A model generated the notes under the pieces. It was given only the letters and a program-made list of their open reading frames with translations. It made no database searches and had not been told where the DNA came from. From Nitrospirota bacterium (GTDB lineage Bacteria; Nitrospirota; Thermodesulfovibrionia; Thermodesulfovibrionales; UBA1546), in contig JACQXE010000004.1 of the NCBI GenBank assembly GCA_016208915.1, positions 1-64,000 of the forward strand: DNA of 64,000 nt, given 5' to 3'. Position 1 is the first letter of the stretch, and each line of letters starts with the position of its first letter. Shown here in pieces: positions 1 to 64,000 of the stretch. The translations under genes and the position numbers were made by a program.

Positions 1-105
1 AGTGTTTTCGAATATATTGAAATGTTCTATAATCGGCAGAGGAGGCATTCAGCCCTGGGATACCGTTCACCGGTATCATTTGAGCTGGAGGCTATGGCAG
101 CCTAA
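1..105 (+). CDS. IS3-family transposase, C-terminal end (partial at window edge)
   Basis: The first 34 codons read in frame 1 and stop at TAA (103-105). They encode the conserved tail of IS3-family DDE transposases (OrfB), including the motif [18 protein letters not shown], which follows the last catalytic Glu region in this family. Only the 3' end is visible, so intactness cannot be judged. The role is cut-and-paste or copy-out transposition of the element whose right terminus lies at about 140. Recognition of the family is strong because this tail is highly conserved. Confidence 0.85.
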
Positions 106-140
106 CTTAACTTAGTGTCCGTAAAAACGGGGGAAGATCA
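1..140 (+). mobile_element. Right end of an IS3-family insertion sequence
   Basis: The window opens inside an insertion sequence. A transposase 3' end is followed by about 35 bases finishing in GTAAAAACGGGGGAAGATCA, which resembles the terminal inverted repeat of IS3-family elements ending in the usual CA. The left end lies outside the window. Immediately after base 140 the sequence becomes the 3' half of a hicA gene, so the boundary is set both by the terminal repeat and by the interrupted gene. Confidence 0.75.
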
Positions 141-270
141 TCCCGATGGAAGAACAACCACTGTGCCACATCATAAAGGAAGAATTTTAGCGCGTCCATT
201 GATAAGAGAAATTTTGCGGGAAATAGAAGTTACGGTTGACGAGTATTCTGAGTATTTAGAAAAACTATAA
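141..270 (+). pseudogene. hicA: hicA toxin 3' fragment, truncated by IS insertion
   Basis: Right after the IS end an open frame runs to TAA at 268-270. It encodes a HicA-type C-terminus: the HPDGRTTTVPHHKG strand region followed by LIREILREIEVTVDEYSEYL. HicA is a small mRNA-interferase toxin with a dsRBD-like fold. The N-terminal half, with the catalytic His region, is missing because the IS occupies that position, so this copy should be inactive. No hicB antitoxin follows. It is too short for the ORF track. Confidence 0.75.
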
Positions 271-358
271 ATGTTAAATCCTCTTTTCTGGGACAAAAGA
301 TAAAAACTGTAGAAACTTTTCGATTTATTTCTCATCATCTACTCCTTTATAATTGAGC

Positions 359-1630
359 ATGAAATTTATTGCAGACCTTCACATGCACTCAAAGTACTCC
401 CGCGCAACAAGCCCTGACATGACACCTGAGAATCTCTGGAAATGGGCACAACTGAAAGGCATAACAGTTCTCGGGACTGGTGATTTTACACACCCTAAAT
501 GGCTGACAGAACTTGAAGAAAAACTTGACGTTTTAGACAATAACCTATTTAAATTAAAAGAAAACTTAACGTTAGGTAATGTGCCGCAATCCTGCCGTTC
601 TGATGTATATTTCATGCTCACTGCTGAGATAAGCTGTATCTACAGCAAAAATGGAAGGCTGAGGAAGATACACAGCATTGTCCTCGCTCCTGATTTTGAT
701 GTAGCAGCAAAGATCAATGCAAGGCTTTCAAAAATAGGAAATCTTTCAGCAGACGGCAGACCTATCCTCGGCCTTGATGCAAAATTGCTTTTGAAGATCT
801 GCCTTGAAGTATCAGATGATGTGATGCTCATCCATGCCCATGCATGGACACCCCATTTTTCGGTTTTTGGCGCGAGTTCAGGCTTTGACTTGCTTGAAGA
901 ATGCTTCGAAGATCTCACCCCACACATCTACGCCATAGAAACAGGACTCTCTTCTGATCCCCGAATGAACTGGAGGCTTTCAGCCCTTGACAGGATAACA
1001 CTAACATCCCACTCAGACGCGCATTCACCTCAGAAGATCGGGCGTGAGGCAAATATACTCGATACAGTCATTTTTTATAAGGCAATAACCGATGCAATAA
1101 AAAATAAAAAAGGATTTTTAGGCACAATAGAATTCTTCCCTGAAGAAGGAAAGTATCACTATGACGGCCATAGATTATGCAAGGTGAGTCTTTCACCCAG
1201 TGAAACGATTAGGCAGGACTATCTCTGTCCTGTCTGCGGGAAAAAAGTCACCATTGGAGTCTTGCACAGGGTCGAAAAACTTGCAGACAGAGAAGACGGA
1301 TTCAGACCAAAAAATGCTCCGGATTTCTTCTCGATAATTCCCCTTCCAGAGATTATCGCTGAGACATTAAAAATCGGGGTAAACAGCAAAAAAGTTATCA
1401 ATGAATATTTCAGAATGCTTGAAAAGCTCGGCAATGAATTCACAATCCTGATGGATCACAGGATAGAGGATATTGAAAAGGCAGGTTTTGAAAAGATTGC
1501 AGAGGCGATATCAAGGATAAGGAATGGCAAGGTGCACATAGCGCCGGGTTTTGATGGAGAATACGGCAAGATAAAGATATTCGAAGCTATCGAGAGAAAA
1601 GAGATAAAGGGACAGGTCAGATTATTCTGA
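359..1630 (+). CDS. PHP-domain endonuclease Q-like DNA repair protein
   Basis: This is a PHP-superfamily metal-dependent phosphoesterase of the TIGR00375/endonuclease Q family. Visible features are the N-terminal metal-binding DLHMHSKYS motif, a GTGDFTHP segment, internal HAHAWTPHF and TSHSDAHSP metal-ligand motifs, and a C-terminal CPVCGKK zinc-finger-like pair near residue 290. Characterised EndoQ enzymes nick DNA 5' of deaminated bases (uracil, hypoxanthine). The length (about 423 aa) fits. The ORF-track start is TTG at 353; ATG at 359 gives almost the same protein and is preferred, although no clear ribosome site is seen. It is a single gene between the broken hicA and a toxin-antitoxin pair. 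Confidence 0.8.
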   Translation: MKFIADLHMHSKYSRATSPDMTPENLWKWAQLKGITVLGTGDFTHPKWLTELEEKLDVLDNNLFKLKENLTLGNVPQSCRSDVYFMLTAEISCIYSKNGRLRKIHSIVLAPDFDVAAKINARLSKIGNLSADGRPILGLDAKLLLKICLEVSDDVMLIHAHAWTPHFSVFGASSGFDLLEECFEDLTPHIYAIETGLSSDPRMNWRLSALDRITLTSHSDAHSPQKIGREANILDTVIFYKAITDAIKNKKGFLGTIEFFPEEGKYHYDGHRLCKVSLSPSETIRQDYLCPVCGKKVTIGVLHRVEKLADREDGFRPKNAPDFFSIIPLPEIIAETLKIGVNSKKVINEYFRMLEKLGNEFTILMDHRIEDIEKAGFEKIAEAISRIRNGKVHIAPGFDGEYGKIKIFEAIERKEIKGQVRLF

Positions 1631-1713
1631 CTTTGAACTTTTGCTCTTTTGACTTCTGCGCTTCAGTCTTTTGTGCTTGACAATATCATACATTTGTCAT
1701 ACAATTATCATAT

Positions 1714-2214
1714 ATGATTGTTTTCGATGCGTCGACATTAATCCTGCTCGCGAAAATAGACATGCTTGAAGTTTTTATTTCAAACTTTCGCGGCAAGCTT
1801 TTAATTCCGGAGAAAATTAAGGAGGAGGTCTTCATCCGGAGACAGGAGGAAACACCCTTGCTGAGGAAATTAATCGAGAACAAAAAAATCCTTGTTTTAA
1901 AGGCAAAAGATGCTAAGCTGATGAAGAGGCTCATTGAAGATTTTCACATCGATACAGGTGAAGCTGAGGCAATAGCGCTGGCACTGCAAGAAAACGCTTC
2001 CCTTATCGCAACAGATGATAGGAATGCGATAAGGGCTTGTAAAATGCTGAAAGTGGAATTTACAACAGCCATTGCCATTCTGATAAGGGCTTACGAAAAA
2101 AAGCTAATCGCCAGGGATGAAACGCTTATCAAATTACAAAAACTTGAGTCTTTTGCCAGATATAGTCAGTCGATAATCGAAGATGCCGGAAAACAGATTA
2201 AAGGAGGTATTTAA
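1714..2214 (+). CDS. PIN-domain toxin, DUF3368-like
   Basis: This 166-aa protein starts MIVFDASTLILLAK, the first acidic residue of a PIN ribonuclease fold. Further acidic positions occur in DTGEAEAIALA (about residue 78) and in ATDDRNAIRAC (about residue 104), the usual PIN catalytic quartet layout and close to the DUF3368 subfamily. PIN toxins cleave RNA with Mg2+ or Mn2+. Its stop is followed after one base by the UPF0175-like gene, whose AAGGAGG ribosome site lies inside this gene's end, so the two are translated as a unit. The toxin-first order is less common than antitoxin-first. Confidence 0.8.
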   Translation: MIVFDASTLILLAKIDMLEVFISNFRGKLLIPEKIKEEVFIRRQEETPLLRKLIENKKILVLKAKDAKLMKRLIEDFHIDTGEAEAIALALQENASLIATDDRNAIRACKMLKVEFTTAIAILIRAYEKKLIARDETLIKLQKLESFARYSQSIIEDAGKQIKGGI

Positions 2215-2215
2215 A

Positions 2216-2512
2216 ATGCCGAAAACCCTGAGCATACGCATGGATGATAAAGATTACCGTTTTCTTGCGATCCTTGCAGAGGAAGAGCATGAAGATGTTT
2301 CTAAAAAAGTAAGAGAGCTTGTCGATCTCGGCAGGGTAATGCTTGCCATAGAAAAGTATAAAAAATCAGAGGCGTCCATAGAAAAGGCCGCAAGGATAGC
2401 AGGGGTCTCAATCTCAAAGATGATGGACATATTCAAGGAACACGGAGTTGAAGCTAATCTGGAGCATGAGGATTACCTGAAAGGACTAAAATCTCTGAAA
2501 AAAGTCTGGTAA
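2216..2512 (+). CDS. UPF0175-like / ribbon-helix-helix antitoxin
   Basis: The ORF track starts at 2183, but ATG 2216 sits seven bases after AAAGGAGG and gives a natural N-terminus MPKTLSIRMDDKDYRFL, typical of a short ribbon-helix-helix strand. The middle (EKYKKSEASIEKAARIAGVSISKMMDIFKEHGV) has the helical layout of UPF0175 antitoxins, which neutralise DUF3368 PIN toxins and repress their own operon. The protein is 98 aa. Pairing with the upstream PIN gene supports the assignment; the DNA target is not visible. Confidence 0.75.
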   Translation: MPKTLSIRMDDKDYRFLAILAEEEHEDVSKKVRELVDLGRVMLAIEKYKKSEASIEKAARIAGVSISKMMDIFKEHGVEANLEHEDYLKGLKSLKKVW

Positions 2513-2805
2513 CAGTCGGGATATCCAGTATTTTTATTGCGCTTCGGACTTCTGCTTTTTTGCGCTTTTGCACTTTTAAACTTTCGCCCTCTTCTAAGCT
2601 GCTGCAAGAAATGTGTAGAATTTTCTTATCGCTTTTTGAGATACTACTGTAAGTTTTGTACTGGGGAAATGTGGAGTTGCAGTTTTTAAGAGAGGAAAAA
2701 GAGAGATGTGGAGCTCTGAGTAGTCTCAAACATGCCATGACCCCATTAAGGGCGACATCCTTCGTGGAAAATGAGCAAGACCCGGAGAGAAACAGAGTTT
2801 TATAA
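2513..2805. other. Intergenic region, low-complexity pyrimidine-rich tract
   Basis: No convincing gene is seen. The minus-strand ORF at 2454-2855 has no recognisable content and overlaps two real genes. Bases 2535-2590 hold repeated CTTTTGCRCTTTT-like words that resemble the short tract at 1632-1680 after the EndoQ gene, so a minor dispersed repeat may be present. A promoter for the TIR-like gene presumably lies near the end, but no clear -10/-35 pair stands out. Confidence 0.4.
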
Positions 2806-3936
2806 ATGAAGGAAATTCTTGAGGAAATCGAAAAAATTGCTGATCGCTGCGACAAAGCCGCTGAAGTCTTTAATAAAGAACCGACCAGATCACTATTTAA
2901 AAGGCTTCATAAAGCTATTGACAGTGTTGGAGAAGGGTGGTCAGGCTCATGGTTAGGATATCACGCATATGTATATATCGAAGGACTTCGGCCTAAAAGA
3001 CCTGGAGAACATTTTGATAGTGAATGGGGTTTAAAACATGCTTTTAGTAATAGAACAACTGGTCCTTGGCGCGAACATGTATTTGAAGAGATCGAAAGCA
3101 CAATACTGAAACGAGCAAAAATATCTGACACCACTCTGATTGAAAAGCTATCGGAAGATGCTGAGAAAATTTTTGAAGAAAGTAAAACTGCACTACTTCC
3201 AACATTTGATGTTCTGCAAGAAACATATAATGATTCTACCTTACAGGATCTACGAAAACGGCTTGGTGATTTAAAAAGTCATATTAACAGAGCAGATATT
3301 TTAAGAGCGGAAATGCCAAAGCATTTTATGAGTCGTGATTCTATGGCTGTAACTCAAGGATTACAGACCCCTCTACATATTGGATATCAGGCTTGGTTAT
3401 TTGAAATGCAATCTTATGAAAACCAGCTTAAGGAATTAGCAAAGATTTCTCGCCATGCTTTGCGTTACATTAAACAAAAGCAGAGGGTTCCAATTATGAA
3501 TACACCAAATGCAAAAAATTCCGGTAATGTTTTTATCGGTCATGGACGTTCCAACATATGGAAAGAGTTAAAAGATTTTCTTCAAGATCGTTTGAAACTT
3601 CCATGGGATGAGTTTAATAGAGAATCACCAGCGGGCGTTACAGCAAAAGAGAGGCTTGAAGAAATGTTAGATAATGCATGGATTGCTTTCTTGGTAATGA
3701 CTGCGGAAGATGAGCACGCTGACAGTTCGTTACACGCTAGGGAAAATGTAATCCATGAAGCTGGCCTTTTTCAAGGGCGATTGGGGTTTCGTCGAGCCAT
3801 TATTTTGCTGGAAGAGGGTTGTAAAACTTTTTCAAATATCTATGGGCTTCAGTATATTCGTTTCTCTAAGGGTCAAATAAAAGCAGCTTTTGAGGAAATA
3901 CGTCAAGTCTTGGAACGTGAAGGAATTTTAAAATAA
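2806..3936 (+). CDS. TIR-like nucleotide-binding domain protein, probable defence effector
   Basis: This 376-aa protein has a helical N-terminal region of about 240 residues with no family I recognise. A C-terminal TIR-like domain follows (about 243-376; predicted nucleotide-binding TIR-like/Cap12 type). Visible hallmarks are the first strand and loop NVFIGHGRS, the AFLVMTAEDEH strand, ARENVIHEAGLFQGRLGF holding the conserved Glu of the NAD-cleaving site, and RRAIILLEE. Related domains degrade NAD+ on phage sensing. The neighbours (restriction enzyme, methylase) support a defence role. What triggers it is unknown; no cyclic-nucleotide synthase is adjacent. Confidence 0.7.
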   Translation: MKEILEEIEKIADRCDKAAEVFNKEPTRSLFKRLHKAIDSVGEGWSGSWLGYHAYVYIEGLRPKRPGEHFDSEWGLKHAFSNRTTGPWREHVFEEIESTILKRAKISDTTLIEKLSEDAEKIFEESKTALLPTFDVLQETYNDSTLQDLRKRLGDLKSHINRADILRAEMPKHFMSRDSMAVTQGLQTPLHIGYQAWLFEMQSYENQLKELAKISRHALRYIKQKQRVPIMNTPNAKNSGNVFIGHGRSNIWKELKDFLQDRLKLPWDEFNRESPAGVTAKERLEEMLDNAWIAFLVMTAEDEHADSSLHARENVIHEAGLFQGRLGFRRAIILLEEGCKTFSNIYGLQYIRFSKGQIKAAFEEIRQVLEREGILK

Positions 3937-3937
3937 T

Positions 3938-4282
3938 ATGCCTCCGAAAGATTTTAGTTGCAAACAATGTGGAAATTGTTGTTTGAATCTTCCCGTAACA
4001 ACGGCTTTAGAAGAAGATTTGCTGCTTTGGGAAGGCGAGGGAAGAGAAGATATTTTAGAATGGGTTGCTCTTATTCCGATTGCTAATAATGTCTTTGCGT
4101 ATGATATCTGGCTTCATCCTAAAACGGGCAGCGATGTCGAAAGATGCCCTTGGTTGAGAAGGTTACCTGGAAAAAATAAGTACGTCTGTCGAATTCATAA
4201 AGTAAAGCCAACTGTATGTAAAGAATATCCAAAATCAAAAAAACATGCTAAGAAAACTGGATGCAAAGGATTTGAAAAATAG
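3938..4282 (+). CDS. YkgJ-family cysteine cluster protein
   Basis: This 114-aa protein carries the YkgJ/CxxCxxCC signature: CKQCGNCC at residues 8-15, then CPWLRR, CRIHKVKPTVCKEYP and a final CKGF. The family is thought to bind a zinc ion or an Fe-S cluster through these cysteines; no reaction is established. It begins one base after the stop of the TIR-like gene, so the two are probably co-transcribed. Whether it takes part in defence or was simply carried along cannot be said from sequence. Confidence 0.8.
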   Translation: MPPKDFSCKQCGNCCLNLPVTTALEEDLLLWEGEGREDILEWVALIPIANNVFAYDIWLHPKTGSDVERCPWLRRLPGKNKYVCRIHKVKPTVCKEYPKSKKHAKKTGCKGFEK

Positions 4283-4340
4283 CTATGAATAAAAAAAGAG
4301 CCGACTTCTGACTGCATATTCATTCTTCACGATTTAATCG

Positions 4341-4529
4341 CTATACCATCCTCAACACGTGATGAAACAACTCGGTGAAAAACCTCTCTCTCGCAACAGG
4401 ATCGTCCAGAATCTCTATTATATTAAATGTCTTTTCGACTATGAATATCAGCACTTCTGGTCTATTTTTGTTTTTGTGGTCTTGATTCTTTGAAATACCT
4501 CGCCTGCAATTTGCCAGCAATAAAATCAT
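4341..4529 (-). pseudogene. Possible out-of-frame C-terminal part of the zinc-ribbon gene
   Basis: This minus-strand frame overlaps the last 68 bases of the 79-aa zinc-ribbon ORF. From about NRPEVLIFIVEKTFNIIEIL onward it reads like a folded protein (hydrophobic core, then DDPVARERFF). No ribosome site precedes its own ATG. The switch would occur in the AAAAACAAAAATAG region near 4462-4480. The simplest reading is one gene of about 120 aa broken by a single-base change or sequencing error. A separate overlapping small gene is the alternative. Confidence 0.35.
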
Positions 4530-4701
4530 TATGCAGCGCCATCCCGCACTCCTCGCACAGCACCGACAACCAAGGCTCTATATCGTTCATATAGAACCCC
4601 TCGCCCCCGTCTATCATGGGATCATCTGCTATGCAGCCAGATGCAGTAGCGTATGCTTTCTCGCCAGCTTCAAATTCTTTAAAACATCCCGTGCAGCGCA
4701 T
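4462..4701 (-). CDS. Small zinc-ribbon-like hypothetical protein
   Basis: This 79-aa minus-strand ORF begins MRCTGCFKEFEAGEKAYA and has a second pair at LCEECGM, a CxxC...CxxC arrangement typical of small zinc ribbons. It ends in a lysine-rich stretch at an A-rich tract. The overlapping ORF 4341-4529 in the next frame has a protein-like sequence and could be its true C-terminal part, displaced by a frameshift. I do not recognise the family. The minus orientation matches the restriction genes downstream (4742-6783), which are transcribed toward it. Confidence 0.5.
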   Translation of the reverse strand: MRCTGCFKEFEAGEKAYATASGCIADDPMIDGGEGFYMNDIEPWLSVLCEECGMALHNDFIAGKLQARYFKESRPQKQK

Positions 4702-4741
4702 AAATTACCTCTTTATTTTTGAATCCCTTTAGCCTCATGCT

Positions 4742-5836
4742 TTAGGTTTCTTTTTTTAAATCAGATGCAAACTGGGTCATCGGCCTTATGTAGTTTCGCA
4801 TACCTGGATGAGCTTTTACCGTCAAATACCGCTCACTGTTATCTGGAAGGTAGAGAATTGCTCGATGACTTCCCATTTCCGTGATTTTGTCATCCGACAA
4901 ATCACGATCATAGGTGATCAAGTGCCATAATGCTTTTATCCTATGCCGATCAAGAAGTCCGAGATCTGTTGTATATGCTTGTTTCCATCTCTCTCTGAGT
5001 GTTCGTTTGCAGGAAATTCCTATGAACCATCCATCCCTGCATTTAATCCAGCGATCTACCTCTAATCCAGTCGTGAAATGTTCAGGAGCATGTGTTGCCT
5101 TAATCTTATAAAAATTCAAAATAAATGAAGTCACGCTTTCGACACCGCGACCTGCTCTGCCTTTTCGTTTTTGGCCTACACGTCTTTCAAATTCTTGGCA
5201 AAAGGCTGTAAGTATGATGTCTATCTCTTTCGGCTTCATTTTGGTATCTAACGATTCTCTAAGATTCCCAAACTTCTTTACAACCTGTGAGCGTTCAGCC
5301 GATAGACAGCCCTGCACGCCAAGATCATCCCAAAGATTAATTATTTCTGATAGGCCGCTTTCTCCCTTTGTCTTCATTAAGGCTGTTGCCATTGATTCTG
5401 CAAATATCCTGTCATCATTAGGGATAACTTTCAGTGCCTCATTGATCGGGACGAGAATTTTCTCGCAAGAGAGTCTAAAAACTTCAATATCTATAATGCT
5501 ATTTAATCTCTTACCGATGTCCTGACAGAGATTCAACACTTGCTTCCTTCGTTTAGTCGAACCCCACCTTTCTAATAAAGTATTCCTAATAAATTCGCTG
5601 GCAGACTGAACTATGCTCTCTTCGTCCGTTTTCCCTTTTAACTTATCAATTAGAACTTCCAACCCAGAAGCAAGCTTTAACATAGTCTCGGTCTCGGCAC
5701 CGACGCCACCATATTTATCCGAGTTTATTAAAAAGCGAGAAAACCAGTAAACGTTATCCCACGGATTTTCGAGAATTCCCAGATCGACTACGTCAGCCTG
5801 CAATTTTTCAGCCTTATCTTTTTTTGATTTTGGCAT
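4742..5836 (-). CDS. Type II restriction endonuclease, PD-(D/E)XK-like
   Basis: This 364-aa protein is encoded directly downstream of a DNA methylase; its AAGGAGT ribosome site overlaps the methylase's original stop. Near residue 275 it has GLEVDRW, followed about 15 residues later by FIGISCKRT, an arrangement expected for a PD-(D/E)XK nuclease core (acidic residue, then x-C-K). The first 200 residues are mainly helical and probably carry target recognition. I do not recognise the specificity. The pairing with a methylase is the main evidence for a restriction role. The gene itself looks intact, unlike its partner. Confidence 0.65.
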   Translation of the reverse strand: MPKSKKDKAEKLQADVVDLGILENPWDNVYWFSRFLINSDKYGGVGAETETMLKLASGLEVLIDKLKGKTDEESIVQSASEFIRNTLLERWGSTKRRKQVLNLCQDIGKRLNSIIDIEVFRLSCEKILVPINEALKVIPNDDRIFAESMATALMKTKGESGLSEIINLWDDLGVQGCLSAERSQVVKKFGNLRESLDTKMKPKEIDIILTAFCQEFERRVGQKRKGRAGRGVESVTSFILNFYKIKATHAPEHFTTGLEVDRWIKCRDGWFIGISCKRTLRERWKQAYTTDLGLLDRHRIKALWHLITYDRDLSDDKITEMGSHRAILYLPDNSERYLTVKAHPGMRNYIRPMTQFASDLKKET

Positions 5837-5845
5837 GCATACTCC

Positions 5846-6019
5846 TTATTCCGGTCTCCAAAAATCTAACAGATATTCGTATGTAACGCCCATTGTAATA
5901 TAATTAGATGGCCAGCCAAAAATACCTACTTTGTTTACGATATTTGTTCTATCCCATATAATAATATTCCGCAATTCATATCCACGTTTTCTTAATTCTT
6001 CAACCAGCGCGAATTGTTC
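5846..6019 (-). pseudogene. Out-of-frame C-terminal tail of the DNA methyltransferase
   Basis: On the minus strand, the frame beginning near 6019 reads VEELRKRGYELRNIIIWDRT and later a GWPSNYITMGVTYEYLLDFW-type ending, then TAA at 5846-5848. This is the conserved C-terminal part of methylases of this kind, and it is continuous with the upstream gene apart from the reading frame. The frame is lost somewhere in TGGTGGAACAATTCGCGCTGG (about 6002-6022). No homopolymer is present there, so a real small indel is as likely as a sequencing slip. Confidence 0.75.
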
Positions 6020-6783
6020 CACCACATATCCGGAATATTTATAACACAGTGCCCTTTCACCTTTAAAAGCGGCAGCAATTTTTCATAAATGTCGCCCATT
6101 TCTTTAGTATACTTTTCCAGACTCATTGTGCCGAGGTCGCGTGGATTTTGGCTATATTGTTCGACTTTTAAATATTGCCCATTTTTCCTTTCTTCGCCTC
6201 GGCGACTCTTATTCTTTCTTGCTCTGTTTAGAAGATTTGCATATGGTGGTGATGTAAGGATTAACTTAACGGTTTCCTCTTGCAGGTATGCAGGTATATT
6301 ATAGGCATCGTCCTGAATCGCAATTTGCTTTGTATTACCAAAAAGAGAATTTTGACTGAGACGTTGTCTACTTAACCCAATATATTCTTGTTTTAAATCA
6401 AAGCCAACTGCGTTTCTACCGCAATCGCGGGCTGCAATTAACGTTGTTCCCGAACCAACAAATGGATCTAAGACTAATTCACCGCGATGACTGAAAAGTT
6501 CTATCACTTTCCGTGCGAGAGAGATAGGGAAGGTTGCTGGATGCAAAGTTTTATCTCTGATGTCTCTCTTTTCATAAAAGAACTGCCAGACACCCAATTG
6601 GGATTTAATCCAGTCTTTAGGAGTTTGACAGTTAATGTGTGTCAACTTGCAATCGCATGCACGATGAGTTGGGATATCCAATTTTTGAGAGTAAGCTGCT
6701 TGCGTCTCTCTTAAGGTAAGATATTCCTTAACGTCTTTAGGATATTTAAAATTTGTTTTTTTAGCTTTAGCCGTGCTTTTCAT
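5992..6783 (-). CDS. DNA (N4-cytosine/N6-adenine) methyltransferase, frameshifted near 3' end
   Basis: This is an amino-methyltransferase with SAM motif DPFVGSGTT at residues 106-114 and catalytic TSPPY at 177-181, motif I preceding motif IV. The N-terminus contains a cysteine-rich stretch (CDCKLTHINC). The annotated frame ends in NNSRWLKN-stop, whereas related enzymes continue with an ELRKRGYELRNIIIW-type segment. That segment is present one frame over, down to 5846. The gene therefore appears broken about 50 codons before its natural end. It should protect the host from the downstream endonuclease by methylating the same site. Confidence 0.75.
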   Translation of the reverse strand: MKSTAKAKKTNFKYPKDVKEYLTLRETQAAYSQKLDIPTHRACDCKLTHINCQTPKDWIKSQLGVWQFFYEKRDIRDKTLHPATFPISLARKVIELFSHRGELVLDPFVGSGTTLIAARDCGRNAVGFDLKQEYIGLSRQRLSQNSLFGNTKQIAIQDDAYNIPAYLQEETVKLILTSPPYANLLNRARKNKSRRGEERKNGQYLKVEQYSQNPRDLGTMSLEKYTKEMGDIYEKLLPLLKVKGHCVINIPDMWWNNSRWLKN

Positions 6784-7121
6784 TTTATATTTTAATATTC
6801 TTTACCTCACTGTCGCTGTGGCGATTGCCTCCTTCTACTTCTCCTTTCTCACCCCTTGAACGGCTCTCTAACGCCAATATAACAAATCGCGTGCGTTTTT
6901 TTTCTTTGTCGTCTTGTACGGTCTTAAGTTAGTAGTCGTCTGCATCGCATCGTCCTTCTCAGTATAATAAATGAAACTTTTGAAAAATTCATCAAGTTTT
7001 ACAACAAAAACTTATTTATTTGAATAATTGTTTCGTTTAATTCTTCTTATCTCTATTTGGATACAGCAGGGGATATTAAAAGGTTGAATTTGGCTGTAAA
7101 GGAATATAATATATCCTCATT
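6784..7121. other. Intergenic region between divergent methylase and nucleoside transporter
   Basis: This 338-base AT-rich spacer must hold promoters for both divergent transcription units. I see no gene, tRNA or long palindrome. On the minus strand a segment around 6868-6895 reads GTTATATTGGCGTTAGAG, which recalls integron attC sites but lacks the matching core boxes. The TATAATATA stretch at 7106-7114 lies very close to the transporter start and could be a -10 element only if the message is leaderless. Confidence 0.4.
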
Positions 7122-8426
7122 ATGTATAACCTTATAAGCTTTTCCGGCATATTTATTTTAATGGCCTTTGCCTGGCTGATCTCTGCAAACAGAAAGGTTA
7201 TTAACTGGCGCGTCATCATTTGGGGAGTAATCCTGCAGCTCATATTTGCCTTTTTCATATTCGTAGTTCCTGCTGGCTCAAAGGTATTCCTGTTTGTAAA
7301 TGACACAGTCGTAAAGCTCCTTGACAGCGCCACTGCTGGCACAAGATTCGTTTTTGGAAGGCTTGCCCTTCCTCCGGGCACAAAGAATGAAATGGGTGAA
7401 GAATCCTTAGGGTTCCTTCTCGCTTTTCAGGCATTACCTACAATTGTATTCTTTGCAAGCATCATGGCAGTTCTCTATTACATTGGAATTATGCCGAAAC
7501 TTATAAAGGTATTTTCAAGGATTTTTACAAAGCTGATGCGGATCAGCGGTGCAGAGTCCATGAGTGTATCGAGCAACATCTTTGTTGGGGTAGAGGCAAA
7601 CATGACAGTGCTTCCCTACCTCAAAAAAATGACTAAATCTGAGCTCTGCACAATACTTGCAGCAGGAATGTCCACAACAGCATCCAATGTCTTGGCCCTG
7701 TATGTATTCATCCTCCAGAAACAGTTTCCGACAATAGCCGGACATCTCGTATCTGCATCGATACTCTCAGCCATAGCAGCAATTGTCCTTTCAAAGATAA
7801 TCATGCCGGAAACCGACAAGCCGGAAACGCTTGGCATAGATGTAGTGCCCTATTACGAAAAAGAATCCTCGCTCATGGAGTCCATCATAAAAGGAGCAAA
7901 CGAAGGCGTTAAGATGATTGTCGGCATAGTTGCCCTTCTCCTTGCGTTTCTTGGCATAGTTGCCCTTATAGATCTTTTCATTGGAGGGTTTGGCGTAAGC
8001 TTGAATAATCTCACCGGCATGCAGATGGATTGGTCATTAAAAGGGTTTCTGGGATATATCTTCTATCCTTTTACCCTTGTGATAGGTATTCCATATCCAG
8101 ATGCATTCGAGATCTCAAAGCTCATTGGAGAAAGGGTAGTGCTTACAGAAGTGAAATCATACCAAGACCTTTCCTTGCTCCTCTCTTCTGGTGCGCTTAA
8201 AGATCCCCGTTCTGCAGTGCTTGCAGCATATGCCCTTTGCGGTTTTGCACATATCGCCTCACTCGCCATTTTTGTAGGCGGCACCGCAGCCCTTGTCCCT
8301 CAAAGAACAAAAGACCTTTCTCGTATTGGGCTTAGAGCGCTTATATCAGCCACCCTCGCCTGCCTTATGACAGCTTCAGTCGCAGGAACATTTTTTACTG
8401 AAGGGTCCATCCTGTTTGGTAAGTAA
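7122..8426 (+). CDS. NupC-type concentrative nucleoside transporter
   Basis: This 434-aa inner-membrane protein has the concentrative nucleoside transporter (CNT) layout. The N-terminal membrane segments include WRVIIWGVILQLIFAFF. A gate region with FVFGRLALPPG and a central domain follow, with the family's GAESMSVSSNIFVGVEAN, GMSTTASNVLALYV and GIPYPDAFEISKLIGERVV motifs. The C-terminus carries YALCGFAHIASLAIFVGG. CNT proteins import nucleosides with Na+ or H+. Length matches the family. It stands alone, 69 bases before the Crp/Fnr gene and in the same direction. Confidence 0.92.
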   Translation: MYNLISFSGIFILMAFAWLISANRKVINWRVIIWGVILQLIFAFFIFVVPAGSKVFLFVNDTVVKLLDSATAGTRFVFGRLALPPGTKNEMGEESLGFLLAFQALPTIVFFASIMAVLYYIGIMPKLIKVFSRIFTKLMRISGAESMSVSSNIFVGVEANMTVLPYLKKMTKSELCTILAAGMSTTASNVLALYVFILQKQFPTIAGHLVSASILSAIAAIVLSKIIMPETDKPETLGIDVVPYYEKESSLMESIIKGANEGVKMIVGIVALLLAFLGIVALIDLFIGGFGVSLNNLTGMQMDWSLKGFLGYIFYPFTLVIGIPYPDAFEISKLIGERVVLTEVKSYQDLSLLLSSGALKDPRSAVLAAYALCGFAHIASLAIFVGGTAALVPQRTKDLSRIGLRALISATLACLMTASVAGTFFTEGSILFGK

Positions 8427-8495
8427 ATATAAGAACAACTTTTTACCTATGTACAAAAGCTTGAATTAAGCCGGTGTATCCATTATCCTAATGCC

Positions 8496-9167
8496 ATGGT
8501 AGATTTAAAAAAGATCCCCATATTCAACACACTGAGCGCCTCTGATCTGGACGAGATAAAACCCTATTTGATTACGACGAGATTCAAAAAAAAAGAGCTT
8601 ATATTCTCGGAAGGAGATCCTTCTGACTGGCTTTATATAGTAATAAATGGAAAGGTGAAGATAACCAAACTCGCACAGAACGGAAAAGAAATAATACTTG
8701 AAATAATCTCGCCAATGGATTTTTTTGGGGGTGTTGCTGTAATGCGAGGCTTCCCCTACCCTGCAAATGCAGTAGCCATGGAAGACGCAGAGGTCTCGAA
8801 AATCTCAAAGAGCAATCTCATGCGCATTCTTGACAGGTTTCCTAATCTCATGTATTGCATGGCAATGAACATCGGAGACAGGATTAAGGGCTCCCATGAG
8901 GCGTTGAAGAATATTGCAGTTGAAAAGGTAGAGTCAAGAATAGCTTCACTTCTCATAAAGCTCGCTGACAAGACCGGGATTGAATCAGACAGCACAGTTA
9001 CCATTGACATGAAGCTCACCAAGCAGGATATTGCCGAGATGGTCGGGACAACAGTCGAGACATCCATAAGAACAATGAGCAAGTTCAAAAAGCTTGGTCT
9101 GGTGTCAGAAAAAAGCAGAAAAATTATTATAAAGGATGTCAATAAACTGAAAGCTCTTTGCGGTTAA
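8496..9167 (+). CDS. Crp/Fnr-family transcription regulator (FNR-like helix, no Fe-S cysteines)
   Basis: This 223-aa regulator has an N-terminal cyclic-nucleotide-binding-type beta-roll (about 10-120, GDPSDWLYIVINGKVKI), a long dimer helix, and a C-terminal winged helix with TKQDIAEMVGTTVETSIRTM. The recognition helix carries V-E-T-x-x-R, as in E. coli FNR, which reads TGAT half-sites. Only two cysteines occur and none are clustered at the N-terminus, so it is not an oxygen-sensing Fe-S FNR; a DNR/HcpR-like NO or heme sensor is more plausible. ATGAT-N4-ATCAT-type palindromes upstream of four genes in the next 4 kb are good candidate targets. Confidence 0.88.
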   Translation: MVDLKKIPIFNTLSASDLDEIKPYLITTRFKKKELIFSEGDPSDWLYIVINGKVKITKLAQNGKEIILEIISPMDFFGGVAVMRGFPYPANAVAMEDAEVSKISKSNLMRILDRFPNLMYCMAMNIGDRIKGSHEALKNIAVEKVESRIASLLIKLADKTGIESDSTVTIDMKLTKQDIAEMVGTTVETSIRTMSKFKKLGLVSEKSRKIIIKDVNKLKALCG

Positions 9168-9193
9168 TAACAGTCCCTGATAGTTTTTAAATC

Positions 9194-9344
9194 AGACAGG
9201 GCATAGTATTCTTACATCATTCTCGGCCTTTGGCCTCCGAGGTATTTTGCCTCACCCCCCTCATATCCCCCCTTAGCAAGGGGGGATGGAGGGGGGTGTA
9301 GGAATATCAGCAAAAGAAATCCGTTCGAATACTATACCCTGTCT
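9194..9344. repeat. Dispersed inverted-repeat element, copy 1 (long type)
   Basis: The outer arms AGACAGGGCATAGTATTC and GAATACTATACCCTGTCT are complementary at 17 of 18 positions. Inside are TCTCGGCCTTTGGCCTCCGAGG (a hairpin) and the CCCCCCTTAGCAAGGGGGG stem, then AGGAATATCAGCAAAAG. It lies between the ends of two convergent genes, where it could act as a two-way terminator. Other copies are at 10383, 21226, 34021 and 59564. Confidence 0.9.
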
Positions 9345-9348
9345 TTCT

Positions 9349-9762
9349 CTAAGTATTATTCTCTTTCGCATACAATGTCGCAATCATGTTGTAAAAAAAC
9401 AAAAAGATTGATAAGGCCTCTATAATTCCAAATACAACTGTAAGATTTTTATACACCTCAGTCTCAGAATTATAAACCCCAAGCGCATAGAAGCCAAGCA
9501 TCCCCACAAGCCCGATATTTGAAAGCCAGAACTGCATCTCTCCCATTGTCTTGCTCTTTAGAAACCTGCCTGCAAATTTAGGGAGTATGTGATAGCCGAC
9601 ACCGTATATCATCATTGAGACCCATCCGAGAAGCATTAGGTGGGAATGCACAAATTTCAATGAAAGAAGAGACGGTATTCTTATCATGCATATTCCCAGT
9701 ATTGATGCTATTGCAAGATAAACAATGCTCATTAAGATAAAGTTCTTTACAAATTTGTCCAT
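9349..9762 (-). CDS. Small heme-copper-oxidase subunit I-like membrane protein
   Basis: This 137-aa protein has four predicted membrane helices. The second begins FVHSHLMLLGWVSMMIYGVGYHILPKF, resembling the heme-ligating helix of cbb3-type oxidase and NorB subunit I. It is far too short for an oxidase (about 450 aa or more) and lacks the copper-site helices. Such short homologues occur beside nitrogen-oxide genes; the histidines could bind a low-spin heme. It is transcribed divergently from the Fe-S protein gene, with an FNR-like palindrome about 60 bases upstream. The exact function is unknown. Confidence 0.65.
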   Translation of the reverse strand: MDKFVKNFILMSIVYLAIASILGICMIRIPSLLSLKFVHSHLMLLGWVSMMIYGVGYHILPKFAGRFLKSKTMGEMQFWLSNIGLVGMLGFYALGVYNSETEVYKNLTVVFGIIEALSIFLFFYNMIATLYAKENNT

Positions 9763-9820
9763 AAATCCCTCCTGAATTTTTGTTAATGTTTAAATTATAT
9801 TCAACAGAGAGCGCAATTGC

Positions 9821-9836
9821 TATGATAAAAGTCATA
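9821..9836. promoter_or_regulatory. FNR-like operator, site 1
   Basis: The sequence TATGATAAAAGTCATA is a near-perfect palindrome (ATGAT-N4-GTCAT), about 59 bases upstream of the minus-strand heme-copper-oxidase-like gene. It has the spacing of FNR boxes (TGAT-N4-ATCA) and matches three other sites in this cluster. Confidence 0.7.
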
Positions 9837-9859
9837 ATACAAAACAAATTTTTGTCTTA

Positions 9860-9875
9860 TATGATATTCGTCATA
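9860..9875. promoter_or_regulatory. FNR-like operator, site 2
   Basis: The sequence TATGATATTCGTCATA is a palindrome of the same form as site 1, about 57 bases upstream of the Fe-S protein start at 9933. The two sites sit back to back, one per divergent gene. Confidence 0.7.
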
Positions 9876-9932
9876 GAACTCCTTTTTGAATTAGTGTAAT
9901 TTAGAGATAAGATGATAAAAAAGGAGGAAAAG

Positions 9933-10382
9933 ATGAATACAAATATCGAATGCCCGTCATGTTCAAACATCGGGATTTTAGAAAAACCCGAGAAAAATGA
10001 TTATGGGCTCTCACACTGGCCTATACAGATTAAATTAATGGGGACAGTCATACCTTTTCTGAATAATGCAGACCTTCTCGTTGCAGCAGATTGCACTGCC
10101 TTTGCCGTGAAAGGCTTTCACGAAAGATTTCTGAAGGATAAGAAGCTGTTGATCGGCTGTCCGAAACTCGACAATGCGCAGTTTTATGTCGAAAAATTCA
10201 CAGAGATATTCAGCAACATCCCTATTAAGACTGTCACCTGTCTCAGGATGGAAGTCCCATGCTGCGGCGGCATAACAGCAATATTGAAGGAAGCGATAAA
10301 GAGGTCAGGGAAAGACATACCTTTTGCAGAGACAATTATTGGTGTTAAAGGCAATGTACTTGGAGAAAAGAAGGTTGAATAA
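9933..10382 (+). CDS. Iron-sulfur protein, Frdx-like (often near hybrid-cluster proteins)
   Basis: This 149-aa protein starts at ATG 9933, directly after AAAAGGAGGAAAAG; the earlier ATG at 9912 in the track has no such site. It has an N-terminal CPSC pair, then SHWPIQIKLMG, ADLLVAADCTAFAVKGFHE, KKLLIGCPKLDNAQ and EVPCCGG. These cysteines probably hold an Fe-S cluster. Proteins of this type, usually with additional ferredoxin cysteines, belong to nitrosative-stress regulons beside hcp. An FNR-like site lies upstream, and a repeat element follows its stop immediately. Confidence 0.7.
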   Translation: MNTNIECPSCSNIGILEKPEKNDYGLSHWPIQIKLMGTVIPFLNNADLLVAADCTAFAVKGFHERFLKDKKLLIGCPKLDNAQFYVEKFTEIFSNIPIKTVTCLRMEVPCCGGITAILKEAIKRSGKDIPFAETIIGVKGNVLGEKKVE

Positions 10383-10575
10383 AAAGCAAGGTACAGTATT
10401 TTCGCTCATTCCCTGCCTGCCGCCTGCCTGCCGGTAGGCAGGGCAGGCAGGTCGGTCGTTCCGACCTCCGAGGCTTTTGCCTCACCCCCCTCATATTCCC
10501 CCCTTAGCAAGGGGGGATGGAGGGGGGTGTAGGAATATCAGCAAAAGAAACCGCTTAAATACCATACCTTGCTTT
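10383..10575. repeat. Dispersed inverted-repeat element, copy 2 (long type, GC-rich insert)
   Basis: The outer arms AAAGCAAGGTACAGTATTT and AAATACCATACCTTGCTTT pair with two mismatches. This copy shares the GGTCGTTCCGACCTCCGAGG hairpin and the CCCCTTAGCAAGGGG stem with the other copies. It carries an extra palindromic GC-rich block (CCTGCCTGCC...GGCAGGCAGG) at 10412-10452. It starts at the stop codon of the Fe-S protein gene. Confidence 0.9.
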
Positions 10576-10583
10576 TCTAAATT

Positions 10584-10599
10584 TATGACTTAAATCATA
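10584..10599. promoter_or_regulatory. FNR-like operator, site 3
   Basis: The sequence TATGACTTAAATCATA is a palindrome of the ATGAT-N4-ATCAT type, 48 bases upstream of the DUF1858 gene and just beyond repeat copy 2. Confidence 0.72.
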
Positions 10600-10647
10600 C
10601 AACTTAATAAAAGACAAGCATTAAACTAAAGCAAAAAGGAGGTTAAG

Positions 10648-10860
10648 ATGACAGCAACAAAAATAAAGGTAACAAAAGATACCTTAATAGGAGATGTAAT
10701 AAAAAACAGCCCTTCAGGCACCAAGATTATAGAGAAATATTTTGGCAACGGCTGTTTCACATGCCCGGGAGTAAAGGTTGAATCTATCGCGTTCGGAGCT
10801 ATGATGCACAATGTTGACCCAAACAAGATTGTAGATGAAATAAATGCGCTTTCAGATTAA
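10648..10860 (+). CDS. DUF1858 domain protein
   Basis: This 70-aa protein, preceded by AAAAAGGAGGTTAAG, has the whole DUF1858 fold: ITKDT-like start (VTKDTLIGDVIKNSP), a GTKIIEKYFGNGCFTCPG core with the typical CxxC, and a C-terminal helix ending VDEINALSD. DUF1858 proteins resemble the N-terminal part of ScdA/YtfE-type iron-sulfur repair proteins and occur near hcp and nitrite/NO genes; the biochemical role is not known. The FNR-like palindrome upstream places it in the same putative regulon. Confidence 0.85.
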   Translation: MTATKIKVTKDTLIGDVIKNSPSGTKIIEKYFGNGCFTCPGVKVESIAFGAMMHNVDPNKIVDEINALSD

Positions 10861-11024
10861 TCTGACTTGCTGTTTTAAATTACAGCAAACTTATACCTTG
10901 ACTTATATTTTGATTTTGCTATGCTTCAAATATAGCTGTTCGGCTGCTCAAAAGGGGGTGAAATAAACTGATTTTTTCAGTAAAAGGGGATTATTTTTTA
11001 ATATCTTGAAAAAGGAGGCGTCTG

Positions 11025-12656
11025 ATGCGAAAAAATATCTTTGTATTTTTATTAGCATTCCTTACGCTTATTGCGACAGGTTTTGTTTATTATGCACCGG
11101 CTGATGCACAGAAAGCAGTGACTGAAAAACCTGTCAAGGCAGAGGCATGTTATGGCTGTCATGTAGATATTAAAGACTTTCACACAAAAGGAAAACATTC
11201 AAAGGTAAGCTGTTCGAACTGCCATGAAGGCATAGACAAACATCTTAAGAATTCATCTACAGCGCCTGTCACAAAAATGGATCATGCCACTTGTGGTAAA
11301 TGCCACAAAGAACAATATGAGTCTTTTATTTCAGTAAATCTCGAATCAAAGGCAAAAGTGGAAAAAGCCACATTCAAGAGCAGATCGCCGTTATTCGACA
11401 AGCTGATGGCCCCTCATGGCTTTACAAAAGAGCACGCTGAGCCGAGAAGCCATGTATTTATGCTCATTGACCATTATACTGTTGACAGAGCCTACGGCGG
11501 AAGATTCCAGCTTAAAAACTGGACCAATATAACTGATGGCAAGGCTTCTGAAAAATCAGCATGGGAACTTCTTACAGATAAAGAACCTTCAACATCTGAT
11601 CAGAAAGTATTCATGCCGCAGACTGCAACAGCAGCAAATCCAGTCTGTCTCCAGTGTAAGACTCAGGATAACATACTTAGATGGAAATATATGGGAGACA
11701 AAGACCCAAAGGCAAAATGGGACAGGACATCAAAGGTTGTTGAACTCGCCAGAGATCTGAGGCATCCGATAAACTGCTTTGCATGTCATGACCCGCATTC
11801 AACACAGCCGAGGGTTGTAAGGGATGCGCTCATAGAAGCAGTTGTTGACAGAGGCGAAGGGACGTATCCGTATGATAAAGAAAAGAGCAAGAAGGTCACG
11901 ATAAAAAAAGTTATGTTCAGGGACTTCAGGGCAATCGGCATTCTTAACAAACCTGATTCCAATCTCTTATGCGCCCAGTGTCATGTTGAGTATAACTGCA
12001 ATCCGGGACATAATCCTGAGACAGGCGAAGCAGTCGGGATGACTGACAGAAGGACAAACCTATTTCAGTGGGTAAATGTATTTGACTATAACAAAAAGAT
12101 GGCAGAGTATAAATTTAAAGACTTTAAGCACGCAACCACCGGCGCATCCCTTTCAAAGATTCAGCATCCTGAGGTTGAGACATTCTGGGGAAGCAAACAC
12201 GAAAAGGCAGGAGTTGAATGCAAAGACTGCCATATGCCGAAGATAAAAAAAGGAAACAAGGCATACACATGGCATGGACAGAGGAGCGCAAGATACATGA
12301 AGAGAGATACATGCGTAAAATGTCATCCGGACTGGACAGAACAGGAAGCTGATTATCAGATAGATGCAATCCAGAACTACATCAGGGGGAAACTCACAAA
12401 GGCGGAATTCTGGCTTGGACAGTTCATAGACACATTTGCAAAGGCAAAGGCTGCGGGTGCTCCAGAAGAAACCTTAAAAGAAGCAAGGGCATTGCACGAT
12501 ACAGCCCAAACATACTGGGAATGGTGGACTGCTGAAAACAGCGATGGCTTCCATAATCAGGATGCTGCAAGGGAATCTTTGGCGAGGTCTATTGATGCAT
12601 CTCAAAAGGGAATAAAACTGCTGAATGATGCAATGGCCTCTGCAGCTAAAAAATAA
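11025..12656 (+). CDS. Octaheme ammonia-forming nitrite reductase (ONR/TvNiR-like)
   Basis: This 543-aa exported cytochrome has an N-terminal signal peptide (to about residue 29) and eight heme motifs: CYGCH 42, CSNCH 63, CGKCH 90, the lysine-ligated CLQCK 208, CFACH 251, CAQCH 316, CKDCH 399 and CVKCH 430. A single CxxCK as heme 4, followed by an NrfA-like core (HPEVETFWGSKHEKAGVECK), defines octaheme nitrite reductases, which reduce nitrite or hydroxylamine to ammonium in the periplasm. The segment HVEYNCNPG gives Y323-N-C325, matching the Tyr-x-Cys that is cross-linked in the Thioalkalivibrio enzyme. The start follows AAAAAGGAGGCGTCTG. It lies 164 bases after the DUF1858 gene. Confidence 0.9.
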   Translation: MRKNIFVFLLAFLTLIATGFVYYAPADAQKAVTEKPVKAEACYGCHVDIKDFHTKGKHSKVSCSNCHEGIDKHLKNSSTAPVTKMDHATCGKCHKEQYESFISVNLESKAKVEKATFKSRSPLFDKLMAPHGFTKEHAEPRSHVFMLIDHYTVDRAYGGRFQLKNWTNITDGKASEKSAWELLTDKEPSTSDQKVFMPQTATAANPVCLQCKTQDNILRWKYMGDKDPKAKWDRTSKVVELARDLRHPINCFACHDPHSTQPRVVRDALIEAVVDRGEGTYPYDKEKSKKVTIKKVMFRDFRAIGILNKPDSNLLCAQCHVEYNCNPGHNPETGEAVGMTDRRTNLFQWVNVFDYNKKMAEYKFKDFKHATTGASLSKIQHPEVETFWGSKHEKAGVECKDCHMPKIKKGNKAYTWHGQRSARYMKRDTCVKCHPDWTEQEADYQIDAIQNYIRGKLTKAEFWLGQFIDTFAKAKAAGAPEETLKEARALHDTAQTYWEWWTAENSDGFHNQDAARESLARSIDASQKGIKLLNDAMASAAKK

Positions 12657-12658
12657 TT

Positions 12659-12674
12659 TATGATTTAAATCATG
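12659..12674. promoter_or_regulatory. FNR-like operator, site 4
   Basis: The sequence TATGATTTAAATCATG contains the perfect palindrome ATGATTTAAATCAT, 73 bases upstream of the HAO-like gene and directly after the stop of the nitrite reductase. Confidence 0.72.
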
Positions 12675-12747
12675 GAATAAAAAACAGTTTGATTTTAAAA
12701 TTTTCTGAAATCCAGATTATCTGGTAAAAAAATAACAGGAGGTTTTT

Positions 12748-13977
12748 ATGAATATTTTAAGGATTTTGCTGGTATTGTGCTGCGCTCTTCTGATGAGCAG
12801 TCTTTCATTTGCCGCCGGCCAGAAAAGCGTCTGCATTGACTGCCACAAAAAAATAACTCCCGGTGTAGTTCAGCAGCATCTTGATGGCAAGATGTCAAAA
12901 AAGGGCATTGACTGCTCAACATGTCACGGCTCTGAACATAAGAAGGCTGATGATGCAAAGCTTGCAAAGATGCCTACACCAGAAACCTGTTCCGGCTGCC
13001 ATTCAAAACAGGTAGACCAGTTTAAGGCAGGAAAACATAATCTCGCATGGATTGCGGCAAGCGCAATGCCCATGTGGGCGCATCAGCCAAAGGGTGTTGT
13101 AGGGGAAGGTTATAAGGGCTGTTCAAGCTGCCACAAGATAGGCGTAAAGGGTGAAAAAGAGAAATACGAATATCATTACGGGAATGCCCAGTGCGATTCA
13201 TGTCATACAAGACATTCATTCAAGAAATCAGAGGCGCAGGACCCTCGCGCATGTCAGACATGCCACATGGGTTTTGACCATCCCCAGTGGGAAATGTGGT
13301 CGACATCAAAGCATGGGTCAATCTGGCAGATAGAAGGCAAGGGAAGCAAGCGCGCGCCTACCTGCCAGACATGCCATATGGCTGGAGGAGACCATAATGT
13401 AATGACATCATGGGGCTTTCTTGCATTAAGGCTTCCTGAAGATGACAAGGACTGGCTGAATGACAGGGTGACGATACTTCAGGCACTCGGTGTTCTTGAT
13501 GATAAAGGCAACCCGACTGCAAGGCTTGATGTAGTAAAGGCTGGCAAGGTTGCGAGACTCACAAAAGAAGAGTTCCAAAAAGAACGCGACAAGATGATAA
13601 AGATCTGTGCAAACTGTCATGGAACTTCATATGCAAAAAACCAGCTCGAGGCTGCTGATATGGTTATTAAGGATGTAGACAAGATAATGGCTGAGGCAAT
13701 AAGAGAAGTTCAGGGTCTTTACAAAGATGGAATACTCAAAAAACCTGCGAACTGGACGTTTGCGCCTGATCTGCTTCAGTTCTATGAGGCAAAAAGCTCG
13801 GTCGAGCAGGACCTCTATGTCATGTTTCTCGAATACCGGATGAGGGCGTTTCAGGGCGCGTTCCATATGAACCCTGACTACATGCACTGGTACGGCTGGG
13901 CTCCGATGAAGGAGACATTGCAGAAAATTAAGGATGAGGCAGAAAAGTTGAGGGCTGAAAAGGCTGCGAAAAAGTAA
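12748..13977 (+). CDS. Octaheme hydroxylamine oxidoreductase-like cytochrome
   Basis: This 409-aa exported protein (signal peptide ending near LSFAAG) has eight CxxCH motifs at about residues 29, 56, 81, 125, 149, 169, 206 and 287, and a helical C-terminal domain. This is the hydroxylamine oxidoreductase (HAO) family pattern. The family includes hydroxylamine and hydrazine oxidases, which need a Tyr cross-linked to the P460 heme, and reductive HAOs that lack it. The C-terminal HMNPDYMHWYGW segment contains tyrosines in roughly the right region, but which position is equivalent needs alignment. A ribosome site ACAGGAGGTTTTT precedes the ATG. Its coupling to ONR suggests nitrite/hydroxylamine chemistry. 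Confidence 0.87.
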   Translation: MNILRILLVLCCALLMSSLSFAAGQKSVCIDCHKKITPGVVQQHLDGKMSKKGIDCSTCHGSEHKKADDAKLAKMPTPETCSGCHSKQVDQFKAGKHNLAWIAASAMPMWAHQPKGVVGEGYKGCSSCHKIGVKGEKEKYEYHYGNAQCDSCHTRHSFKKSEAQDPRACQTCHMGFDHPQWEMWSTSKHGSIWQIEGKGSKRAPTCQTCHMAGGDHNVMTSWGFLALRLPEDDKDWLNDRVTILQALGVLDDKGNPTARLDVVKAGKVARLTKEEFQKERDKMIKICANCHGTSYAKNQLEAADMVIKDVDKIMAEAIREVQGLYKDGILKKPANWTFAPDLLQFYEAKSSVEQDLYVMFLEYRMRAFQGAFHMNPDYMHWYGWAPMKETLQKIKDEAEKLRAEKAAKK

Positions 13978-13981
13978 TATA

Positions 13982-14006
13982 TAGGGGGGAGCAAGCTCCC
14001 CCCTTT
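13982..14006 (+). terminator. Rho-independent terminator after the HAO-like gene
   Basis: The hairpin AGGGGGGAGCAAGCTCCCCCC followed by TTTTCTCTTT lies just after the stop at 13977. It ends the nitrite-reductase/HAO transcript. Confidence 0.85.
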
Positions 14007-14075
14007 TCTCTTTATTTTTTTGTTAATAAGGTATTTTTAATAGCTATTAAATTATTCTAAAAAGGAGGATAAGAT

Positions 14076-14237
14076 ATGCAAAAATACAAATGTACTGTAT
14101 GCGGTTACATCTATGACCCTGAAGCAGGAGACCCTGACAGCGGAATACCGCCAAATACACTTTTTGAGAAGCTTCCGGATGACTGGACATGCCCTGTATG
14201 CGGAGCACAAAAAGACCAGTTCGAAAAAACTGATTAA
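14076..14237 (+). CDS. Rubredoxin
   Basis: This 53-aa gene is too short for the ORF track. It starts [19 protein letters not shown] and ends with [15 protein letters not shown]: the two CxxCG pairs that hold a single Fe, plus the conserved aromatic and PDDW residues. The ribosome site AAAAGGAGGATAAG sits ahead of ATG 14076. Rubredoxins pass electrons to rubrerythrin and flavodiiron proteins, both encoded at 23-25 kb. Five bases separate its stop from the next gene, so the two form an operon. Confidence 0.95.
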
Positions 14238-14242
14238 GAAAT

Positions 14243-15184
14243 ATGAGACCGAAGGTCCTGAAAAGATTGCTTTTAATCATATATCTTTCTATTTTTGTAA
14301 CAGCCCTATTTTCATCAATATCATCTGCAACAACTGATTATGCCAGGCAAACAGGTCTGCAGTGCAGTGAATGCCATACAGAGGCAATCGGAGGAGGACA
14401 GCTTACAAAGGAAGGCGAGAAGTTTCTTGATGAGATGAGGATCAAAGGCCTATACATGCCTTTGACAATGACCCAGAAGGCAATCCGCCTGATGATCGGC
14501 TACATCCATCTGCTTGTAGCAATTGCATGGTTTGGAACCATCCTTTACGTTCATATCCTTCTGAAACCTGCGTATGCTTCAAAGGGGCTTCCAAAAGGCG
14601 AATTGATTCTTGGGTGGTTTTCTATCATAATCCTTTCCGTAACAGGCACTCTTCTGACCTTATCTATAATACCCGCATGGAAGGCGTTTTACATGACGAG
14701 ATTTGGAATACTTTTAGGCATAAAAATCATCCTTTTCATCCTCATGGTTACAACAGCAGTTATAGTCACATTTTACATTGGTCCCAAGATGAGGAAAAGA
14801 TGGGGGATTAAGGGCAAGGAAGACCTGTCAGGCAATAAAAGAGACCTGACAAGCGAAGAACTCCATAGCTTTGACGGCAAAGAAGGACGTCCTGCATATG
14901 TTGCATATAAAGGAAGCATTTATGATGTTACACAGAGCAAGCTCTGGAAAAACGGCTCGCACCTTCAGAAACATCTGGCCGGTCACAACCTTACAAACGC
15001 CTTAAAAACCGCTCCCCATGGAGAAGACAAGATACTTGCAATGCCGAAGATAGGGCACCTTATTCCTGCTATAGAAAAAACAGCAAAGCCATTTTATGAA
15101 AAGCTTTTTTATTTCTTTGCCTATCTTAATCTTGCTTTGGTGTTTCTCATCGTCTTTGTTATAGCTTTGTGGAAATGGGATTAA
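14243..15184 (+). CDS. Fusion: monoheme c / CopD-like membrane / cytochrome b5-like protein
   Basis: This 313-aa protein joins several parts. A signal peptide (1-29) is followed by a CSECH heme c site at 41-45. Three to four membrane helices (about 80-190, IGYIHLLVAIAWFGTILYVHI) resemble the CopD family. A cytochrome b5-like heme/steroid-binding domain comes next (about 205-280, AYVAYKGSIYDVTQSKLWKNG, with HLAGHNLT). A last membrane helix lies near the C-terminus. It could carry electrons between the quinone pool or inner membrane and periplasmic cytochromes. It sits in an operon with rubredoxin, directly after the nitrite/HAO genes. The whole arrangement is unusual, and its partner is not known. 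Confidence 0.75.
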   Translation: MRPKVLKRLLLIIYLSIFVTALFSSISSATTDYARQTGLQCSECHTEAIGGGQLTKEGEKFLDEMRIKGLYMPLTMTQKAIRLMIGYIHLLVAIAWFGTILYVHILLKPAYASKGLPKGELILGWFSIIILSVTGTLLTLSIIPAWKAFYMTRFGILLGIKIILFILMVTTAVIVTFYIGPKMRKRWGIKGKEDLSGNKRDLTSEELHSFDGKEGRPAYVAYKGSIYDVTQSKLWKNGSHLQKHLAGHNLTNALKTAPHGEDKILAMPKIGHLIPAIEKTAKPFYEKLFYFFAYLNLALVFLIVFVIALWKWD

Positions 15185-15211
15185 GGCAGGATTTTGGAAT
15201 AAGACAAATAT

Positions 15212-15239
15212 AAAAGGGGGCAAGATTTGCCCCCTTTTA
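15212..15239. terminator. Bidirectional terminator between convergent genes
   Basis: The sequence AAAAGGGGGCAAGATTTGCCCCCTTTTAA forms a strong stem with A and T runs on both sides. It can end both the b5 fusion gene (plus) and the FadL-like gene (minus). Confidence 0.85.
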
Positions 15240-15274
15240 AGCAGCAAATAAATCTTGATGCGGCGTTCTTTCTT

Positions 15275-16600
15275 TTAAAATCTCAAGGCATAGGCAATAC
15301 CAAAAGCATTCTGGTACATCTCGATCTTTTCATTACCAGCAGCAACACCAAAATCATTAAAAAGACTCGAGCCTGTTTCTGAGTTTTTGACAGCATGCAT
15401 ATAAGCTATAGTCAGCTCAGAGCTTTTTGTTATGTTGTAGGTTAAACCAAAGGTGTAATGGTCCTGAATAACTCCAGGCGCAAGAATATTAAATGTCACA
15501 TCACGCGACTGAATAGGGTTATCGCAATGGCTATAGCCTGCACGTACAGTCAGATCAGTGAACTGATACTGAACACCGATCTTCCACACATTGACATCAT
15601 CCCAGCCAAAGCCTCTGTCATCATCGCCGCCGAGAGTATTAGCAATTGTTGATCCATGACTTTTGCTTGAATTGCCAACAGAGTTAACATCAGAATAATT
15701 AATACGCTGATAATCAAGAGCAATTGTCAAAGGCTGCATTACCTTCACTGCAATGCCTGCGTTATAATTCTCTGGCATATCAAAATCACCCTGCTCTGCA
15801 AACAAGCCTTTATATTTGTCGAACTTGCTCATATAAATCTTGGTAGAATATGCCGCACCCAGTGTTACTGCATCTGAAATCTTGCCCATCCATCCAATGC
15901 GTGCTCCTAAACCAGTCGCAGTGTCATAGCCATTATTTGTTAGCTTTGTTTTATCCTCTGAATATGCTGCAAATCCCTGCAGTCCTTTTGCCTTGAACCG
16001 CTGATAACCTATCAGAGGAGAAATACCAATAGCATGATTAGGATTAATCTTATACGCAACTGTCGGCGCAATTACCAATTGCGACAGATCAACGCCTAAT
16101 TCAGTTGTACCGCATAATATATTGTTACTTGCTGCAGTTCCTTGACCACCCATGGTAAGAAAATTATTGCAGGTACCAACACCAGCAGCAGACGTAATCT
16201 GACCTGTCGGATAGTCTGTATTCATCCCGCCGTTGGCGTAAACAGTTACTCCAAGAGAAAGATTTTGATTAATCATCCTGTTGTAGGCAAACTCCGGGAT
16301 AAAAAAATTAGTGCTGTCACTGCTAACTGCAGCACTTATTGCTGCAGCACCGGTACGATTAGAGTTACGCTTCGGGCTGAACCAGTCTAACCCAACGTCA
16401 AGCCGCTCTCCGACAAAGACCATCCCGGCCGGATTTGTTGCACCCACCATTGCATCCTGTGCCACTGCAGTTGTGGCCCCTGCCATGCCTTTTGCTTTCA
16501 GTCCATAACCGTGTGAGAAATAACCGTTTGTTGCTTGTGCAATATTGCTAATACCTAAGATTAAAACTAACAACAAAAACAAAAGCAATAGTTTTCTCAT
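15275..16600 (-). CDS. FadL/TodX-family outer-membrane transport protein
   Basis: This 441-aa protein has a signal peptide (to about residue 23), then NGYFSHGYGLKAKGMAGATTA and the family's GATNPAGM segment, and ends in an aromatic outer-membrane signature (FGIAYALRF). FadL/TodX barrels let hydrophobic compounds such as fatty acids or aromatics cross the outer membrane. The length is typical. AAGGAGGATAAAAG precedes the ATG on the minus strand. It is the last gene of a minus-strand series that includes the small DsrE and DUF302-like genes. Confidence 0.9.
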   Translation of the reverse strand: MRKLLLLFLLLVLILGISNIAQATNGYFSHGYGLKAKGMAGATTAVAQDAMVGATNPAGMVFVGERLDVGLDWFSPKRNSNRTGAAAISAAVSSDSTNFFIPEFAYNRMINQNLSLGVTVYANGGMNTDYPTGQITSAAGVGTCNNFLTMGGQGTAASNNILCGTTELGVDLSQLVIAPTVAYKINPNHAIGISPLIGYQRFKAKGLQGFAAYSEDKTKLTNNGYDTATGLGARIGWMGKISDAVTLGAAYSTKIYMSKFDKYKGLFAEQGDFDMPENYNAGIAVKVMQPLTIALDYQRINYSDVNSVGNSSKSHGSTIANTLGGDDDRGFGWDDVNVWKIGVQYQFTDLTVRAGYSHCDNPIQSRDVTFNILAPGVIQDHYTFGLTYNITKSSELTIAYMHAVKNSETGSSLFNDFGVAAGNEKIEMYQNAFGIAYALRF

Positions 16601-16665
16601 CTTTTATCCTCCTTATATTTTTTTACAACTAATGCTGCCATTTATCCCTCTCTTTTCACCTCCCC

Positions 16666-17634
16666 TTACTTGAGATGGGCTGTTGCCATCTCTACAATCT
16701 CATCCTGTATCTTACCGGGCATCTTCATATTTTTCATGAATGCCCAGTTGCCCGCATCTTCAAAATAAACCTTCATCCTGTACATCTCATCCAAAGTGGC
16801 AACCTTTACCTTTCCGCCTTCCTTATAAACAATAACCTCTATCGGAAATGACGAGTTGTGGTCTATTCCAGGAAATTTATAAGAATCAGACGCCCGCTTC
16901 TCACCAGCAATCCTGAATGCCCTTGCCTCTGTCTTTGACTCTGTGACCCCGAAGATTATTGCACCCTGCGCTGAAAGATCAAGGGTGTAAATCAATTTCC
17001 AGTTTTTCCTGTTTTCGAGAATTCCCTTTTTTACATTTTCTGACACTCTTTTAAATGTAGCATCAGAATCATCAGAGGCAAGATAAATCTCCTCTACCTT
17101 ATCAATGAAATCGCCGCCTCCCATTCCTCCAACCCTTCCCTTGCTCCTTATCTCTCCTATCTGCATCTTCACAGCATTGCCTGAAACAGCCTTCGCAATT
17201 GTATCAACCATAGAATTTATTGTAGAGAGTGAAAGGTCATTGAGTTTTGTCTCATGAATGATTGTTCTGTTAATGGACGCAGGATTAATGACAGCAACAT
17301 TAATGCCTGTTTCATCCTCATATATCCCTGCCCTTAAAGGCAAGGCAAATGCGGCTTTTACGCCGTTTGATATGATGGACTTTGTATATGCGGAAGAATC
17401 GAATACTATAACTCTCGAGCGAAACTTACAGCCTTCCGGCACGCCAGTGTTATAGACTGCAAGTATTTCCCATCCTGAATTTTTTAATGCAGCATTAACC
17501 TTATTGCTTATTTCGTCAAAATCTCCCTGGGCCTTTTCAACAACCTTGACATAAACACCATACTCACTGGCAAAACTTACAGATACAAACAAGAAAAGCA
17601 TTAAGCAGATAAAAAGAAAAGTCTTATGCCTCAT
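16666..17634 (-). CDS. Exported protein with two DUF302-like halves
   Basis: This 322-aa protein has an N-terminal signal peptide (ends near VSFASEYG). The first half has a segment, FALPLRAGIYEDETGINVAVINPASI, that resembles DUF302 domains. The second half has a similar strand pattern (FPIEVIVYKEGGKVKVATLDEM) and ends AFMKNMKMPGKIQ. This suggests a periplasmic protein with two related domains; DUF302 has no firm biochemical role. It lies between the FadL-like and DsrE-like genes, in the same direction. I would treat the domain call as tentative. Confidence 0.6.
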   Translation of the reverse strand: MRHKTFLFICLMLFLFVSVSFASEYGVYVKVVEKAQGDFDEISNKVNAALKNSGWEILAVYNTGVPEGCKFRSRVIVFDSSAYTKSIISNGVKAAFALPLRAGIYEDETGINVAVINPASINRTIIHETKLNDLSLSTINSMVDTIAKAVSGNAVKMQIGEIRSKGRVGGMGGGDFIDKVEEIYLASDDSDATFKRVSENVKKGILENRKNWKLIYTLDLSAQGAIIFGVTESKTEARAFRIAGEKRASDSYKFPGIDHNSSFPIEVIVYKEGGKVKVATLDEMYRMKVYFEDAGNWAFMKNMKMPGKIQDEIVEMATAHLK

Positions 17635-17703
17635 TTCCCTCTCCTTTCAGTTATCCAATTACTCTGATTTTTCCCTCTTGCCTTCAGGTTCTATCTCAGT
17701 CTT

Positions 17704-18183
17704 TCATACGAATAACGTAATGTCTGCATCAAGCGCAAAGTCAAGGAATTCAGCAGCGCCTGCTACCTCTACACCATCAATCAAATCATCTTTGGCAACT
17801 CCTGTCATCTCCAGAGAAGGAGCGCAGGCTATCATCCTGACGCCTCCCTCTAAGCAGGTAGTCAGAAACTCGGGAATAGAAGGCCACTTAATCTTATTCA
17901 CCATCCCCTTCATCATGGCTGTGGCAAGTGCGGTCATGCCAGGAAGCACACCGAGGATATTAGGAAAAGGCACAGGCGATGGCATAGCAGGATTGCCTAT
18001 AGGTGAAACCTTCAACGAGTGATTTTTATTTTTGTTTACTATATCGACACCATAAAGGGTAAAGAATATACCCACTTCCACGTCCATTGCAAAAGCTGTT
18101 GATGCGAGGATCAAGGGCGGGTACGCCATATCAAGACTACCCTTTGAGGCGATGATTGCCATTCTTTTCTTCTTCTCTCCCAC
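17704..18183 (-). CDS. DsrE/DsrF-like family protein
   Basis: This 159-aa cytoplasmic protein reads like the DsrE/DsrF/DrsH-like group often named peroxiredoxin-like: KRMAIIASKGSLDMAYPPLILA, then MDVEVGIFFTLYGVDIVNK, and a C-terminal VRMIACAPSLEMTGVAKDDL. The cysteine in IACAPS and the one in TTCLEGG are the probable sulfur-relay residues. Such proteins bind or move persulfide sulfur. The start is GTG at 18183, seven bases after GGAGG. The two small genes upstream are probably in the same operon. Confidence 0.85.
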   Translation of the reverse strand: MGEKKKRMAIIASKGSLDMAYPPLILASTAFAMDVEVGIFFTLYGVDIVNKNKNHSLKVSPIGNPAMPSPVPFPNILGVLPGMTALATAMMKGMVNKIKWPSIPEFLTTCLEGGVRMIACAPSLEMTGVAKDDLIDGVEVAGAAEFLDFALDADITLFV

Positions 18184-18210
18184 AACTACACCTCCTTTTT
18201 TTATCAGCGT

Positions 18211-18441
18211 TTATACAATTTTGTTTATTTTAGCTTTAAGAGCCTCTGAAATTGTGTTAGCCAGATTCTTATCAATAAAGAGCGCAACCATCTTGCTTAT
18301 CTTTTCAGCGGCTTCCAATAAACTTTTTTGGTCATCTGACGCATCTTCTATAACAGTCAATACCCTCTTTAAAAAAATAGGACTTGAGGCTTTCTCGAGC
18401 TGTCCATGTATGATGCTCTTTAAATCATGCTTGATATCCAT
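18211..18441 (-). CDS. Small helical protein of unknown function
   Basis: This 76-aa protein is almost entirely predicted helix (KHDLKSIIHGQLEKASSPIF..., ending ISEALKAKINKIV). I do not recognise it with confidence; it recalls small accessory proteins found beside DsrE-like genes. It lies six bases after the small membrane protein gene and 27 bases before the DsrE-like gene, all minus strand, so they form one transcription unit. No cysteines or metal motifs are visible. Confidence 0.6.
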   Translation of the reverse strand: MDIKHDLKSIIHGQLEKASSPIFLKRVLTVIEDASDDQKSLLEAAEKISKMVALFIDKNLANTISEALKAKINKIV

Positions 18442-18447
18442 TGGCCC

Positions 18448-18744
18448 TTAGAGTCCCAACTCTCTTATGACCTTATAGAAAAGATTGATCACTATCACAA
18501 CAAAGACAGCGCCTGCCAAGAATATTATTCCTACAATGAGTTGCCTGTACATCTCCGGAAGATTCGGGAAAAACGGCGTTGAAAGATACCCTATGGTGAA
18601 AAGAACCACTAGATATGAAAGAAATTTCCAGCTTGCTCCTACAGTTCCTCCAGGAATCTTTTTAGACAGACTGAACACTCTAACCAATGCATAAACCATT
18701 ATGCATATGGCTGAGACTGAAAGCGCTAAAAAAAGCTTGTCCAT
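18448..18744 (-). CDS. Small three-helix membrane protein
   Basis: This 98-aa protein has three hydrophobic segments: ALSVSAICIMVYALVRVF, WKFLSYLVVLFTIGYL and LIVGIIFLAGAVFVVIVI. No conserved cofactor residue is evident and no family is recognised. A GGGAGG ribosome site precedes the ATG on the minus strand. It is the first gene of the unit leading to the 76-aa protein and the DsrE-like protein, suggesting a membrane partner for that sulfur-relay protein. That link is inference from position only. Confidence 0.6.
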   Translation of the reverse strand: MDKLFLALSVSAICIMVYALVRVFSLSKKIPGGTVGASWKFLSYLVVLFTIGYLSTPFFPNLPEMYRQLIVGIIFLAGAVFVVIVINLFYKVIRELGL

Positions 18745-18841
18745 CCATACCTCCCTAAAAATTTAGTCATATAATTAATACCATCAAATAAGAAAGATGT
18801 CAATAAAAATGATTTGTCTTCAGGGTAGGTATAGCAGATGC

Positions 18842-18874
18842 TTTTTGGGAGGGGTTTTATCCCCTCCCAAAAAA
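18842..18874 (-). terminator. Rho-independent terminator after the DUF3373-like porin
   Basis: The sequence TTTTGGGAGGGGTTTTATCCCCTCCCAAAA forms a 12-bp stem just beyond the stop of the minus-strand porin gene. T-rich sequence follows on that strand. Confidence 0.88.
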
Positions 18875-18876
18875 TT

Positions 18877-20391
18877 TTAGAACACGACATCAAAGGTAAG
18901 ATAGAGATCCTTTGCGTTTTTAAGAGGCGCAAACATCTGTGATGTTGTATCACTTGTTGTCAAGTCAGATATCTTATGCGGCGCTCCAACCCAGTTCTGG
19001 CTCCCTGTATACTTGAAAGAGTAATACTGATAACCGAGCCTGAAGAATGCCTTGCCTTTCTTCGAGATTGGCTTCTGATTGAGTTCCTGTATTATGTATG
19101 CCTCATAGACATTGCCTCTTGTGCCGAGCTTGGTTGTCCACATATCATCTGATGCTGGCGTAAATGCAAGCCAGTTCTTTGAACCGCGGTTATATTCCAG
19201 ACCAAGCTTAGTGCCTGTTGCTTTAAGGTCATATCTTCCACCGAGATATATCACATTACCTGTACGGGATTTTTTCCCTTCGTAAGAGTCCCAAAGTAAA
19301 CCATACTGCCCCAAAGCTGCCATAGGTGGATAATAATTATTATTGGGATGAGTCTTGCTGAGAGCAGCAGATAAGAAAAGATTCAGATCGCCCATGCCAA
19401 CATTATCAAGCCTGCCCACAATTACACTGCCATACTGATCCACATCACCAAGATTAGTGTTGGTAGCTCCACTAATATCAGTAGCGCTTGCAAATATATT
19501 GAAGGCCCTGTTCCACTGCAATTCAACATGGAGGTTATCAGTATCGTGGGGAACAATATTAATGCCGAGCATGTCTACATCCTTCAGCCCATTATTAGGT
19601 CTGAAACCGCTGTCGAATCCTTTGCCATAGCAAATCTTTGCATATGCGCCTGGCAAATCAGCTATATCAGGCGCATAACCAACAGTCAGTCCATCAAAAG
19701 CCCAGTCTATCATAAAGCCTGGAACGCCTGCAGTGCTTGTTCTTTCAGTATTCTGCCTTATATTTGTAGGTATGCCTCCTGTTGACGGCCTTCTGCCAAC
19801 AGAAATCCATCCGGGCATACCAGCGACATTGCTCCATGTAGCGTATGCCTGATCAACCCTCAGAGTGTTGTCTTGCGGTGTATGTCCTATATTTGCATCA
19901 AATATGCTTTGCTTGTCAGCAAAATAGGCATTGGAACCTGTAACAGGATCAGAACTCTCCCATCCCCATACCTTATACATCAGCAATCTTGCCTTTACCT
20001 GAATGTCTTCTGTTGCCTTTGCCTTGAGATTCAACCCGAATCGGTTAGTCAGCAGCGCATCGTTTGCGAGATTTTTACCTGCAACACCGCTGCCCATTAC
20101 TTTTGCATCATGCGTCTTTCCTTTCAGGCTGTCGAGTCTGAATCTGTAATCACCGCCTATATCCAGCCATGATTGTCCTGTTGCTTTTTCAGCCTTTTCC
20201 TCGACCTTTGTGATTCTCTCCTCTTTTGCAGTCTCTTTTTTCTGAATTTCATTTAACTGCTGTTTCATTTTTTCGAGTTCCTTTGACAGCGAGTCAATCT
20301 TCTGCATAAGATCTGTCGTTGGGTCAGCAGCTAATGAGGTATAAGGCAGAAACAAAGCGAGTGCAACAAAAACCGCAAACAATCGCTTCAT
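18877..20391 (-). CDS. DUF3373-like outer-membrane porin with N-terminal coiled coil
   Basis: This 504-aa protein has a signal peptide (to about residue 22) and a coiled coil (about 27-68, DLMQKIDSLSKELEKMKQQL). A beta-barrel follows with repeated aromatic strands, starting WLDIGGDYRFRLDSLKG and ending LYLTFDVVF. The coiled coil plus barrel is typical of DUF3373/OprP-like porins that tether to the wall. The substrate is unknown. It is monocistronic, with its own terminator. DUF3373 proteins are common in metal- and nitrogen-respiring anaerobes. Confidence 0.82.
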   Translation of the reverse strand: MKRLFAVFVALALFLPYTSLAADPTTDLMQKIDSLSKELEKMKQQLNEIQKKETAKEERITKVEEKAEKATGQSWLDIGGDYRFRLDSLKGKTHDAKVMGSGVAGKNLANDALLTNRFGLNLKAKATEDIQVKARLLMYKVWGWESSDPVTGSNAYFADKQSIFDANIGHTPQDNTLRVDQAYATWSNVAGMPGWISVGRRPSTGGIPTNIRQNTERTSTAGVPGFMIDWAFDGLTVGYAPDIADLPGAYAKICYGKGFDSGFRPNNGLKDVDMLGINIVPHDTDNLHVELQWNRAFNIFASATDISGATNTNLGDVDQYGSVIVGRLDNVGMGDLNLFLSAALSKTHPNNNYYPPMAALGQYGLLWDSYEGKKSRTGNVIYLGGRYDLKATGTKLGLEYNRGSKNWLAFTPASDDMWTTKLGTRGNVYEAYIIQELNQKPISKKGKAFFRLGYQYYSFKYTGSQNWVGAPHKISDLTTSDTTSQMFAPLKNAKDLYLTFDVVF

Positions 20392-20502
20392 AAAAAAACC
20401 TCCTTAAATATTAATTTTAAAAAAGATAACACCAATCAACTGTTAAGTCAAGTTTTTATGTGCAAAACTATGCAACTTTTCTCAGGGAGGTTTCAGACTA
20501 AT

Positions 20503-21144
20503 TTATTTGGTATTGATTCTTGCTATAGCGTCTTCAGCAATAGCACATACACGCTTATCGTTTAACTCTTCATCTTCATAAAATTGTATGAGTTCATTAT
20601 CATTCTTAAGCCTTTCGATTGTTTTTAAATATTCTAAAGTTCCAATCTTTCCGAGCGCAAAAGCAGCAAGCCCGCGAAGCATTGGATCAGGATTATGAAG
20701 ATACTGGAGTATCTGTGGAGCCGAATGTATTACCAGTTCTTTTTTAACCTCGCCTATTCTGCCTATTGCCCAGAGCACACCTCTGCTAAGTTTTTCTTCC
20801 TCGAGGAAAAAGACTATTATTGGAGCAACATCTGCAAAAAGTTCAGGGCTGTTTCTGACTATCTCACCGAGCATTTCTGGAGAGCTCCACCCTATTCCGC
20901 CTGACTCATCCCTGATCATCCACAACAGACGGCCAATGAGATTCCGCACATGCTCAGGCTGCGTCTTTGCAATTTCTTTTGTTATGAGGCCAATTGACTC
21001 TATAGCTCGCCAGCAGACAATGCTTTTTTTATCGTAAGTCAGAGAAATCAGGAGCTTAATAATCCTTCTGTTATCAGCAGCTATGCGCAAAAGTTCATCG
21101 TATCTTTTATCTTCCAATAATCTGATTATTTCTTCTTTGTTCAT
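20503..21144 (-). CDS. HEAT-repeat protein, DVU0298-like
   Basis: This 213-aa protein is built of alpha-helical HEAT-type repeats: IVCWRAIESIGLITKEIA, LSRGVLWAIGRIGEV and LRGLAAFALGKIGTLEYL. The overall length and the RDESGGIGWSSPEMLGEIVR segment resemble the DVU0298 family found in sulfate reducers and relatives. HEAT repeats serve as binding scaffolds; the partner is unknown. The gene stands alone on the minus strand, upstream of repeat copy 3. Confidence 0.75.
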   Translation of the reverse strand: MNKEEIIRLLEDKRYDELLRIAADNRRIIKLLISLTYDKKSIVCWRAIESIGLITKEIAKTQPEHVRNLIGRLLWMIRDESGGIGWSSPEMLGEIVRNSPELFADVAPIIVFFLEEEKLSRGVLWAIGRIGEVKKELVIHSAPQILQYLHNPDPMLRGLAAFALGKIGTLEYLKTIERLKNDNELIQFYEDEELNDKRVCAIAEDAIARINTK

Positions 21145-21225
21145 TCTTTGTTATCACAATTGTCCAAAATAAGATTTATGAAAAGGCTGAACGCTTCATA
21201 AATACAATGATTTGTTATATAAACA

Positions 21226-21427
21226 GATAATGGTATTTTCGCTCATTCCCTGCCTGCCGGCCGGCAGGTCGGTCGTTCCGATGCGACTCCTCCGCCTCAG
21301 GCGGATTCGCCGAGGCGAAGAGGGATTTTGCCTCACCCCCCTCATATTCCCCCCTTAGCAAGGGGGGATGGAGGGGGGTGTAGGAATATCGGCAAAATAA
21401 TACCGCTCAAATACTATATCCTGCCTA
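21226..21427. repeat. Dispersed inverted-repeat element, copy 3 (longest, nested palindromes)
   Basis: This copy shares TATTTTCGCTCATTCC, TTTTGCCTCACCCCCCTCAT and the CCCCTTAGCAAGGGG stem with copies 1 and 2. It carries two further palindromes: CCTGCCTGCCGGCCGGCAGG and CCTCCGCCTCAGGCGGA. The right arm ends ATACTATATCCTGCCTATCT; the left arm AGATAATGGTATTTT matches only partly, as if about seven bases had been lost. It lies between two minus-strand genes. Confidence 0.88.
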
Positions 21428-21446
21428 TCTTTCTTTTTTTCTATCT

Positions 21447-22970
21447 TTATCTCTTCTTGCTTATCTTTTCCTTAAGATCAATCATATCTCTCATATTTTT
21501 TAAGTTATTCGTCAGTTCCCACCATCCGAGTTTAAATGCCTGATAATCAGGAGCTCCTGTCATGGCAGATGCATAGCGAATAGAATTCGAATAAAAAAGC
21601 CACTGTTTTACCCACAGCTGCTCTATCGCTTCATCAAATGGATTGGTCTTATCTTCTATCCCTTTTTCCCATGACTCAACCAACAGTAGTGTCGCTGACA
21701 AAGTCATATCATTTGTTTCTTTAATTGTATTTGCGAGTTTTTCAAAATGCCCGTTGGTCCAGTCTGTGCTGTGGCAGCCGCCGCATACCCGTTTCATTGA
21801 TGCAATTCTTCTGTCCTGCTCTGTTTTATCTATCAGATATTCTGAGGCAGGCTCTCCTGTGAAAGTAACAGGCAACGGCAGACCGTCTTTATTTTTTATA
21901 ATACTTGTATTGCCTGATTTCGGCTGCGGATGGCTGTAAACCAGACCAAAAAGCCTGACCCACAATCTTGAACCAAAATCATGCGTTCTCTCAGCAAGCA
22001 CACTGCCGTCAGGAGAAACAAGAAGACTGTTATGGCATGTTGCGCATGTCGGCGCCTTTACATCTTTGCCGATTGTCCAGGGAACTGCGTTAAAATCCCA
22101 TTCATAATATTTCGAAGCATATATGTTCCCGTGCTTGCTCTCTTTATATACATTAAATGCAGGCACATCAGGCTCAAGATGGCACTGTCCGCAGGTATAG
22201 GGCTTTCTTGCAACCTCTATGGAAAATCCGTGTCTTGGATGGCAGGCAGTGCAGGAGCCAAGGCTGCCATCAGGATTCTCCCTTCCTACCCCTTGATTTG
22301 GCCAGTTTGTAAGGTCAGGGACAGTAATCTCGCCCATTTTGGCAGTCATAACTTTTTTCATGCCTTTTACTTCTATTTTTGTTCCATGACAGGCAAGACA
22401 AGTTTCATTAAGAGTAATATCCGATGGTTTATCTGTTGTTATTCTGTTGTTATCTATTTTTTTTACCCCTGTAATAGTGCTCACCAAAGTATGATACACA
22501 GGGTTTTCCATTATATTTTTTATAGCGTGAGCCTTCTTGCTGTCAGAATACTGTTTTACCTCTGCAGGATGACATGTTTGACAGTCATTGGGTGAAGCAA
22601 TTACATTTATCTTATACCCCATATGAGTGAAATTATCCTTATGTTTTTCAGGATTGAGGCTGTGGCACTCATAACATCCAACAATTTTTTCTGATAATTC
22701 AACTGGAATCTCAGCAGCTGAAACTCTTCTCTGAAAAACAGGTTTTTTTATACCCTCTGCCGGAGTTGTCTTTGAATGCCTGCTTGAAAGCCAGTCTTCC
22801 ACAATACCGGGAGTATATATCTTATGACATGCAAGGCATGCCTGTGTCTGAGTGCTGATGTTTGGCTCTGCTTTCTTGTCTATCTTATCTTCAGAGGCGT
22901 TCAGTGACGTCAAAAACAACACCACCATGAAAAACGAAAACATGCCTGTTTTTATTGCCGTGGATTTCAT
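21447..22970 (-). CDS. Second octaheme HAO-like multiheme cytochrome c
   Basis: This 507-aa exported cytochrome (signal peptide to about residue 25) has eight CxxCH motifs: CLACH, CYECH, CQTCH, CLACH, CTACH, CGQCH, CATCH and CGGCH. A helical C-terminal domain contains GAPDYQAFKLGWWEL. The spacing and the C-terminal helices match the HAO family. It differs clearly from the 409-aa HAO-like protein at 12.7 kb: the N-terminal heme spacing is longer and an extra loop (residues 155-200) is present. It is probably periplasmic and redox-active on small nitrogen or sulfur compounds. It is transcribed toward repeat copy 3. Confidence 0.82.
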   Translation of the reverse strand: MKSTAIKTGMFSFFMVVLFLTSLNASEDKIDKKAEPNISTQTQACLACHKIYTPGIVEDWLSSRHSKTTPAEGIKKPVFQRRVSAAEIPVELSEKIVGCYECHSLNPEKHKDNFTHMGYKINVIASPNDCQTCHPAEVKQYSDSKKAHAIKNIMENPVYHTLVSTITGVKKIDNNRITTDKPSDITLNETCLACHGTKIEVKGMKKVMTAKMGEITVPDLTNWPNQGVGRENPDGSLGSCTACHPRHGFSIEVARKPYTCGQCHLEPDVPAFNVYKESKHGNIYASKYYEWDFNAVPWTIGKDVKAPTCATCHNSLLVSPDGSVLAERTHDFGSRLWVRLFGLVYSHPQPKSGNTSIIKNKDGLPLPVTFTGEPASEYLIDKTEQDRRIASMKRVCGGCHSTDWTNGHFEKLANTIKETNDMTLSATLLLVESWEKGIEDKTNPFDEAIEQLWVKQWLFYSNSIRYASAMTGAPDYQAFKLGWWELTNNLKNMRDMIDLKEKISKKR

Positions 22971-23018
22971 ATCCCCTCCTTTTGAAAGTCAAGACATTAC
23001 AATAATATTAATTGCCGC

Positions 23019-23093
23019 AATTCCGTCATTCCCGCTTGTCGGGAATCCTTCCTGAAACAAGGAGAGATTCTGGACAAGCCAGAATGACAGGGT
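23019..23093. repeat. REP-like inverted repeat
   Basis: The sequence starts TTCCGTCATTCCCGCTTGTC and ends GACAAGCCAGAATGACAGG, so the outer parts (GTCATTCCCGCTTGTC / GACAAGCCAGAATGAC) are complementary with few mismatches. This resembles widespread short dispersed palindromes built on GTCATTCCCGC words. It lies between the rubrerythrin and octaheme genes. Confidence 0.75.
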
Positions 23094-23103
23094 CAAGAAT
23101 CGT

Positions 23104-23598
23104 TTAGTCAACCTTTTTAAATGCCTGTTTTCCTGCACCGCATATCGGGCATTTGTCCGGCGCTTCATCCTCTACAGTATTTCCGCAAACCTGACAAACA
23201 TAATAATCAACATCAGGATTCTTGCTGAGATTTTCAAGAGCTTTTGTGTAGAGCGCAGCATGAACCTTTTCAACTTCATTGGCGTAGACAAAACTCCTCT
23301 CAGCTCCCTTTTTCCCCTCGCTCTTAGCATCTTCGATCATCTGGGGATACATTTTCTGAAACTCGTATGCTTCACCGTCAATCGCCTCCTGAAGGTTTTC
23401 TTTTGTGCCCTTTATCCCTCCGCTCTCTCTCAGGTGATTATGCGCATGAACAGTCTCTGCCTCAGCAGCTGCCCTGAACAGCCTCGCAATTTGCTTAAAG
23501 CCTTCATCTTCTGCCTTTTTTGCAAAAGCAAGGTATTTCCTGTTTGCCTGAGATTCACCGGCAAATGCATCCATTAGATTTTTTTCAGTCTTAGACAT
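23104..23598 (-). CDS. Rubrerythrin
   Basis: This 164-aa protein has an N-terminal ferritin-like four-helix domain with diiron ligands in FAGESQANRKY, AEAETVHAHNH and YANEVEKVHA. A C-terminal rubredoxin-like domain has YYVCQVCGN and KCPICGAGK. It reduces hydrogen peroxide using electrons from rubredoxin. It starts at the base right after the flavodiiron gene's stop, and the AAGGAGGG ribosome site lies in the end of that gene. The pair forms an oxygen/NO/peroxide detoxification operon. Confidence 0.95.
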   Translation of the reverse strand: MSKTEKNLMDAFAGESQANRKYLAFAKKAEDEGFKQIARLFRAAAEAETVHAHNHLRESGGIKGTKENLQEAIDGEAYEFQKMYPQMIEDAKSEGKKGAERSFVYANEVEKVHAALYTKALENLSKNPDVDYYVCQVCGNTVEDEAPDKCPICGAGKQAFKKVD

Positions 23599-24825
23599 CT
23601 AACCCTCCTTTTCAAATTTTTTATGATAGTCTTTTACTTTCTTCGCAAATTCCCTGCCGAATTCATAACACTTAGCTTCATCCTCAGCAGATGGCCTGTA
23701 TAGAACCTGGAGTCCAGGCTCAAAAATCTCCTGTCCCATTTTCTTGAATTCCTCATAAGCCTCTTTTACTGCGCCGCCTCCCCATCCAAAACTGCCAAAG
23801 GCGCCCATTATCCTGTTCTTCGGTCTCAGGCCTCTGAGATGAGCCATTAGCTCAGCAACAGACGGAAACATGAGATTATTTAAGGTGGGAGTGCCTATCA
23901 AACAGCCCCTTGATTTCCAAAACTCCTTGATAGCAACACTCATGGGCGTTGCCCTGAGCTTTATCACTTTGCAATCAACTCCTTCATCCTTAATGCCCTG
24001 TATTATAGGCAATGTCATATATTCAGTGCTGTGCCACATGGTATCGTAAATGACTGACACGCTGAGATTAGCCTTTCCGTTTGCCATATCCATATACATC
24101 TGCAAGACCTTCTGCGGATTTGCCCTCCAGATTATTCCATGGTCAGGCGCGATCATCTCAATCTCCAAACCCAATTTTTGTATATCTGCAATCTTCGTCT
24201 TTATCAACTGCCCGAACGGCATCAGGATATTGGCGTAATAATCCACAACTGCATCTTCAAGCTCAGACATGGATTCGCAGGTGACGAATTCATCGTCGAA
24301 TCTTACTGCAGATGCAATATGCTGGCCGAATGCATCCTGACTAATAAGGAGCTTTTCTTCTTTTATATATGTCATCATGGAATCCGGCCAATGAAGCATT
24401 GGAGTTTCCAGAAAAAGAAGAGTCCTTCTACCGATTTTCAATGTGTCACCGGTCTTTACAATCTTTATATCCCATTCAGACATATCAAAAAACCTCTCGA
24501 GACCTTTTCTGCCCTTTTCAGTCATGTAGACAGTAGCCTTCGGGGTCAGATTCATTATCCTATCAATGCTCGTTGCATGGTCATTCTCTATATGGTTTAT
24601 AACAACATGCCTTATCTTCGAGGGGTCAACAACAGATTTGATGTTCTTGATGGTAATATCTGCGAAATCGTATTTGACTGTATCCAAAAGCGTTATCTCA
24701 TCATCCATTATCAGATAATTATTATAGGTTGTGCCTCGGGGCGTTATGTAACCGTGGAAATCCCTGACAGCCCAATCAACAGCTCCAACCCAGTAGATAT
24801 CCTTCTTAATCTCAACAGCCTTCAT
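23599..24825 (-). CDS. Flavodiiron protein (A-type)
   Basis: This 408-aa protein has an N-terminal metallo-beta-lactamase-like domain with diiron ligands HIENDH at 78-83 and others including TPMLHWPDSM, SQDAFGQH and APDHGIIWR. A C-terminal flavodoxin domain follows (about 253-395, VIYDTMWHSTEYM, GTPTLNNL, GAFGSFGWGGGA). No rubredoxin domain is attached, so a separate rubredoxin (such as that at 14.1 kb) would supply electrons. These enzymes reduce O2 to water or NO to N2O in the cytoplasm. It is co-transcribed with rubrerythrin. Confidence 0.95.
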   Translation of the reverse strand: MKAVEIKKDIYWVGAVDWAVRDFHGYITPRGTTYNNYLIMDDEITLLDTVKYDFADITIKNIKSVVDPSKIRHVVINHIENDHATSIDRIMNLTPKATVYMTEKGRKGLERFFDMSEWDIKIVKTGDTLKIGRRTLLFLETPMLHWPDSMMTYIKEEKLLISQDAFGQHIASAVRFDDEFVTCESMSELEDAVVDYYANILMPFGQLIKTKIADIQKLGLEIEMIAPDHGIIWRANPQKVLQMYMDMANGKANLSVSVIYDTMWHSTEYMTLPIIQGIKDEGVDCKVIKLRATPMSVAIKEFWKSRGCLIGTPTLNNLMFPSVAELMAHLRGLRPKNRIMGAFGSFGWGGGAVKEAYEEFKKMGQEIFEPGLQVLYRPSAEDEAKCYEFGREFAKKVKDYHKKFEKEG

Positions 24826-24855
24826 CTGCTCTCATCCTCCTTTTGTAACAATTGC

Positions 24856-26808
24856 CTATGTTTCTTCTGCTTTCTCTTTATCTTTTTTCATTTGCGAAAA
24901 TTCTGCCATTGCCTTTTTTGCACATTCGGGGCATATACTGTGGGTAAATTCCGCTTCTGAGCGTTCAGTTATATAAGTTTCAAGATGTTCCCAGTAGTTT
25001 TTATCATTTCTGATTTTCTTGCAATAAGAACAGATAGGGACAAAACCCCTTAGTGTCTTTATTCTGGCAAGTGCGTCCTGAAGTTCAGAGGTGAGTTTTT
25101 CACTTTCGGTTAGTGATTTTTTCAACGCTATTGAGTATCTTTCCATCGTGAGCAGATATAATGTCAACAGCGCTGTAAACAGCAAACCCGCAGATAAAAC
25201 AGCCAGAGCGCCTTCAAACAGATAGGAAGGAACTTCTGATGCCTGATAAAACTCCAGAATCCATTTACGGTCCGCCATATTAAAAGCCACAGCGCGGTAA
25301 AACCTGGCACGGCTTACTCCAATATCCTTTGCGCTCGCATACAGCAACTTTTCTTTTTCCTCTGCCATAGCATCAGAAAGACGGAAATCAATGCCTTTAT
25401 AACTAATACCGTACAGCGCTGTTTCAACCATATCCCCTACCCTAAAAACACCGATGGCAAAACCCATCAGATTCTTACGGCGTTCTTCCTCGTTATTGTA
25501 AGAGCTGTCATGCCGGTGAACAGGCAAGAAAATCAGGATGCCTGACTGCTGCCCTGTTTCCTGAACAAGCGTTACTCCTGATGTTGAAGTCATCTCGCCT
25601 GTATCGCGTGCCTTTTCCAAAGCTTTAAGACGGTCCGGCTGAGAAGCAAGGTCATATCCAAGCGCTGATTCATTTCCTTTAAGGGGCTCCACAAAATAAA
25701 CAGGAAAATACCCTTTACGCTGTCCGGCTTTTACAATCCCGCCATTTGCATCTTTTTCAGTAAACTGAAAATCCTTAAATCCATCCATACGTGCAGCTTT
25801 TTCATATCTTGACCTCTCTGAACCCTGTACGCGCAGAACCCACTCAACAGCCTGAATACCGGGATTACTTAGCAGAATGTCCTCCAGAAAAAGTTGAAAT
25901 TCATGGCGTGTTACCTTCTCAGATGCGATAAAAAAAGACCTGACACTTTTAATGACCTCAAGATTTTTGTCAACTTTCCTCTGTAAAGCTATTGACAGGC
26001 TGTCTGTCTGCTGAATAAAGCTGTCCTGAATAGTCTTTAATCTGTTTTTCTGCACAATGCTGTAGAGGGTGAGGGTTATCAAAGCCCCTGTTATGCACAC
26101 AACTGCTGCCGGTAAATAGCGGCCGTGGAATATCGGCATGGTGCGAACCAAAACATCAGCTCCTGAAACAGATAAAGACAGATGCGGCATTACAGCAGCG
26201 AACAGACCCGAACCCAACAGCACAAATGCAATAGCCGTCGGCATGGCTACCGGTATTACAGCTCCTCCATACATCAAGGGGGTTCCAATCAGATAACCAA
26301 TAATTATTGCAAGCCCGGTTATCATTACCCCAGCTGCCATTCCAACGGCAAGATACCTGCCGGGCCTCAGCGTTTGCGGGACACAAAGCATCAACAACTG
26401 GGACAGTCCTGACAAAAGAAAAGACACTGCTGTAACAGGTGACATACGGCCTATAGGGAACCCGTGCAATGTCCTTGATTCACCGGCAAGCAGCCTCTCG
26501 ATTCCGAAATCTGTGCCGATAAAGAACTGGATAAGCATCAGCAGCGCAAAAACAGCGACAAGAACAGCGGATACTTTTGAGAACAGGATTGCAAGATAGC
26601 GTGAGTCCCAGCGTGCGGATACGAATAATGAACCGCCCATAATGATAAATGCCAATGCAGTGCTGGGCGCCATGGGAATGTAATCGGGTCTGATGCTATG
26701 AAGCAGCCATAGATTTGTAAGCCAGCCGATTATCGCAATGAATCCGATGCCGGCTGTTAACAGAGCACAAGTTTGAATAATAACTTTATAGCGGTCTTTA
26801 TTGCTCAT
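24856..26808 (-). CDS. CHASE-domain membrane sensor with C-terminal CxxC/CxxC motif
   Basis: This 650-aa membrane protein has about six N-terminal helices and then a seventh. A large external CHASE domain follows (about 270-520; HEFQLFLEDILLSNPGIQAVEW, GYFPVYFVEPLKGNESALGYD), then another membrane helix and a short cytoplasmic coiled segment. It ends in FVPICSYCKKIRNDKNYWEHLE...ICPECA, a cysteine motif seen at the end of many kinases and response regulators in such bacteria. It has no kinase or output domain of its own. It overlaps the hybrid kinase gene upstream by four bases, so the kinase is its likely partner. Confidence 0.82.
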   Translation of the reverse strand: MSNKDRYKVIIQTCALLTAGIGFIAIIGWLTNLWLLHSIRPDYIPMAPSTALAFIIMGGSLFVSARWDSRYLAILFSKVSAVLVAVFALLMLIQFFIGTDFGIERLLAGESRTLHGFPIGRMSPVTAVSFLLSGLSQLLMLCVPQTLRPGRYLAVGMAAGVMITGLAIIIGYLIGTPLMYGGAVIPVAMPTAIAFVLLGSGLFAAVMPHLSLSVSGADVLVRTMPIFHGRYLPAAVVCITGALITLTLYSIVQKNRLKTIQDSFIQQTDSLSIALQRKVDKNLEVIKSVRSFFIASEKVTRHEFQLFLEDILLSNPGIQAVEWVLRVQGSERSRYEKAARMDGFKDFQFTEKDANGGIVKAGQRKGYFPVYFVEPLKGNESALGYDLASQPDRLKALEKARDTGEMTSTSGVTLVQETGQQSGILIFLPVHRHDSSYNNEEERRKNLMGFAIGVFRVGDMVETALYGISYKGIDFRLSDAMAEEKEKLLYASAKDIGVSRARFYRAVAFNMADRKWILEFYQASEVPSYLFEGALAVLSAGLLFTALLTLYLLTMERYSIALKKSLTESEKLTSELQDALARIKTLRGFVPICSYCKKIRNDKNYWEHLETYITERSEAEFTHSICPECAKKAMAEFSQMKKDKEKAEET

Positions 26809-28571
26809 TTATCAAGAGCCTCTCTTACCTTCTTCAGAAGATTTGCCGGAGACATGGGCTTCGCTAAAAAGTTCAACCCTTCTTCTCGTAGAGTCGAGTC
26901 TACGACAAGCATTCCCTTTTTGCTGATGAAATCTGCTGAATAGCCGCTTGTCATAAGCAGTTTTATATCAGGTTTTACCTTTTTGATTATCTCATATGCT
27001 TCTTTACCGCTCATCTTAGGCATTACAACATCAAGCAGGAGAAGATCAATCTTATCTTTGTTTTCCATGAATTTGCTTACCGCTTCCTTTCCGTCAGCCG
27101 CCTCTATGACCTTATATCCTGACTCCTTAAGCACATCCTTGATGAGTCTTCTGACTGATTCTTCATCCTCTGCAAGCAAAATTGTCTCGGTTCCGCGTGT
27201 TGGAGGAATGTCAACAGTCTCCGCCAGCCTTGCGTCCTTAACTGCTGCTGTTTTAAACACAGGAAGATATATCTTTAATGCTGTGCCCTTGCCAATTTCA
27301 CTATAGCAATTAATATAACCGTCGTGCTGTTTGATTATACCATACACTATTGACAGCCCAAGCCCTGTGCCTTTCCCGACCTCCTTTGTCGTAAAGAACG
27401 GCTCAAATATCCTTTCTCTTGTCGCCTCATCCATGCCTGTGCCTGTATCCGTCACTGTTATAAGCGCGTATGCGCCGGGTTTGCCGTATCCGTGAATCTT
27501 TATGAATTCATTGTCAATATCTATTACTTCTGTTGCAATGGTGAATGTTCCGCACTCTGGTATGGCATCCCTTGCATTCGTGGCAAGGTTCATTAATACC
27601 TGCTCTATCTGGCCTGAATCGGCAAAGACATCTATTGCCCCTTCATGCAATATCGTTTCAACCTTTATATCCTCTCCTATAATCCTCAATAAAAGCTTTT
27701 CAACCATCCTTATTATCCCATTCAGGTCCACAGGCTTCCTGTCCATTATCTGCTTTCTGCTGAAAATGAGAAGGTTCTGCGTAAGGTGCGCCGCCCTGTC
27801 CGCCGCTTTAAGCATATGCTCTATGTTCAAACGCTGCGGGTCGTCCGCTGCCACCTTCATCAGTGCGATATGACCATAGCCAACTATCGCTGTAAGTATA
27901 TTATTGAAGTCATGCGCAATGCCTCCGGCAAGCTGTCCCACTGCGTCCATCTTCTGCATATGGCGGAGCTGGTCTTCAAGTTTCCTGCGTTCGGTTACGT
28001 CCCTGTCGATGCCGCGATAACCGCAAAATTTTCCGCTACTGTCGAAGAACGGGACGCCGCTTGTTTCAAGGACGACCGGATGGCCGTCTTTATGGAGGTT
28101 TGTGTTTTCGAGGTTTGCGAAAGGTTTTTTCGCTGCGGCTATCGGCCCGAATATGTCCGCAACCCGTTTGGCTTCATCAGGCGGCATAAAGTCAAAAGGT
28201 GCTTTGCCAAGCATTTCTTCAGGTTCATAACCGAGCAATACCTTTATTTTCGGACTCACATAAGTATAAAGAGCATTTTCGTCGACCTCCCACACCCAGT
28301 CGCTGGTGGTTTCTATAAGGTTGCGAAATCTCTCCTCGCTTTCCTTCAGCGCCTCCTCCCGCTTGATTAACAGATAAAGAAGCCCGGCGGTTACTATGAT
28401 AAAGAGCCAGCCTTTGTATGTCTGAACTCTGGTGAGCGCTGTAAGGTCTGTTATAAAGAGGGCGATAAGATTGTCAGAGACTAAAATCCACAGGCTTCCG
28501 ACAACTGCATAAATCAGAGCGATCCTGAAGGATGCCTTAATTATCTTCTGTTTTGACGAAGTTCTCTCCAT
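26805..28571 (-). CDS. PAS-containing hybrid histidine kinase
   Basis: From ATG 28571 (the track's earlier start runs into the divergent helicase gene's promoter) this 588-aa protein has two membrane helices and a PAS domain. A HisKA domain follows ([19 protein letters not shown], with the phospho-acceptor His), then an HATPase with [13 protein letters not shown] and a C-terminal receiver domain ([24 protein letters not shown]). The receiver contains an unusual insert ([10 protein letters not shown]) encoded by a palindrome. A closely similar kinase lies at 35.4-38.1 kb. It is operonic with the CHASE protein downstream; the signal is unknown. Confidence 0.88.
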
Positions 28572-28685
28572 TGCGCCTTGCTCTCTCTTATCTGAGAATA
28601 CCACCAATTTTGAAATGCTGCAAATACCACTGTCCCCAAAAGGCATTGCAAGCAAAAATCTCCCTGTGTTATTCTGAGGATAAAC

Positions 28686-31535
28686 ATGAACAGCTACCTT
28701 GACACCCAAAAAAGCGTAATAATCTCCTCCCCTGCCGGTTCAGGGAAGACAGAAAAGCTTTCAAGAAGATATATCAGCCTTCTCCTGAGCGGCGTTGAGA
28801 TTGAAAAAATCCTCTGTATTACATTCACTGAAAAGGCTGCTGCTGAGATGAAAGAAAGGATACTCAGCATATTAGGCAAAGAAAATCCCGAGCTTTTCCA
28901 TAAGATCAAAGAGCAGATGCCGCTAATGCGCATATCCACAATTCATGCATTCTGCCTTAAACTGCTGAAACGCTTTTCTATAGAACTCGGAATTGATCCC
29001 TCGCTTGAGATTACAGATGAATTCAATGCCTTGCTTCTCTGGCTGGAAGCAGTTTATGAATGTCTCAGGGAAGAAAGAGAAAAGCCATCCCTGTTCTTTG
29101 AGATGATAAAAAGCAGAGGGATAAAGGGATGGAACACTCTCTATTCGGCACTGAAGAGTCTTTATGAAAAAAGACCTCTCTCAGAACTTCTTTTGCAGGA
29201 ACAATCGCAGCTCGGGGAAGAACATGAACAAGACATTCTCGAACTATACTCAAAGTGCCTCTCTCTATATAAAGAGAAAAAACTTGAACGGCATCTGCTT
29301 GATTTTGATGACCTTGAGCTTCTTGCCTATAACTCACTTTTGAGCCATCCCGAATGGCAGAACATCCTCTACGCATTCGATGAGCATACAGATCACATAC
29401 TCGTTGATGAGTTTCAGGATACGAGTTCTCTCCAATGGAAGATCATAGACAAACTCACTGAGGAGTGGCGTTCCGGCGTTGGAGCAAAAAGGGATTCAGG
29501 GAAAATTCCAACCATATTCCTTGTCGGAGATGACAAACAATCAATCTATCTGTTCAGAGGCGCTAATGTAAGCGTATTCCATGAAGCAAAAGAGAGATTT
29601 ACAGAATGGCTGGGCAAGGAATACTACTATGAAGAGATAAAAGAAAACTTCAGAAGTCTTCCTGCAATAGTAAATTTTACAAATAATCTTTTCGAAAAGA
29701 TAATGCCAAACACTATTGATTCACACTGGCGAACGCGATACATCCCCTTTGAGGCAACAAGGCAGGGCGAAGGACGCGTAGAGTTGATACTTGTTGAAAC
29801 AGGCGGGAATATGAAAAAAAACAGGAACAGAGAGGCTAATCTGCTGGCAAAAAGAATAAGCTCGCTTGTTGGAAGCTATTCTGTATATGACGGAACAGAA
29901 AAAAGACCATGCAGATATGAAGATATGGCAATATTGCTGAGAAAAAGAACCCATCTACCCCTGTTCGAAAATGCCTTGAGAAAAGAATATATCCCATTTA
30001 TTGCAGTAAAGGGTATAGGTTTTTATGACGAACCAGAGGTTGCTGTCTTAAGAGAACTTCTTTCATTCATCATTGACCCGTTGGATGACTACAGCCTTTT
30101 CTGTGTCTTGAGAAGCCCTGTCTTCGGAATAAGTTATGAGACACTTATAGATATAATCTCTGAAGATGAACAACCGTTAATAGAAAAGATAAAGACGAAT
30201 CATGAACAGTGGGCAGTTGAAACTTCAAGGATGCTGAATACATGGATAGAAAAGGCATTGAATATCCCTCTCGCAATACTTCTTGAGGAAGCGCTTACAG
30301 AGACAGGAGGCTGGCAGCATTACTGGGAAAAGCAGAGGCTGGCAAATATAAAAAAATTTATAAGACTGATCGAATCGTATGAATCATCAGGATTCTCGCG
30401 TCTGGAGATCCGGGATAAACTTATCAAGGCACGGGACAGAGACGAACCAAAGGCAAACATCAACACAGAGGGCATGAATGCTGTAAAGATAATGACCATA
30501 CATGCTGCAAAGGGGCTTCAGTTCCCTATGGTCTTCCTTCCATCACTTGACGAGGGGCATACTATCAGAAGCAGTTCTATTGTTATAGACGAAGAAAATA
30601 ATAAACTCTCCATTGCATATGAAGAAGATTCTGACAAAAGGAAAAAGATACCTGAGTTTTTGATAAGGAAGGAAAAAGAGACTGAAGAAGAGAAACGCCT
30701 TTTCTATGTTGCAGTGACGCGGGCAAGAGACTTTCTCTGCATGCTCGGCGCATTGGAAAAAGACAAGCAGCCGAAAGGCAGACTCTCTTATATAACAGAG
30801 AACTTTGACATCTTCAAAAACAAAGAAATTACAAACACTGCCGGACTTTTTCAAATAATGACTGAAGCAGAGGTTGATAACCTTTATTCAGTAATTCATC
30901 CTTCATCCTTCTTCCTTCATCCTTCAAAACCATCAGTCTCAGAGATTGTATATACAAATCCTCTTTCATATGAGCCTGCTGTCAGATGGAGGGATGTCAC
31001 AGAGGATATAGATATCCGTACAAAGCACGGAGAGGACTGGGTCCTGCTCGGCAGGGTCTTCCACAAACTCTTTGAAGAGCTGTCAAAAGGAATACTGGCA
31101 CAAGACGGAGACTCGGCTCTGCGAGACAGGATAAATGAGAGAGCGCTTTTTCTGTTGAGAAATGAATTCGTGTCTGATGAAGATATTCCAAGGCTCAGCA
31201 ATATAATCATAAATGATTTTCAGGGCCTCGAGACAAGCGGCCATCTGAAAGATATAATTTTTCCACGTAATAATGCATTCTCAGAAATGCCGTTTATCCT
31301 CCAAAAAGGCAAGACTGTGTTCAAAGGGAGAGTTGACAGGATCATTGTTGAAGGCAACATTGCCAGCATCTATGATTACAAGACTTTTCCTGTCAAAGAC
31401 AGCGAACTGCCTGAGCTGATAGAAAAATATAAGTTTCAGATGGAGATTTACAGAGAAGCAGTCAGCAAGATACTTTCACTAAAGACAAAAAATTTTCTGC
31501 TTTTTACGCACAGGCCACTCCTCATAGAGGTATAA
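28686..31535 (+). CDS. UvrD-family helicase-nuclease, AddA/RecB-like
   Basis: This 949-aa protein begins with the Walker A motif SSPAGSGKT (14-22). It also has TFTEKAAAEMKER, DEFQDTS (about 241), GDDKQSIYLFRGA, and the later helicase motifs MTIHAAKGLQFPMVFLP and RLFYVAVTRARD. Near residue 880 a PD-(D/E)XK nuclease reads FKGRVDRIIVEG and YDYKTF. This is the architecture of AddA, the helicase-nuclease that resects double-strand ends for recombination. No addB is next to it in the window. It is somewhat shorter than AddA from Bacillus. In-frame CTTCATC repeats occur at about residue 740. Confidence 0.88.
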   Translation: MNSYLDTQKSVIISSPAGSGKTEKLSRRYISLLLSGVEIEKILCITFTEKAAAEMKERILSILGKENPELFHKIKEQMPLMRISTIHAFCLKLLKRFSIELGIDPSLEITDEFNALLLWLEAVYECLREEREKPSLFFEMIKSRGIKGWNTLYSALKSLYEKRPLSELLLQEQSQLGEEHEQDILELYSKCLSLYKEKKLERHLLDFDDLELLAYNSLLSHPEWQNILYAFDEHTDHILVDEFQDTSSLQWKIIDKLTEEWRSGVGAKRDSGKIPTIFLVGDDKQSIYLFRGANVSVFHEAKERFTEWLGKEYYYEEIKENFRSLPAIVNFTNNLFEKIMPNTIDSHWRTRYIPFEATRQGEGRVELILVETGGNMKKNRNREANLLAKRISSLVGSYSVYDGTEKRPCRYEDMAILLRKRTHLPLFENALRKEYIPFIAVKGIGFYDEPEVAVLRELLSFIIDPLDDYSLFCVLRSPVFGISYETLIDIISEDEQPLIEKIKTNHEQWAVETSRMLNTWIEKALNIPLAILLEEALTETGGWQHYWEKQRLANIKKFIRLIESYESSGFSRLEIRDKLIKARDRDEPKANINTEGMNAVKIMTIHAAKGLQFPMVFLPSLDEGHTIRSSSIVIDEENNKLSIAYEEDSDKRKKIPEFLIRKEKETEEEKRLFYVAVTRARDFLCMLGALEKDKQPKGRLSYITENFDIFKNKEITNTAGLFQIMTEAEVDNLYSVIHPSSFFLHPSKPSVSEIVYTNPLSYEPAVRWRDVTEDIDIRTKHGEDWVLLGRVFHKLFEELSKGILAQDGDSALRDRINERALFLLRNEFVSDEDIPRLSNIIINDFQGLETSGHLKDIIFPRNNAFSEMPFILQKGKTVFKGRVDRIIVEGNIASIYDYKTFPVKDSELPELIEKYKFQMEIYREAVSKILSLKTKNFLLFTHRPLLIEV

Positions 31536-31541
31536 CTTAGC

Positions 31542-32273
31542 CTAAAAAACCTTATGAAACGCCCCTGACTTAAGCGGTCTTGTAAGCCTGTATCTGATGT
31601 GGTCATTGAGCATATCAGATAACTCTGCCAGAAGATTCCGCGAAGGTTTTATCCGCTCTATTAGAGACAAATCCCATCTGCTCAGGCTCTCATAGAGCTT
31701 GATAGAGGCAGGGGAGAGTTTTATCGGAGAATCCATTCCAGTGATACATCTCTCACAGATGACAGAGCCATGAGATATATAGAAGCTGAATCCTGTTTTT
31801 CCGCAGTTTGCACAGCCGTCAAGTCTTGGCGCATATCCTATGAGATTCAGGAACCGTATCTTATATAGGATTATGTGCAGCGGCAGCGTACAGTCTTTCT
31901 CTGTTTCCTTCAATACGTCCAGAAGAAGCATGAACACCTTTCTGTTAGCCTCGTGCTCAGGCAAAAAACTTGCCGTCAGTTCAAGTATCTCCGAGACCTT
32001 GAGAAAACACTCCAGCCTGTCACGTATTAACTGAAATGAGAGGATAATATCTGACTGTGTGAGGCGTGGAAGATTTGCATCTTCCTTTCCCCAAAATGAG
32101 ATCTTAGAGTATGTTAATGGTTCAAGACTGCTCCCGAATCTGCTTTTTATCTTGCGGGGACTCTTTGCGAATGTTTTTATAAGGCCGAAATCAGAGGTGA
32201 GATGAGTAACAATAAGGTCTGCTTCTCCAAAAAGGGCTGTCTTTAAAACAATGCCCTCAGTTCGACGCAACAT
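31542..32273 (-). CDS. recO: DNA repair protein RecO
   Basis: This 243-aa protein has the N-terminal OB fold (MLRRTEGIVLKTALFGEADLIVTHLT) and a helical C-terminus with a CANCG...CERC zinc site near residues 155-177. RecO helps RecR load RecA at single-strand gaps. Its start overlaps the stop of the DUF151 gene by one base (TAATG). It is transcribed toward, and nearly touches, the AddA-like gene's end, so two recombination genes converge here. Confidence 0.93.
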   Translation of the reverse strand: MLRRTEGIVLKTALFGEADLIVTHLTSDFGLIKTFAKSPRKIKSRFGSSLEPLTYSKISFWGKEDANLPRLTQSDIILSFQLIRDRLECFLKVSEILELTASFLPEHEANRKVFMLLLDVLKETEKDCTLPLHIILYKIRFLNLIGYAPRLDGCANCGKTGFSFYISHGSVICERCITGMDSPIKLSPASIKLYESLSRWDLSLIERIKPSRNLLAELSDMLNDHIRYRLTRPLKSGAFHKVF

Positions 32274-32725
32274 TACATCACATTACCAAAGTCTTCAGGT
32301 TTCAGATTCTTGAGCCATTCTTCGAGTTCATCAGTGCTGCGCTGTTCAAGAACACTCTCCTCAACAAATATGGGTGCATTCACTCTGAGGGCAACAGCAA
32401 TAGCGTCGCTCGGCCTTGAATCCACAGATGTCTCATTCTTGCCGTCCGTAATATAAATAAATGCATAATAGGTATTATCGAGTATCTCTGTAACAACAAT
32501 CTTTGATATCTTAACCTGCAGGTTGTGAATCACATTTTTTATCAGGTCATGGGTTAACGGCCGGGGTGTTACAACCCTTCCGAGTGCAAGCGCAATCGAA
32601 TCAGCTTCTGGTTTTCCGATCCATATAGGCAGTGTAGTCACACCGTCCATATCCTTCAGGAGCAGAATATACATCCCGCTTCTCGGATCGAACAACAAAC
32701 CCTCAACCTTCATCTGGACAAGCAT
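32273..32725 (-). CDS. Bifunctional nuclease (DUF151) family protein
   Basis: This 150-aa protein has the DUF151/BFN fold. Visible segments are MKVEGLLFDPRSGMYILLLKD, LPIWIGKPEADSIALAL, RPLTHDLI, and SVDSRPSDAIAVALRVNAPIFVEESVL. Plant and Thermotoga relatives have been reported to have nuclease activity, but the role in bacteria is unclear. It sits between the aminotransferase and recO, minus strand, and is coupled to recO by the TAATG overlap. Confidence 0.9.
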   Translation of the reverse strand: MLVQMKVEGLLFDPRSGMYILLLKDMDGVTTLPIWIGKPEADSIALALGRVVTPRPLTHDLIKNVIHNLQVKISKIVVTEILDNTYYAFIYITDGKNETSVDSRPSDAIAVALRVNAPIFVEESVLEQRSTDELEEWLKNLKPEDFGNVM

Positions 32726-32793
32726 GCTTTTTAAACCTTAGGTATTGCAGTATACAAATTCAAGATTAATATTATACCATGTAATTATTCAAT

Positions 32794-33984
32794 CTATGTT
32801 AACCTGCTTACAGCCTCTCTGATCCTGTCCAATCCTTTTTTGATGTTATCTATTGAAGTTGCATAAGACAGCCGTATGTAATCATCATTTCCGAACGCCT
32901 CTCCATGCACAAGGGCAACATTTGCCTTTTCAAGAAAATAAATTGCAAGGTCTGATGAAGAAGATATTTTATTTCCATCTGTATGCCTGCCGTATAACTT
33001 TGACGTGTTTGGAAATGCATAAAATGCCCCTGTTGGTGTGAGACAGCTTATGCCTGAGATGGCATTAAGCTCAGTAACCAGAAACTTTCTCCTTTTGTCG
33101 AATTCAGCAAGCATTGTATTTATAAAATCCTGCGGTCCTCTTAATGCCTCAACTGCTGCCTTCTGTGCAATTGATGTTGGATTTGATGTAGACTGGCTCT
33201 GGATATTTGTCATTGCCTTGATTATATCCTTAGTACCTGCAGTATAACCAATCCTCCATCCTGTCATTGCATATGACTTTGAGAGCCCATTCACAATAAG
33301 CGTCCTCTGCTTTATATCTTTACTAAGAGATGCGATGCTTATATGTGTAAAGCCATCGTATGTAAGTTTTTCATATATCTCATCAGAGATTACATAGAGA
33401 TTATGTTTTATAGCAATCTCAGCAATCCCTTCAAGCGTTTTTTTATCATAAGTCACCCCAGTTGGATTTGACGGAGAATTCAGGATTATTGCCTTTGTCT
33501 TTTTTGTGATATGCGATTCAAACACATCAGGCTTAAGCATGAAGTTATCTTTTTCATTGGTCTTAATAAAAACAGGTATTGCGTCATTCAGGATAACCTG
33601 ATCAGGATAGGAGACCCAGTAAGGGGAAGGGATTATTACTTCATCACCTTTTCCATAGAGTGCCTGTGCAATATTATAAAGGCTGTGCTTTGCACCGCAT
33701 GATACAATTATCTCATCACGGGTATAATCAAGATTATTATCCTTTTTGAATTTTTCTATGATTGCATCCTTTAACGGGTCTATGCCTCCAACAGGTGTGT
33801 ATTTTGTAAAGCCTTCCCTTATTGCCTTTATAGCAGCCTCTTTTATATTTTCAGGCGTATCAAAATCAGGCTCGCCTACTCCGAAATTAACGATATCAAT
33901 CCCAGATGCCTTCATTGCCTTTGCCTTTGCATCCATTGCAAGGGTTGGTGATGGCTTAATCTTTCCTGCCCTTTCAGAAAGCAT
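32794..33984 (-). CDS. Class I PLP-dependent aminotransferase (aspartate aminotransferase type)
   Basis: This 396-aa enzyme has NFGVGEPDFDTPENIKEAA near the start, the substrate/cofactor segments SPSNPTG and SDEIYEKLTY, the PLP lysine in NGLSKSYAMTGWRIGY, and a C-terminal RLSYATS with the carboxylate-binding Arg. This fits aspartate/prephenate aminotransferases of the Ib subgroup, which make aspartate or aromatic amino-acid precursors. GGAGG precedes the ATG. It leads the operon with DUF151 and recO. The exact amino-acid specificity is not visible. Confidence 0.92.
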   Translation of the reverse strand: MLSERAGKIKPSPTLAMDAKAKAMKASGIDIVNFGVGEPDFDTPENIKEAAIKAIREGFTKYTPVGGIDPLKDAIIEKFKKDNNLDYTRDEIIVSCGAKHSLYNIAQALYGKGDEVIIPSPYWVSYPDQVILNDAIPVFIKTNEKDNFMLKPDVFESHITKKTKAIILNSPSNPTGVTYDKKTLEGIAEIAIKHNLYVISDEIYEKLTYDGFTHISIASLSKDIKQRTLIVNGLSKSYAMTGWRIGYTAGTKDIIKAMTNIQSQSTSNPTSIAQKAAVEALRGPQDFINTMLAEFDKRRKFLVTELNAISGISCLTPTGAFYAFPNTSKLYGRHTDGNKISSSSDLAIYFLEKANVALVHGEAFGNDDYIRLSYATSIDNIKKGLDRIREAVSRLT

Positions 33985-34423
33985 AAAAACCTCCTCCGTT
34001 TCTAAAAATATTTAAATTCATAGAGACAGGATATAACATTTTCACTCATTCTCGGTCGTTCCGACCTCCGAGGTATTTTACCTCTTTATTATTTGTATTT
34101 TATACTGCCGGAATATCGGCAAAATAATGCCGCTCAAATATTATATCCTATCTCTAAAATCATGGTTTAGTAATGGCTATTTTAAAACATTCAAAGTTTT
34201 TAATAAAGAGTTCATGAAGGTCAAATGGCTCTAACCAAAATATTTTCTCTTTAAAAAACTTGACATTACCTTCATTAGAAGTTATTTTATCGAAGAAAAT
34301 GAGATTTGATTTCGTCTATTATTATGTCTTTTCTTCCATATCCATTAGTATCTTTTCTGTTATTATCTGTTATGAATCAGCCATCTATTTTAAAATCAAG
34401 GGGAAAAGGGGAGGTAAAAAATA
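33985..34423. other. Divergent intergenic region
   Basis: This 439-base spacer holds repeat copy 4 (34021-34156), then about 260 AT-rich bases. No gene or tRNA is seen there. The promoter for the binding-protein gene must lie near its right end; a GGGGAGG ribosome site is at 34408-34414. Part of 34300-34380 is pyrimidine-rich on the plus strand, without a clear regulatory motif. Confidence 0.5.
34021..34156. repeat. Dispersed inverted-repeat element, copy 4 (short type)
   Basis: The outer arms TAGAGACAGGATATAACATTTT and AAATATTATATCCTATCTCTA pair along nearly their full length. The core has TCTCGGTCGTTCCGACCTCCGAGG and GGAATATCGGCAAAATAATG. Instead of the C-rich/G-rich stem of copies 1-3 it has an AT-rich middle (CTTTATTATTTGTATTTTAT), which it shares with copy 5. 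Confidence 0.9.
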
Positions 34424-35386
34424 ATGGGAATAGCTAAAAAGTTTTTTGTTTTTGCAATATTTTTTTTGAGCATCACCCTATTTTCTGTGAATGCGAGAGC
34501 TGAGAAAAAAATTGGTATCCTTATGTTTAGTGAAGAGAGCCGCTATAACGAGGCGTCAAAAGGCATGATGGATCAGCTCAAAGAAAATGGTTTTGGAGAG
34601 CCCAGCGTAAAGTTCATTATAGAAAATGCAGGAGGCAACAAAGCAAAAGCAGCAGAACTGGTGCAGAAATTCGCTGCAGCAAAGATGGATTTGATTTTTA
34701 CATTAGGCACTTCTGCAACCATAGCTGTTTCACGCGAGATTACGGACGTGCCGATAGTATTTGGCATGGTTTATGATCCTGTAGGAGCAGGGATAGCCAA
34801 GGATTGGAAGAGTTCAGGCAACAACACTACCGGCGTAAGCCCTAATGTTCCAATGTCAATAATAATGGATCGACTGAAAGAGCTTGTTGCAGTAAAGAGA
34901 TTGGCAGTGCTCTACTCTCCCGGTGAAAAAAATTCAGAGATACAACTCAAAAATCTTCAGGAAATTCAAGCGGATTATAAGCTCAAGGTTATTCCGGTTC
35001 CCTTGACCAAAACAGAAGAAGCTTCCCAACTCCTGTCAGAGGTCGTACGCACATCAGACGCAATTTATTTTACCGGCAGTAATCTGGTCAGCACTGTTAT
35101 TCCAATAACCATAGATATGGCGAATAAGGCAAAAGTCGTTACTATAAGCCATCTTGAAGACATAGTAGAGAAAGGGGCTTTGCTGGGCGTATGCCCGGAT
35201 AGCTATCTTCTTGGCCGTCATGCAGGGGAAAAGGCAATAAAGATATTAAAGGGGGCTAAGCCGTCATCCATTCCTATTGAATCTATGAAAGAATATGATT
35301 TAATGATTAACATGAAGACAGCAAAGGCAGGACAGTTTCAGATTCCGCCTGAATTTATGAAAAAGGTAAAGAGGAAAATACAATAA
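34424..35386 (+). CDS. ABC-type periplasmic substrate-binding protein (TrpX-like)
   Basis: This 320-aa protein has a signal peptide (to about residue 27) and the ABC_sub_bind fold: KIGILMFSEESRYNEASKGMMDQL, TLGTSATIAVSREITDVPIVFGMVYDP, TGVSPNVP, and GRHAGEKAIKILKGAKPSSIP. Family members bind amino acids or other small ligands, and some serve as sensor inputs rather than transport. No permease or ATPase gene adjoins. The next gene downstream is a membrane histidine kinase, so this may supply a ligand signal to it. Confidence 0.88.
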   Translation: MGIAKKFFVFAIFFLSITLFSVNARAEKKIGILMFSEESRYNEASKGMMDQLKENGFGEPSVKFIIENAGGNKAKAAELVQKFAAAKMDLIFTLGTSATIAVSREITDVPIVFGMVYDPVGAGIAKDWKSSGNNTTGVSPNVPMSIIMDRLKELVAVKRLAVLYSPGEKNSEIQLKNLQEIQADYKLKVIPVPLTKTEEASQLLSEVVRTSDAIYFTGSNLVSTVIPITIDMANKAKVVTISHLEDIVEKGALLGVCPDSYLLGRHAGEKAIKILKGAKPSSIPIESMKEYDLMINMKTAKAGQFQIPPEFMKKVKRKIQ

Positions 35387-35410
35387 CTATATATAAAACC
35401 TTAACTATGC

Positions 35411-36604
35411 TTGAATAGAATACTGACAATGTTCAAAGAAAAATATAGACAAAGCTTACAGTTCAGATTTTTGCTTTTTATATTAGCTATTCTTCTGCTC
35501 AGCACTACTATATTAAGCATTGTTATCTCAGCAAACGAAAGAACAGTGTTGATAAACTCCTTGAAACTCCAAGGCCAAAAACGTGCTGCTTTCATCGCTA
35601 AACTCAGCATAGACCCTCTGCTTGCAAACAATACCATTCAATTGGATACTATTGTAAATGATTCAAATAAAGAAGATTTTATATATACCATCATTCAGGA
35701 CACCAAAGGCAACCTGCTAACTTCCCAATATGCCAGTATTAATCATGGGTCGCCCAAAATTATGGCTGTTCTTTCAAAGCTATCAAAAGACACTGAGTTG
35801 CAAGATATTATAAGTGCTATCAAAAAAGCTGAGACTGTTATAGAACTCTCAGCCCCTATCATGATAGACATTAAACCTATCGGTAAAGTTATTATGGGCA
35901 TAACGTTACACAGAATCAATCAGCAGGTTTTAAAAACTATAATGTTTGTTATTACGCTTAACTTGGCTGTAGCGTTTGTACTTGGAATCGTATTGTTTAG
36001 TGCCTCAAAAAGAATAGTCTTGACGCCGATTGCTGAACTTGCCCGAGCAACCTCGGCACTTGCAGATGGAGATCTATCTACACAGGTCAGGATTAAAGCA
36101 ACAGGAGAGATACAGACACTGGTAGACAGTTTTAATAAAATGGCTGCAGACCTTAAGAAGACTATGGTCTCTAAAGAAGCGCTGGAAGACAGCGAGGAAA
36201 AATTTCGGGCAATCACAACTACTGCAACAGATGCTGTAATTCTAATGAATCATGAGGGGAAAATAGAGTATTGGAATCCTGTAGCAGAAAAGATTTTTGG
36301 TTATAGCAGAGATGAAATAAAAGGCAAAGAATTCCATCTAATCATTGCCCCTGAAAGATATCATAATGCCTACAGGGAAGGCTTCAGAAAATTTGCAAGA
36401 ACCGGTGAAGGCCCTGCCATCGGAAATACACTTGAATTTATGGCTGTTAGGAAGGACGGAACAGAATTTCCGATTAAGGTTTCTGTTTCTGCCATTCAAA
36501 GAAAAGGGCAATGGTATGCTGTCGGGATAGTGCGTGATATCACTGAACGCAAGCAGACAGAAGAAGCACTGAAGGATTCTGAAAAAAATACCGAGACCTT
36601 GTAG
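35411..36604 (+). CDS. Hybrid histidine kinase, N-terminal part (sensor, HAMP, PAS) before frameshift
   Basis: The track's start is TTG 35411; ATG 35429 (MFKEKYRQ) is the more natural start. The product has one membrane helix, a periplasmic sensor region (about 40-170), a second helix, HAMP (about 195-250, PIAELARATSALADGDLS) and a PAS domain (about 265-385). It ends abruptly in SEKNTETL-stop. One frame over, the sequence continues KKYRDLVDNALVGIYRTDLK and runs without a break into the next ORF. The shift lies at GAAAAAAATACC (about 36581-36592), an A7 run. This is one gene interrupted by indel, sequencing slip, or recoding. Confidence 0.85.
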   Translation: MNRILTMFKEKYRQSLQFRFLLFILAILLLSTTILSIVISANERTVLINSLKLQGQKRAAFIAKLSIDPLLANNTIQLDTIVNDSNKEDFIYTIIQDTKGNLLTSQYASINHGSPKIMAVLSKLSKDTELQDIISAIKKAETVIELSAPIMIDIKPIGKVIMGITLHRINQQVLKTIMFVITLNLAVAFVLGIVLFSASKRIVLTPIAELARATSALADGDLSTQVRIKATGEIQTLVDSFNKMAADLKKTMVSKEALEDSEEKFRAITTTATDAVILMNHEGKIEYWNPVAEKIFGYSRDEIKGKEFHLIIAPERYHNAYREGFRKFARTGEGPAIGNTLEFMAVRKDGTEFPIKVSVSAIQRKGQWYAVGIVRDITERKQTEEALKDSEKNTETL

Positions 36605-38061
36605 ATAACGCCCTTGTAGGAATTTACAGAACTGATCTGAAAGGTAATTTCCTCTATGCTAACGATGCCTTGGTAAAGATTTTTGAAGCCGAATCACCTG
36701 AAAAATTAATCTCAACGAATGCTATATCAAGATATAAAAACCTTAAGGATCGCGGGGTTTTGATTGAAAATCTTAAGAGTAAAAATCAAATTGACCACTT
36801 CGAACTTGAAATGGTTACAATGTCAGGAAAACCCGTAAATGTACTTATAAGCGCAAAACTGGAAAATGATATCATATCAGGGATGGTCATGGATATCACT
36901 GAGCACAAGAAACTTGAAGCCAAGCTTATACATGCCCAGAAGATGGAGACAGTCGGCACGCTTGCAGGGGGTGTTGCCCATGATTTCAATAATATCCTCA
37001 CGGCAATAATAGGGTACGGAAATCTCTTAAAGATGAAAATGAAAAACGATGACCCGCTTCTGCATTTTACAGAACAGATACTTTCCTCATCAGAAAGGGC
37101 TGCTAACCTCGTACGCAATCTTCTTGCATTCAGCAGAAAGCAGATAACAAATCCAAGACCATTAAATATAAATGAGATAGTAAATAGAGTTGAGAACCTA
37201 TTACGACGGATTATTGGCGAGGATATTGAGCTGAAAATAACGCTTACAGATGAAGATTTAACAGTAATTGTAGACAGCGGTCAGATAGAGCAGGTTTTGA
37301 TGAATCTTGCAACAAATGCAAGGGATGCTATGCCAAATGGAGGCACATTGACCATATGTACAGAACTTACAAAACCGGATGAAGAATTCATAACAGTAAA
37401 TAACCACGAAAAAGCATGGAGGTATGCTTTAATCTCTGTTTCAGACACAGGCATCGGAATGGATAAAGATACAAAGGATAAGATATTTGAGCCATTCTTT
37501 ACAACCAAAGAGGTCGGCAAAGGGACAGGTCTTGGGTTGTCAATAGTATATGGAATAGTCCAACAACACGATGGATTTATTGATTATTATAGCGAGCTCG
37601 GTAAAGGAACAACATTCAAGATATATCTGCCTGTTATTAAATTAAAGGATACTGTACAGACAAAATCAGCAGAGATTACTGAAGTAAAAGGCGGGACTGA
37701 AACAATACTCCTGGCAGAAGACGAGGAAAAGGTTAGAACAATCGCAAAGACTGTGCTTGAGGAGGCTGGATATAAAGTTATAGAGGCTTTAGATGGTGAG
37801 GATGCAATAAACAAGTTTATTGAGAATAAAGACAAGGTTCAGTTTCTTTTGTTTGACATAATAATGCCTAAGATGAGTGGCAGGACAGCATTCGAAAAGA
37901 TAAAAGAAATAAGACCTGATATAAAAGTATTGTTTGTAAGTGGCTATTCTGCTGATTTCATACATGAGAAGGAAATCCTTGAACAAGGATTAAACTTTAT
38001 GTCTAAACCTATAACACCAACAGCACTCCTAACAAGGGTCAGAGAAGTGCTGGATGATTAA
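36590..38061 (+). CDS. Hybrid histidine kinase, C-terminal part (PAS, kinase, receiver) after frameshift
   Basis: Downstream of the A7 run the frame reads YRDLVDNALVGIYRTDLKGN (a second PAS). A HisKA domain follows ([19 protein letters not shown]), then an HATPase ([17 protein letters not shown]) and a receiver domain (LLAEDEEKVRTIA, LLFDIIMPKMSG). The track's ATG at 36670 has no ribosome site and cuts the PAS domain, so it is not a real start. The kinase and receiver domains are closely similar to the protein at 26.8-28.6 kb, but without the palindromic insert. Together with 35411-36604 it would make a protein of about 880 aa. Confidence 0.85.
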
Positions 38062-38062
38062 T

Positions 38063-38770
38063 TCAGGGTTCCCTCATCTTTAACAATGCCTCTTTTGCAG
38101 CCAGAGTCTCAGCCTCTTTTTTGCTTCTTCCTGTGCCCTGCCCTAATTTATCGTCCCTGATAAAGACTTCAACAGTAAATATCTTTTTATGTTCTTCGCC
38201 TTCCTGTTTCACCACCCTGTATTCTGGCAGCACGCCAAATCTGAGCTGGCTTTCTTCCTGAAGGTCTGTCTTAAAATCAAAAAACTGTTCTGATGACAGA
38301 GCCATGTCCATCTTGCGCATCAAAAGCCTTAGCACGGCTTTCCGTGCTTCATCATAGCCTCCATCTGAATATATGGCGCCAAACACAGCTTCAATTGTAT
38401 TAGCAAGGATAGATTTTTTCTCTCTTCCTCCTGTCTCTTCTTCACCCTTTCCGAGTCTGACATGCAGTCCAAGACCTATTCCTCCAGCAACATCTGACAG
38501 AACAGATTCCTTTACAAGATATGACTTCATCTTTGACATCGTTGCCTCAGAATAACTTTTATCGTGCTTAAAAAGATATTCCACAACAATCAGACCCAAA
38601 ACAGAATCTCCCAAAAACTCAAGCCTTTCATTATGTGAAGGTGATATCTTGGGTCTCTCATGATGGAATGACTTGTGAGTAAGCGCCTTTAAAAGAAGTT
38701 CCTTGTCTTTAAAAGAATATCCGAGACTTTCTTCCAGTACTGTTATATTATGAACATCTTGCTTTGCCAT
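38063..38770 (-). CDS. rnc: Ribonuclease III
   Basis: The true start is ATG 38770 (MAKQDVHNITVLEESLG). The track extends it by 136 codons across the divergent yggS gene, which is not credible. The 235-aa enzyme has the signature NERLEFLGDSVLGL with its metal-binding acidic residues, a second acidic site in ANTIEAVFGAIY, and a C-terminal double-stranded RNA-binding domain (DFKTDLQEESQLRFG ... GTGRSKKEAETLAAKEAL). It cleaves dsRNA in rRNA processing and RNA turnover. It converges with the hybrid kinase gene. Confidence 0.95.
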   Translation of the reverse strand: MAKQDVHNITVLEESLGYSFKDKELLLKALTHKSFHHERPKISPSHNERLEFLGDSVLGLIVVEYLFKHDKSYSEATMSKMKSYLVKESVLSDVAGGIGLGLHVRLGKGEEETGGREKKSILANTIEAVFGAIYSDGGYDEARKAVLRLLMRKMDMALSSEQFFDFKTDLQEESQLRFGVLPEYRVVKQEGEEHKKIFTVEVFIRDDKLGQGTGRSKKEAETLAAKEALLKMREP

Positions 38771-38810
38771 TCTCAAATATAATACACTTGTGAACAATGA
38801 TGTCAAGATT

Positions 38811-39539
38811 ATGATAAAGCATACGCTTCTTGAAAACATAAAAAAGACATACAGGCGTATGTCTGATTCGGCAATAAGAGCAGAAAGGAATCCTGCAGAT
38901 ATAAAGCTCATCGCAGTCACAAAAATAGTAAGCATTGAAATGATAAGAGAGGCCATAGATGCTGGATTGAGGAGATTTGGAGAAAACAGGATACAGGAGG
39001 CGCAGAAAAAAGTTACGAGTGACGAGTTACGAGTAACAAACAATAGGATTGAGTGGCACCTTGTTGGACATCTGCAATCTAATAAGGCAAGGCTTGCTGT
39101 TGAGTTATTCGATCTCATCCACTCTGTTGATTCCATAGAGCTTGCAGTACTCCTAAACAAGCAGGCTGAAAAACTCAATAAAATACAGAAGATATTAGTT
39201 CAAGTAAAACTTTCAGATGAACAATCTAAGTCTGGAATTTCAAAAGATAATTTACTTGATACATTAAGCAGTATTCAGGGCTTGAATCATTTGGATATTC
39301 AGGGGCTCATGACAATCCCGCCTTTTTTTGACGACTCTGAGATGGCAAGGCCATATTTTAAAGAGTTGTGCGCATTAAGAGATAGAATTAATGAGTTACG
39401 AGTTACGGGTTACGAGTTGCGGGAACTTTCGATGGGAATGTCAAATGACTTTGAAGTCGCAATCGAAGAAGGCGCGACAATGGTAAGAATCGGGGCTGCA
39501 ATATTCGGAGAAAGAGCCATAAAAAAGGAGGTAAAATGA
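38811..39539 (+). CDS. yggS: PLP homeostasis protein, YggS/PLPBP family
   Basis: This protein of about 242 aa has IKLIAVTKIVSIEMIREAI (PLP lysine), FGENRIQEA, IEWHLVGHLQSNKA and LSMGMSNDFEVAIEEGATMVRIGAAIFG. It binds pyridoxal phosphate without catalysing a reaction and keeps PLP levels in balance. ATG 38811 is preferred over the track's GTG 38790; no clear ribosome site is seen for either. Two in-frame GTTACGAG repeats (39012-39037 and 39393-39422) add extra residues. It overlaps proC by four bases (ATGA). Confidence 0.92.
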   Translation: MIKHTLLENIKKTYRRMSDSAIRAERNPADIKLIAVTKIVSIEMIREAIDAGLRRFGENRIQEAQKKVTSDELRVTNNRIEWHLVGHLQSNKARLAVELFDLIHSVDSIELAVLLNKQAEKLNKIQKILVQVKLSDEQSKSGISKDNLLDTLSSIQGLNHLDIQGLMTIPPFFDDSEMARPYFKELCALRDRINELRVTGYELRELSMGMSNDFEVAIEEGATMVRIGAAIFGERAIKKEVK

Positions 39540-40333
39540 TAGGTTTTATCGGCGGTGGAAATATGGCAGAGGCGTTAATAAAGGGGATCAGGGGCAAGGC
39601 CCAAGGGGCAAGGGAAAAAATACTTGTATCTGAGCCAAGAGAAGAGAGGAAAAAATACCTTGAGCAGGCATATAGCGTAAAGACAACATCTGACAATAAA
39701 GAGGTTGCATCATTGTGTGATATAATCATTCTTGCAGTCAAACCCAAGAATATGGCTACAGTGCTCACTGAGATTAAAGAGCTGATAACAGATAAAAAGA
39801 CCGTGGTCTCAATAGCAGCAGGGATCACACTTTCATACCTGCAATCAAGACTGAATACCAAAAAACTAATCCGTGTCATGCCAAACACCCCTGCCCTTGT
39901 TCAGGAGGGAATGTCTGTGATGTCATTATGTGAATGTTTCTCTGACAGGGATATAGCTGCTATTCGAGACATCTTCATGTCAATCGGCAGGGTGCTTACC
40001 CTCCCAGAAAAATATATGGATGCGGTGACCGCCCTTTCCGGCAGCGGGCCTGCATTCATTGCATTATTTGTAGAATCGCTGGTAGATAGTGGGGTAAAAT
40101 TAGGACTCAGCAGAGACAATTCCTCTGAACTTGCGATACAGACACTCATCGGTACTGCGCGGCTTCTCGAAGAAGGCATGTCTCCTGAAAGACTCAGAGA
40201 AATGGTAACATCACCTGGAGGCACAACTGCAGCCGGATTGAAGGTCTTTGAAGAAAAAGGACTTAAGAATATCGTACTCAATGTCCTTGAGGCAGCAAAG
40301 ACAAGGGCAGAAGAGTTGGGAAGGAGGGAATAA
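39536..40333 (+). CDS. proC: Pyrroline-5-carboxylate reductase
   Basis: This 265-aa enzyme has the N-terminal NAD(P)-binding IGFIGGGNMAEALIKG, then VIILAVKPK-like IIILAVKPKNM, VMPNTPALVQEG, and the C-terminal substrate region TALSGSGPAFIALFVESLVDSGVKLGLS with SPGGTTAAGL. It makes the last step of proline synthesis. Residues 20-27 (RGKAQGAR) are encoded by GGGGCAAGG repeats and look like an insertion. It is translationally coupled to yggS (ATGA) and to yggT (shared base). Confidence 0.95.
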   Translation: MIGFIGGGNMAEALIKGIRGKAQGAREKILVSEPREERKKYLEQAYSVKTTSDNKEVASLCDIIILAVKPKNMATVLTEIKELITDKKTVVSIAAGITLSYLQSRLNTKKLIRVMPNTPALVQEGMSVMSLCECFSDRDIAAIRDIFMSIGRVLTLPEKYMDAVTALSGSGPAFIALFVESLVDSGVKLGLSRDNSSELAIQTLIGTARLLEEGMSPERLREMVTSPGGTTAAGLKVFEEKGLKNIVLNVLEAAKTRAEELGRRE

Positions 40334-40629
40334 TGTTCTTATTTGAGAACCTTATTATCGCTGTTGCAAACATAAGCGACATCGGTCTTGATGTCTATAA
40401 ATGGATTGTAATAATTTCTGCCATAATAAGCTGGGTAAACCCTGACCCATATAATCCTATTGTGAGATTTCTTCATGCTGTAACAGAGCCTGTTTACAGG
40501 CCAATAAGAAGACTGATAGGTTACAGATTAGGACCGATTGACATTTCCCCTTTAATAGTGATTCTTGTTATTATATTTCTTCAAAAATTCCTGATAAAAT
40601 CTTTGATAGATTTTGCTAATAAATTATAA
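40333..40629 (+). CDS. yggT: YggT-family membrane protein
   Basis: This 98-aa protein has two hydrophobic segments and the YggT signature INPDPYNPIVRFL-like WVNPDPYNPIVRFLHAVTEPVYRPIRRLI. YggT proteins are inner-membrane proteins linked to cell division and osmotic or potassium homeostasis; their exact role is unsettled. Its start overlaps the proC stop. The yggS-proC-yggT-divIVA order is conserved in many bacteria and supports the call. Confidence 0.92.
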   Translation: MFLFENLIIAVANISDIGLDVYKWIVIISAIISWVNPDPYNPIVRFLHAVTEPVYRPIRRLIGYRLGPIDISPLIVILVIIFLQKFLIKSLIDFANKL

Positions 40630-40640
40630 AGGAGGTATTT

Positions 40641-41120
40641 ATGCGAATTACCCCGCTGGACATCCAGCAAAAACAGTTTCCCATGAAGTTCAGGGGTTTT
40701 GACGTAGAAGAGGTATATGCATTCCTTGAGGTCATACGTGAAGAGATGGAAGAACTGCTCAGAGAAAATGCATCATTAAAAGAGGCTGTTCAGAGGGCCG
40801 AAAACCAGATCAAGGAATACAAGGATATGGAGACTACCCTCAGGGAAACTCTGATGACTGCCCAGCAGATGGTTGAGGATTATAAAACAAATGCGAGAAA
40901 AGAGGCAGAGCTTCTGGTAAGAGAGTCAGAGATTAGGGCAGATGGAGTGCTAAGAGAGGCACAGGAAAAGGTTATCAAAATACACGAGGATATTGTTGAC
41001 CTGAAGGGAATAAGGGTGCACTTCAAGGAAGAACTCAAGAGAATGATAGAGAGCCACCTCAAGATGCTCGAGTTCGATAAGGAAAGAGAAGGCGAAGAAT
41101 CGCGCAGGGAAGAAGAATAA
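40641..41120 (+). CDS. DivIVA-domain protein
   Basis: This 159-aa protein begins with the DivIVA membrane-binding motif (MRITPLDIQQKQFPMKFRGFDVEEVYAFLE) and continues as one long coiled coil to the end (EEMEELLRENASLKEAVQRAENQI). DivIVA-type proteins assemble at curved membrane or division sites and organise partner proteins. In Gram-negative bacteria this shorter form is less studied. AAAGGAGGTATTT precedes the ATG. It sits in the yggS-proC-yggT cluster, directly before hisS. Confidence 0.92.
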   Translation: MRITPLDIQQKQFPMKFRGFDVEEVYAFLEVIREEMEELLRENASLKEAVQRAENQIKEYKDMETTLRETLMTAQQMVEDYKTNARKEAELLVRESEIRADGVLREAQEKVIKIHEDIVDLKGIRVHFKEELKRMIESHLKMLEFDKEREGEESRREEE

Positions 41121-41122
41121 AA

Positions 41123-42382
41123 GTGAAGTATACTGCCCTTAAGGGTATCCATGACATATTCCCTCCTGACATATACATATGGAAAAAAGTGGAATCAGTT
41201 GCAGAGGAAGTATTATCCTCTTACGGATTCCATGAGATAAGGGTCCCCATTATAGAATCAACCGACATATTCATAAGGAGCATAGGCGAGACCACTGATA
41301 TTGTCGAAAAAGAGATGTACACCTTTCCTGATAAGGCTGGAAGGAGCATTACCCTCAGGCCCGAAGGCACAGCGCCTGTGGTAAGAAGCTATATCGAAAA
41401 TCATCTTTATAATATGCCCTCCCCTCAGAAATTCTTTTATGCAGGTCCCATGTTCAGATACGAAAGGCCTCAGAAAGGGAGATTCAGGCAGTTCTATCAG
41501 ATCGGGGCAGAAGCATTTGGCGCTGCAGAGCCGAAACTCGATGCAGAGATAATCTCTATGCTGAAACTTTTTCTTGAAAGACTCAGCTTAAAAGAACTGA
41601 ATTTCGAGGTCAATTCCATAGGATGCGAAATGTGCCGTCCTGATTACAAAAAGGCCTTAACCGCTTTTTTGGGTGACAGGACCGATGCACTCTGTCCTGA
41701 CTGCCAGAGAAGACACAGCCATAATCCCTTGCGAATCCTCGACTGCAAGGTCAATGCGTGCATCGAATTAAGAAAAGGCGCTCCTCAGGTCACAAATTAT
41801 CTCTGCAAAGAATGCAAAGAACATTTCGGGGAACTTCTTGCACTTTTAAAACTTTTAAACATCTCTCATATAATTAACCCGAACATGGTAAGGGGGTTAG
41901 ATTACTATACAAGGACAACATTCGAAGTAACGAGCGAACACCTCGGCGCACAGAAAGCAGTTGCGGCAGGAGGAAGATATGACAGGCTCGTTGAGGAATT
42001 CGGGGGCCCGCCAACCCCTGCAATAGGTTTTGCAATAGGTATGGAAAGGCTCGTGGAAATACTGAAAACCTGCCAATCTGAACTTGAAACTCCATCGCCA
42101 AAAATATTTTTTGCCACAATCGGCAGACAGGCTGACAGGGAAGGACTATCAATAGCCGAGAAACTTCGTTCAAAAGGCATTCAGGTCGAACTCGGATACG
42201 GTAATGCCTCTTTAAAAAGCCAGATCAGGAGGGCTGACAGACTCAACGCAGATTATGTATTCATCATCGGCGAGGACGAACTTAAGTCAGGCAGGATTAA
42301 ATGGAAAAAACTTAAAGATGCCTCTCATGGAGAGATCGGGATTGGGGAGATAGAGAGCTTCAGCGGGCTTTTTCAGAGTTAA
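41123..42382 (+). CDS. hisS: Histidyl-tRNA synthetase
   Basis: This 419-aa class II synthetase begins with GTG 41123 two bases after divIVA. It has motif 1 (FHEIRVPIIE), LRPEGTAPVVRSYI, motif 2 (MFRYERPQKGRFRQFYQIG), the histidine A motif MVRGLDYYTRTTFE, and motif 3 (AIGFAIGMERLVE). The C-terminal anticodon-binding domain starts at about residue 330 (KIFFATIGRQADREGLSIAEKL). It charges tRNA-His. The length is normal. Confidence 0.96.
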   Translation: MKYTALKGIHDIFPPDIYIWKKVESVAEEVLSSYGFHEIRVPIIESTDIFIRSIGETTDIVEKEMYTFPDKAGRSITLRPEGTAPVVRSYIENHLYNMPSPQKFFYAGPMFRYERPQKGRFRQFYQIGAEAFGAAEPKLDAEIISMLKLFLERLSLKELNFEVNSIGCEMCRPDYKKALTAFLGDRTDALCPDCQRRHSHNPLRILDCKVNACIELRKGAPQVTNYLCKECKEHFGELLALLKLLNISHIINPNMVRGLDYYTRTTFEVTSEHLGAQKAVAAGGRYDRLVEEFGGPPTPAIGFAIGMERLVEILKTCQSELETPSPKIFFATIGRQADREGLSIAEKLRSKGIQVELGYGNASLKSQIRRADRLNADYVFIIGEDELKSGRIKWKKLKDASHGEIGIGEIESFSGLFQS

Positions 42383-42422
42383 GGAAGCACAATAGATGAT
42401 GGGCATGTCCGCTTTTTTATCT

Positions 42423-42576
42423 TCACGCCACTAATTCCCCTGTGAAAGCCCGCTGCATGAGGCTGTTGAAGAGTTCATTGAGCCTCTTTTTACTTTCTGC
42501 CTGTCTCTGCTTCTTGGCTTCAATGTCCTCAACGAGCTTTGCGAATTCCTTCTGGAGAGTGAGAGGGGTCTGACAG
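42423..42576 (-). pseudogene. HsdS (type I restriction specificity subunit) C-terminal remnant
   Basis: On the minus strand, a frame that ends at TGA 42423-42425 reads LTLQKEFAKLVEDIEAKKQ followed by a RLNELFNSLMQRAFTGELVA-type ending. This is the standard C-terminal coiled-coil/end of type I restriction S subunits. Only about 50 residues remain; nothing upstream continues the frame, and the next gene starts at 42581. It is a relic of a lost type I restriction-modification locus. Confidence 0.8.
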
Positions 42577-42580
42577 GTAT

Positions 42581-42877
42581 TTACTTAGCAACATACTGAA
42601 TTTCCTTCAGCCTATTTATATCCTTGAGTATTCTTTCCTTTATTTTCAGTTCTCCAGCCCATACTATATATTCAGAGTCGCCTTTTTTCATATCTTCAGC
42701 GGTGAATTTTAATAGGAATATTTCTGAGGAAATCTTATACTCCTCTTCAAACTTTGCAATCTGCCTTTCGGTCTTCTGAAGCCCCAGTTCAAGCCGTTTT
42801 ACTTCAGCATTAATTGCAGTTTTTATAATGTCCATAGTATCGTTGTCTGAATCAGACTTTATCTGTACTGTTGTCAT
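42581..42877 (-). CDS. Coiled hypothetical protein near toxin-antitoxin genes
   Basis: This protein of about 98 aa reads MTTVQIKSDSDNDTMDIIKT, then a coiled-coil stretch (NAEVKRLELGLQKTERQIAKFEEEY), and ends EYIVWAGELKIKERILKDI. ATG 42877 is chosen over the track's GTG 42883, with GAGAGGGGG upstream. I do not recognise a named family; similar small proteins occur next to toxin-antitoxin genes. It lies between the hsdS remnant and the Phd/PIN pair, all minus strand, in what looks like a patch of accessory DNA. Confidence 0.6.
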   Translation of the reverse strand: MTTVQIKSDSDNDTMDIIKTAINAEVKRLELGLQKTERQIAKFEEEYKISSEIFLLKFTAEDMKKGDSEYIVWAGELKIKERILKDINRLKEIQYVAK

Positions 42878-42989
42878 GAGCACCCCCTCTCTTTTTGTTA
42901 TATTTTATCTGAACTGACCTTATTCATCAAATGTTTTAAACCATTGCTTATTTTCTCCTCCAGATGCATCACTTTCGAAATAATTGTCG

Positions 42990-43409
42990 TTAAGGATAAA
43001 CCATTAAGCCGAGACTTCTAAAATCTTTATCAAAAGAAAGGCAGGGGATATTGTCAAGCATATGGGTTATTACAACATAGGAAATAGCATCGCAGAAAGA
43101 GAGCCTTTTATCCTTAGAGAGTTTTCTGAAAACAGTCTCAGCAGCGATTCTTACAGAATCATCAAATCGAACTATAGAAAGAGCAGGCTTGACCTTATCA
43201 AAAAATTCAACAGCCGTATTATAATCTGCGCGATATCTTATTAGAGTAATTGTTTCGCCAATAATATCCCACGTTGTATAAAGCACTGTTTTGTTCTCTT
43301 TACAATATTCAAGCAGTTCTCCTGCTTTTTCAAAATTGAAATCATCAGGACACAGTGAGGCAAAAAAGAATGACGTATCACAAAATACCTTATTCTGCTG
43401 GAAAATCAA
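42990..43409 (-). CDS. PIN-domain toxin, VapC-like
   Basis: This 139-aa protein starts KVFCDTSFFFASLCPDD (first PIN acidic residue). It also has TTWDIIGETITLIRY (Glu), LSFCDAISYVVI and SFDKDFRSLG, the four acidic positions of a PIN ribonuclease. The start is TTG, overlapping the antitoxin stop (TTGA), so translation is coupled. It probably cleaves RNA when released from the upstream antitoxin. Confidence 0.82.
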   Translation of the reverse strand: MIFQQNKVFCDTSFFFASLCPDDFNFEKAGELLEYCKENKTVLYTTWDIIGETITLIRYRADYNTAVEFFDKVKPALSIVRFDDSVRIAAETVFRKLSKDKRLSFCDAISYVVITHMLDNIPCLSFDKDFRSLGLMVYP

Positions 43410-43675
43410 TCTTTGCCCTCAGCAACATACAGGTGCCCTTTGATATTTTCAGATACTGCTGTCTTATATCTTTTCCCTTTATGCCTAAGCCTTTTTCTGA
43501 TTTCGAGCATCTTAGTTGCTGCCTCGCCCGGTTTAATCTTAGGAGGAGTTTTAATCTCCGCAACAATTTCATTGTGAACAGTTATCTGATAAACGGTATC
43601 AGGAAAATGTTTAAGAGACTTTACTATGCCCGGAAGCCTCTTCCTCGCCTCTGTTATGGAAATTACATTCTTCAT
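43406..43675 (-). CDS. Phd/YefM-like antitoxin
   Basis: This 89-aa protein begins MKNVISITEARKRLPGIVKSL and has a YQITVHNEIVAEI strand pair, the N-terminal DNA-binding fold of Phd/YefM antitoxins. The C-terminal tail (KIKPGEAATKMLEIRKRL...) is basic and would wrap the PIN toxin. It overlaps the toxin gene by four bases and should repress the operon. It is followed upstream by a short spacer, then the rnr gene on the same strand. Confidence 0.75.
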   Translation of the reverse strand: MKNVISITEARKRLPGIVKSLKHFPDTVYQITVHNEIVAEIKTPPKIKPGEAATKMLEIRKRLRHKGKRYKTAVSENIKGHLYVAEGKD

Positions 43676-43772
43676 TTATACCTCTCTATTCTGAAATGTA
43701 CTATCTGTACATTATTGTACAATAAAATAAAAGGTTTGTCACCCGTTGTAATAAGAAAACCAATAAAATCTT

Positions 43773-45863
43773 TCAGATCCCCAGTATAATCTCTCTTTCC
43801 TCCATATCCACCCTGTCAATCCTTACAGTAAGTTCCTTTCCTATAGTAAATGAGCGTTTTGTATTTTTTCCGCGGAGGGTCATTGTGCCTTCATTGAACT
43901 CATAAAAATCATCTGACATATATGATACATGGAGAAAGCCTTCGACATAAAAGTCCTTAAGCCTGACCTTCAAGCCATACGGAGTAATGTTTACAACCTT
44001 TCCTTCGAACATTTCACCTGCCTTATCCTTCATAAACCATACCCTCATTGCATCAATGACTTCATTCTCTGCCTCATCAGCGAACCTCTCCATTCTCGAT
44101 GAACTGAATGCAATGTCAGGAAGTATCTTTTCAAGTTCCTGTATCCTGTTGTCTGAAAGATGTTTTTTATGTGACGCCTCTCGCAATACCCTGTGAACTA
44201 TAAGATCAGGATAGCGTCTGATTGGTGACGTGAAATGGGTATAACAGTCTGAAGCGAGTCCAAAGTGGCCTGCATTCAAAGTGGAATATCTTGCCCGTTT
44301 TAGGCTTCTCAACACCTTGTAATTTATTATCTCCTCTTCGGGTCTGCCTTTTATCTTTTTCAGAAGCTCAGAAAAATCCTTAGCCTTTTTTACCGTCTTC
44401 ATTCTGATAATCGGTTTTATAATCTTCATAAGGTCTTCAAGCTTGGCAGGATCAGGTTCTTCATGTATCCTGTAAATGCCCGGGATTCCAAGTCCTGAGA
44501 GGTGTTCTGCAACAGCCTCATTCGCGGCAATCATAAACTCCTCAATGATTAAATGTGCAAAATTTCTCTCTGCACTTATTATTGCTTCTGGTCTTCCCTG
44601 CATGTCGAGTAGGACCTCAGGCTCAGGGAGGTCGAAATCGAGGCTTCCTCTGTCAAACCTTCTGCTTCTCATGATACTGCATAGTTCTCCCATGAGTTCA
44701 AAATCCTGCAGGAGGTAACCATATTTCTCGCGTTCATGCCTTTCATTGTCAATGAGTATCTTTTTGACAGATGTGTAAGTCATCCTCTCATCGCTCCTTA
44801 TCAGGCTTGGGTAGAACCTTGCATTAAGCCTCTCGCCATGCCTGTCAAAGTCCATTTCAACAGTGAATGCACACCTGTCAAGTTTAGGCCTAAGGCTGCA
44901 TAGATCATCAGAGAGTTCGTTGGGAAGCATTGGTATCACCCTGTCAGGGAAATATACGCTTGTACCCCTTTTCCTTGCTTCAAGGTCAATCTGGGAGTCA
45001 CATGGCACATAAAAACCTACGTCTGCTATATGCACCCACAACTTATAGCCATGTTCTGTAAGTTTTATTGAGACTGCGTCATCAAAATCTTTTGCACGTT
45101 CACCGTCTATCGTAACAGTAGGAAGTCTCCTTAAATCCCTCCGTTTTTCGTCTGTTAATCCTTTCCTTTCCCCATATATCATCTTTGCCTCATCCGCCAC
45201 GGTTTTAGGAAACTTCCTGGGGATGTTAAATTCATCCATTATCGCGTCTATCTCTGATGCAGGGTCATCAGGCCTTTTAATGATCTTCAAAACCTTTACA
45301 GCAGGCGATCTTTTCTCCTCCGGATAATTAATAATCTCGGCAACAACTGTATCGCCGTCTTTGGCCTTGCCTCTGTCCTGGGGAGATACATAAAAATCAA
45401 ATTGAATGAATTTATTCGTTGGCTTGAGATATGAAACATTATTAGAGCTATGGAGCCTGCCTGCTATCCTCGAATGCGCCCTCTCGAGAATCTTTATTAT
45501 CCTTCCTTCTCTTCTGTGCGGGTTTTCTACCCTGATAATTACCCTGTCATTATTCATCGCACCTGAGGTTGCCCGGGATGGAATGAATATATCTCTTTCT
45601 CCCGGTTTTTCCGGAATTAAAAAGCCATAACCTTCCCTGTGAGCCTCAAAACAGCCTGTCAGTAGATTTACATGCTGTGCAGGGACATAAAGCCCTTTTC
45701 TTGTAAGAACAATTTCGCCATCCTTGAGCATCAATCTCAATATCTTTTTTAATGTCCTCATTTCTGAACGGTTTAATTCGAGAAGATGCACTATCTCCTT
45801 GAAACTCAAAGGTCTTTTGGTCTTTTCTCTGAAAAAAGAAAGAATCGCTTGTTTGTCAATCAT
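43773..45863 (-). CDS. rnr: Ribonuclease R
   Basis: This 696-aa exoribonuclease has an N-terminal winged helix, cold-shock domains (GCFEAHREGYGFLIPE), and the RNB catalytic domain with TIDGERAKDFDDAVSI and its Asp cluster (HIADVGFYV, CSLRPKLDRCAFTVEMD). A C-terminal S1 domain follows (FEGKVVNITPYGLKVRLKDFYVEGFLHVSYM). RNase R degrades structured RNA 3' to 5'. The length is typical of Gram-positive and anaerobe forms. It is transcribed alone; a hairpin separates it from the KH/rpsP genes upstream. Confidence 0.95.
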   Translation of the reverse strand: MIDKQAILSFFREKTKRPLSFKEIVHLLELNRSEMRTLKKILRLMLKDGEIVLTRKGLYVPAQHVNLLTGCFEAHREGYGFLIPEKPGERDIFIPSRATSGAMNNDRVIIRVENPHRREGRIIKILERAHSRIAGRLHSSNNVSYLKPTNKFIQFDFYVSPQDRGKAKDGDTVVAEIINYPEEKRSPAVKVLKIIKRPDDPASEIDAIMDEFNIPRKFPKTVADEAKMIYGERKGLTDEKRRDLRRLPTVTIDGERAKDFDDAVSIKLTEHGYKLWVHIADVGFYVPCDSQIDLEARKRGTSVYFPDRVIPMLPNELSDDLCSLRPKLDRCAFTVEMDFDRHGERLNARFYPSLIRSDERMTYTSVKKILIDNERHEREKYGYLLQDFELMGELCSIMRSRRFDRGSLDFDLPEPEVLLDMQGRPEAIISAERNFAHLIIEEFMIAANEAVAEHLSGLGIPGIYRIHEEPDPAKLEDLMKIIKPIIRMKTVKKAKDFSELLKKIKGRPEEEIINYKVLRSLKRARYSTLNAGHFGLASDCYTHFTSPIRRYPDLIVHRVLREASHKKHLSDNRIQELEKILPDIAFSSSRMERFADEAENEVIDAMRVWFMKDKAGEMFEGKVVNITPYGLKVRLKDFYVEGFLHVSYMSDDFYEFNEGTMTLRGKNTKRSFTIGKELTVRIDRVDMEEREIILGI

Positions 45864-45881
45864 AAAGGGGATTAAATCAAC

Positions 45882-45916
45882 AAGGGGGATAATGGTTCAC
45901 CCATTATTCCCCCTTT
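45882..45916. terminator. Hairpin terminator between KH/rpsP operon and rnr
   Basis: The sequence AAGGGGGATAATGG ... CCATTATTCCCCCTTTT forms a strong stem. It lies just past the KH-protein stop on the minus strand. The T-run is clearest on the plus strand; on the minus strand the tail is TTGTTGATTT, so efficiency is uncertain. Confidence 0.7.
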
Positions 45917-45945
45917 TAAATTTTAGTGTATAAATCTCTTAATCT

Positions 45946-46191
45946 TTATTCGAGGATCTCAAGAACGCAGCGTTTTCCGAGCTTTGTACCGGAAGCGCTG
46001 AGTATTGTCCTCATTGCACGTGCAGTTTTCCCCTGCTTTCCGATAACCTTTCCGAGGTCGGTCTGTGCAACTCGAAGTTCGAAGACAGTGGTTTTTTCAC
46101 CCTCCACCTCTGAAACTTTTACATCCTCCGGCTTGTCCACCAAAGCCTTAGCCATGTCCTCAACCAATTGTTTCATCTTCTCCACCTCCAT
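45946..46191 (-). CDS. KH-domain RNA-binding protein (KhpA/YlqC-like)
   Basis: This 81-aa single KH domain contains [19 protein letters not shown], the GxxG RNA-binding loop. KhpA-type proteins bind many RNAs and, in some bacteria, work with KhpB in cell-length control and ribosome assembly. It lies directly downstream of rpsP, the standard place for this gene. The start MEVEKMKQ follows GAGG. The usual next genes rimM, trmD and rplS are not here. Confidence 0.93.
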
Positions 46192-46213
46192 ACCTCCATT
46201 AGAATTTTGACTG

Positions 46214-46450
46214 CTATAGTCCAGCCCGTTGCAAAAGCCTTTTAGTAATATCAGTAGGTTGTGCTCCTCGCTGCAACCAATACTTAGCCCGCTCTAAATC
46301 AACCTTTATCTCAGAAGGTTCTTTCAAAGGGTCGTATGTTCCGAGAATCTCTATGAACGGCCCGTTTCTTTTAGCTTTCGAATCGGTTATTACCAGTCTG
46401 TAAAAGGGTCTTTTCCGGGCGCCCAGTCTTCTCAGCCGTATCTTTACCAA
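46214..46450 (-). CDS. rpsP: 30S ribosomal protein S16
   Basis: This 78-aa protein reads [21 protein letters not shown], then DSRAKRNG-like [19 protein letters not shown] and [14 protein letters not shown]: the complete S16. It binds 16S rRNA and helps assemble the 30S subunit. GGAGGTGAAGTTTTG precedes the ATG on the minus strand. Order ffh-rpsP-khpA is conserved in many bacteria. Confidence 0.97.
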
Positions 46451-46541
46451 AACTTCACCTCCTCCTGTATTCTCTACTGAAAACGATATAATATCCTGAA
46501 CTTTAAGATTATCAAAAAGATACTAAACTGTCAACCATAAA

Positions 46542-47861
46542 TCAGAAAGGCAAAAATTTCGGCAGCTTCAGTCCCTTCTTTCCCTTAAACATCTTGAGCA
46601 TCTTTTTAAGTTCTACATATTGCTTCACGACCCTGTTTACGTCTGCAGCTGTTGTTCCGCTTCCCATCGCAATTCTTCTCCTTCTGCTGCCATTCAGGAT
46701 ATTATGATTTCTCCTTTCAGAAAGCGTCATAGAGTTTATTATTGCCTCCATCCTGACAAACTCCTTTTCGTCAACTGAAAGCCCTTTCATCTTCTTAAAC
46801 CCAGGTATCATACCTAAGAGGTTTTCGAGCGGGCCCATATTCCGTATCTTTTTAAGCTGTTCTTTAAGATCGTCGAATGTGAACGAATCAGCCAGTATCT
46901 TTTCCTGAAATTTCTCAGCCTCGTTCTGCTCAAATGTCTTCTGCGCCTGCTCTATAAGACTTAATACATCTCCCATCCCAAGAATCCTTGAGGCAACTCT
47001 CTCAGGATAAAAGGGCTCGAGCATCTCAATCTTTTCTCCGATGCCTATGAATTTTATAGGTTTCCCTGTTATCTCCCGTATTGATATTGCCGCCCCACCC
47101 CTGGCGTCTCCGTCCATCTTTGTAAGAATTATTCCATCTACGCCTATCTGTTCATTGAAATTTTTGGCACTATTTACAGCATCCTGCCCTGTCATTGCAT
47201 CAGCAACGAATATTACCTCTTTGGGAGAGACAGTCTCTTTTATTCTTTTTAGCTCTGCCATTAGGCTATCATCTATATGCAACCTGCCGGCAGTGTCGAG
47301 TATTAAAATATCTCTTGCGTCAAGCTTTGCCTTCCTGAGAGAGTCTGCGCAAAGAGTCACAGGATCTTTTATCTCTTTTGAATGAAAAACAGGTACGTCT
47401 ATCTGCGAACCGAGAGTTATCAGCTGCTCTATCGCTGCAGGGCGCTGGAGGTCGGCTGCTACAAGCATCGGCCTTCTTCCTTCCTTTTTGAAAAGCCTTG
47501 CGAGCTTTGCTGAGGTTGTGGTCTTACCTGAACCGTGAAGCCCTACCATCATAATTATAGTAGGAGGATTAGGCGAAAGGAATATTTTGCTATGCGCGCC
47601 GCCTAATAATGCGCATAGTTCATCATTCACTATCTTTATAACCTGCTGTCCTGGTGTGAGACTTTCAAGAACCTCTTTTCCTACAGCCTTCTCCTTAACC
47701 TTCTGTATAAAGTCCTTTACAACCCTGAAATTCACATCTGCCTCAAGCAATGCAAAACGGACTTCTTTCAGAGCTGCGTCCACATCCTCCTCTTTAAGCA
47801 GTCCCCTGCTGCGGAGTTTCTTGAATATTGATTCGAGTTTTTCGGTCAGTGACTCAAACAT
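46542..47861 (-). CDS. ffh: Signal recognition particle protein Ffh
   Basis: This 439-aa GTPase has an N-domain helix bundle and a G-domain with MVGLHGSGKTTTSAKLA (about 104-120), DTAGR and TKMDGDARGG. A methionine-rich M domain follows (about 300-430; NMGPLENLLGMIPGFKKM, GSRRRRIAMGSGTT), which binds 4.5S RNA and signal peptides. It targets membrane proteins to FtsY and the translocon. It lies just after a truncated redoxin remnant, whose stop is four bases upstream of the ATG. Confidence 0.97.
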   Translation of the reverse strand: MFESLTEKLESIFKKLRSRGLLKEEDVDAALKEVRFALLEADVNFRVVKDFIQKVKEKAVGKEVLESLTPGQQVIKIVNDELCALLGGAHSKIFLSPNPPTIIMMVGLHGSGKTTTSAKLARLFKKEGRRPMLVAADLQRPAAIEQLITLGSQIDVPVFHSKEIKDPVTLCADSLRKAKLDARDILILDTAGRLHIDDSLMAELKRIKETVSPKEVIFVADAMTGQDAVNSAKNFNEQIGVDGIILTKMDGDARGGAAISIREITGKPIKFIGIGEKIEMLEPFYPERVASRILGMGDVLSLIEQAQKTFEQNEAEKFQEKILADSFTFDDLKEQLKKIRNMGPLENLLGMIPGFKKMKGLSVDEKEFVRMEAIINSMTLSERRNHNILNGSRRRRIAMGSGTTAADVNRVVKQYVELKKMLKMFKGKKGLKLPKFLPF

Positions 47862-47864
47862 AAT

Positions 47865-48013
47865 CTAAAGTAATCTCTCAATTTCATCAGTTAATTCCCT
47901 GCCAATCTCAGGCGGGTTGCCTAAATGCCTGTTTCTAATCCTGCCCTCTTTATCAATTATTAAACTCAGCGGGATCCCGCTTACGCCATACCGTCTTAGG
48001 GTGGATTTAACTG
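47865..48013 (-). pseudogene. TlpA/redoxin-like C-terminal remnant
   Basis: Between trxA and ffh a minus-strand frame reads AVKSTLRRYGVSGIPLSLII, then DKEGRIRNRHLGN, and ends at TAG 47865-47867. YGVSGIP..LIIDKEGRI is the C-terminal half (cis-Pro region) of TlpA/ResA-type thioredoxin-like proteins. The frame is closed by a stop just upstream, so no start is possible. It overlaps the end of trxA by a few bases. This is a deletion relic of a second redoxin gene. Confidence 0.75.
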
Positions 48014-48339
48014 CTTAGCAGAGAATCTATTTTGGATTTAAGCTGGCTTTTTGGCACAGCCCCTACAATCTGATCCGCCTTTTGTCCGTCCTTGAAAAAC
48101 ATTATAGTCGGGATACCCATTATCTTATATCTGCTCGCCGTATCCGGGTTTTCATCAGTATTCAGCTTGGCTACTTTTATCTTTCCTGCATATTCCTTTG
48201 CAAGCTCTTCAACAGTAGGCGCAATCATCCTGCACGGCCCGCACCACACAGCCCAGAAATCAACCATTACTACTCCCTTATTCTGAATAACCTCATTCTC
48301 CCATGTGGCACTTGTAACCTCTATTATCCCCTCAGCCAT
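48007..48339 (-). CDS. trxA: Thioredoxin
   Basis: This 110-aa protein has the redox site WCGPC (32-36) in VDFWAVWCGPCRMIAPTVEELA, the cis-Pro segment KIMGIPTIMFFKDG, and full normal length. It is a cytoplasmic disulfide reductase. TAGAGGAGGCTTAGA precedes the ATG. On the minus strand it is followed at once by the redoxin remnant and then ffh. Confidence 0.96.
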   Translation of the reverse strand: MAEGIIEVTSATWENEVIQNKGVVMVDFWAVWCGPCRMIAPTVEELAKEYAGKIKVAKLNTDENPDTASRYKIMGIPTIMFFKDGQKADQIVGAVPKSQLKSKIDSLLSS

Positions 48340-48405
48340 TCTAAGCCTCCTCTAAACCATAAAGAGATTATTAATTATATTTCCTGTTCCTGATCTTTGT
48401 CAATC

Positions 48406-50010
48406 TCAAAGAACGCCCTTTCTGAGAATCTTTCCTGTCCTTCTGCCTGTGGATCTGCCTTCCCATAAAGCAGGAACACCATTCACAATAACATAATAAA
48501 TTCCGCCGGGCCTCAAAAAAGGCTTACCGAATTTTGCCTTGTCAATTATCCTGTCAGGATCAAAAATAGTAATATCTGCAAATGCGCCTTTTTTTATAAT
48601 TCCTCTCCCGTTAATGCCGAATGTCTTTGAAGGCAGCATCGTTACTCTGTATATGGCTTCTGACATGCTCATAAGCCCTTCATCCCTTATATATCTTCCT
48701 ATGAATCTCGGGAAAGTTCCAAATCCTCTCGGATGCGGCTTGCCTTTATACGTCGGTCCGTCTGTGCTTCTTGCTGAACTGTCAGAACCTATCATTGTAT
48801 AAGGCAGTGATAAAAATCTTCTAAGATTGTCTTCGTTCATTGATGAAAATATAGCACTAACTCTCAGCTTTTCATCGGTTAAAATCCTGAACAGCGTATC
48901 CACAGGATCTTTATGTATCTTCTTTGAAATATAAAAGAGAGCCCTGCCTTCCATCCATCTGTTTTTCTCTGATGATACAGATGATACACTGACACTCTTC
49001 CAGTAATCCTTATCAGGATGCCTTTGCAATATCTCTTTTTTGATCCTCTCTTTCGTCATTAAATGTTTCAGCCTTTTTATCTCTTCTTCAGAGCCTCCGT
49101 CATAGACCCATGGCGGAAGAACCGCATCAAGGTCTGTGCTTGCAGCAGTGTATGGATACCTGTCACAGGTAACCTTGAGCCCCTTTTTTCTTGCATCCTC
49201 TATCAGTGATATTGCCTTATCAATCTTATGCCAGTTTTCCCTGCCGCTCGTTTTGATATGAGAGATATGAACTCTGATATCAGCCTTAGATGCAATATGC
49301 AGCACCTCTTGAATTGCTTCGATAAGCCTTTCTCCCTCGCTTCTCATGTGCGATGTATAAATAAACCTGTCCTTATCAGATAGTATTCTTGCAAGACTTA
49401 TCAATTCTTTTGTGTCCGAATAAATTCCGGGCGGATAAATAAGCCCTGTTGAAAGACCTATTGCTCCCTCAGAAACCGCCTGCTTCAAAAGTTTCTGCAT
49501 CTTCTTAATCTCAGCAGCATTAGACGTCTTATTCTTATATCCGATTACAGACGCGCGTATATTTCCATGACCTGCGAGGGTAACAAAATTTATAGCTAAT
49601 TTTCTCCTTTCAAGTATCATTAAATATTCTCTGAGCGTCGACCACCGTTCCCTTATACCGAGTTCTCTGAGGTCTTTTTCCCTCTGAATTATTGCCTCAT
49701 TATAAAGCGGCGCTGCAGAAAGCCCGCAGTTTCCGTTTATCTCGGTGGTGACGCCCTGAAAGAGCTTCCCCTCTGCCCTGGGATCAGCAAGCAATGTAAA
49801 ATCAGAATGCCCATGGGTATCAATAAAACCCGGAGCAACTGCAAGACCTCTTGCATCTATGATTTTTTCTGAACGCTGACTGCTGAAAGCTGAAGGCTTA
49901 CTGATAAAAGCTATCTTATCTCCAACAATCCCAATATCAGCCTCAAAAGAATCTTTGCCTGTACCGTCAAATATAGCGCCGCCTTTTATCAGCAGATCCA
50001 TTTTTCTCAT
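48406..50010 (-). CDS. N-acyl-D-amino-acid deacylase (D-aminoacylase) family amidohydrolase
   Basis: This 534-aa protein has MDLLIKGGAIFDGTG, the metal site GFIDTHGHSDF, TEINGNCGLSAAP, HISHIKTSGRENW, DRYPYTAAS and MIGSDSSARS, ending with the amidohydrolase IIKKGAFADITIFDPD. This matches D-aminoacylases, which remove acyl groups from N-acyl-D-amino acids and can take part in peptidoglycan recycling. Two short repeat-encoded segments (PSAFSSQRS and VSVSSVSSE) appear inserted. Its ATG overlaps the EcfT gene's stop (ATGA). Confidence 0.88.
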   Translation of the reverse strand: MRKMDLLIKGGAIFDGTGKDSFEADIGIVGDKIAFISKPSAFSSQRSEKIIDARGLAVAPGFIDTHGHSDFTLLADPRAEGKLFQGVTTEINGNCGLSAAPLYNEAIIQREKDLRELGIRERWSTLREYLMILERRKLAINFVTLAGHGNIRASVIGYKNKTSNAAEIKKMQKLLKQAVSEGAIGLSTGLIYPPGIYSDTKELISLARILSDKDRFIYTSHMRSEGERLIEAIQEVLHIASKADIRVHISHIKTSGRENWHKIDKAISLIEDARKKGLKVTCDRYPYTAASTDLDAVLPPWVYDGGSEEEIKRLKHLMTKERIKKEILQRHPDKDYWKSVSVSSVSSEKNRWMEGRALFYISKKIHKDPVDTLFRILTDEKLRVSAIFSSMNEDNLRRFLSLPYTMIGSDSSARSTDGPTYKGKPHPRGFGTFPRFIGRYIRDEGLMSMSEAIYRVTMLPSKTFGINGRGIIKKGAFADITIFDPDRIIDKAKFGKPFLRPGGIYYVIVNGVPALWEGRSTGRRTGKILRKGVL

Positions 50011-50660
50011 TCAGAGCCCTCCTGCCCCTTTGATCCAGATAAGTCAGGAAAAAACATCTCTGGAGAGCGCATGCTCTGCATAAACATCGGAAGGAGAAAA
50101 GAAGCTATAGTCCCTGCCTTTATCCAGAATCCATCAAAATCCTCCCGATCTTTATGATTCTTATAATTTTCAGCAAGATAATCCTTTAGTCTCGGGAAAC
50201 ACTTAAGTGTAAGTCCCATGACCGAGAAAAAATCACTGACAGGCAATCCTATCTTTTCAAAAGGCCTCAACGTATTCCCAAGCGCGCCTACAAGGGTCTC
50301 AAGCGGGGTTGATAGTGTAAGGATCTTCGCGCCTGCGATCATAAAAAATACCCTCAGTGTTCTTACCGTAGCAACAGCAAGCCCTTCTTCTGTAATCACA
50401 ACTGTGCCAAAGCTGTAAAGAACTTTTCCATGACTGAAGAATATATTGCTTATAAAAGTGAATATAAGGAATAGACTTATTGGTATCCAGCCTCTTTTCA
50501 GAAAGGCGAACGGAATTCTGAGAAACACCAGAAATACAACAATCAATAAAAAAATAAGGGCATATGCTGACAGGCTTTTAATAATGAAAAGGAGACCGAT
50601 AAAAATAACATACAGGATAATTTTTAACTCAGGACTGAATAAAGTTCTCAGAAAAAACAA
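50007..50660 (-). CDS. ECF transporter transmembrane protein (EcfT/CbiQ family)
   Basis: This 217-aa membrane protein has about five helices and the EcfT pattern: YALIFLLIVVFLVFLRIPF, TVRTLRVFFMIAGAKILTLSTPLETLVGAL, and the coupling segment LKCFPRLKDYLAENYK. EcfT couples ATPases to a vitamin- or metal-binding S component. No ATPase or S component lies nearby. The start is TTG 50660, two bases after the amidase stop. It is coupled to the D-aminoacylase gene by ATGA. Confidence 0.8.
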   Translation of the reverse strand: MFFLRTLFSPELKIILYVIFIGLLFIIKSLSAYALIFLLIVVFLVFLRIPFAFLKRGWIPISLFLIFTFISNIFFSHGKVLYSFGTVVITEEGLAVATVRTLRVFFMIAGAKILTLSTPLETLVGALGNTLRPFEKIGLPVSDFFSVMGLTLKCFPRLKDYLAENYKNHKDREDFDGFWIKAGTIASFLLPMFMQSMRSPEMFFPDLSGSKGQEGSE

Positions 50661-50662
50661 GC

Positions 50663-51862
50663 TTATCTCTGCCTCGCATCAGATTCTTCCAGACCAAAAC
50701 CGGCATAATGACCGGCTATCTTCTGCTCAGAAGGCACCGTATTCATATAAGTGTCAATCCCCCTGGCTATTGCATCCGCGATATGAGCTCTGTAGGCATC
50801 CTTTGAAAGAAGTTTTTCCTCGACAGGATTGCTTATGAACGAGACCTCCACAAGCACAGACGGCATCTTTGCACCTAAAAGCACATAGAAGAGGGCATTT
50901 TTAACGCCATGGTCTACAATATCATTATAATTTCCATTTAAACTTGATACGATTGATTTCTGGACATAATTGGCAAGTTTTATGGATTCATCCCTCTTGT
51001 TCTCTCTCATAAGGTCGCTCAGTATTATGTTAACATCGCTTTTGTATTTATTCATCTGCTCCTTCATCCTCTTCAATGATATCTGATTCTCTCTCGCTGC
51101 GACTCCTATGGACTCCTCGTCATTCGTCCAGTTAAGCAGATAAGTCTCGATCCCTCTCGGGGATCTGTTCGGACTAGCATTGGCGTGTATAGATATAAAA
51201 ATGTCTGCGTGCTTGCTGTTCGCAAAGGCTGTCCTTTCTTCCAGCGGTATAAAAACATCCGTATCCCTTGTCAGAAAAACCATAATATTCTGTTTCTTTG
51301 AAAGGATCTTTTTGAGTTTCAGGGCTATGTCCAGAACAACATCTTTTTCATAAATACCCCGTGGACCGACTGCACCCGGGTCGTGTCCTCCATGCCCTGC
51401 GTCAAGAACTACAATTGTCCTCGGAGCTTCCTGAGTCTTAACTTCCTTATCGTAACCATATACATCAATAATCAGCCTCGAAGGATCATTAAGCATAAAG
51501 GCCTTGACCTCTTTTATTTCCTCCAGATCCAGAACTACCCTCACAGTATCCTGATTAAACTGTCCTGCCCTCACTGTCTTTAATATTCCGTCTCCAACAG
51601 GCAGGTTTGTATGTATGTCTTTCGGGATTTTGCAGTTTTTCAAGTCAAAATAGAGTCTGTCAGGATTTGAGATGCGGCTCTTTGAAAACTCAACAGGCCC
51701 GGAAAGATCCACAACAACCCTTGTATATCCCTTTGACGACCATTGCCGTATATCTTTAACTTCTGCAGATTCTGAAGCGAATGAAAGGCTGGAAAAAATC
51801 AAGACAAGAGCTATCAGTATTGATGGAAAAACTGACCTACAAATGATTTTAAGGTCTGTCAT
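50663..51862 (-). CDS. N-acetylmuramoyl-L-alanine amidase with AMIN domain
   Basis: This 399-aa exported enzyme has a signal peptide (to about residue 30), an AMIN domain (about 33-130, YTRVVVDLSGPVEFSKSRI) and an Amidase_3 domain (about 147-380). The zinc ligands are in VVLDAGHGGHDPGA (His), YEKDVVLDIA (Glu) and SIHANAS (His), with a catalytic Glu in VLVEVSFISN. It cleaves the amide between MurNAc and L-Ala and helps split daughter cells. The C-terminus is short after the domain. Confidence 0.94.
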   Translation of the reverse strand: MTDLKIICRSVFPSILIALVLIFSSLSFASESAEVKDIRQWSSKGYTRVVVDLSGPVEFSKSRISNPDRLYFDLKNCKIPKDIHTNLPVGDGILKTVRAGQFNQDTVRVVLDLEEIKEVKAFMLNDPSRLIIDVYGYDKEVKTQEAPRTIVVLDAGHGGHDPGAVGPRGIYEKDVVLDIALKLKKILSKKQNIMVFLTRDTDVFIPLEERTAFANSKHADIFISIHANASPNRSPRGIETYLLNWTNDEESIGVAARENQISLKRMKEQMNKYKSDVNIILSDLMRENKRDESIKLANYVQKSIVSSLNGNYNDIVDHGVKNALFYVLLGAKMPSVLVEVSFISNPVEEKLLSKDAYRAHIADAIARGIDTYMNTVPSEQKIAGHYAGFGLEESDARQR

Positions 51863-51872
51863 TTTATATGTA

Positions 51873-52097
51873 TCAAACAGCCTGAACAGCGGTTACCTCC
51901 GGTATCTCGCGCCTGATGTTTGTCTCTACCCAGTTTTTTAATGTAAGAGTTGACATAGGGCATGTGCCGCATGCGCCTTTTAACTTTACATAAACAATTG
52001 TATCTTTTATATCAACAAGTTCTATATCTCCCCCTTCAGATTTGAGTCCTGTCCTTACCGTCTCAAGAACGTTCTCGACCATTTCCCTTGATACCAT
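51873..52097 (-). CDS. NifU-like C-terminal domain protein (Nfu-type Fe-S scaffold)
   Basis: This 74-aa protein is a stand-alone NifU C-terminal domain: LKSEGGDIELVDIKDTIVYVKLKGACGTCPMSTLTLKNWVE. The CxxC (CGTCP) holds a [4Fe-4S] cluster for delivery to target proteins. GAAGGAGGTTTT precedes ATG. It leads the minus-strand series ending at ffh/rpsP. The multiheme and Fe-S content of this genome makes such a scaffold unsurprising. Confidence 0.93.
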   Translation of the reverse strand: MVSREMVENVLETVRTGLKSEGGDIELVDIKDTIVYVKLKGACGTCPMSTLTLKNWVETNIRREIPEVTAVQAV

Positions 52098-52256
52098 AAA
52101 ACCTCCTTCAGCTATATTTTACATAATAAAAGATGCCGATACTTTATTCAAGAGGTTTCCTCATTTGTTCTAAACGCATAACCTCATAGAGTTCTCATAG
52201 GAGAGAAGAATAACTATTGAACTTTCAATGCCTTATAATATTAAATATTGCTATTG

Positions 52257-53102
52257 ATGATTCTGACTCAGTTAACAGAAGATACCTTTGAACAAGTCTT
52301 ATCCATTTCTGAAAAATCACCTATCGATCTTCGTGATGTGATCTTCGTAGACCCTTATGGCATGGTTTCTATCCTTGAAATCGGAGAAATTCTGAAATCC
52401 GAATCCAACAAGAAATCTATTTGTCTGCCGGAGTCAGAAGAAGTTCTTAAATATCTAGAAAGGATGGATTTCTTTAAATTTGCTGATGAGTATTTCAGGC
52501 TCGAACCATTCAAGCCTAAGATATCGGGAAAATATCTGAGGAGTTCATATTCAGATGTCCTTCTTGAGATTACGCCGATAGAAAAATCAGATGACATCCA
52601 TTTTATCGTTGGAAAGGTAAAAGAGCGGGCTAATGCAATCCTCAAAAAACATCTTCACTACGATGAAAAAGTAATAAACGGCTTTATCGTTGCCCTTTCA
52701 GAGGTCTGCCAGAATATAATAGAGCACAGCGAGACAAAGGGATTTGTAGGGATACAGAAATATTTCTGGAAAAACATTGAAAAAAATATTGTCAAAATCG
52801 CGGTGATGGACATTGGAATAGGTTTTAAAAAATCCCTATCAGAGCGATTTCGATTAAACAATGACTTTGACGCAATTGAAAAGGCGCTTTTGCACGGCGC
52901 CTCACGTTATGCTGATGAAGGCAGAGGCCACGGCCTTGCATCTGTAAGACGGTTTGTAAATCAATGGAACGGCAAACTCTCAATCCGCTCTGGCACGGCA
53001 AAACTCTCAATTATTCCAGATTGGGCAAAAGGTAAAGAAAAAGAAACAAGCCTCACGCACTTCCCTGGCAGCCAGATAAATATCCTCCTTCCTGAGGTTT
53101 AA
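52257..53102 (+). CDS. STAS-like plus GHKL ATPase-domain regulatory protein
   Basis: This protein of about 281 aa has a STAS-like N-terminus (about 1-85, IDLRDVIFVDPYGMVSILEIGEIL). A GHKL/HATPase domain follows (about 110-280) with N-box ALSEVCQNIIEHSE, DIGIGFKKSL and GHGLASVRRFVNQWNGKLSI. It looks like an anti-sigma-factor-type or serine-kinase-like regulator. ATG 52257 is chosen over the track's TTG 52248. Its likely partner is the DUF4325-like gene at 56337; a restriction cassette has come between them. Confidence 0.75.
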   Translation: MILTQLTEDTFEQVLSISEKSPIDLRDVIFVDPYGMVSILEIGEILKSESNKKSICLPESEEVLKYLERMDFFKFADEYFRLEPFKPKISGKYLRSSYSDVLLEITPIEKSDDIHFIVGKVKERANAILKKHLHYDEKVINGFIVALSEVCQNIIEHSETKGFVGIQKYFWKNIEKNIVKIAVMDIGIGFKKSLSERFRLNNDFDAIEKALLHGASRYADEGRGHGLASVRRFVNQWNGKLSIRSGTAKLSIIPDWAKGKEKETSLTHFPGSQINILLPEV

Positions 53103-53108
53103 ATTCTT

Positions 53109-53143
53109 GTCATTGCGAGGTCGCTTCGACCGTGGCAATCTCT
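53109..53143. repeat. REP-like palindrome at cassette left border
   Basis: The sequence TGTCATTGCGAGGTCGCTTC continues into GACCGTGGCAATCTC, with complementary ends (ATTGC...GCAAT) and a GAGGTCG/CGACC core. It resembles widespread GTCATTGCGAG-type dispersed repeats. It marks the left side of the inserted restriction cassette. Confidence 0.6.
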
Positions 53144-53260
53144 CCTTCACTTTTCACTTGACTTATACCTCTCTTTTATGATTCAATTGAATCAATTGAA
53201 GTAAAGAGCGCCTAAGGAGCCGTTTAAAGGGGTGAGGAAGGAGAGGTAGAAAGGAGGAAA

Positions 53261-53304
53261 CATGAATAATATTCTACTTTTACATGAATAATATTCTACT
53301 TTTA
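53261..53304 (+). repeat. 22-bp tandem duplication covering the start codon
   Basis: The unit CATGAATAATATTCTACTTT (+TA) occurs twice in a row. The first ATG (53262) follows a strong AAAGGAGGAAAC site but leads to a nine-codon reading frame (MNNILLLHE-stop). The second ATG (53284) opens the real gene but has no ribosome site of its own. Confidence 0.92.
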
Positions 53305-54165
53305 TATGATACCCAAGAAGAAGATTTAGCCCGGGACTTTAAATATTTACTTGCTGAATTTGCTATTAGAGTAACCATGATTCCTTTATCATCTAATAAG
53401 GGGAAAACCCTTCAAGACAAAGAAGAACACTATTTTGATTTTGCCGATGGCGCAATTTTTATAATTACCCCGGGATCCTATAGATTTGGTAAGACATTCC
53501 CTTCACCAAGCGTTTGCGATGAAATGGGGCAGGCAAAACGCAAGTTCAAAGATAAACCCGAAAAGATAATTTACTTAGTAGACAAAAACTGCACCCTTCA
53601 AGCCATAGATCAGAAGCCTTACATTCCATTTGATCGTAACGATATAAGGTCTATTGTAAAGGCAATCATTTTGTTTATTAAAGACTTAAAACAGGCAGGT
53701 TGTTTTGGTAAAAGCAAGATCGAACAAAAAGAGACTCCAATTAGAGATATAGCTAAATATTCAGAATCGATTGATGAAAAGCTTAAAGAAATTTGTTTCG
53801 ATCTTAGCAAACAACCGAATGGTTTTATAGCACCTACAGAATTTGATAATTTGTTAAAGGCGAAATATAGAATGAACCAACAAGATATAAACTTTGCAAA
53901 AATTGACCTTACCGAAAAAGAACTTGCTAAATATTATCAACCTAATCCACCGCTTTTCGCTGGAGGATGGCAATTAATTAGTATGGGTTGGAAATTAGTG
54001 AGATATGAAAAGGAAGAACAAAAAAAGAGGCAAATATCAAACCATCTTTATGGATTATATGACCCTTCGGCTTTAAGTGAACTTCCTGCTTTACTCACTA
54101 ATTATGTTATTTCTCCTAAAAGAATGGGACTTCTTGATACTTTAAAACGGAAAAATGAACCCTAA
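53284..54165 (+). CDS. TIR-like domain protein of the restriction cassette
   Basis: This 293-aa protein has an N-terminal domain (about 1-135) with a TIR-like pattern: NNILLLYDTQEEDLARDFKYLL, FADGAIFIITPGSYRFG, SVCDEMGQAKRKFK (conserved Glu) and KIIYLVDKNC. A C-terminal region of unknown type follows. Its end overlaps the methylase start by 11 bases. It is probably a signalling or effector component of the cassette; a NADase role is possible but unproven. The 22-bp duplication at the start suggests it is expressed by re-initiation or is damped. Confidence 0.55.
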   Translation: MNNILLLYDTQEEDLARDFKYLLAEFAIRVTMIPLSSNKGKTLQDKEEHYFDFADGAIFIITPGSYRFGKTFPSPSVCDEMGQAKRKFKDKPEKIIYLVDKNCTLQAIDQKPYIPFDRNDIRSIVKAIILFIKDLKQAGCFGKSKIEQKETPIRDIAKYSESIDEKLKEICFDLSKQPNGFIAPTEFDNLLKAKYRMNQQDINFAKIDLTEKELAKYYQPNPPLFAGGWQLISMGWKLVRYEKEEQKKRQISNHLYGLYDPSALSELPALLTNYVISPKRMGLLDTLKRKNEP

Positions 54166-55444
54166 ATCCACCATAATCATCGGCGATAGCCGGAGAATGA
54201 GCGAGCTAAATGATGAGAGTGTTCATCTTGTTATTACCTCTCCGCCTTATTGGCAGTTGAAGGACTACGGTAATGGTAGCCAGATTGGATTTAATGACAG
54301 CTACGAAGATTATATAAATAATCTGAATCTTGTCTGGAATGAATGTTACAGAGTTTTACATAAGGGATGTCGTCTCTGCGTCAATATTGGAGACCAATTT
54401 GCAAGGTCTGTTTATTACGGCAGATACAAGATTATCCCTATCAGGGAAGAAATAATAAAATTCTGTGAAACAATCGGCTTTGATTACATGGGTGCAATAA
54501 TTTGGCAGAAGGTTACAACATGCAATACTACAGGCGGAGCAACAATCATGGGTTCTTTCCCATATCCGCGAAATGGGATAATTAAGCTTGATTATGAGTT
54601 TATTTTAATTTTCAAAAAGCTCGGTGACCCTCCAAAAGTCAGCAGAGAGATCAAAGAAAAATCAAAAATCACAACTGAGGAGTGGAATAAATATTTTTCA
54701 GGTCACTGGAATTTTGCAGGAGAAAGGCAGGATAAGCACCTTGCCATGTTCCCTGAAGAATTACCGAGGAGATTGATTAAGATGTTCAGTTTTGTCGGGG
54801 ATACCGTTCTCGATCCCTTTTTGGGCAGCGGCACGACCTGCCTCGCAGCGAAAAATCTTAACAGGAATTCAATCGGATACGAAATTCATAAAGATTTTCT
54901 GCCAACAATAAAGGCAAAATTAGAATCCTCTGATATTGAAATAATCAATCAGAAAAAACTAAAAATTGATTTCAAGGATGAAATTAAAAAACTGCCTTAT
55001 ATTTTCAAAGACCCTGTAAAATTCGACAAAAAAATTGACCCTAAAAAACTAAAGTTCGGCTCCCGTGTTGACAATTCAGATCATTCACGCGAGACATATC
55101 ACACAGTCAAAGAAATCTTAACACCTGAAGTTATTGTCCTTGACAATGGCCTTAAGGTCAGACTTATAGGGGTAAAAGAAAAGAAAGAGACAAATGGAGA
55201 GGCAGTAAAGTTTCTTGCCGAAAAATTCAAAGGCGAAAAGGTTTTCATGAAATATGACAGTCAAAAATTTGATAAGGATGGAAATCTGCAATGCTATCTG
55301 TATCTTAAAAACAAGACTTTTATCAATGCGCATCTAATCAAGAATGGTCTTGCTGAAATAGACACTGAATTGAATTTCAAACTCAAAAGTAAATTTACAA
55401 GTCTCTGGAAGGAATGCCATCATGCCATTCAAGAAGTTCGCTAA
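54155..55444 (+). CDS. DNA methyltransferase fused to a degenerate staphylococcal-nuclease-like domain
   Basis: This 429-aa protein has an amino-methyltransferase (TSPPY at 28-32, GDTVLDPFLGSGTT ending at 228; motif IV before I, beta class) and a linker. A C-terminal staphylococcal-nuclease-like OB fold follows (about 322-425; VIVLDNGLKVRLIGV, FMKYDSQKFDKDGNLQCYLY, INAHLIKNGLAEID). In active nucleases the segment after the Asp-Gly is DKYGR; here it is DKDGN, so the catalytic Arg is missing and the domain is probably a binding module. It overlaps both neighbours and should protect the target of the next gene's enzyme. Confidence 0.85.
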   Translation: MNPKSTIIIGDSRRMSELNDESVHLVITSPPYWQLKDYGNGSQIGFNDSYEDYINNLNLVWNECYRVLHKGCRLCVNIGDQFARSVYYGRYKIIPIREEIIKFCETIGFDYMGAIIWQKVTTCNTTGGATIMGSFPYPRNGIIKLDYEFILIFKKLGDPPKVSREIKEKSKITTEEWNKYFSGHWNFAGERQDKHLAMFPEELPRRLIKMFSFVGDTVLDPFLGSGTTCLAAKNLNRNSIGYEIHKDFLPTIKAKLESSDIEIINQKKLKIDFKDEIKKLPYIFKDPVKFDKKIDPKKLKFGSRVDNSDHSRETYHTVKEILTPEVIVLDNGLKVRLIGVKEKKETNGEAVKFLAEKFKGEKVFMKYDSQKFDKDGNLQCYLYLKNKTFINAHLIKNGLAEIDTELNFKLKSKFTSLWKECHHAIQEVR

Positions 55445-56114
55445 AAATTTTGGCAGTAAAGAGATCATCCTGAACTATGCAAACAGGCGCTGGGGTTTTA
55501 CAAAAACTAACAAAGTTGGTGAAGTCATGGCATCGATACGGCAATGCCAACCGCAAACATTCCAAGAATGGCAGGAATGGTATTTTAAAAATGCTTTTAC
55601 AAATACTAAACACCCGATAAAAATAACAAAAGAAATACTCACAGAGCTCGGCCAGAGATTGTATGAAAAGATAACTGAAATCGTTGCTCCGCAATTGCGT
55701 GAGGCGCTTGCAACACTGACCTTGCAGGATTGTATCGATTATGTATACGAATTGACGATTCATCGGACATTTGATGGTTATTTGACTGAAAAGTCAGTTG
55801 TTCATGACATTCTTGCCAAGAAATTTCCTGACATTGTGTTTGAAGAGACGAATCCAGATCTCGACCATGCCGGTGATATTGATTTTATCGGCAAAGTTGG
55901 CAATAAAGCATTTGGTCTTCAGATCAAGCCTGTCACCGCGCAAGCCAGCATGGGTAATTTTTCGGTTACAGCCCGCATGGAACAATCATTTCGTGACTTC
56001 GAACGACAGCATAGCGGAAAGGTCTTTATTGTTTTTAGTGCTGAAGACAAGATTTTCAATAAAGAGATAGTTGAAAAAATCAGGGAAGAAATAGAAAGAC
56101 TAAAAAATGCATAA
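55422..56114 (+). CDS. MjaI-like type II restriction endonuclease
   Basis: This 230-aa protein overlaps the methylase by 23 bases. Near residue 145 it has DLDHAGDIDFIGKVG followed by KAFGLQIKPVTA, a PD-(D/E)XK core of the type D-x-D...Q-x-K. The overall sequence resembles the MjaI restriction enzyme family (recognition CTAG in the type enzyme). Other conserved-looking segments are YANRRWGFTKTNKVGEV and VARMEQSFRDFERQHSGKVFIVFS-like. The target here is not proven. The overlapping order methylase-endonuclease is typical for type II systems. Confidence 0.75.
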   Translation: MPFKKFAKNFGSKEIILNYANRRWGFTKTNKVGEVMASIRQCQPQTFQEWQEWYFKNAFTNTKHPIKITKEILTELGQRLYEKITEIVAPQLREALATLTLQDCIDYVYELTIHRTFDGYLTEKSVVHDILAKKFPDIVFEETNPDLDHAGDIDFIGKVGNKAFGLQIKPVTAQASMGNFSVTARMEQSFRDFERQHSGKVFIVFSAEDKIFNKEIVEKIREEIERLKNA

Positions 56115-56321
56115 CTTCACATCCAAATATCTTATCGTAGTTGTCAATAGAGGTATGACAAGCGAGGTCAATTATTTCAATTTTTTTTAAAGAGGCTAAA
56201 GAGAGCCTTTGGAGAGATAGCTCATGATCATGGTTACAAACCATCGGAGATAAACGCCTCAGACAAGTATGATGTCTCGATATGGATGTGGACAGAAGAT
56301 AGGTATGAGAAGGTATTTTGA
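56107..56321 (+). pseudogene. Small ORF interrupted at a T8 run
   Basis: From ATG 56107 a frame reads MHNFTSKYLIVVVNRGMTSE and stops after NYFNFF at a run of eight T (56181-56188). One frame over it continues KRLKRAFGEIAHDHGYKPSE and a protein-like SIWMWTEDRYEKVF ending at TGA 56321. The two parts could be one small gene of about 70 aa with a one-base error or deletion, or the end of a gene that belonged with the DUF4325-like gene. I do not recognise the family. Confidence 0.45.
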
Positions 56322-56336
56322 GATTAGATTTTAACA

Positions 56337-56900
56337 ATGATTAAATATGACCTTTATAAACTCCTTAAGGAAGAACTGAAGAACGGTTCTGCCGACCTTG
56401 TCACGAGGAATTCGGGGCAGGTGATAAGGGAGAGGATTGAAAGGGATATCGCCGGTGAAAAAGACGGAGAGGTTATCGCCCTCGATTTTTCGAAGATTGG
56501 TATAATCGACTACTCCTGCGCTGATGAGATTGTGGCAAAGCTCATTTCAAGGCTTGTCAGCAATGAATACGGGGATAAATATATTGTCTTAACAGGGCTA
56601 ACTGAAAACCAGAAGGAAAACATAGAGGTCGCTCTTGAAAGAAAAGATCTTGCTGTAATGGTGGAGATGAAGAATGGGGAAAAAATTCTTATCGGCAATC
56701 TTAACAATTATTTGCAGGAAACGCTTGCCTTTGTATCCAAAAAAGCAAAGATAACAGCTAATGACCTTTCTGCTACCTTAAAACTTCCTGCAAATACAAG
56801 CGGCACCAGGCTTTTGAATCTCTATAAGAAAAGGCTTGTGAAAAGAATTGATGAGATAAGGGACGGCGGAAGGGTTTGGGTGTATGAATCTTGTTTATAG
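56337..56900 (+). CDS. DUF4325/STAS-like protein with C-terminal winged helix
   Basis: This 187-aa protein has a STAS-like domain (about 20-110; VIALDFSKIGIIDYSCADEIVAKLISRL, YIVLTGLTENQKENIEVALE). A C-terminal region resembles a winged helix (KITANDLSATLKLPANTSGTRLLNLYKKRLVKR). It fits the DUF4325-type partners of GHKL ATPase regulators. The STAS/GHKL gene at 52257 is its probable partner; the two were likely adjacent before the restriction cassette came between them. The target is unknown. Confidence 0.7.
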   Translation: MIKYDLYKLLKEELKNGSADLVTRNSGQVIRERIERDIAGEKDGEVIALDFSKIGIIDYSCADEIVAKLISRLVSNEYGDKYIVLTGLTENQKENIEVALERKDLAVMVEMKNGEKILIGNLNNYLQETLAFVSKKAKITANDLSATLKLPANTSGTRLLNLYKKRLVKRIDEIRDGGRVWVYESCL

Positions 56901-56974
56901 TATAATCGGAAGAACGTTTTAGTAAAAAAGGAATTCCGCATCAAGTGCGGAATAGTAATAAGAGGATTTAAATA

Positions 56975-59548
56975 ATGTCTGAACTGACTCCTATAATGAA
57001 ACAATACTCAAACATCAAAGAAAAATATAAGGACTGCATCCTTATGTTCAGGCTCGGTGATTTTTATGAGATGTTTGGTGAGGATGCAAAAATTGCCTCA
57101 AAGATCCTGCAGATAGCCCTTACGTCAAGAGATAAATCAAAGGAAGAACCGGTACCCATGTGCGGCATACCGCATTTTGCCTCTGAGACCTATATAACAA
57201 AATTAATTAAGGCAGGACAGAAGGTTGCAATATGCGAGCAACTTGAAGATGCATCAAAGGCAAAAGGGATTGTTCAGAGGGATGTAATTAGGGTGATAAC
57301 ACCGGGAACACACACGCCGGAACATCCGAAAGAAAACAGTTATATTCTAAGCTTTTTCCCGGACGGCAAAAAAAATGGCATAGCAGCCGCCGACATATCA
57401 ACAGGAGAATTTATCATTTACGAGACTTCAGAGCCTGCTGAAGACGAATTCAGCAGGTTTGAGCCGAAAGAGATTCTCTGCCCTGCAGCGCTGAAGGACA
57501 ATCTTCACTATTCAGATATATTAAGGAATTTATATATAACAACATATGAGGACTGGGCATTTGATTATGCTGAGGCTTATAAAGCCCTTTTGATGCACTT
57601 CAAGGTTTCTTCTCTTGAAGGCTACGGCTGCGAAGGTATGAATGCCGCAATATCTGCTGCAGGAGCGCTTATAAACTACCTTGAAGAAACCCAGAAAGAG
57701 AATCTGAATTTTAAAAAGGTCTCAACACTTAAACAGACCTCATTCATGTTCCTCGATTCAGCAACCCAGAGAAATCTCGAGTTAGTACATAATCTCAAAG
57801 ACAGAACAGAAGAAAATACACTCCTCTGGGCGCTTGACGAGACATTAACGCCAATGGGCGGAAGGTATCTGAGGGGGTTGATTCTGCGGCCGTTTATAGA
57901 CATAAAGGAAATACACAAAAAGCAGGCTGCCGTGGAATATCTTATCGAAGATTACGAATTGACCGAGACGCTTCGCACCAATCTGAGAAAGGTACAGGAT
58001 ATTGAAAGACTGTCAAATAGGATTGCCACAAAAAATGCAAACCCGAGGGATCTGATTGCAATAAAAAATTCCATTACATCTCTGCCTTCAATCAGAAAAG
58101 GCCTTCTTTCAGCACAGGAACCATACCTTAAATCAACAGGAGAAGAGATATCAGAGTTCGGCTCGATTAAGACGCTGATAGAGTCAGCCATAATGGATAA
58201 TCCGCCTGTAAGTCTCAGAGACGGCGGAATCATAAAAAATGGCTTTAACAAAGAAATTGATGAGTTGCGAAGGGTATCGAATAGCGGAAAGTCTTTTATT
58301 GCAGAACTTGAGATGCAGGAAAGAGAAAGGACCGGAATTTCATCTCTAAAGGTAGGCTTTAACAAAATCTTTGGCTATTACATCGAGGTGACAAAGACAA
58401 ATCTTGATCAGGTCCCTGACCACTATATAAGGAAGCAGACACTTATCGGAGGAGAAAGGTTTATAACTCCTGAACTTAAAGAATACGAAACAAAAGTAAT
58501 AGGCGCAGAAGAAAAACTGAAAAATATTGAATATCAGGTTTTTAATGATATACTTGATGAACTTCAGAAAGAATCACTGAACCTTTCAAAAACAGCAAAC
58601 GCTGCTGCTGCAATAGACTTTCTTCTTTCAATGGCAGTTATAGCAAAAAGGAACAACTATATTAAACCAATAGTTGATGAGAGCGGTGTAATAGATATTC
58701 TGGATGGCAGACATCCTGTGCTCGAAAGGATTCAGGGAGAGGAACGTTTTATTCCCAATAGCATCCATTTCAATAATGATGACCAGCGGCTGCTGATAAT
58801 AACCGGTCCCAATATGGCAGGCAAATCAACATATATGAGGCAAATAGCGCTTATAGTACTCATGGCACAGATAGGAGGTTTTGTTCCTGCTTCTGCGGCA
58901 GGGATAGGAATAGTTGACAGAATATTCACGAGAATCGGAGCATCTGATTTTATAACAAAGGGGCAAAGCACATTCATGGTCGAGATGATAGAGACAGCAA
59001 ACATCCTCAATAACGCAACAGGGCAGAGCCTTATCATAATTGATGAGGTCGGAAGAGGCACAAGCACATTTGACGGAATAAGCATTGCATGGGCTGTTGC
59101 AGAACATATAGCAAAGACAATCAAGGCAAAGACATTGTTTGCAACCCATTACAATGAACTAACAGAATTAGCGCTTACACTTGAGGGAGTCAAAAACTAT
59201 ACTGTATCAGTAAAAGAATGGGGGGATGAGATAATATTTTTAAGAAAGGTTGAGGCGGGATCCGCTGACAAAAGCTATGGGATACAGGTCGCAAGGCTTG
59301 CAGGCCTCCCGTCAGTAGTAATAACAAGGGCAAAGGAGGTACTGACTAATCTTGAAAAGGAAGAGCTCAACGAGGCAGGCGAACCAAAATTCGCATCCGG
59401 GAAACAGAAAAAAGGTGTCCAGCTTGATCTCTTCTCAGTTATGAGCGAACCTATACTTGCAGAAATAATGCGCCTCGATATAGAAACCTTAACTCCACAG
59501 GATGCATTAACCAAGATTAAAGAGTTCAAAAAAAAGATTACATCATAA
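56975..59548 (+). CDS. mutS: DNA mismatch repair protein MutS
   Basis: This 857-aa protein has the N-terminal mismatch-binding FRLGDFYEMFGEDA (Phe-x-Glu motif) and the connector, lever and clamp regions. The ATPase domain has ITGPNMAGKSTYMRQ (about 611), STFMVEMIETANILNNA, IIDEVGRGTSTFDG and ATHYNELTEL. It detects mismatches and starts repair with MutL. AAGAGGATTTAAATA precedes the ATG. The length is normal. mutL is not in the window. Confidence 0.97.
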   Translation: MSELTPIMKQYSNIKEKYKDCILMFRLGDFYEMFGEDAKIASKILQIALTSRDKSKEEPVPMCGIPHFASETYITKLIKAGQKVAICEQLEDASKAKGIVQRDVIRVITPGTHTPEHPKENSYILSFFPDGKKNGIAAADISTGEFIIYETSEPAEDEFSRFEPKEILCPAALKDNLHYSDILRNLYITTYEDWAFDYAEAYKALLMHFKVSSLEGYGCEGMNAAISAAGALINYLEETQKENLNFKKVSTLKQTSFMFLDSATQRNLELVHNLKDRTEENTLLWALDETLTPMGGRYLRGLILRPFIDIKEIHKKQAAVEYLIEDYELTETLRTNLRKVQDIERLSNRIATKNANPRDLIAIKNSITSLPSIRKGLLSAQEPYLKSTGEEISEFGSIKTLIESAIMDNPPVSLRDGGIIKNGFNKEIDELRRVSNSGKSFIAELEMQERERTGISSLKVGFNKIFGYYIEVTKTNLDQVPDHYIRKQTLIGGERFITPELKEYETKVIGAEEKLKNIEYQVFNDILDELQKESLNLSKTANAAAAIDFLLSMAVIAKRNNYIKPIVDESGVIDILDGRHPVLERIQGEERFIPNSIHFNNDDQRLLIITGPNMAGKSTYMRQIALIVLMAQIGGFVPASAAGIGIVDRIFTRIGASDFITKGQSTFMVEMIETANILNNATGQSLIIIDEVGRGTSTFDGISIAWAVAEHIAKTIKAKTLFATHYNELTELALTLEGVKNYTVSVKEWGDEIIFLRKVEAGSADKSYGIQVARLAGLPSVVITRAKEVLTNLEKEELNEAGEPKFASGKQKKGVQLDLFSVMSEPILAEIMRLDIETLTPQDALTKIKEFKKKITS

Positions 59549-59563
59549 AAATTATGTACACTA

Positions 59564-59692
59564 CAGAGCAGGATATAGTATTTTCGCTCATTCTCGGCCT
59601 TCGGCCTCCGAGGTTTTTGCCTCTTGATTATTTATATACATACTGTTGGAATATCAGCAAAAAAATCCGCTCAAATACTATATCCTGCTCTG
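59564..59692. repeat. Dispersed inverted-repeat element, copy 5 (short type)
   Basis: The outer arms CAGAGCAGGATATAGTATTTT and AAATACTATATCCTGCTCTG pair almost perfectly. The core has the TCTCGGCCTTCGGCCTCCGAGG hairpin and GGAATATCAGCAAAAAAATCC, with the same AT-rich middle as copy 4. It lies between the mutS stop and the cobO start (24 bases away), so part of the cobO leader is element sequence. Confidence 0.92.
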
Positions 59693-59716
59693 GGATTTAT
59701 ATATAAAGACTTCAAT

Positions 59717-60241
59717 ATGGCAAAAGGATGCATACATATATACACAGGGAATGGCAAAGGGAAAACAACTGCTGTTGTGGGCCTGGCGCTGCGGGCAAAA
59801 AGCAGAGGGTTGCGCGTGCTCTTTGTGCAATTCATGAAAGGCAGTATGGATTCAGGCGAGATCAGTCTATTGAAGAGTATATCTGTAAAGATAAAAAAAT
59901 TTCCTAAAATACTTTCCCCCTATTTCCATCCTGATATAGACAAAAAAAAACTCCAAAAGCACGCAAAAGAAGCAGTTACCTATCTTAAAAAGATCATGGC
60001 AGATAAAAAGTTCGATATGATCATCCTCGATGAATTCAACTGTCTCCTTAAAGAAGGCATCCTAACAGATACCATAGCTATCGACCTTTTATCGGTTAAG
60101 CCGGCCGGCATAGAACTTATACTCACAGGAAGAGGCGCAACAAAAAAACTCATCAGAGCCTCTGATTACGTCACAGATATGCGGATGATTAAGCATCCCT
60201 TTTCCAAAGGCATAAAGGCAAGAGAAGGCATTGAGTATTAG
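59717..60241 (+). CDS. cobO: Corrinoid adenosyltransferase (CobO/BtuR family)
   Basis: This 174-aa enzyme starts at ATG 59717. The track's start at 59624 lies inside the repeat element and is not credible. It has the P-loop IYTGNGKGKTTAVVGLALRA, VLFVQFMKG, FDMIILDEFNCLLKEG and GIELILTGRGA. It transfers adenosyl from ATP to cob(I)alamin, giving coenzyme B12. No other cobalamin gene is adjacent and no cobalamin riboswitch is visible upstream. Confidence 0.93.
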   Translation: MAKGCIHIYTGNGKGKTTAVVGLALRAKSRGLRVLFVQFMKGSMDSGEISLLKSISVKIKKFPKILSPYFHPDIDKKKLQKHAKEAVTYLKKIMADKKFDMIILDEFNCLLKEGILTDTIAIDLLSVKPAGIELILTGRGATKKLIRASDYVTDMRMIKHPFSKGIKAREGIEY

Positions 60242-60400
60242 CCTTTTGAAAATTTTGATATAAATACTTGATGCCTTGCTTAAAAGAGAGTATTATTAGG
60301 GCAAAATATTGGATTAAGAGGAGGTGATTTCTAAGATAGCATAATATAACTGGATCAGTATTACTAACCTTAAACTCCAACTAAGGGGGAGGATGGATTT

Positions 60401-61945
60401 ATGGAAGAAAAATGTAAGATCGAAAAAAAGGGAGGTTGGTCCAGTCTGTTAAAGAACGAAGACTGGCTTGCTGTCTGGTTAGGAGCTTTAATCATTGTAT
60501 TAATTCTCGCCTCATACAATTGGAAACTTATAGATCTTTCCAAAATCAACGTAAATTTCAAATGGACAACAGACAGTCAGATTGCTTTGCGTACTGCAAA
60601 ATGGAAAAATTCCATAGATCCGCTTATAAAAGAGGCTGAGGCAAAAGGGGAACAGGGAACTGTCATAAGGCTTCAGGCTCTTAAAGAAGCGCTGGATCAG
60701 GGAGACCGGAAGGCTATTGTCAAGGCAGCCGGAAAGGTCGAAAATATAGGTGGAATTCCAGCTGAACTCGGAAAGGAAATTGCAGACCGTTCAAAGGCTG
60801 AGACTGCAAAAACCCTTAAATGGGACAATTTATCCAGTGTTATTAAGATCGGGATAGCCTTTCTCATAATTTCTTCAATCGGGATTATCCTGCTGGGCAG
60901 ATCTATCGGCAAATATATTGCTGGTTTTCCTGTTGTCTTTTTCCTTGCATGGCTTTCTCGATTTTTGGCTGGCAATGCATTGCCAAGTGACTGGGGAATA
61001 GAATACGTTATCTTCGCTCTCATCGTTGGTCTTGCTATAAGCAACACTGTCGGTCTTCCAGGATGGGTAAAAGAGGCTGTACAGACTGAGTATTATATAA
61101 AGACAGGGCTGGTAATTCTTGGTGCTGGACTGCTATTTTTTGAGATACTTCAGGCAGGCGCCCTTGGAATTATACAGGCGCTTCTTGTAATCCTTGTTGT
61201 CTGGTACTGCTGCTTCTGGCTCTGTAGAAAGCTAAAAGTCGATGACGAATTTGCAGTAATGCTTTCAAGCGCAGTCTCTATCTGCGGTGTTTCTGCTGCA
61301 ATAGCAAGTTGCGGCGCAATTGAGGGCGACAAAAAGAAGCTCTCATATGTTACTTCCCTTGTCCTAATCTGCGCTGTACCTATGATGGTCCTGATGCCTT
61401 GGGCGGTCAAGGCACTGGGTATCCCGGATTTGGTTGGAGGCGCATGGCTTGGAGGCACACTCGACACAAGCGGTTCTGTTGTTGCTGCAGGCGCCCTTAT
61501 CAGCGAACCTGCGATGAAAACAGGCGTTATAGTAAAGTTTTCACAGAACGCATTAATCGGTGTTGCAGCGTTTATACTGTCTATCTGGTGGACATTTAAA
61601 AAAGGAGCAGCAGCAGGACAGCGGCCTACCGCTGGTGTCATATGGGAACGCTTTCCAAAATTTGTATTGGGATTTATTGTAGCCTCATTTGTCTTTTCAT
61701 TCATACTGCCTCTCGATACAGTCAACGACACAAAGAAGGCGCTGACCGAATTGAGAACTTGGTGGTTTGCACTCGCCTTTGTATCGATAGGTCTTGAGAC
61801 ACGGTTTCTTGATATGATGAAGATGGAAGGCGGCCGGCCGGCTGCAGCCTTTTTACTTGCACAGAGTTTCAATATAATCTGGACACTAATACTGGCATAC
61901 CTTCTTTTTGGCGGGATTATTTTCGCGGTGCCTGATATACGGTAG
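60401..61945 (+). CDS. YeiH-family putative sulfate exporter with N-terminal extension
   Basis: This 514-aa membrane protein begins with one helix (about 20-40) and a soluble segment of about 95 residues (KWTTDSQIALRTAKWK...), which standard YeiH proteins (about 340 aa) lack. The YeiH/UPF0324 domain follows, with about ten helices and FALIVGLAISNTVGLPGW, GICVSAAIA-like SICGVSAAIASCGAIEGDKK and GGTLDTSGSVVAAG. Family members are proposed sulfate or sulfonate exporters. GGGGGAGGATGGATTT precedes the ATG. The rhodanese downstream fits a sulfur-related job. Confidence 0.85.
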   Translation: MEEKCKIEKKGGWSSLLKNEDWLAVWLGALIIVLILASYNWKLIDLSKINVNFKWTTDSQIALRTAKWKNSIDPLIKEAEAKGEQGTVIRLQALKEALDQGDRKAIVKAAGKVENIGGIPAELGKEIADRSKAETAKTLKWDNLSSVIKIGIAFLIISSIGIILLGRSIGKYIAGFPVVFFLAWLSRFLAGNALPSDWGIEYVIFALIVGLAISNTVGLPGWVKEAVQTEYYIKTGLVILGAGLLFFEILQAGALGIIQALLVILVVWYCCFWLCRKLKVDDEFAVMLSSAVSICGVSAAIASCGAIEGDKKKLSYVTSLVLICAVPMMVLMPWAVKALGIPDLVGGAWLGGTLDTSGSVVAAGALISEPAMKTGVIVKFSQNALIGVAAFILSIWWTFKKGAAAGQRPTAGVIWERFPKFVLGFIVASFVFSFILPLDTVNDTKKALTELRTWWFALAFVSIGLETRFLDMMKMEGGRPAAAFLLAQSFNIIWTLILAYLLFGGIIFAVPDIR

Positions 61946-62085
61946 GATCAAGGCTTTATGCGTTATATGTATAATTGCAAGAAACTAAGTAAAACATTAA
62001 AGTGTCACAGTATCACTGTATCAAAGCTTAGTGGCTATGATAACTCTGAATCTGTGATACAAATAAAGGTGAAAGGAGGTGAACT

Positions 62086-62592
62086 ATGAAAAGTATGTTA
62101 AGGACAGGCTTCTCTGTTGCACTGGCCATAATGTTTCTCATGAGCGTAGGATATGCTGTTGATTCAAAATATTCAGCAGACACTATCAAGAAGGTCGATG
62201 AATTTAAGATTCTGAAAAGAGATAAAAAGGACATGCCTGAATCTCTCCCTGGCGTTAAAAATATTAAAGCTGAAGAATTGAAATCTTGGATCGACCAGAA
62301 AAAGAAGATCGTTATTCTGGACAATCGTCCTGCTGATGAATTTGAGAAGGAGCATATACCAGGCGCTGTCAGACTCAATTCAGACGATCTTCTCGATGAC
62401 TCAAAAAAGGCTGAACAGGCAGGTCTTAAGAAAGACGATATCATTGCCGCATATTGCAACGGCGCAAAGTGCTGGCGGTCTCCTGCAGTGTCTGTTATGT
62501 TACAAAATTTAGGGTACAAAAATATCAATTGGTTACGTGATGGGCTTCCTGAATGGGTCAAAAAAGGCTACCCAACAGCAGAAGGCAAATAA
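62086..62592 (+). CDS. Periplasmic rhodanese-like protein
   Basis: This 168-aa protein has a signal peptide (to about residue 25) and a rhodanese domain (about 63-160; KIVILDNRPADEFEKEHIPGAVRLN). The active loop reads YCNGAKCWRSPA, giving catalytic Cys followed by CW, a variant seen in periplasmic rhodaneses. It would transfer sulfane sulfur in the periplasm. GAAAGGAGGTGAACT precedes the ATG. It lies 140 bases after the YeiH-type transporter, with a terminator after it. Confidence 0.9.
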   Translation: MKSMLRTGFSVALAIMFLMSVGYAVDSKYSADTIKKVDEFKILKRDKKDMPESLPGVKNIKAEELKSWIDQKKKIVILDNRPADEFEKEHIPGAVRLNSDDLLDDSKKAEQAGLKKDDIIAAYCNGAKCWRSPAVSVMLQNLGYKNINWLRDGLPEWVKKGYPTAEGK

Positions 62593-62600
62593 TTTTTTTT

Positions 62601-62630
62601 TATAGGGGCATGGGATACTATGCCCCTATA
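62601..62630 (+). terminator. Rho-independent terminator after the rhodanese gene
   Basis: The sequence TATAGGGGCATGGGATACTA plus TGCCCCTATA gives an 11-bp stem with a T-rich tail (TTTGTGTTTTTTT). Confidence 0.9.
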
Positions 62631-62778
62631 TTTGTGTTTTTTTCCGACGGAAAACTATATCTGTGCTTTTTTTTAACACCGTTCTCCTTGAAAAATTATA
62701 TTAGAAAAAATAGCAACCATCTATGTTTTTATATAAATAAAGTATATTATTATAAATTAACAAGATGAGGTGTGACAG

Positions 62779-64000
62779 ATGACAAATTCGTGGCATTCGA
62801 TAGCGGTAGCCGAGGTCTTACAGGAACTAACCACTGATCTTCATAGAGGTTTAACTATTGATGAGGTAAAAACAAGAGTCGAAAGATACGGCACCAATGA
62901 ACTTAAAAAAGAAGGAAAAGTCTCACCATTAAGATTATTCATAAATCAGTTTAAAAATATCCTCATAATAATTCTCATTGTAGCTATCGGATTTTCTGCA
63001 CTTATAGGGGAATTTATTGATGCCATCATCATTAGCGTGATAGTAGTATTCACAGCAGTTTTAGGTTTTATTCAGGAGTACCGTGCAGAAAAAGCACTCG
63101 AGGCACTCAAAAGAATGCTTTTCCCAACAATAACTGCATTAAGAGATGGCAAGGAGAAAGATATTCCTATAAAAGAACTCGTGCCTGGAGATATACTGCT
63201 GCTTGAGGCTGGGGATAAGATACCGGCAGATGCAAGATTGGTTGAGAACTATTCCCTGAGATGTGATGAGTCGTCCCTAACTGGAGAATCGCTGCCTGTA
63301 GGCAAAGATACTGCCTCATTGTCTCAGGATGTGCGAGTAAGTGACAGAAAAAATATGATATTCACAGGGACCACTGTCACGTATGGAAGAGGAAAGGCTG
63401 TTGTTACATCCACAGGCATGAATACAGAGTTTGGTAAAATTGCGAGGGAGGTAATGGAAGTCAAAACTGAAAAAACACCTCTGGAAAAAAGAACAGAAGA
63501 AATAGGAAAATGGCTCGGTATAATCGCCTTGGGAATATGTTTCATAGTTGCAGGTATCAGCATATTAAGAGAGATATTAGGAAGTGGAACGATAGACCTG
63601 CAATTTATTATAACAATGGTTATGTTTGCTGTAGCGCTCGCCGTTGCTGCAGTACCCGAAGCTTTAGCAGCCATAGTTACAGGAGCTCTTGCAATAGGAA
63701 TGCGCCAGATGGCAAAAAACCATGCGCTCGTAAGAAAAATGTCTGCGGTAGAAACGCTTGGATGCACAACAGTTATATGCTCAGATAAAACTGGAACATT
63801 AACAAAGGGAGAAATGACTGTAAGAAAAATATTCTCTGAGCAAAAGTTGATTGAGGTGAGCGGTGCAGGATATGCACCAATCGGAGAATTTAAAGGGGCT
63901 GACATATCAAAAAGTAATTCATATCTTCATATGTTTCTGAAAAGCGGTACTCTATGCAATGATTCAGACCTTCATGAAAAAGATGGCAAATGGCTTATAA
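62779..64000 (+). CDS. Cation-transporting P-type ATPase, N-terminal part (open at window end)
   Basis: The frame from ATG 62779 stays open to the window edge (about 407 codons), so it is missing from the ORF track. It has a cation-ATPase N-terminal domain (VLQELTTDLHRGLTIDEV), membrane helices, the actuator SLTGES (about 165-170), the ion-site helix AVAAVPEALAA, and the phosphorylation motif CSDKTGTLTKG (Asp at about 336). This fits the Ca2+-type (P2) ATPases. GAGGTGTGACAG precedes the start. The C-terminal half lies beyond the window. Confidence 0.9.
   Translation, partial: MTNSWHSIAVAEVLQELTTDLHRGLTIDEVKTRVERYGTNELKKEGKVSPLRLFINQFKNILIIILIVAIGFSALIGEFIDAIIISVIVVFTAVLGFIQEYRAEKALEALKRMLFPTITALRDGKEKDIPIKELVPGDILLLEAGDKIPADARLVENYSLRCDESSLTGESLPVGKDTASLSQDVRVSDRKNMIFTGTTVTYGRGKAVVTSTGMNTEFGKIAREVMEVKTEKTPLEKRTEEIGKWLGIIALGICFIVAGISILREILGSGTIDLQFIITMVMFAVALAVAAVPEALAAIVTGALAIGMRQMAKNHALVRKMSAVETLGCTTVICSDKTGTLTKGEMTVRKIFSEQKLIEVSGAGYAPIGEFKGADISKSNSYLHMFLKSGTLCNDSDLHEKDGKWLI

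Follow-up and report, generated by a model that had tools for sequence, protein, structure and literature searches.

A gene in the window studied here (the whole 64,000-nucleotide stretch of a Nitrospirota genome that was analysed) encodes a single protein in which a monohaem cytochrome c domain, a CopD-like membrane domain and a cytochrome b5-like domain are fused, a combination that is real, conserved and apparently so far undescribed. Reading from sequence, I suggest with a probability of roughly one half that this fusion is a conserved membrane haemoprotein of Nitrospirota that supplies periplasmic N-oxide reductases with electrons moved across the cytoplasmic membrane. Electron transfer is a plausible role because the fusion occurs widely and is strictly conserved, as are all candidate axial histidines of its b5 domain. 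The protein is tied more to nitric oxide reductase (NOR) than to the octahaem enzymes, i.e., the octahaem nitrite reductase-type cytochrome (ONR) and the HAO-like cytochrome, that are encoded beside it in the window. The coordinates of the features discussed are collected in Table 1.

Table 1. Features of the fusion protein gene and of its surroundings in the window
Feature	Position	Strand	Details
Octahaem nitrite reductase-type cytochrome (ONR)	11025..12656	+	7 CxxCH and one CxxCK (CLQCK); family-level neighbour
HAO-like octahaem cytochrome	12748..13977	+	8 CxxCH; family-level neighbour
Intrinsic terminator between HAO-like gene and rubredoxin	13983..14004	+	-18.6 kcal/mol, strong
Rubredoxin	14076..14237	+	PF00301, E 1.5e-24; 5-nt gap to downstream fusion gene
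Fusion protein gene	14243..15184	+	313 aa; signal peptide, monohaem c, CopD-like TM1-3, cytochrome b5-like, C-terminal TM4
Monohaem c domain, predicted periplasmic	14330..14482	+	CxxCH at 14363-14377
CopD-like membrane domain, TM1-TM3	14486..14785	+	PF05425 and conservation; invariant H89 (14507-14509), H104 (14552-14554), K161, M168
Cytochrome b5-like domain, predicted cytoplasmic	14840..15067	+	PF00173, 6nzx, 6vz6; invariant W235, H240, H244, H259
C-terminal transmembrane helix TM4	15098..15172	+	Invariant F289, Y294
Terminator-like hairpin 3' of fusion gene	15211..15239		-20.1 kcal/mol

Domains, conservation and topology

The first-pass annotation of this DNA had described two haem types and a membrane domain within one protein, and all three parts were recovered: the only CxxCH of the protein (C41-S-E-C44-H45) lies downstream of the signal peptide (N-terminal hydrophobic segment 9-27), the CopD family PF05425 matches residues 123-190 (E 1.2e-8, 35.7 bits, above the Pfam gathering cut-off of 32.1), and Cyt-b5 PF00173 matches residues 203-273 (E 2.8e-7, 30.9 bits, above the cut-off of 23.7), the same part also aligning with two b5 proteins of solved structure, 6nzx (E 2e-16) and 6vz6 (E 2e-15). 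Haem c attachment takes place in the periplasm, three transmembrane segments separate the c and b5 domains, and the residues just before b5 carry a strong positive charge (mean net +4.3), so haem c is most likely placed outside and b5 in the cytoplasm, which would put the two haem domains on opposite sides of the membrane. An AlphaFold model of the fusion from an 8-row alignment (pLDDT 50, pTM 0.25) was too poor to read pockets or topology from.

Of the 231 genomes of the class to which the window belongs, representing 115 genera, 101 genomes from 60 genera matched the fusion; about 97 remain once b5-only and very short matches are excluded, and homologues also occur in other Nitrospirota classes. 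Restriction to this assembly, which the first-pass annotation had named as grounds for refutation, is thus not observed, and an annotation or assembly artefact is ruled out because dozens of other genomes encode approximately full-length homologues whose frames have no internal stops. On plasmids, no full-length homologue was found, only the b5 domain. Beyond Nitrospirota, coverage consists of a single global scan with peptides taken from the window protein, which can pick up close relatives only. In two genomes (G150:C35:41548-42469; G012:C53 and C2) the fusion is divided between one open frame for c-CopD and another for b5-TM, through a split gene, a frameshift or a contig break.

An alignment of 64 fusion homologues, drawn from the window's class and from other Nitrospirota classes, was used to assess conservation, and C41, C44, H45, H89, W96, Y102, H104, K161, M168, W235, H240, H244 and H259 are invariant in 64 of 64, with E120 as a further conserved charged residue. 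The CxxCH is therefore kept throughout, and so are the three candidate axial histidines of b5 (H240, H244, H259); a lack of both axial histidines in all homologues was the other ground for refutation named in the first-pass annotation. Besides H45, residues 30-80 hold no conserved Met or His that could act as the distal ligand of haem c, where a class I low-spin cytochrome would have one, and no conserved His was found in TM2-TM4 of the 64 homologues to complete a bis-His site with H89 or H104 inside the monomer. Whereas H104 is particular to the fusion, H89 is common to all aligned CopD-like proteins from the same genomes and K161 is found in part of them. These CopD-like proteins match HemJ (UPF0093, PF03653) weakly (E 8e-5) and share a similar TM1 motif, but a search with the fusion itself gave no match to that family, and HemJ kinship was set aside as an argument for haem b at H89/K161, its support being indirect.

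A haem c with no obvious distal ligand could bind NO, and it could be imagined that the haems detect NO or O2 and signal, which would explain the varied N-oxide enzyme partners and the norB-less genomes described below. I consider such a redox or NO sensor very improbable: the variety of the fusion's neighbourhoods speaks for it, but the domain search found no signalling output domain in the fusion, and possible haem sites on both sides of the membrane are better suited to transfer.

Gene neighbourhoods in the window and across Nitrospirota

The first-pass annotation also placed rubredoxin right after the nitrite/HAO genes, and this arrangement is real. Because a terminator precedes the rubredoxin-fusion pair and a hairpin follows it, the two genes may form a transcription unit of their own, apart from the octahaem genes; in the relatives L005 and L007, the terminator sits between ONR and HAO instead. 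Neither NorB (E up to 1e-60) nor a NapH-like protein was detected in the window's genome, which is 98.8% complete, and this genome thus keeps the fusion beside ONR, HAO and rubredoxin without norB or a NapH-like gene. Other genes nearby encode a Crp/Fnr regulator, a prismane-associated redox disulfide protein and, 9 kb off, a flavodiiron protein, and together the genes around the fusion fit N-oxide and nitrosative chemistry.

The redox disulfide protein (DUF1858, hybrid-cluster-protein-associated; 10648-10857) lies just 5' of ONR and is conserved in the family. The flavodiiron protein (ODP plus flavodoxin; 23599-24825, minus strand), 9 kb from the rubredoxin that adjoins the fusion, belongs to a family of NO/O2 reductases whose usual electron source is rubredoxin. 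Another multihaem cytochrome with 8 CxxCH (21447-22970, minus strand) is accompanied by a DUF3373 protein (18877-20391) and a HEAT-repeat protein, and a COX1-like membrane protein of 137 aa (9349-9762, minus strand; PF00115 above cut-off), far shorter than oxidase subunits, is encoded next to the Crp gene, an adjacency conserved across the window's family.

When gene order was examined at 64 fusion loci, the commonest neighbours were a cupin (23), NorB (22), a NorC carrying two haem c domains (19) and a NapH-like Fer4_5 protein (18). Where norB is close to the fusion, the usual order is norC-norB-fusion-(NapH-like)-cupin, and the order norC-norB-fusion recurs within the window's class and in a further Nitrospirota class. 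The NorB is of the cNOR type by similarity to 3o0r chain B (E 6e-116) and retains HLWVEG and GTGHH. Textbook NorC is monohaem, and the NorC of these Nitrospirota (L006 5872-6573) has a second, C-terminal cytochrome c domain and thus two CxxCH. Small Fe-S carriers are also encoded near the fusion, namely rubredoxin at 5 loci and a 61-aa ferredoxin at 6.

Among the genomes possessing both genes, norB lies within 7 kb of the fusion in 26 of 59 (about 0.4 expected), the corresponding figures being 7 of 35 for HAO and 5 of 33 for ONR, with expected numbers of 0.2-0.4 across the three genes, expectations that presume random placement and independent genomes and so yield p-values that are too small. 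Fusion and NorB co-occur with an odds ratio of 9.0 overall and of 5.4 (p 3e-8) when stratified by family, the family borders for unlisted genomes being approximated from handle order, and this stratified value exceeds the odds ratios for HAO (3.8) and ONR (2.3). NOR is a non-obligatory partner, since norB went undetected in 38 of the 97 fusion-bearing genomes.

The first-pass annotation had proposed a membrane electron entry point for the octahaem enzymes, to be sought next to ONR/HAO genes elsewhere. The association does recur in other genomes, but in the class search it is confined to the window's family (f1) and one further HAO case (G010), adding up to 7 HAO and 5 ONR loci, and in most genomes with the fusion and ONR or HAO the genes are far apart. 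In another class, multihaem cytochromes with some ONR similarity are found near the fusion (L098, L099, L111), and one relative, G142 (L006/L046), combines both arrangements as ONR - norC - norB - fusion - NapH-like - cupin. In the tree of fusion proteins, linkage to NOR occurs in rows scattered through the main clade and linkage to the octahaem genes in rows within or next to a single small family clade, which suggests that within the main clade the NOR link is older than the octahaem link; no shared neighbour was found in the deepest fusion clades. That the fusion is a dedicated entry for ONR/HAO is therefore quite improbable to my mind: the instances of close proximity, and the retention of the fusion beside ONR/HAO in a genome lacking NorB and the NapH-like gene, argue for it, but the narrow range of this neighbourhood, the distance separating the genes in most genomes and the terminator that splits HAO from the rubredoxin-fusion pair argue against it. 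What stands of the proposal is electron transfer, which the conserved histidines make plausible; with norCB, encoding nitric oxide reductase, as the widespread and usual partner, serving the octahaem enzymes is at most one among the protein's uses.

A candidate route for electrons

If the fusion is a transmembrane electron carrier, the cytoplasmic b5 haem would be reduced by a small soluble carrier (rubredoxin in the window or, in some relatives, a 4Fe-4S ferredoxin), the CopD-like helices would relay the electrons, probably by way of a haem b held by H89, H104 or both, with K161 as a further candidate ligand, and the periplasmic haem c would pass them on, usually to the NorC of the adjacently encoded cNOR-type reductase. 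Part of the window's family is missing norCB, and there the acceptor could be the octahaem ONR/HAO cytochromes or another periplasmic protein. The domains, the invariant residues and the gene neighbourhood are observed, the topology is deduced from sequence, and the haem loading, the direction of flow and the partners are putative; the weak points of this carrier reading are the 38 of 97 fusion genomes without detected norB, the missing bis-His partner within the chain and the haem c with no evident distal ligand. More specifically, and only tentatively, one may picture a three-haem conduit (b5 in the cytoplasm, a CopD-type bundle bearing haem b in the membrane, haem c in the periplasm) that would take low-potential cytoplasmic electrons from ferredoxin or rubredoxin to periplasmic NO reductase or octahaem N-oxide reductases in anaerobic Nitrospirota, bypassing the quinone pool in a manner not described before.

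The source of the electrons could also be the quinone pool itself, with the CopD-like helices oxidising menaquinol and reducing the periplasmic haem c, which in turn would supply NorC or the octahaem cytochromes, b5 acting as a regulatory or second input, and the whole standing in for a bc1- or NapC-type donor. The NapH-like Fer4_5 membrane protein conserved nearby (18 loci) is of a family associated with quinol-linked periplasmic reduction, and the conserved charged and polar residues K161, E120 and Y102 would suit such a role, but there is no known quinol site, the invariant b5 histidines across the membrane would go unexplained and the window's genome has no detected NapH-like gene, so that I regard this donor as doubtful.

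Alternatively, the fusion may be no carrier and instead assist in assembly or in metal or haem handling for NOR and the octahaem cytochromes, combining CopD-like transport with the cupin and a CcoG/NapH-like protein. Its CopD homology favours this possibility, as do the neighbouring genes for the cupin and for a Fer4_5/Fer4_18 protein similar to assembly factors of the CcoG type, but it is nonetheless unlikely: NOR contains no copper, the score against the NCBIfam equivalog for CopD copper homeostasis (NF033808) is far below its cut-off (34.4 versus 195 bits), and the CxxCH and b5 histidines are invariant in all 64 homologues, as redox centres should be.

Known systems and significance

Several known systems resemble the fusion in part. 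Like all aligned CopD relatives (PF05425), the fusion has H-x6-W in TM1, and it shares the TM3 lysine with part of them, but it adds the invariant H104 and the c and b5 domains, and no copper context was seen. Its whole b5 domain matches single-domain prokaryotic-type cytochromes b5 (6nzx, 6vz6) with the three histidines aligned, although in the fusion this domain is part of a larger membrane protein, anchored by TM3 on one side and TM4 on the other. The proposed job resembles that of MsrQ/YedZ and cytochrome b561, transmembrane electron carriers whose membrane haems connect a cytoplasmic or quinol electron source with an acceptor in the periplasm, but their domains are unrelated and the fusion has its own haem domain on each side. 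It can likewise be compared to the NrfH/NapC-type and NosR/NapH-type donors that bring membrane electrons to periplasmic N-oxide reductases, but these are multihaem c or Fe-S/flavin proteins with neither a CopD nor a b5 domain.

NorBC genes are reported to be prevalent in Thermodesulfovibrionia (PMC11033732). My literature search found no description of how electrons are delivered to NorBC in the anaerobes of this class, and no paper on the c/CopD/b5 fusion, its nearest b5 structures or a nor-linked CopD/b5 protein. A phylum-wide, strictly conserved c/CopD/b5 protein encoded beside norCB is thus a specific candidate for electron delivery to NOR. If it does carry electrons from the cytoplasm to the periplasm, it would represent a new route into N-oxide reduction, with its consequences for N2O formation and nitrosative defence, and would mean that the CopD-type bundle, so far linked to copper, is able to serve electron transfer.
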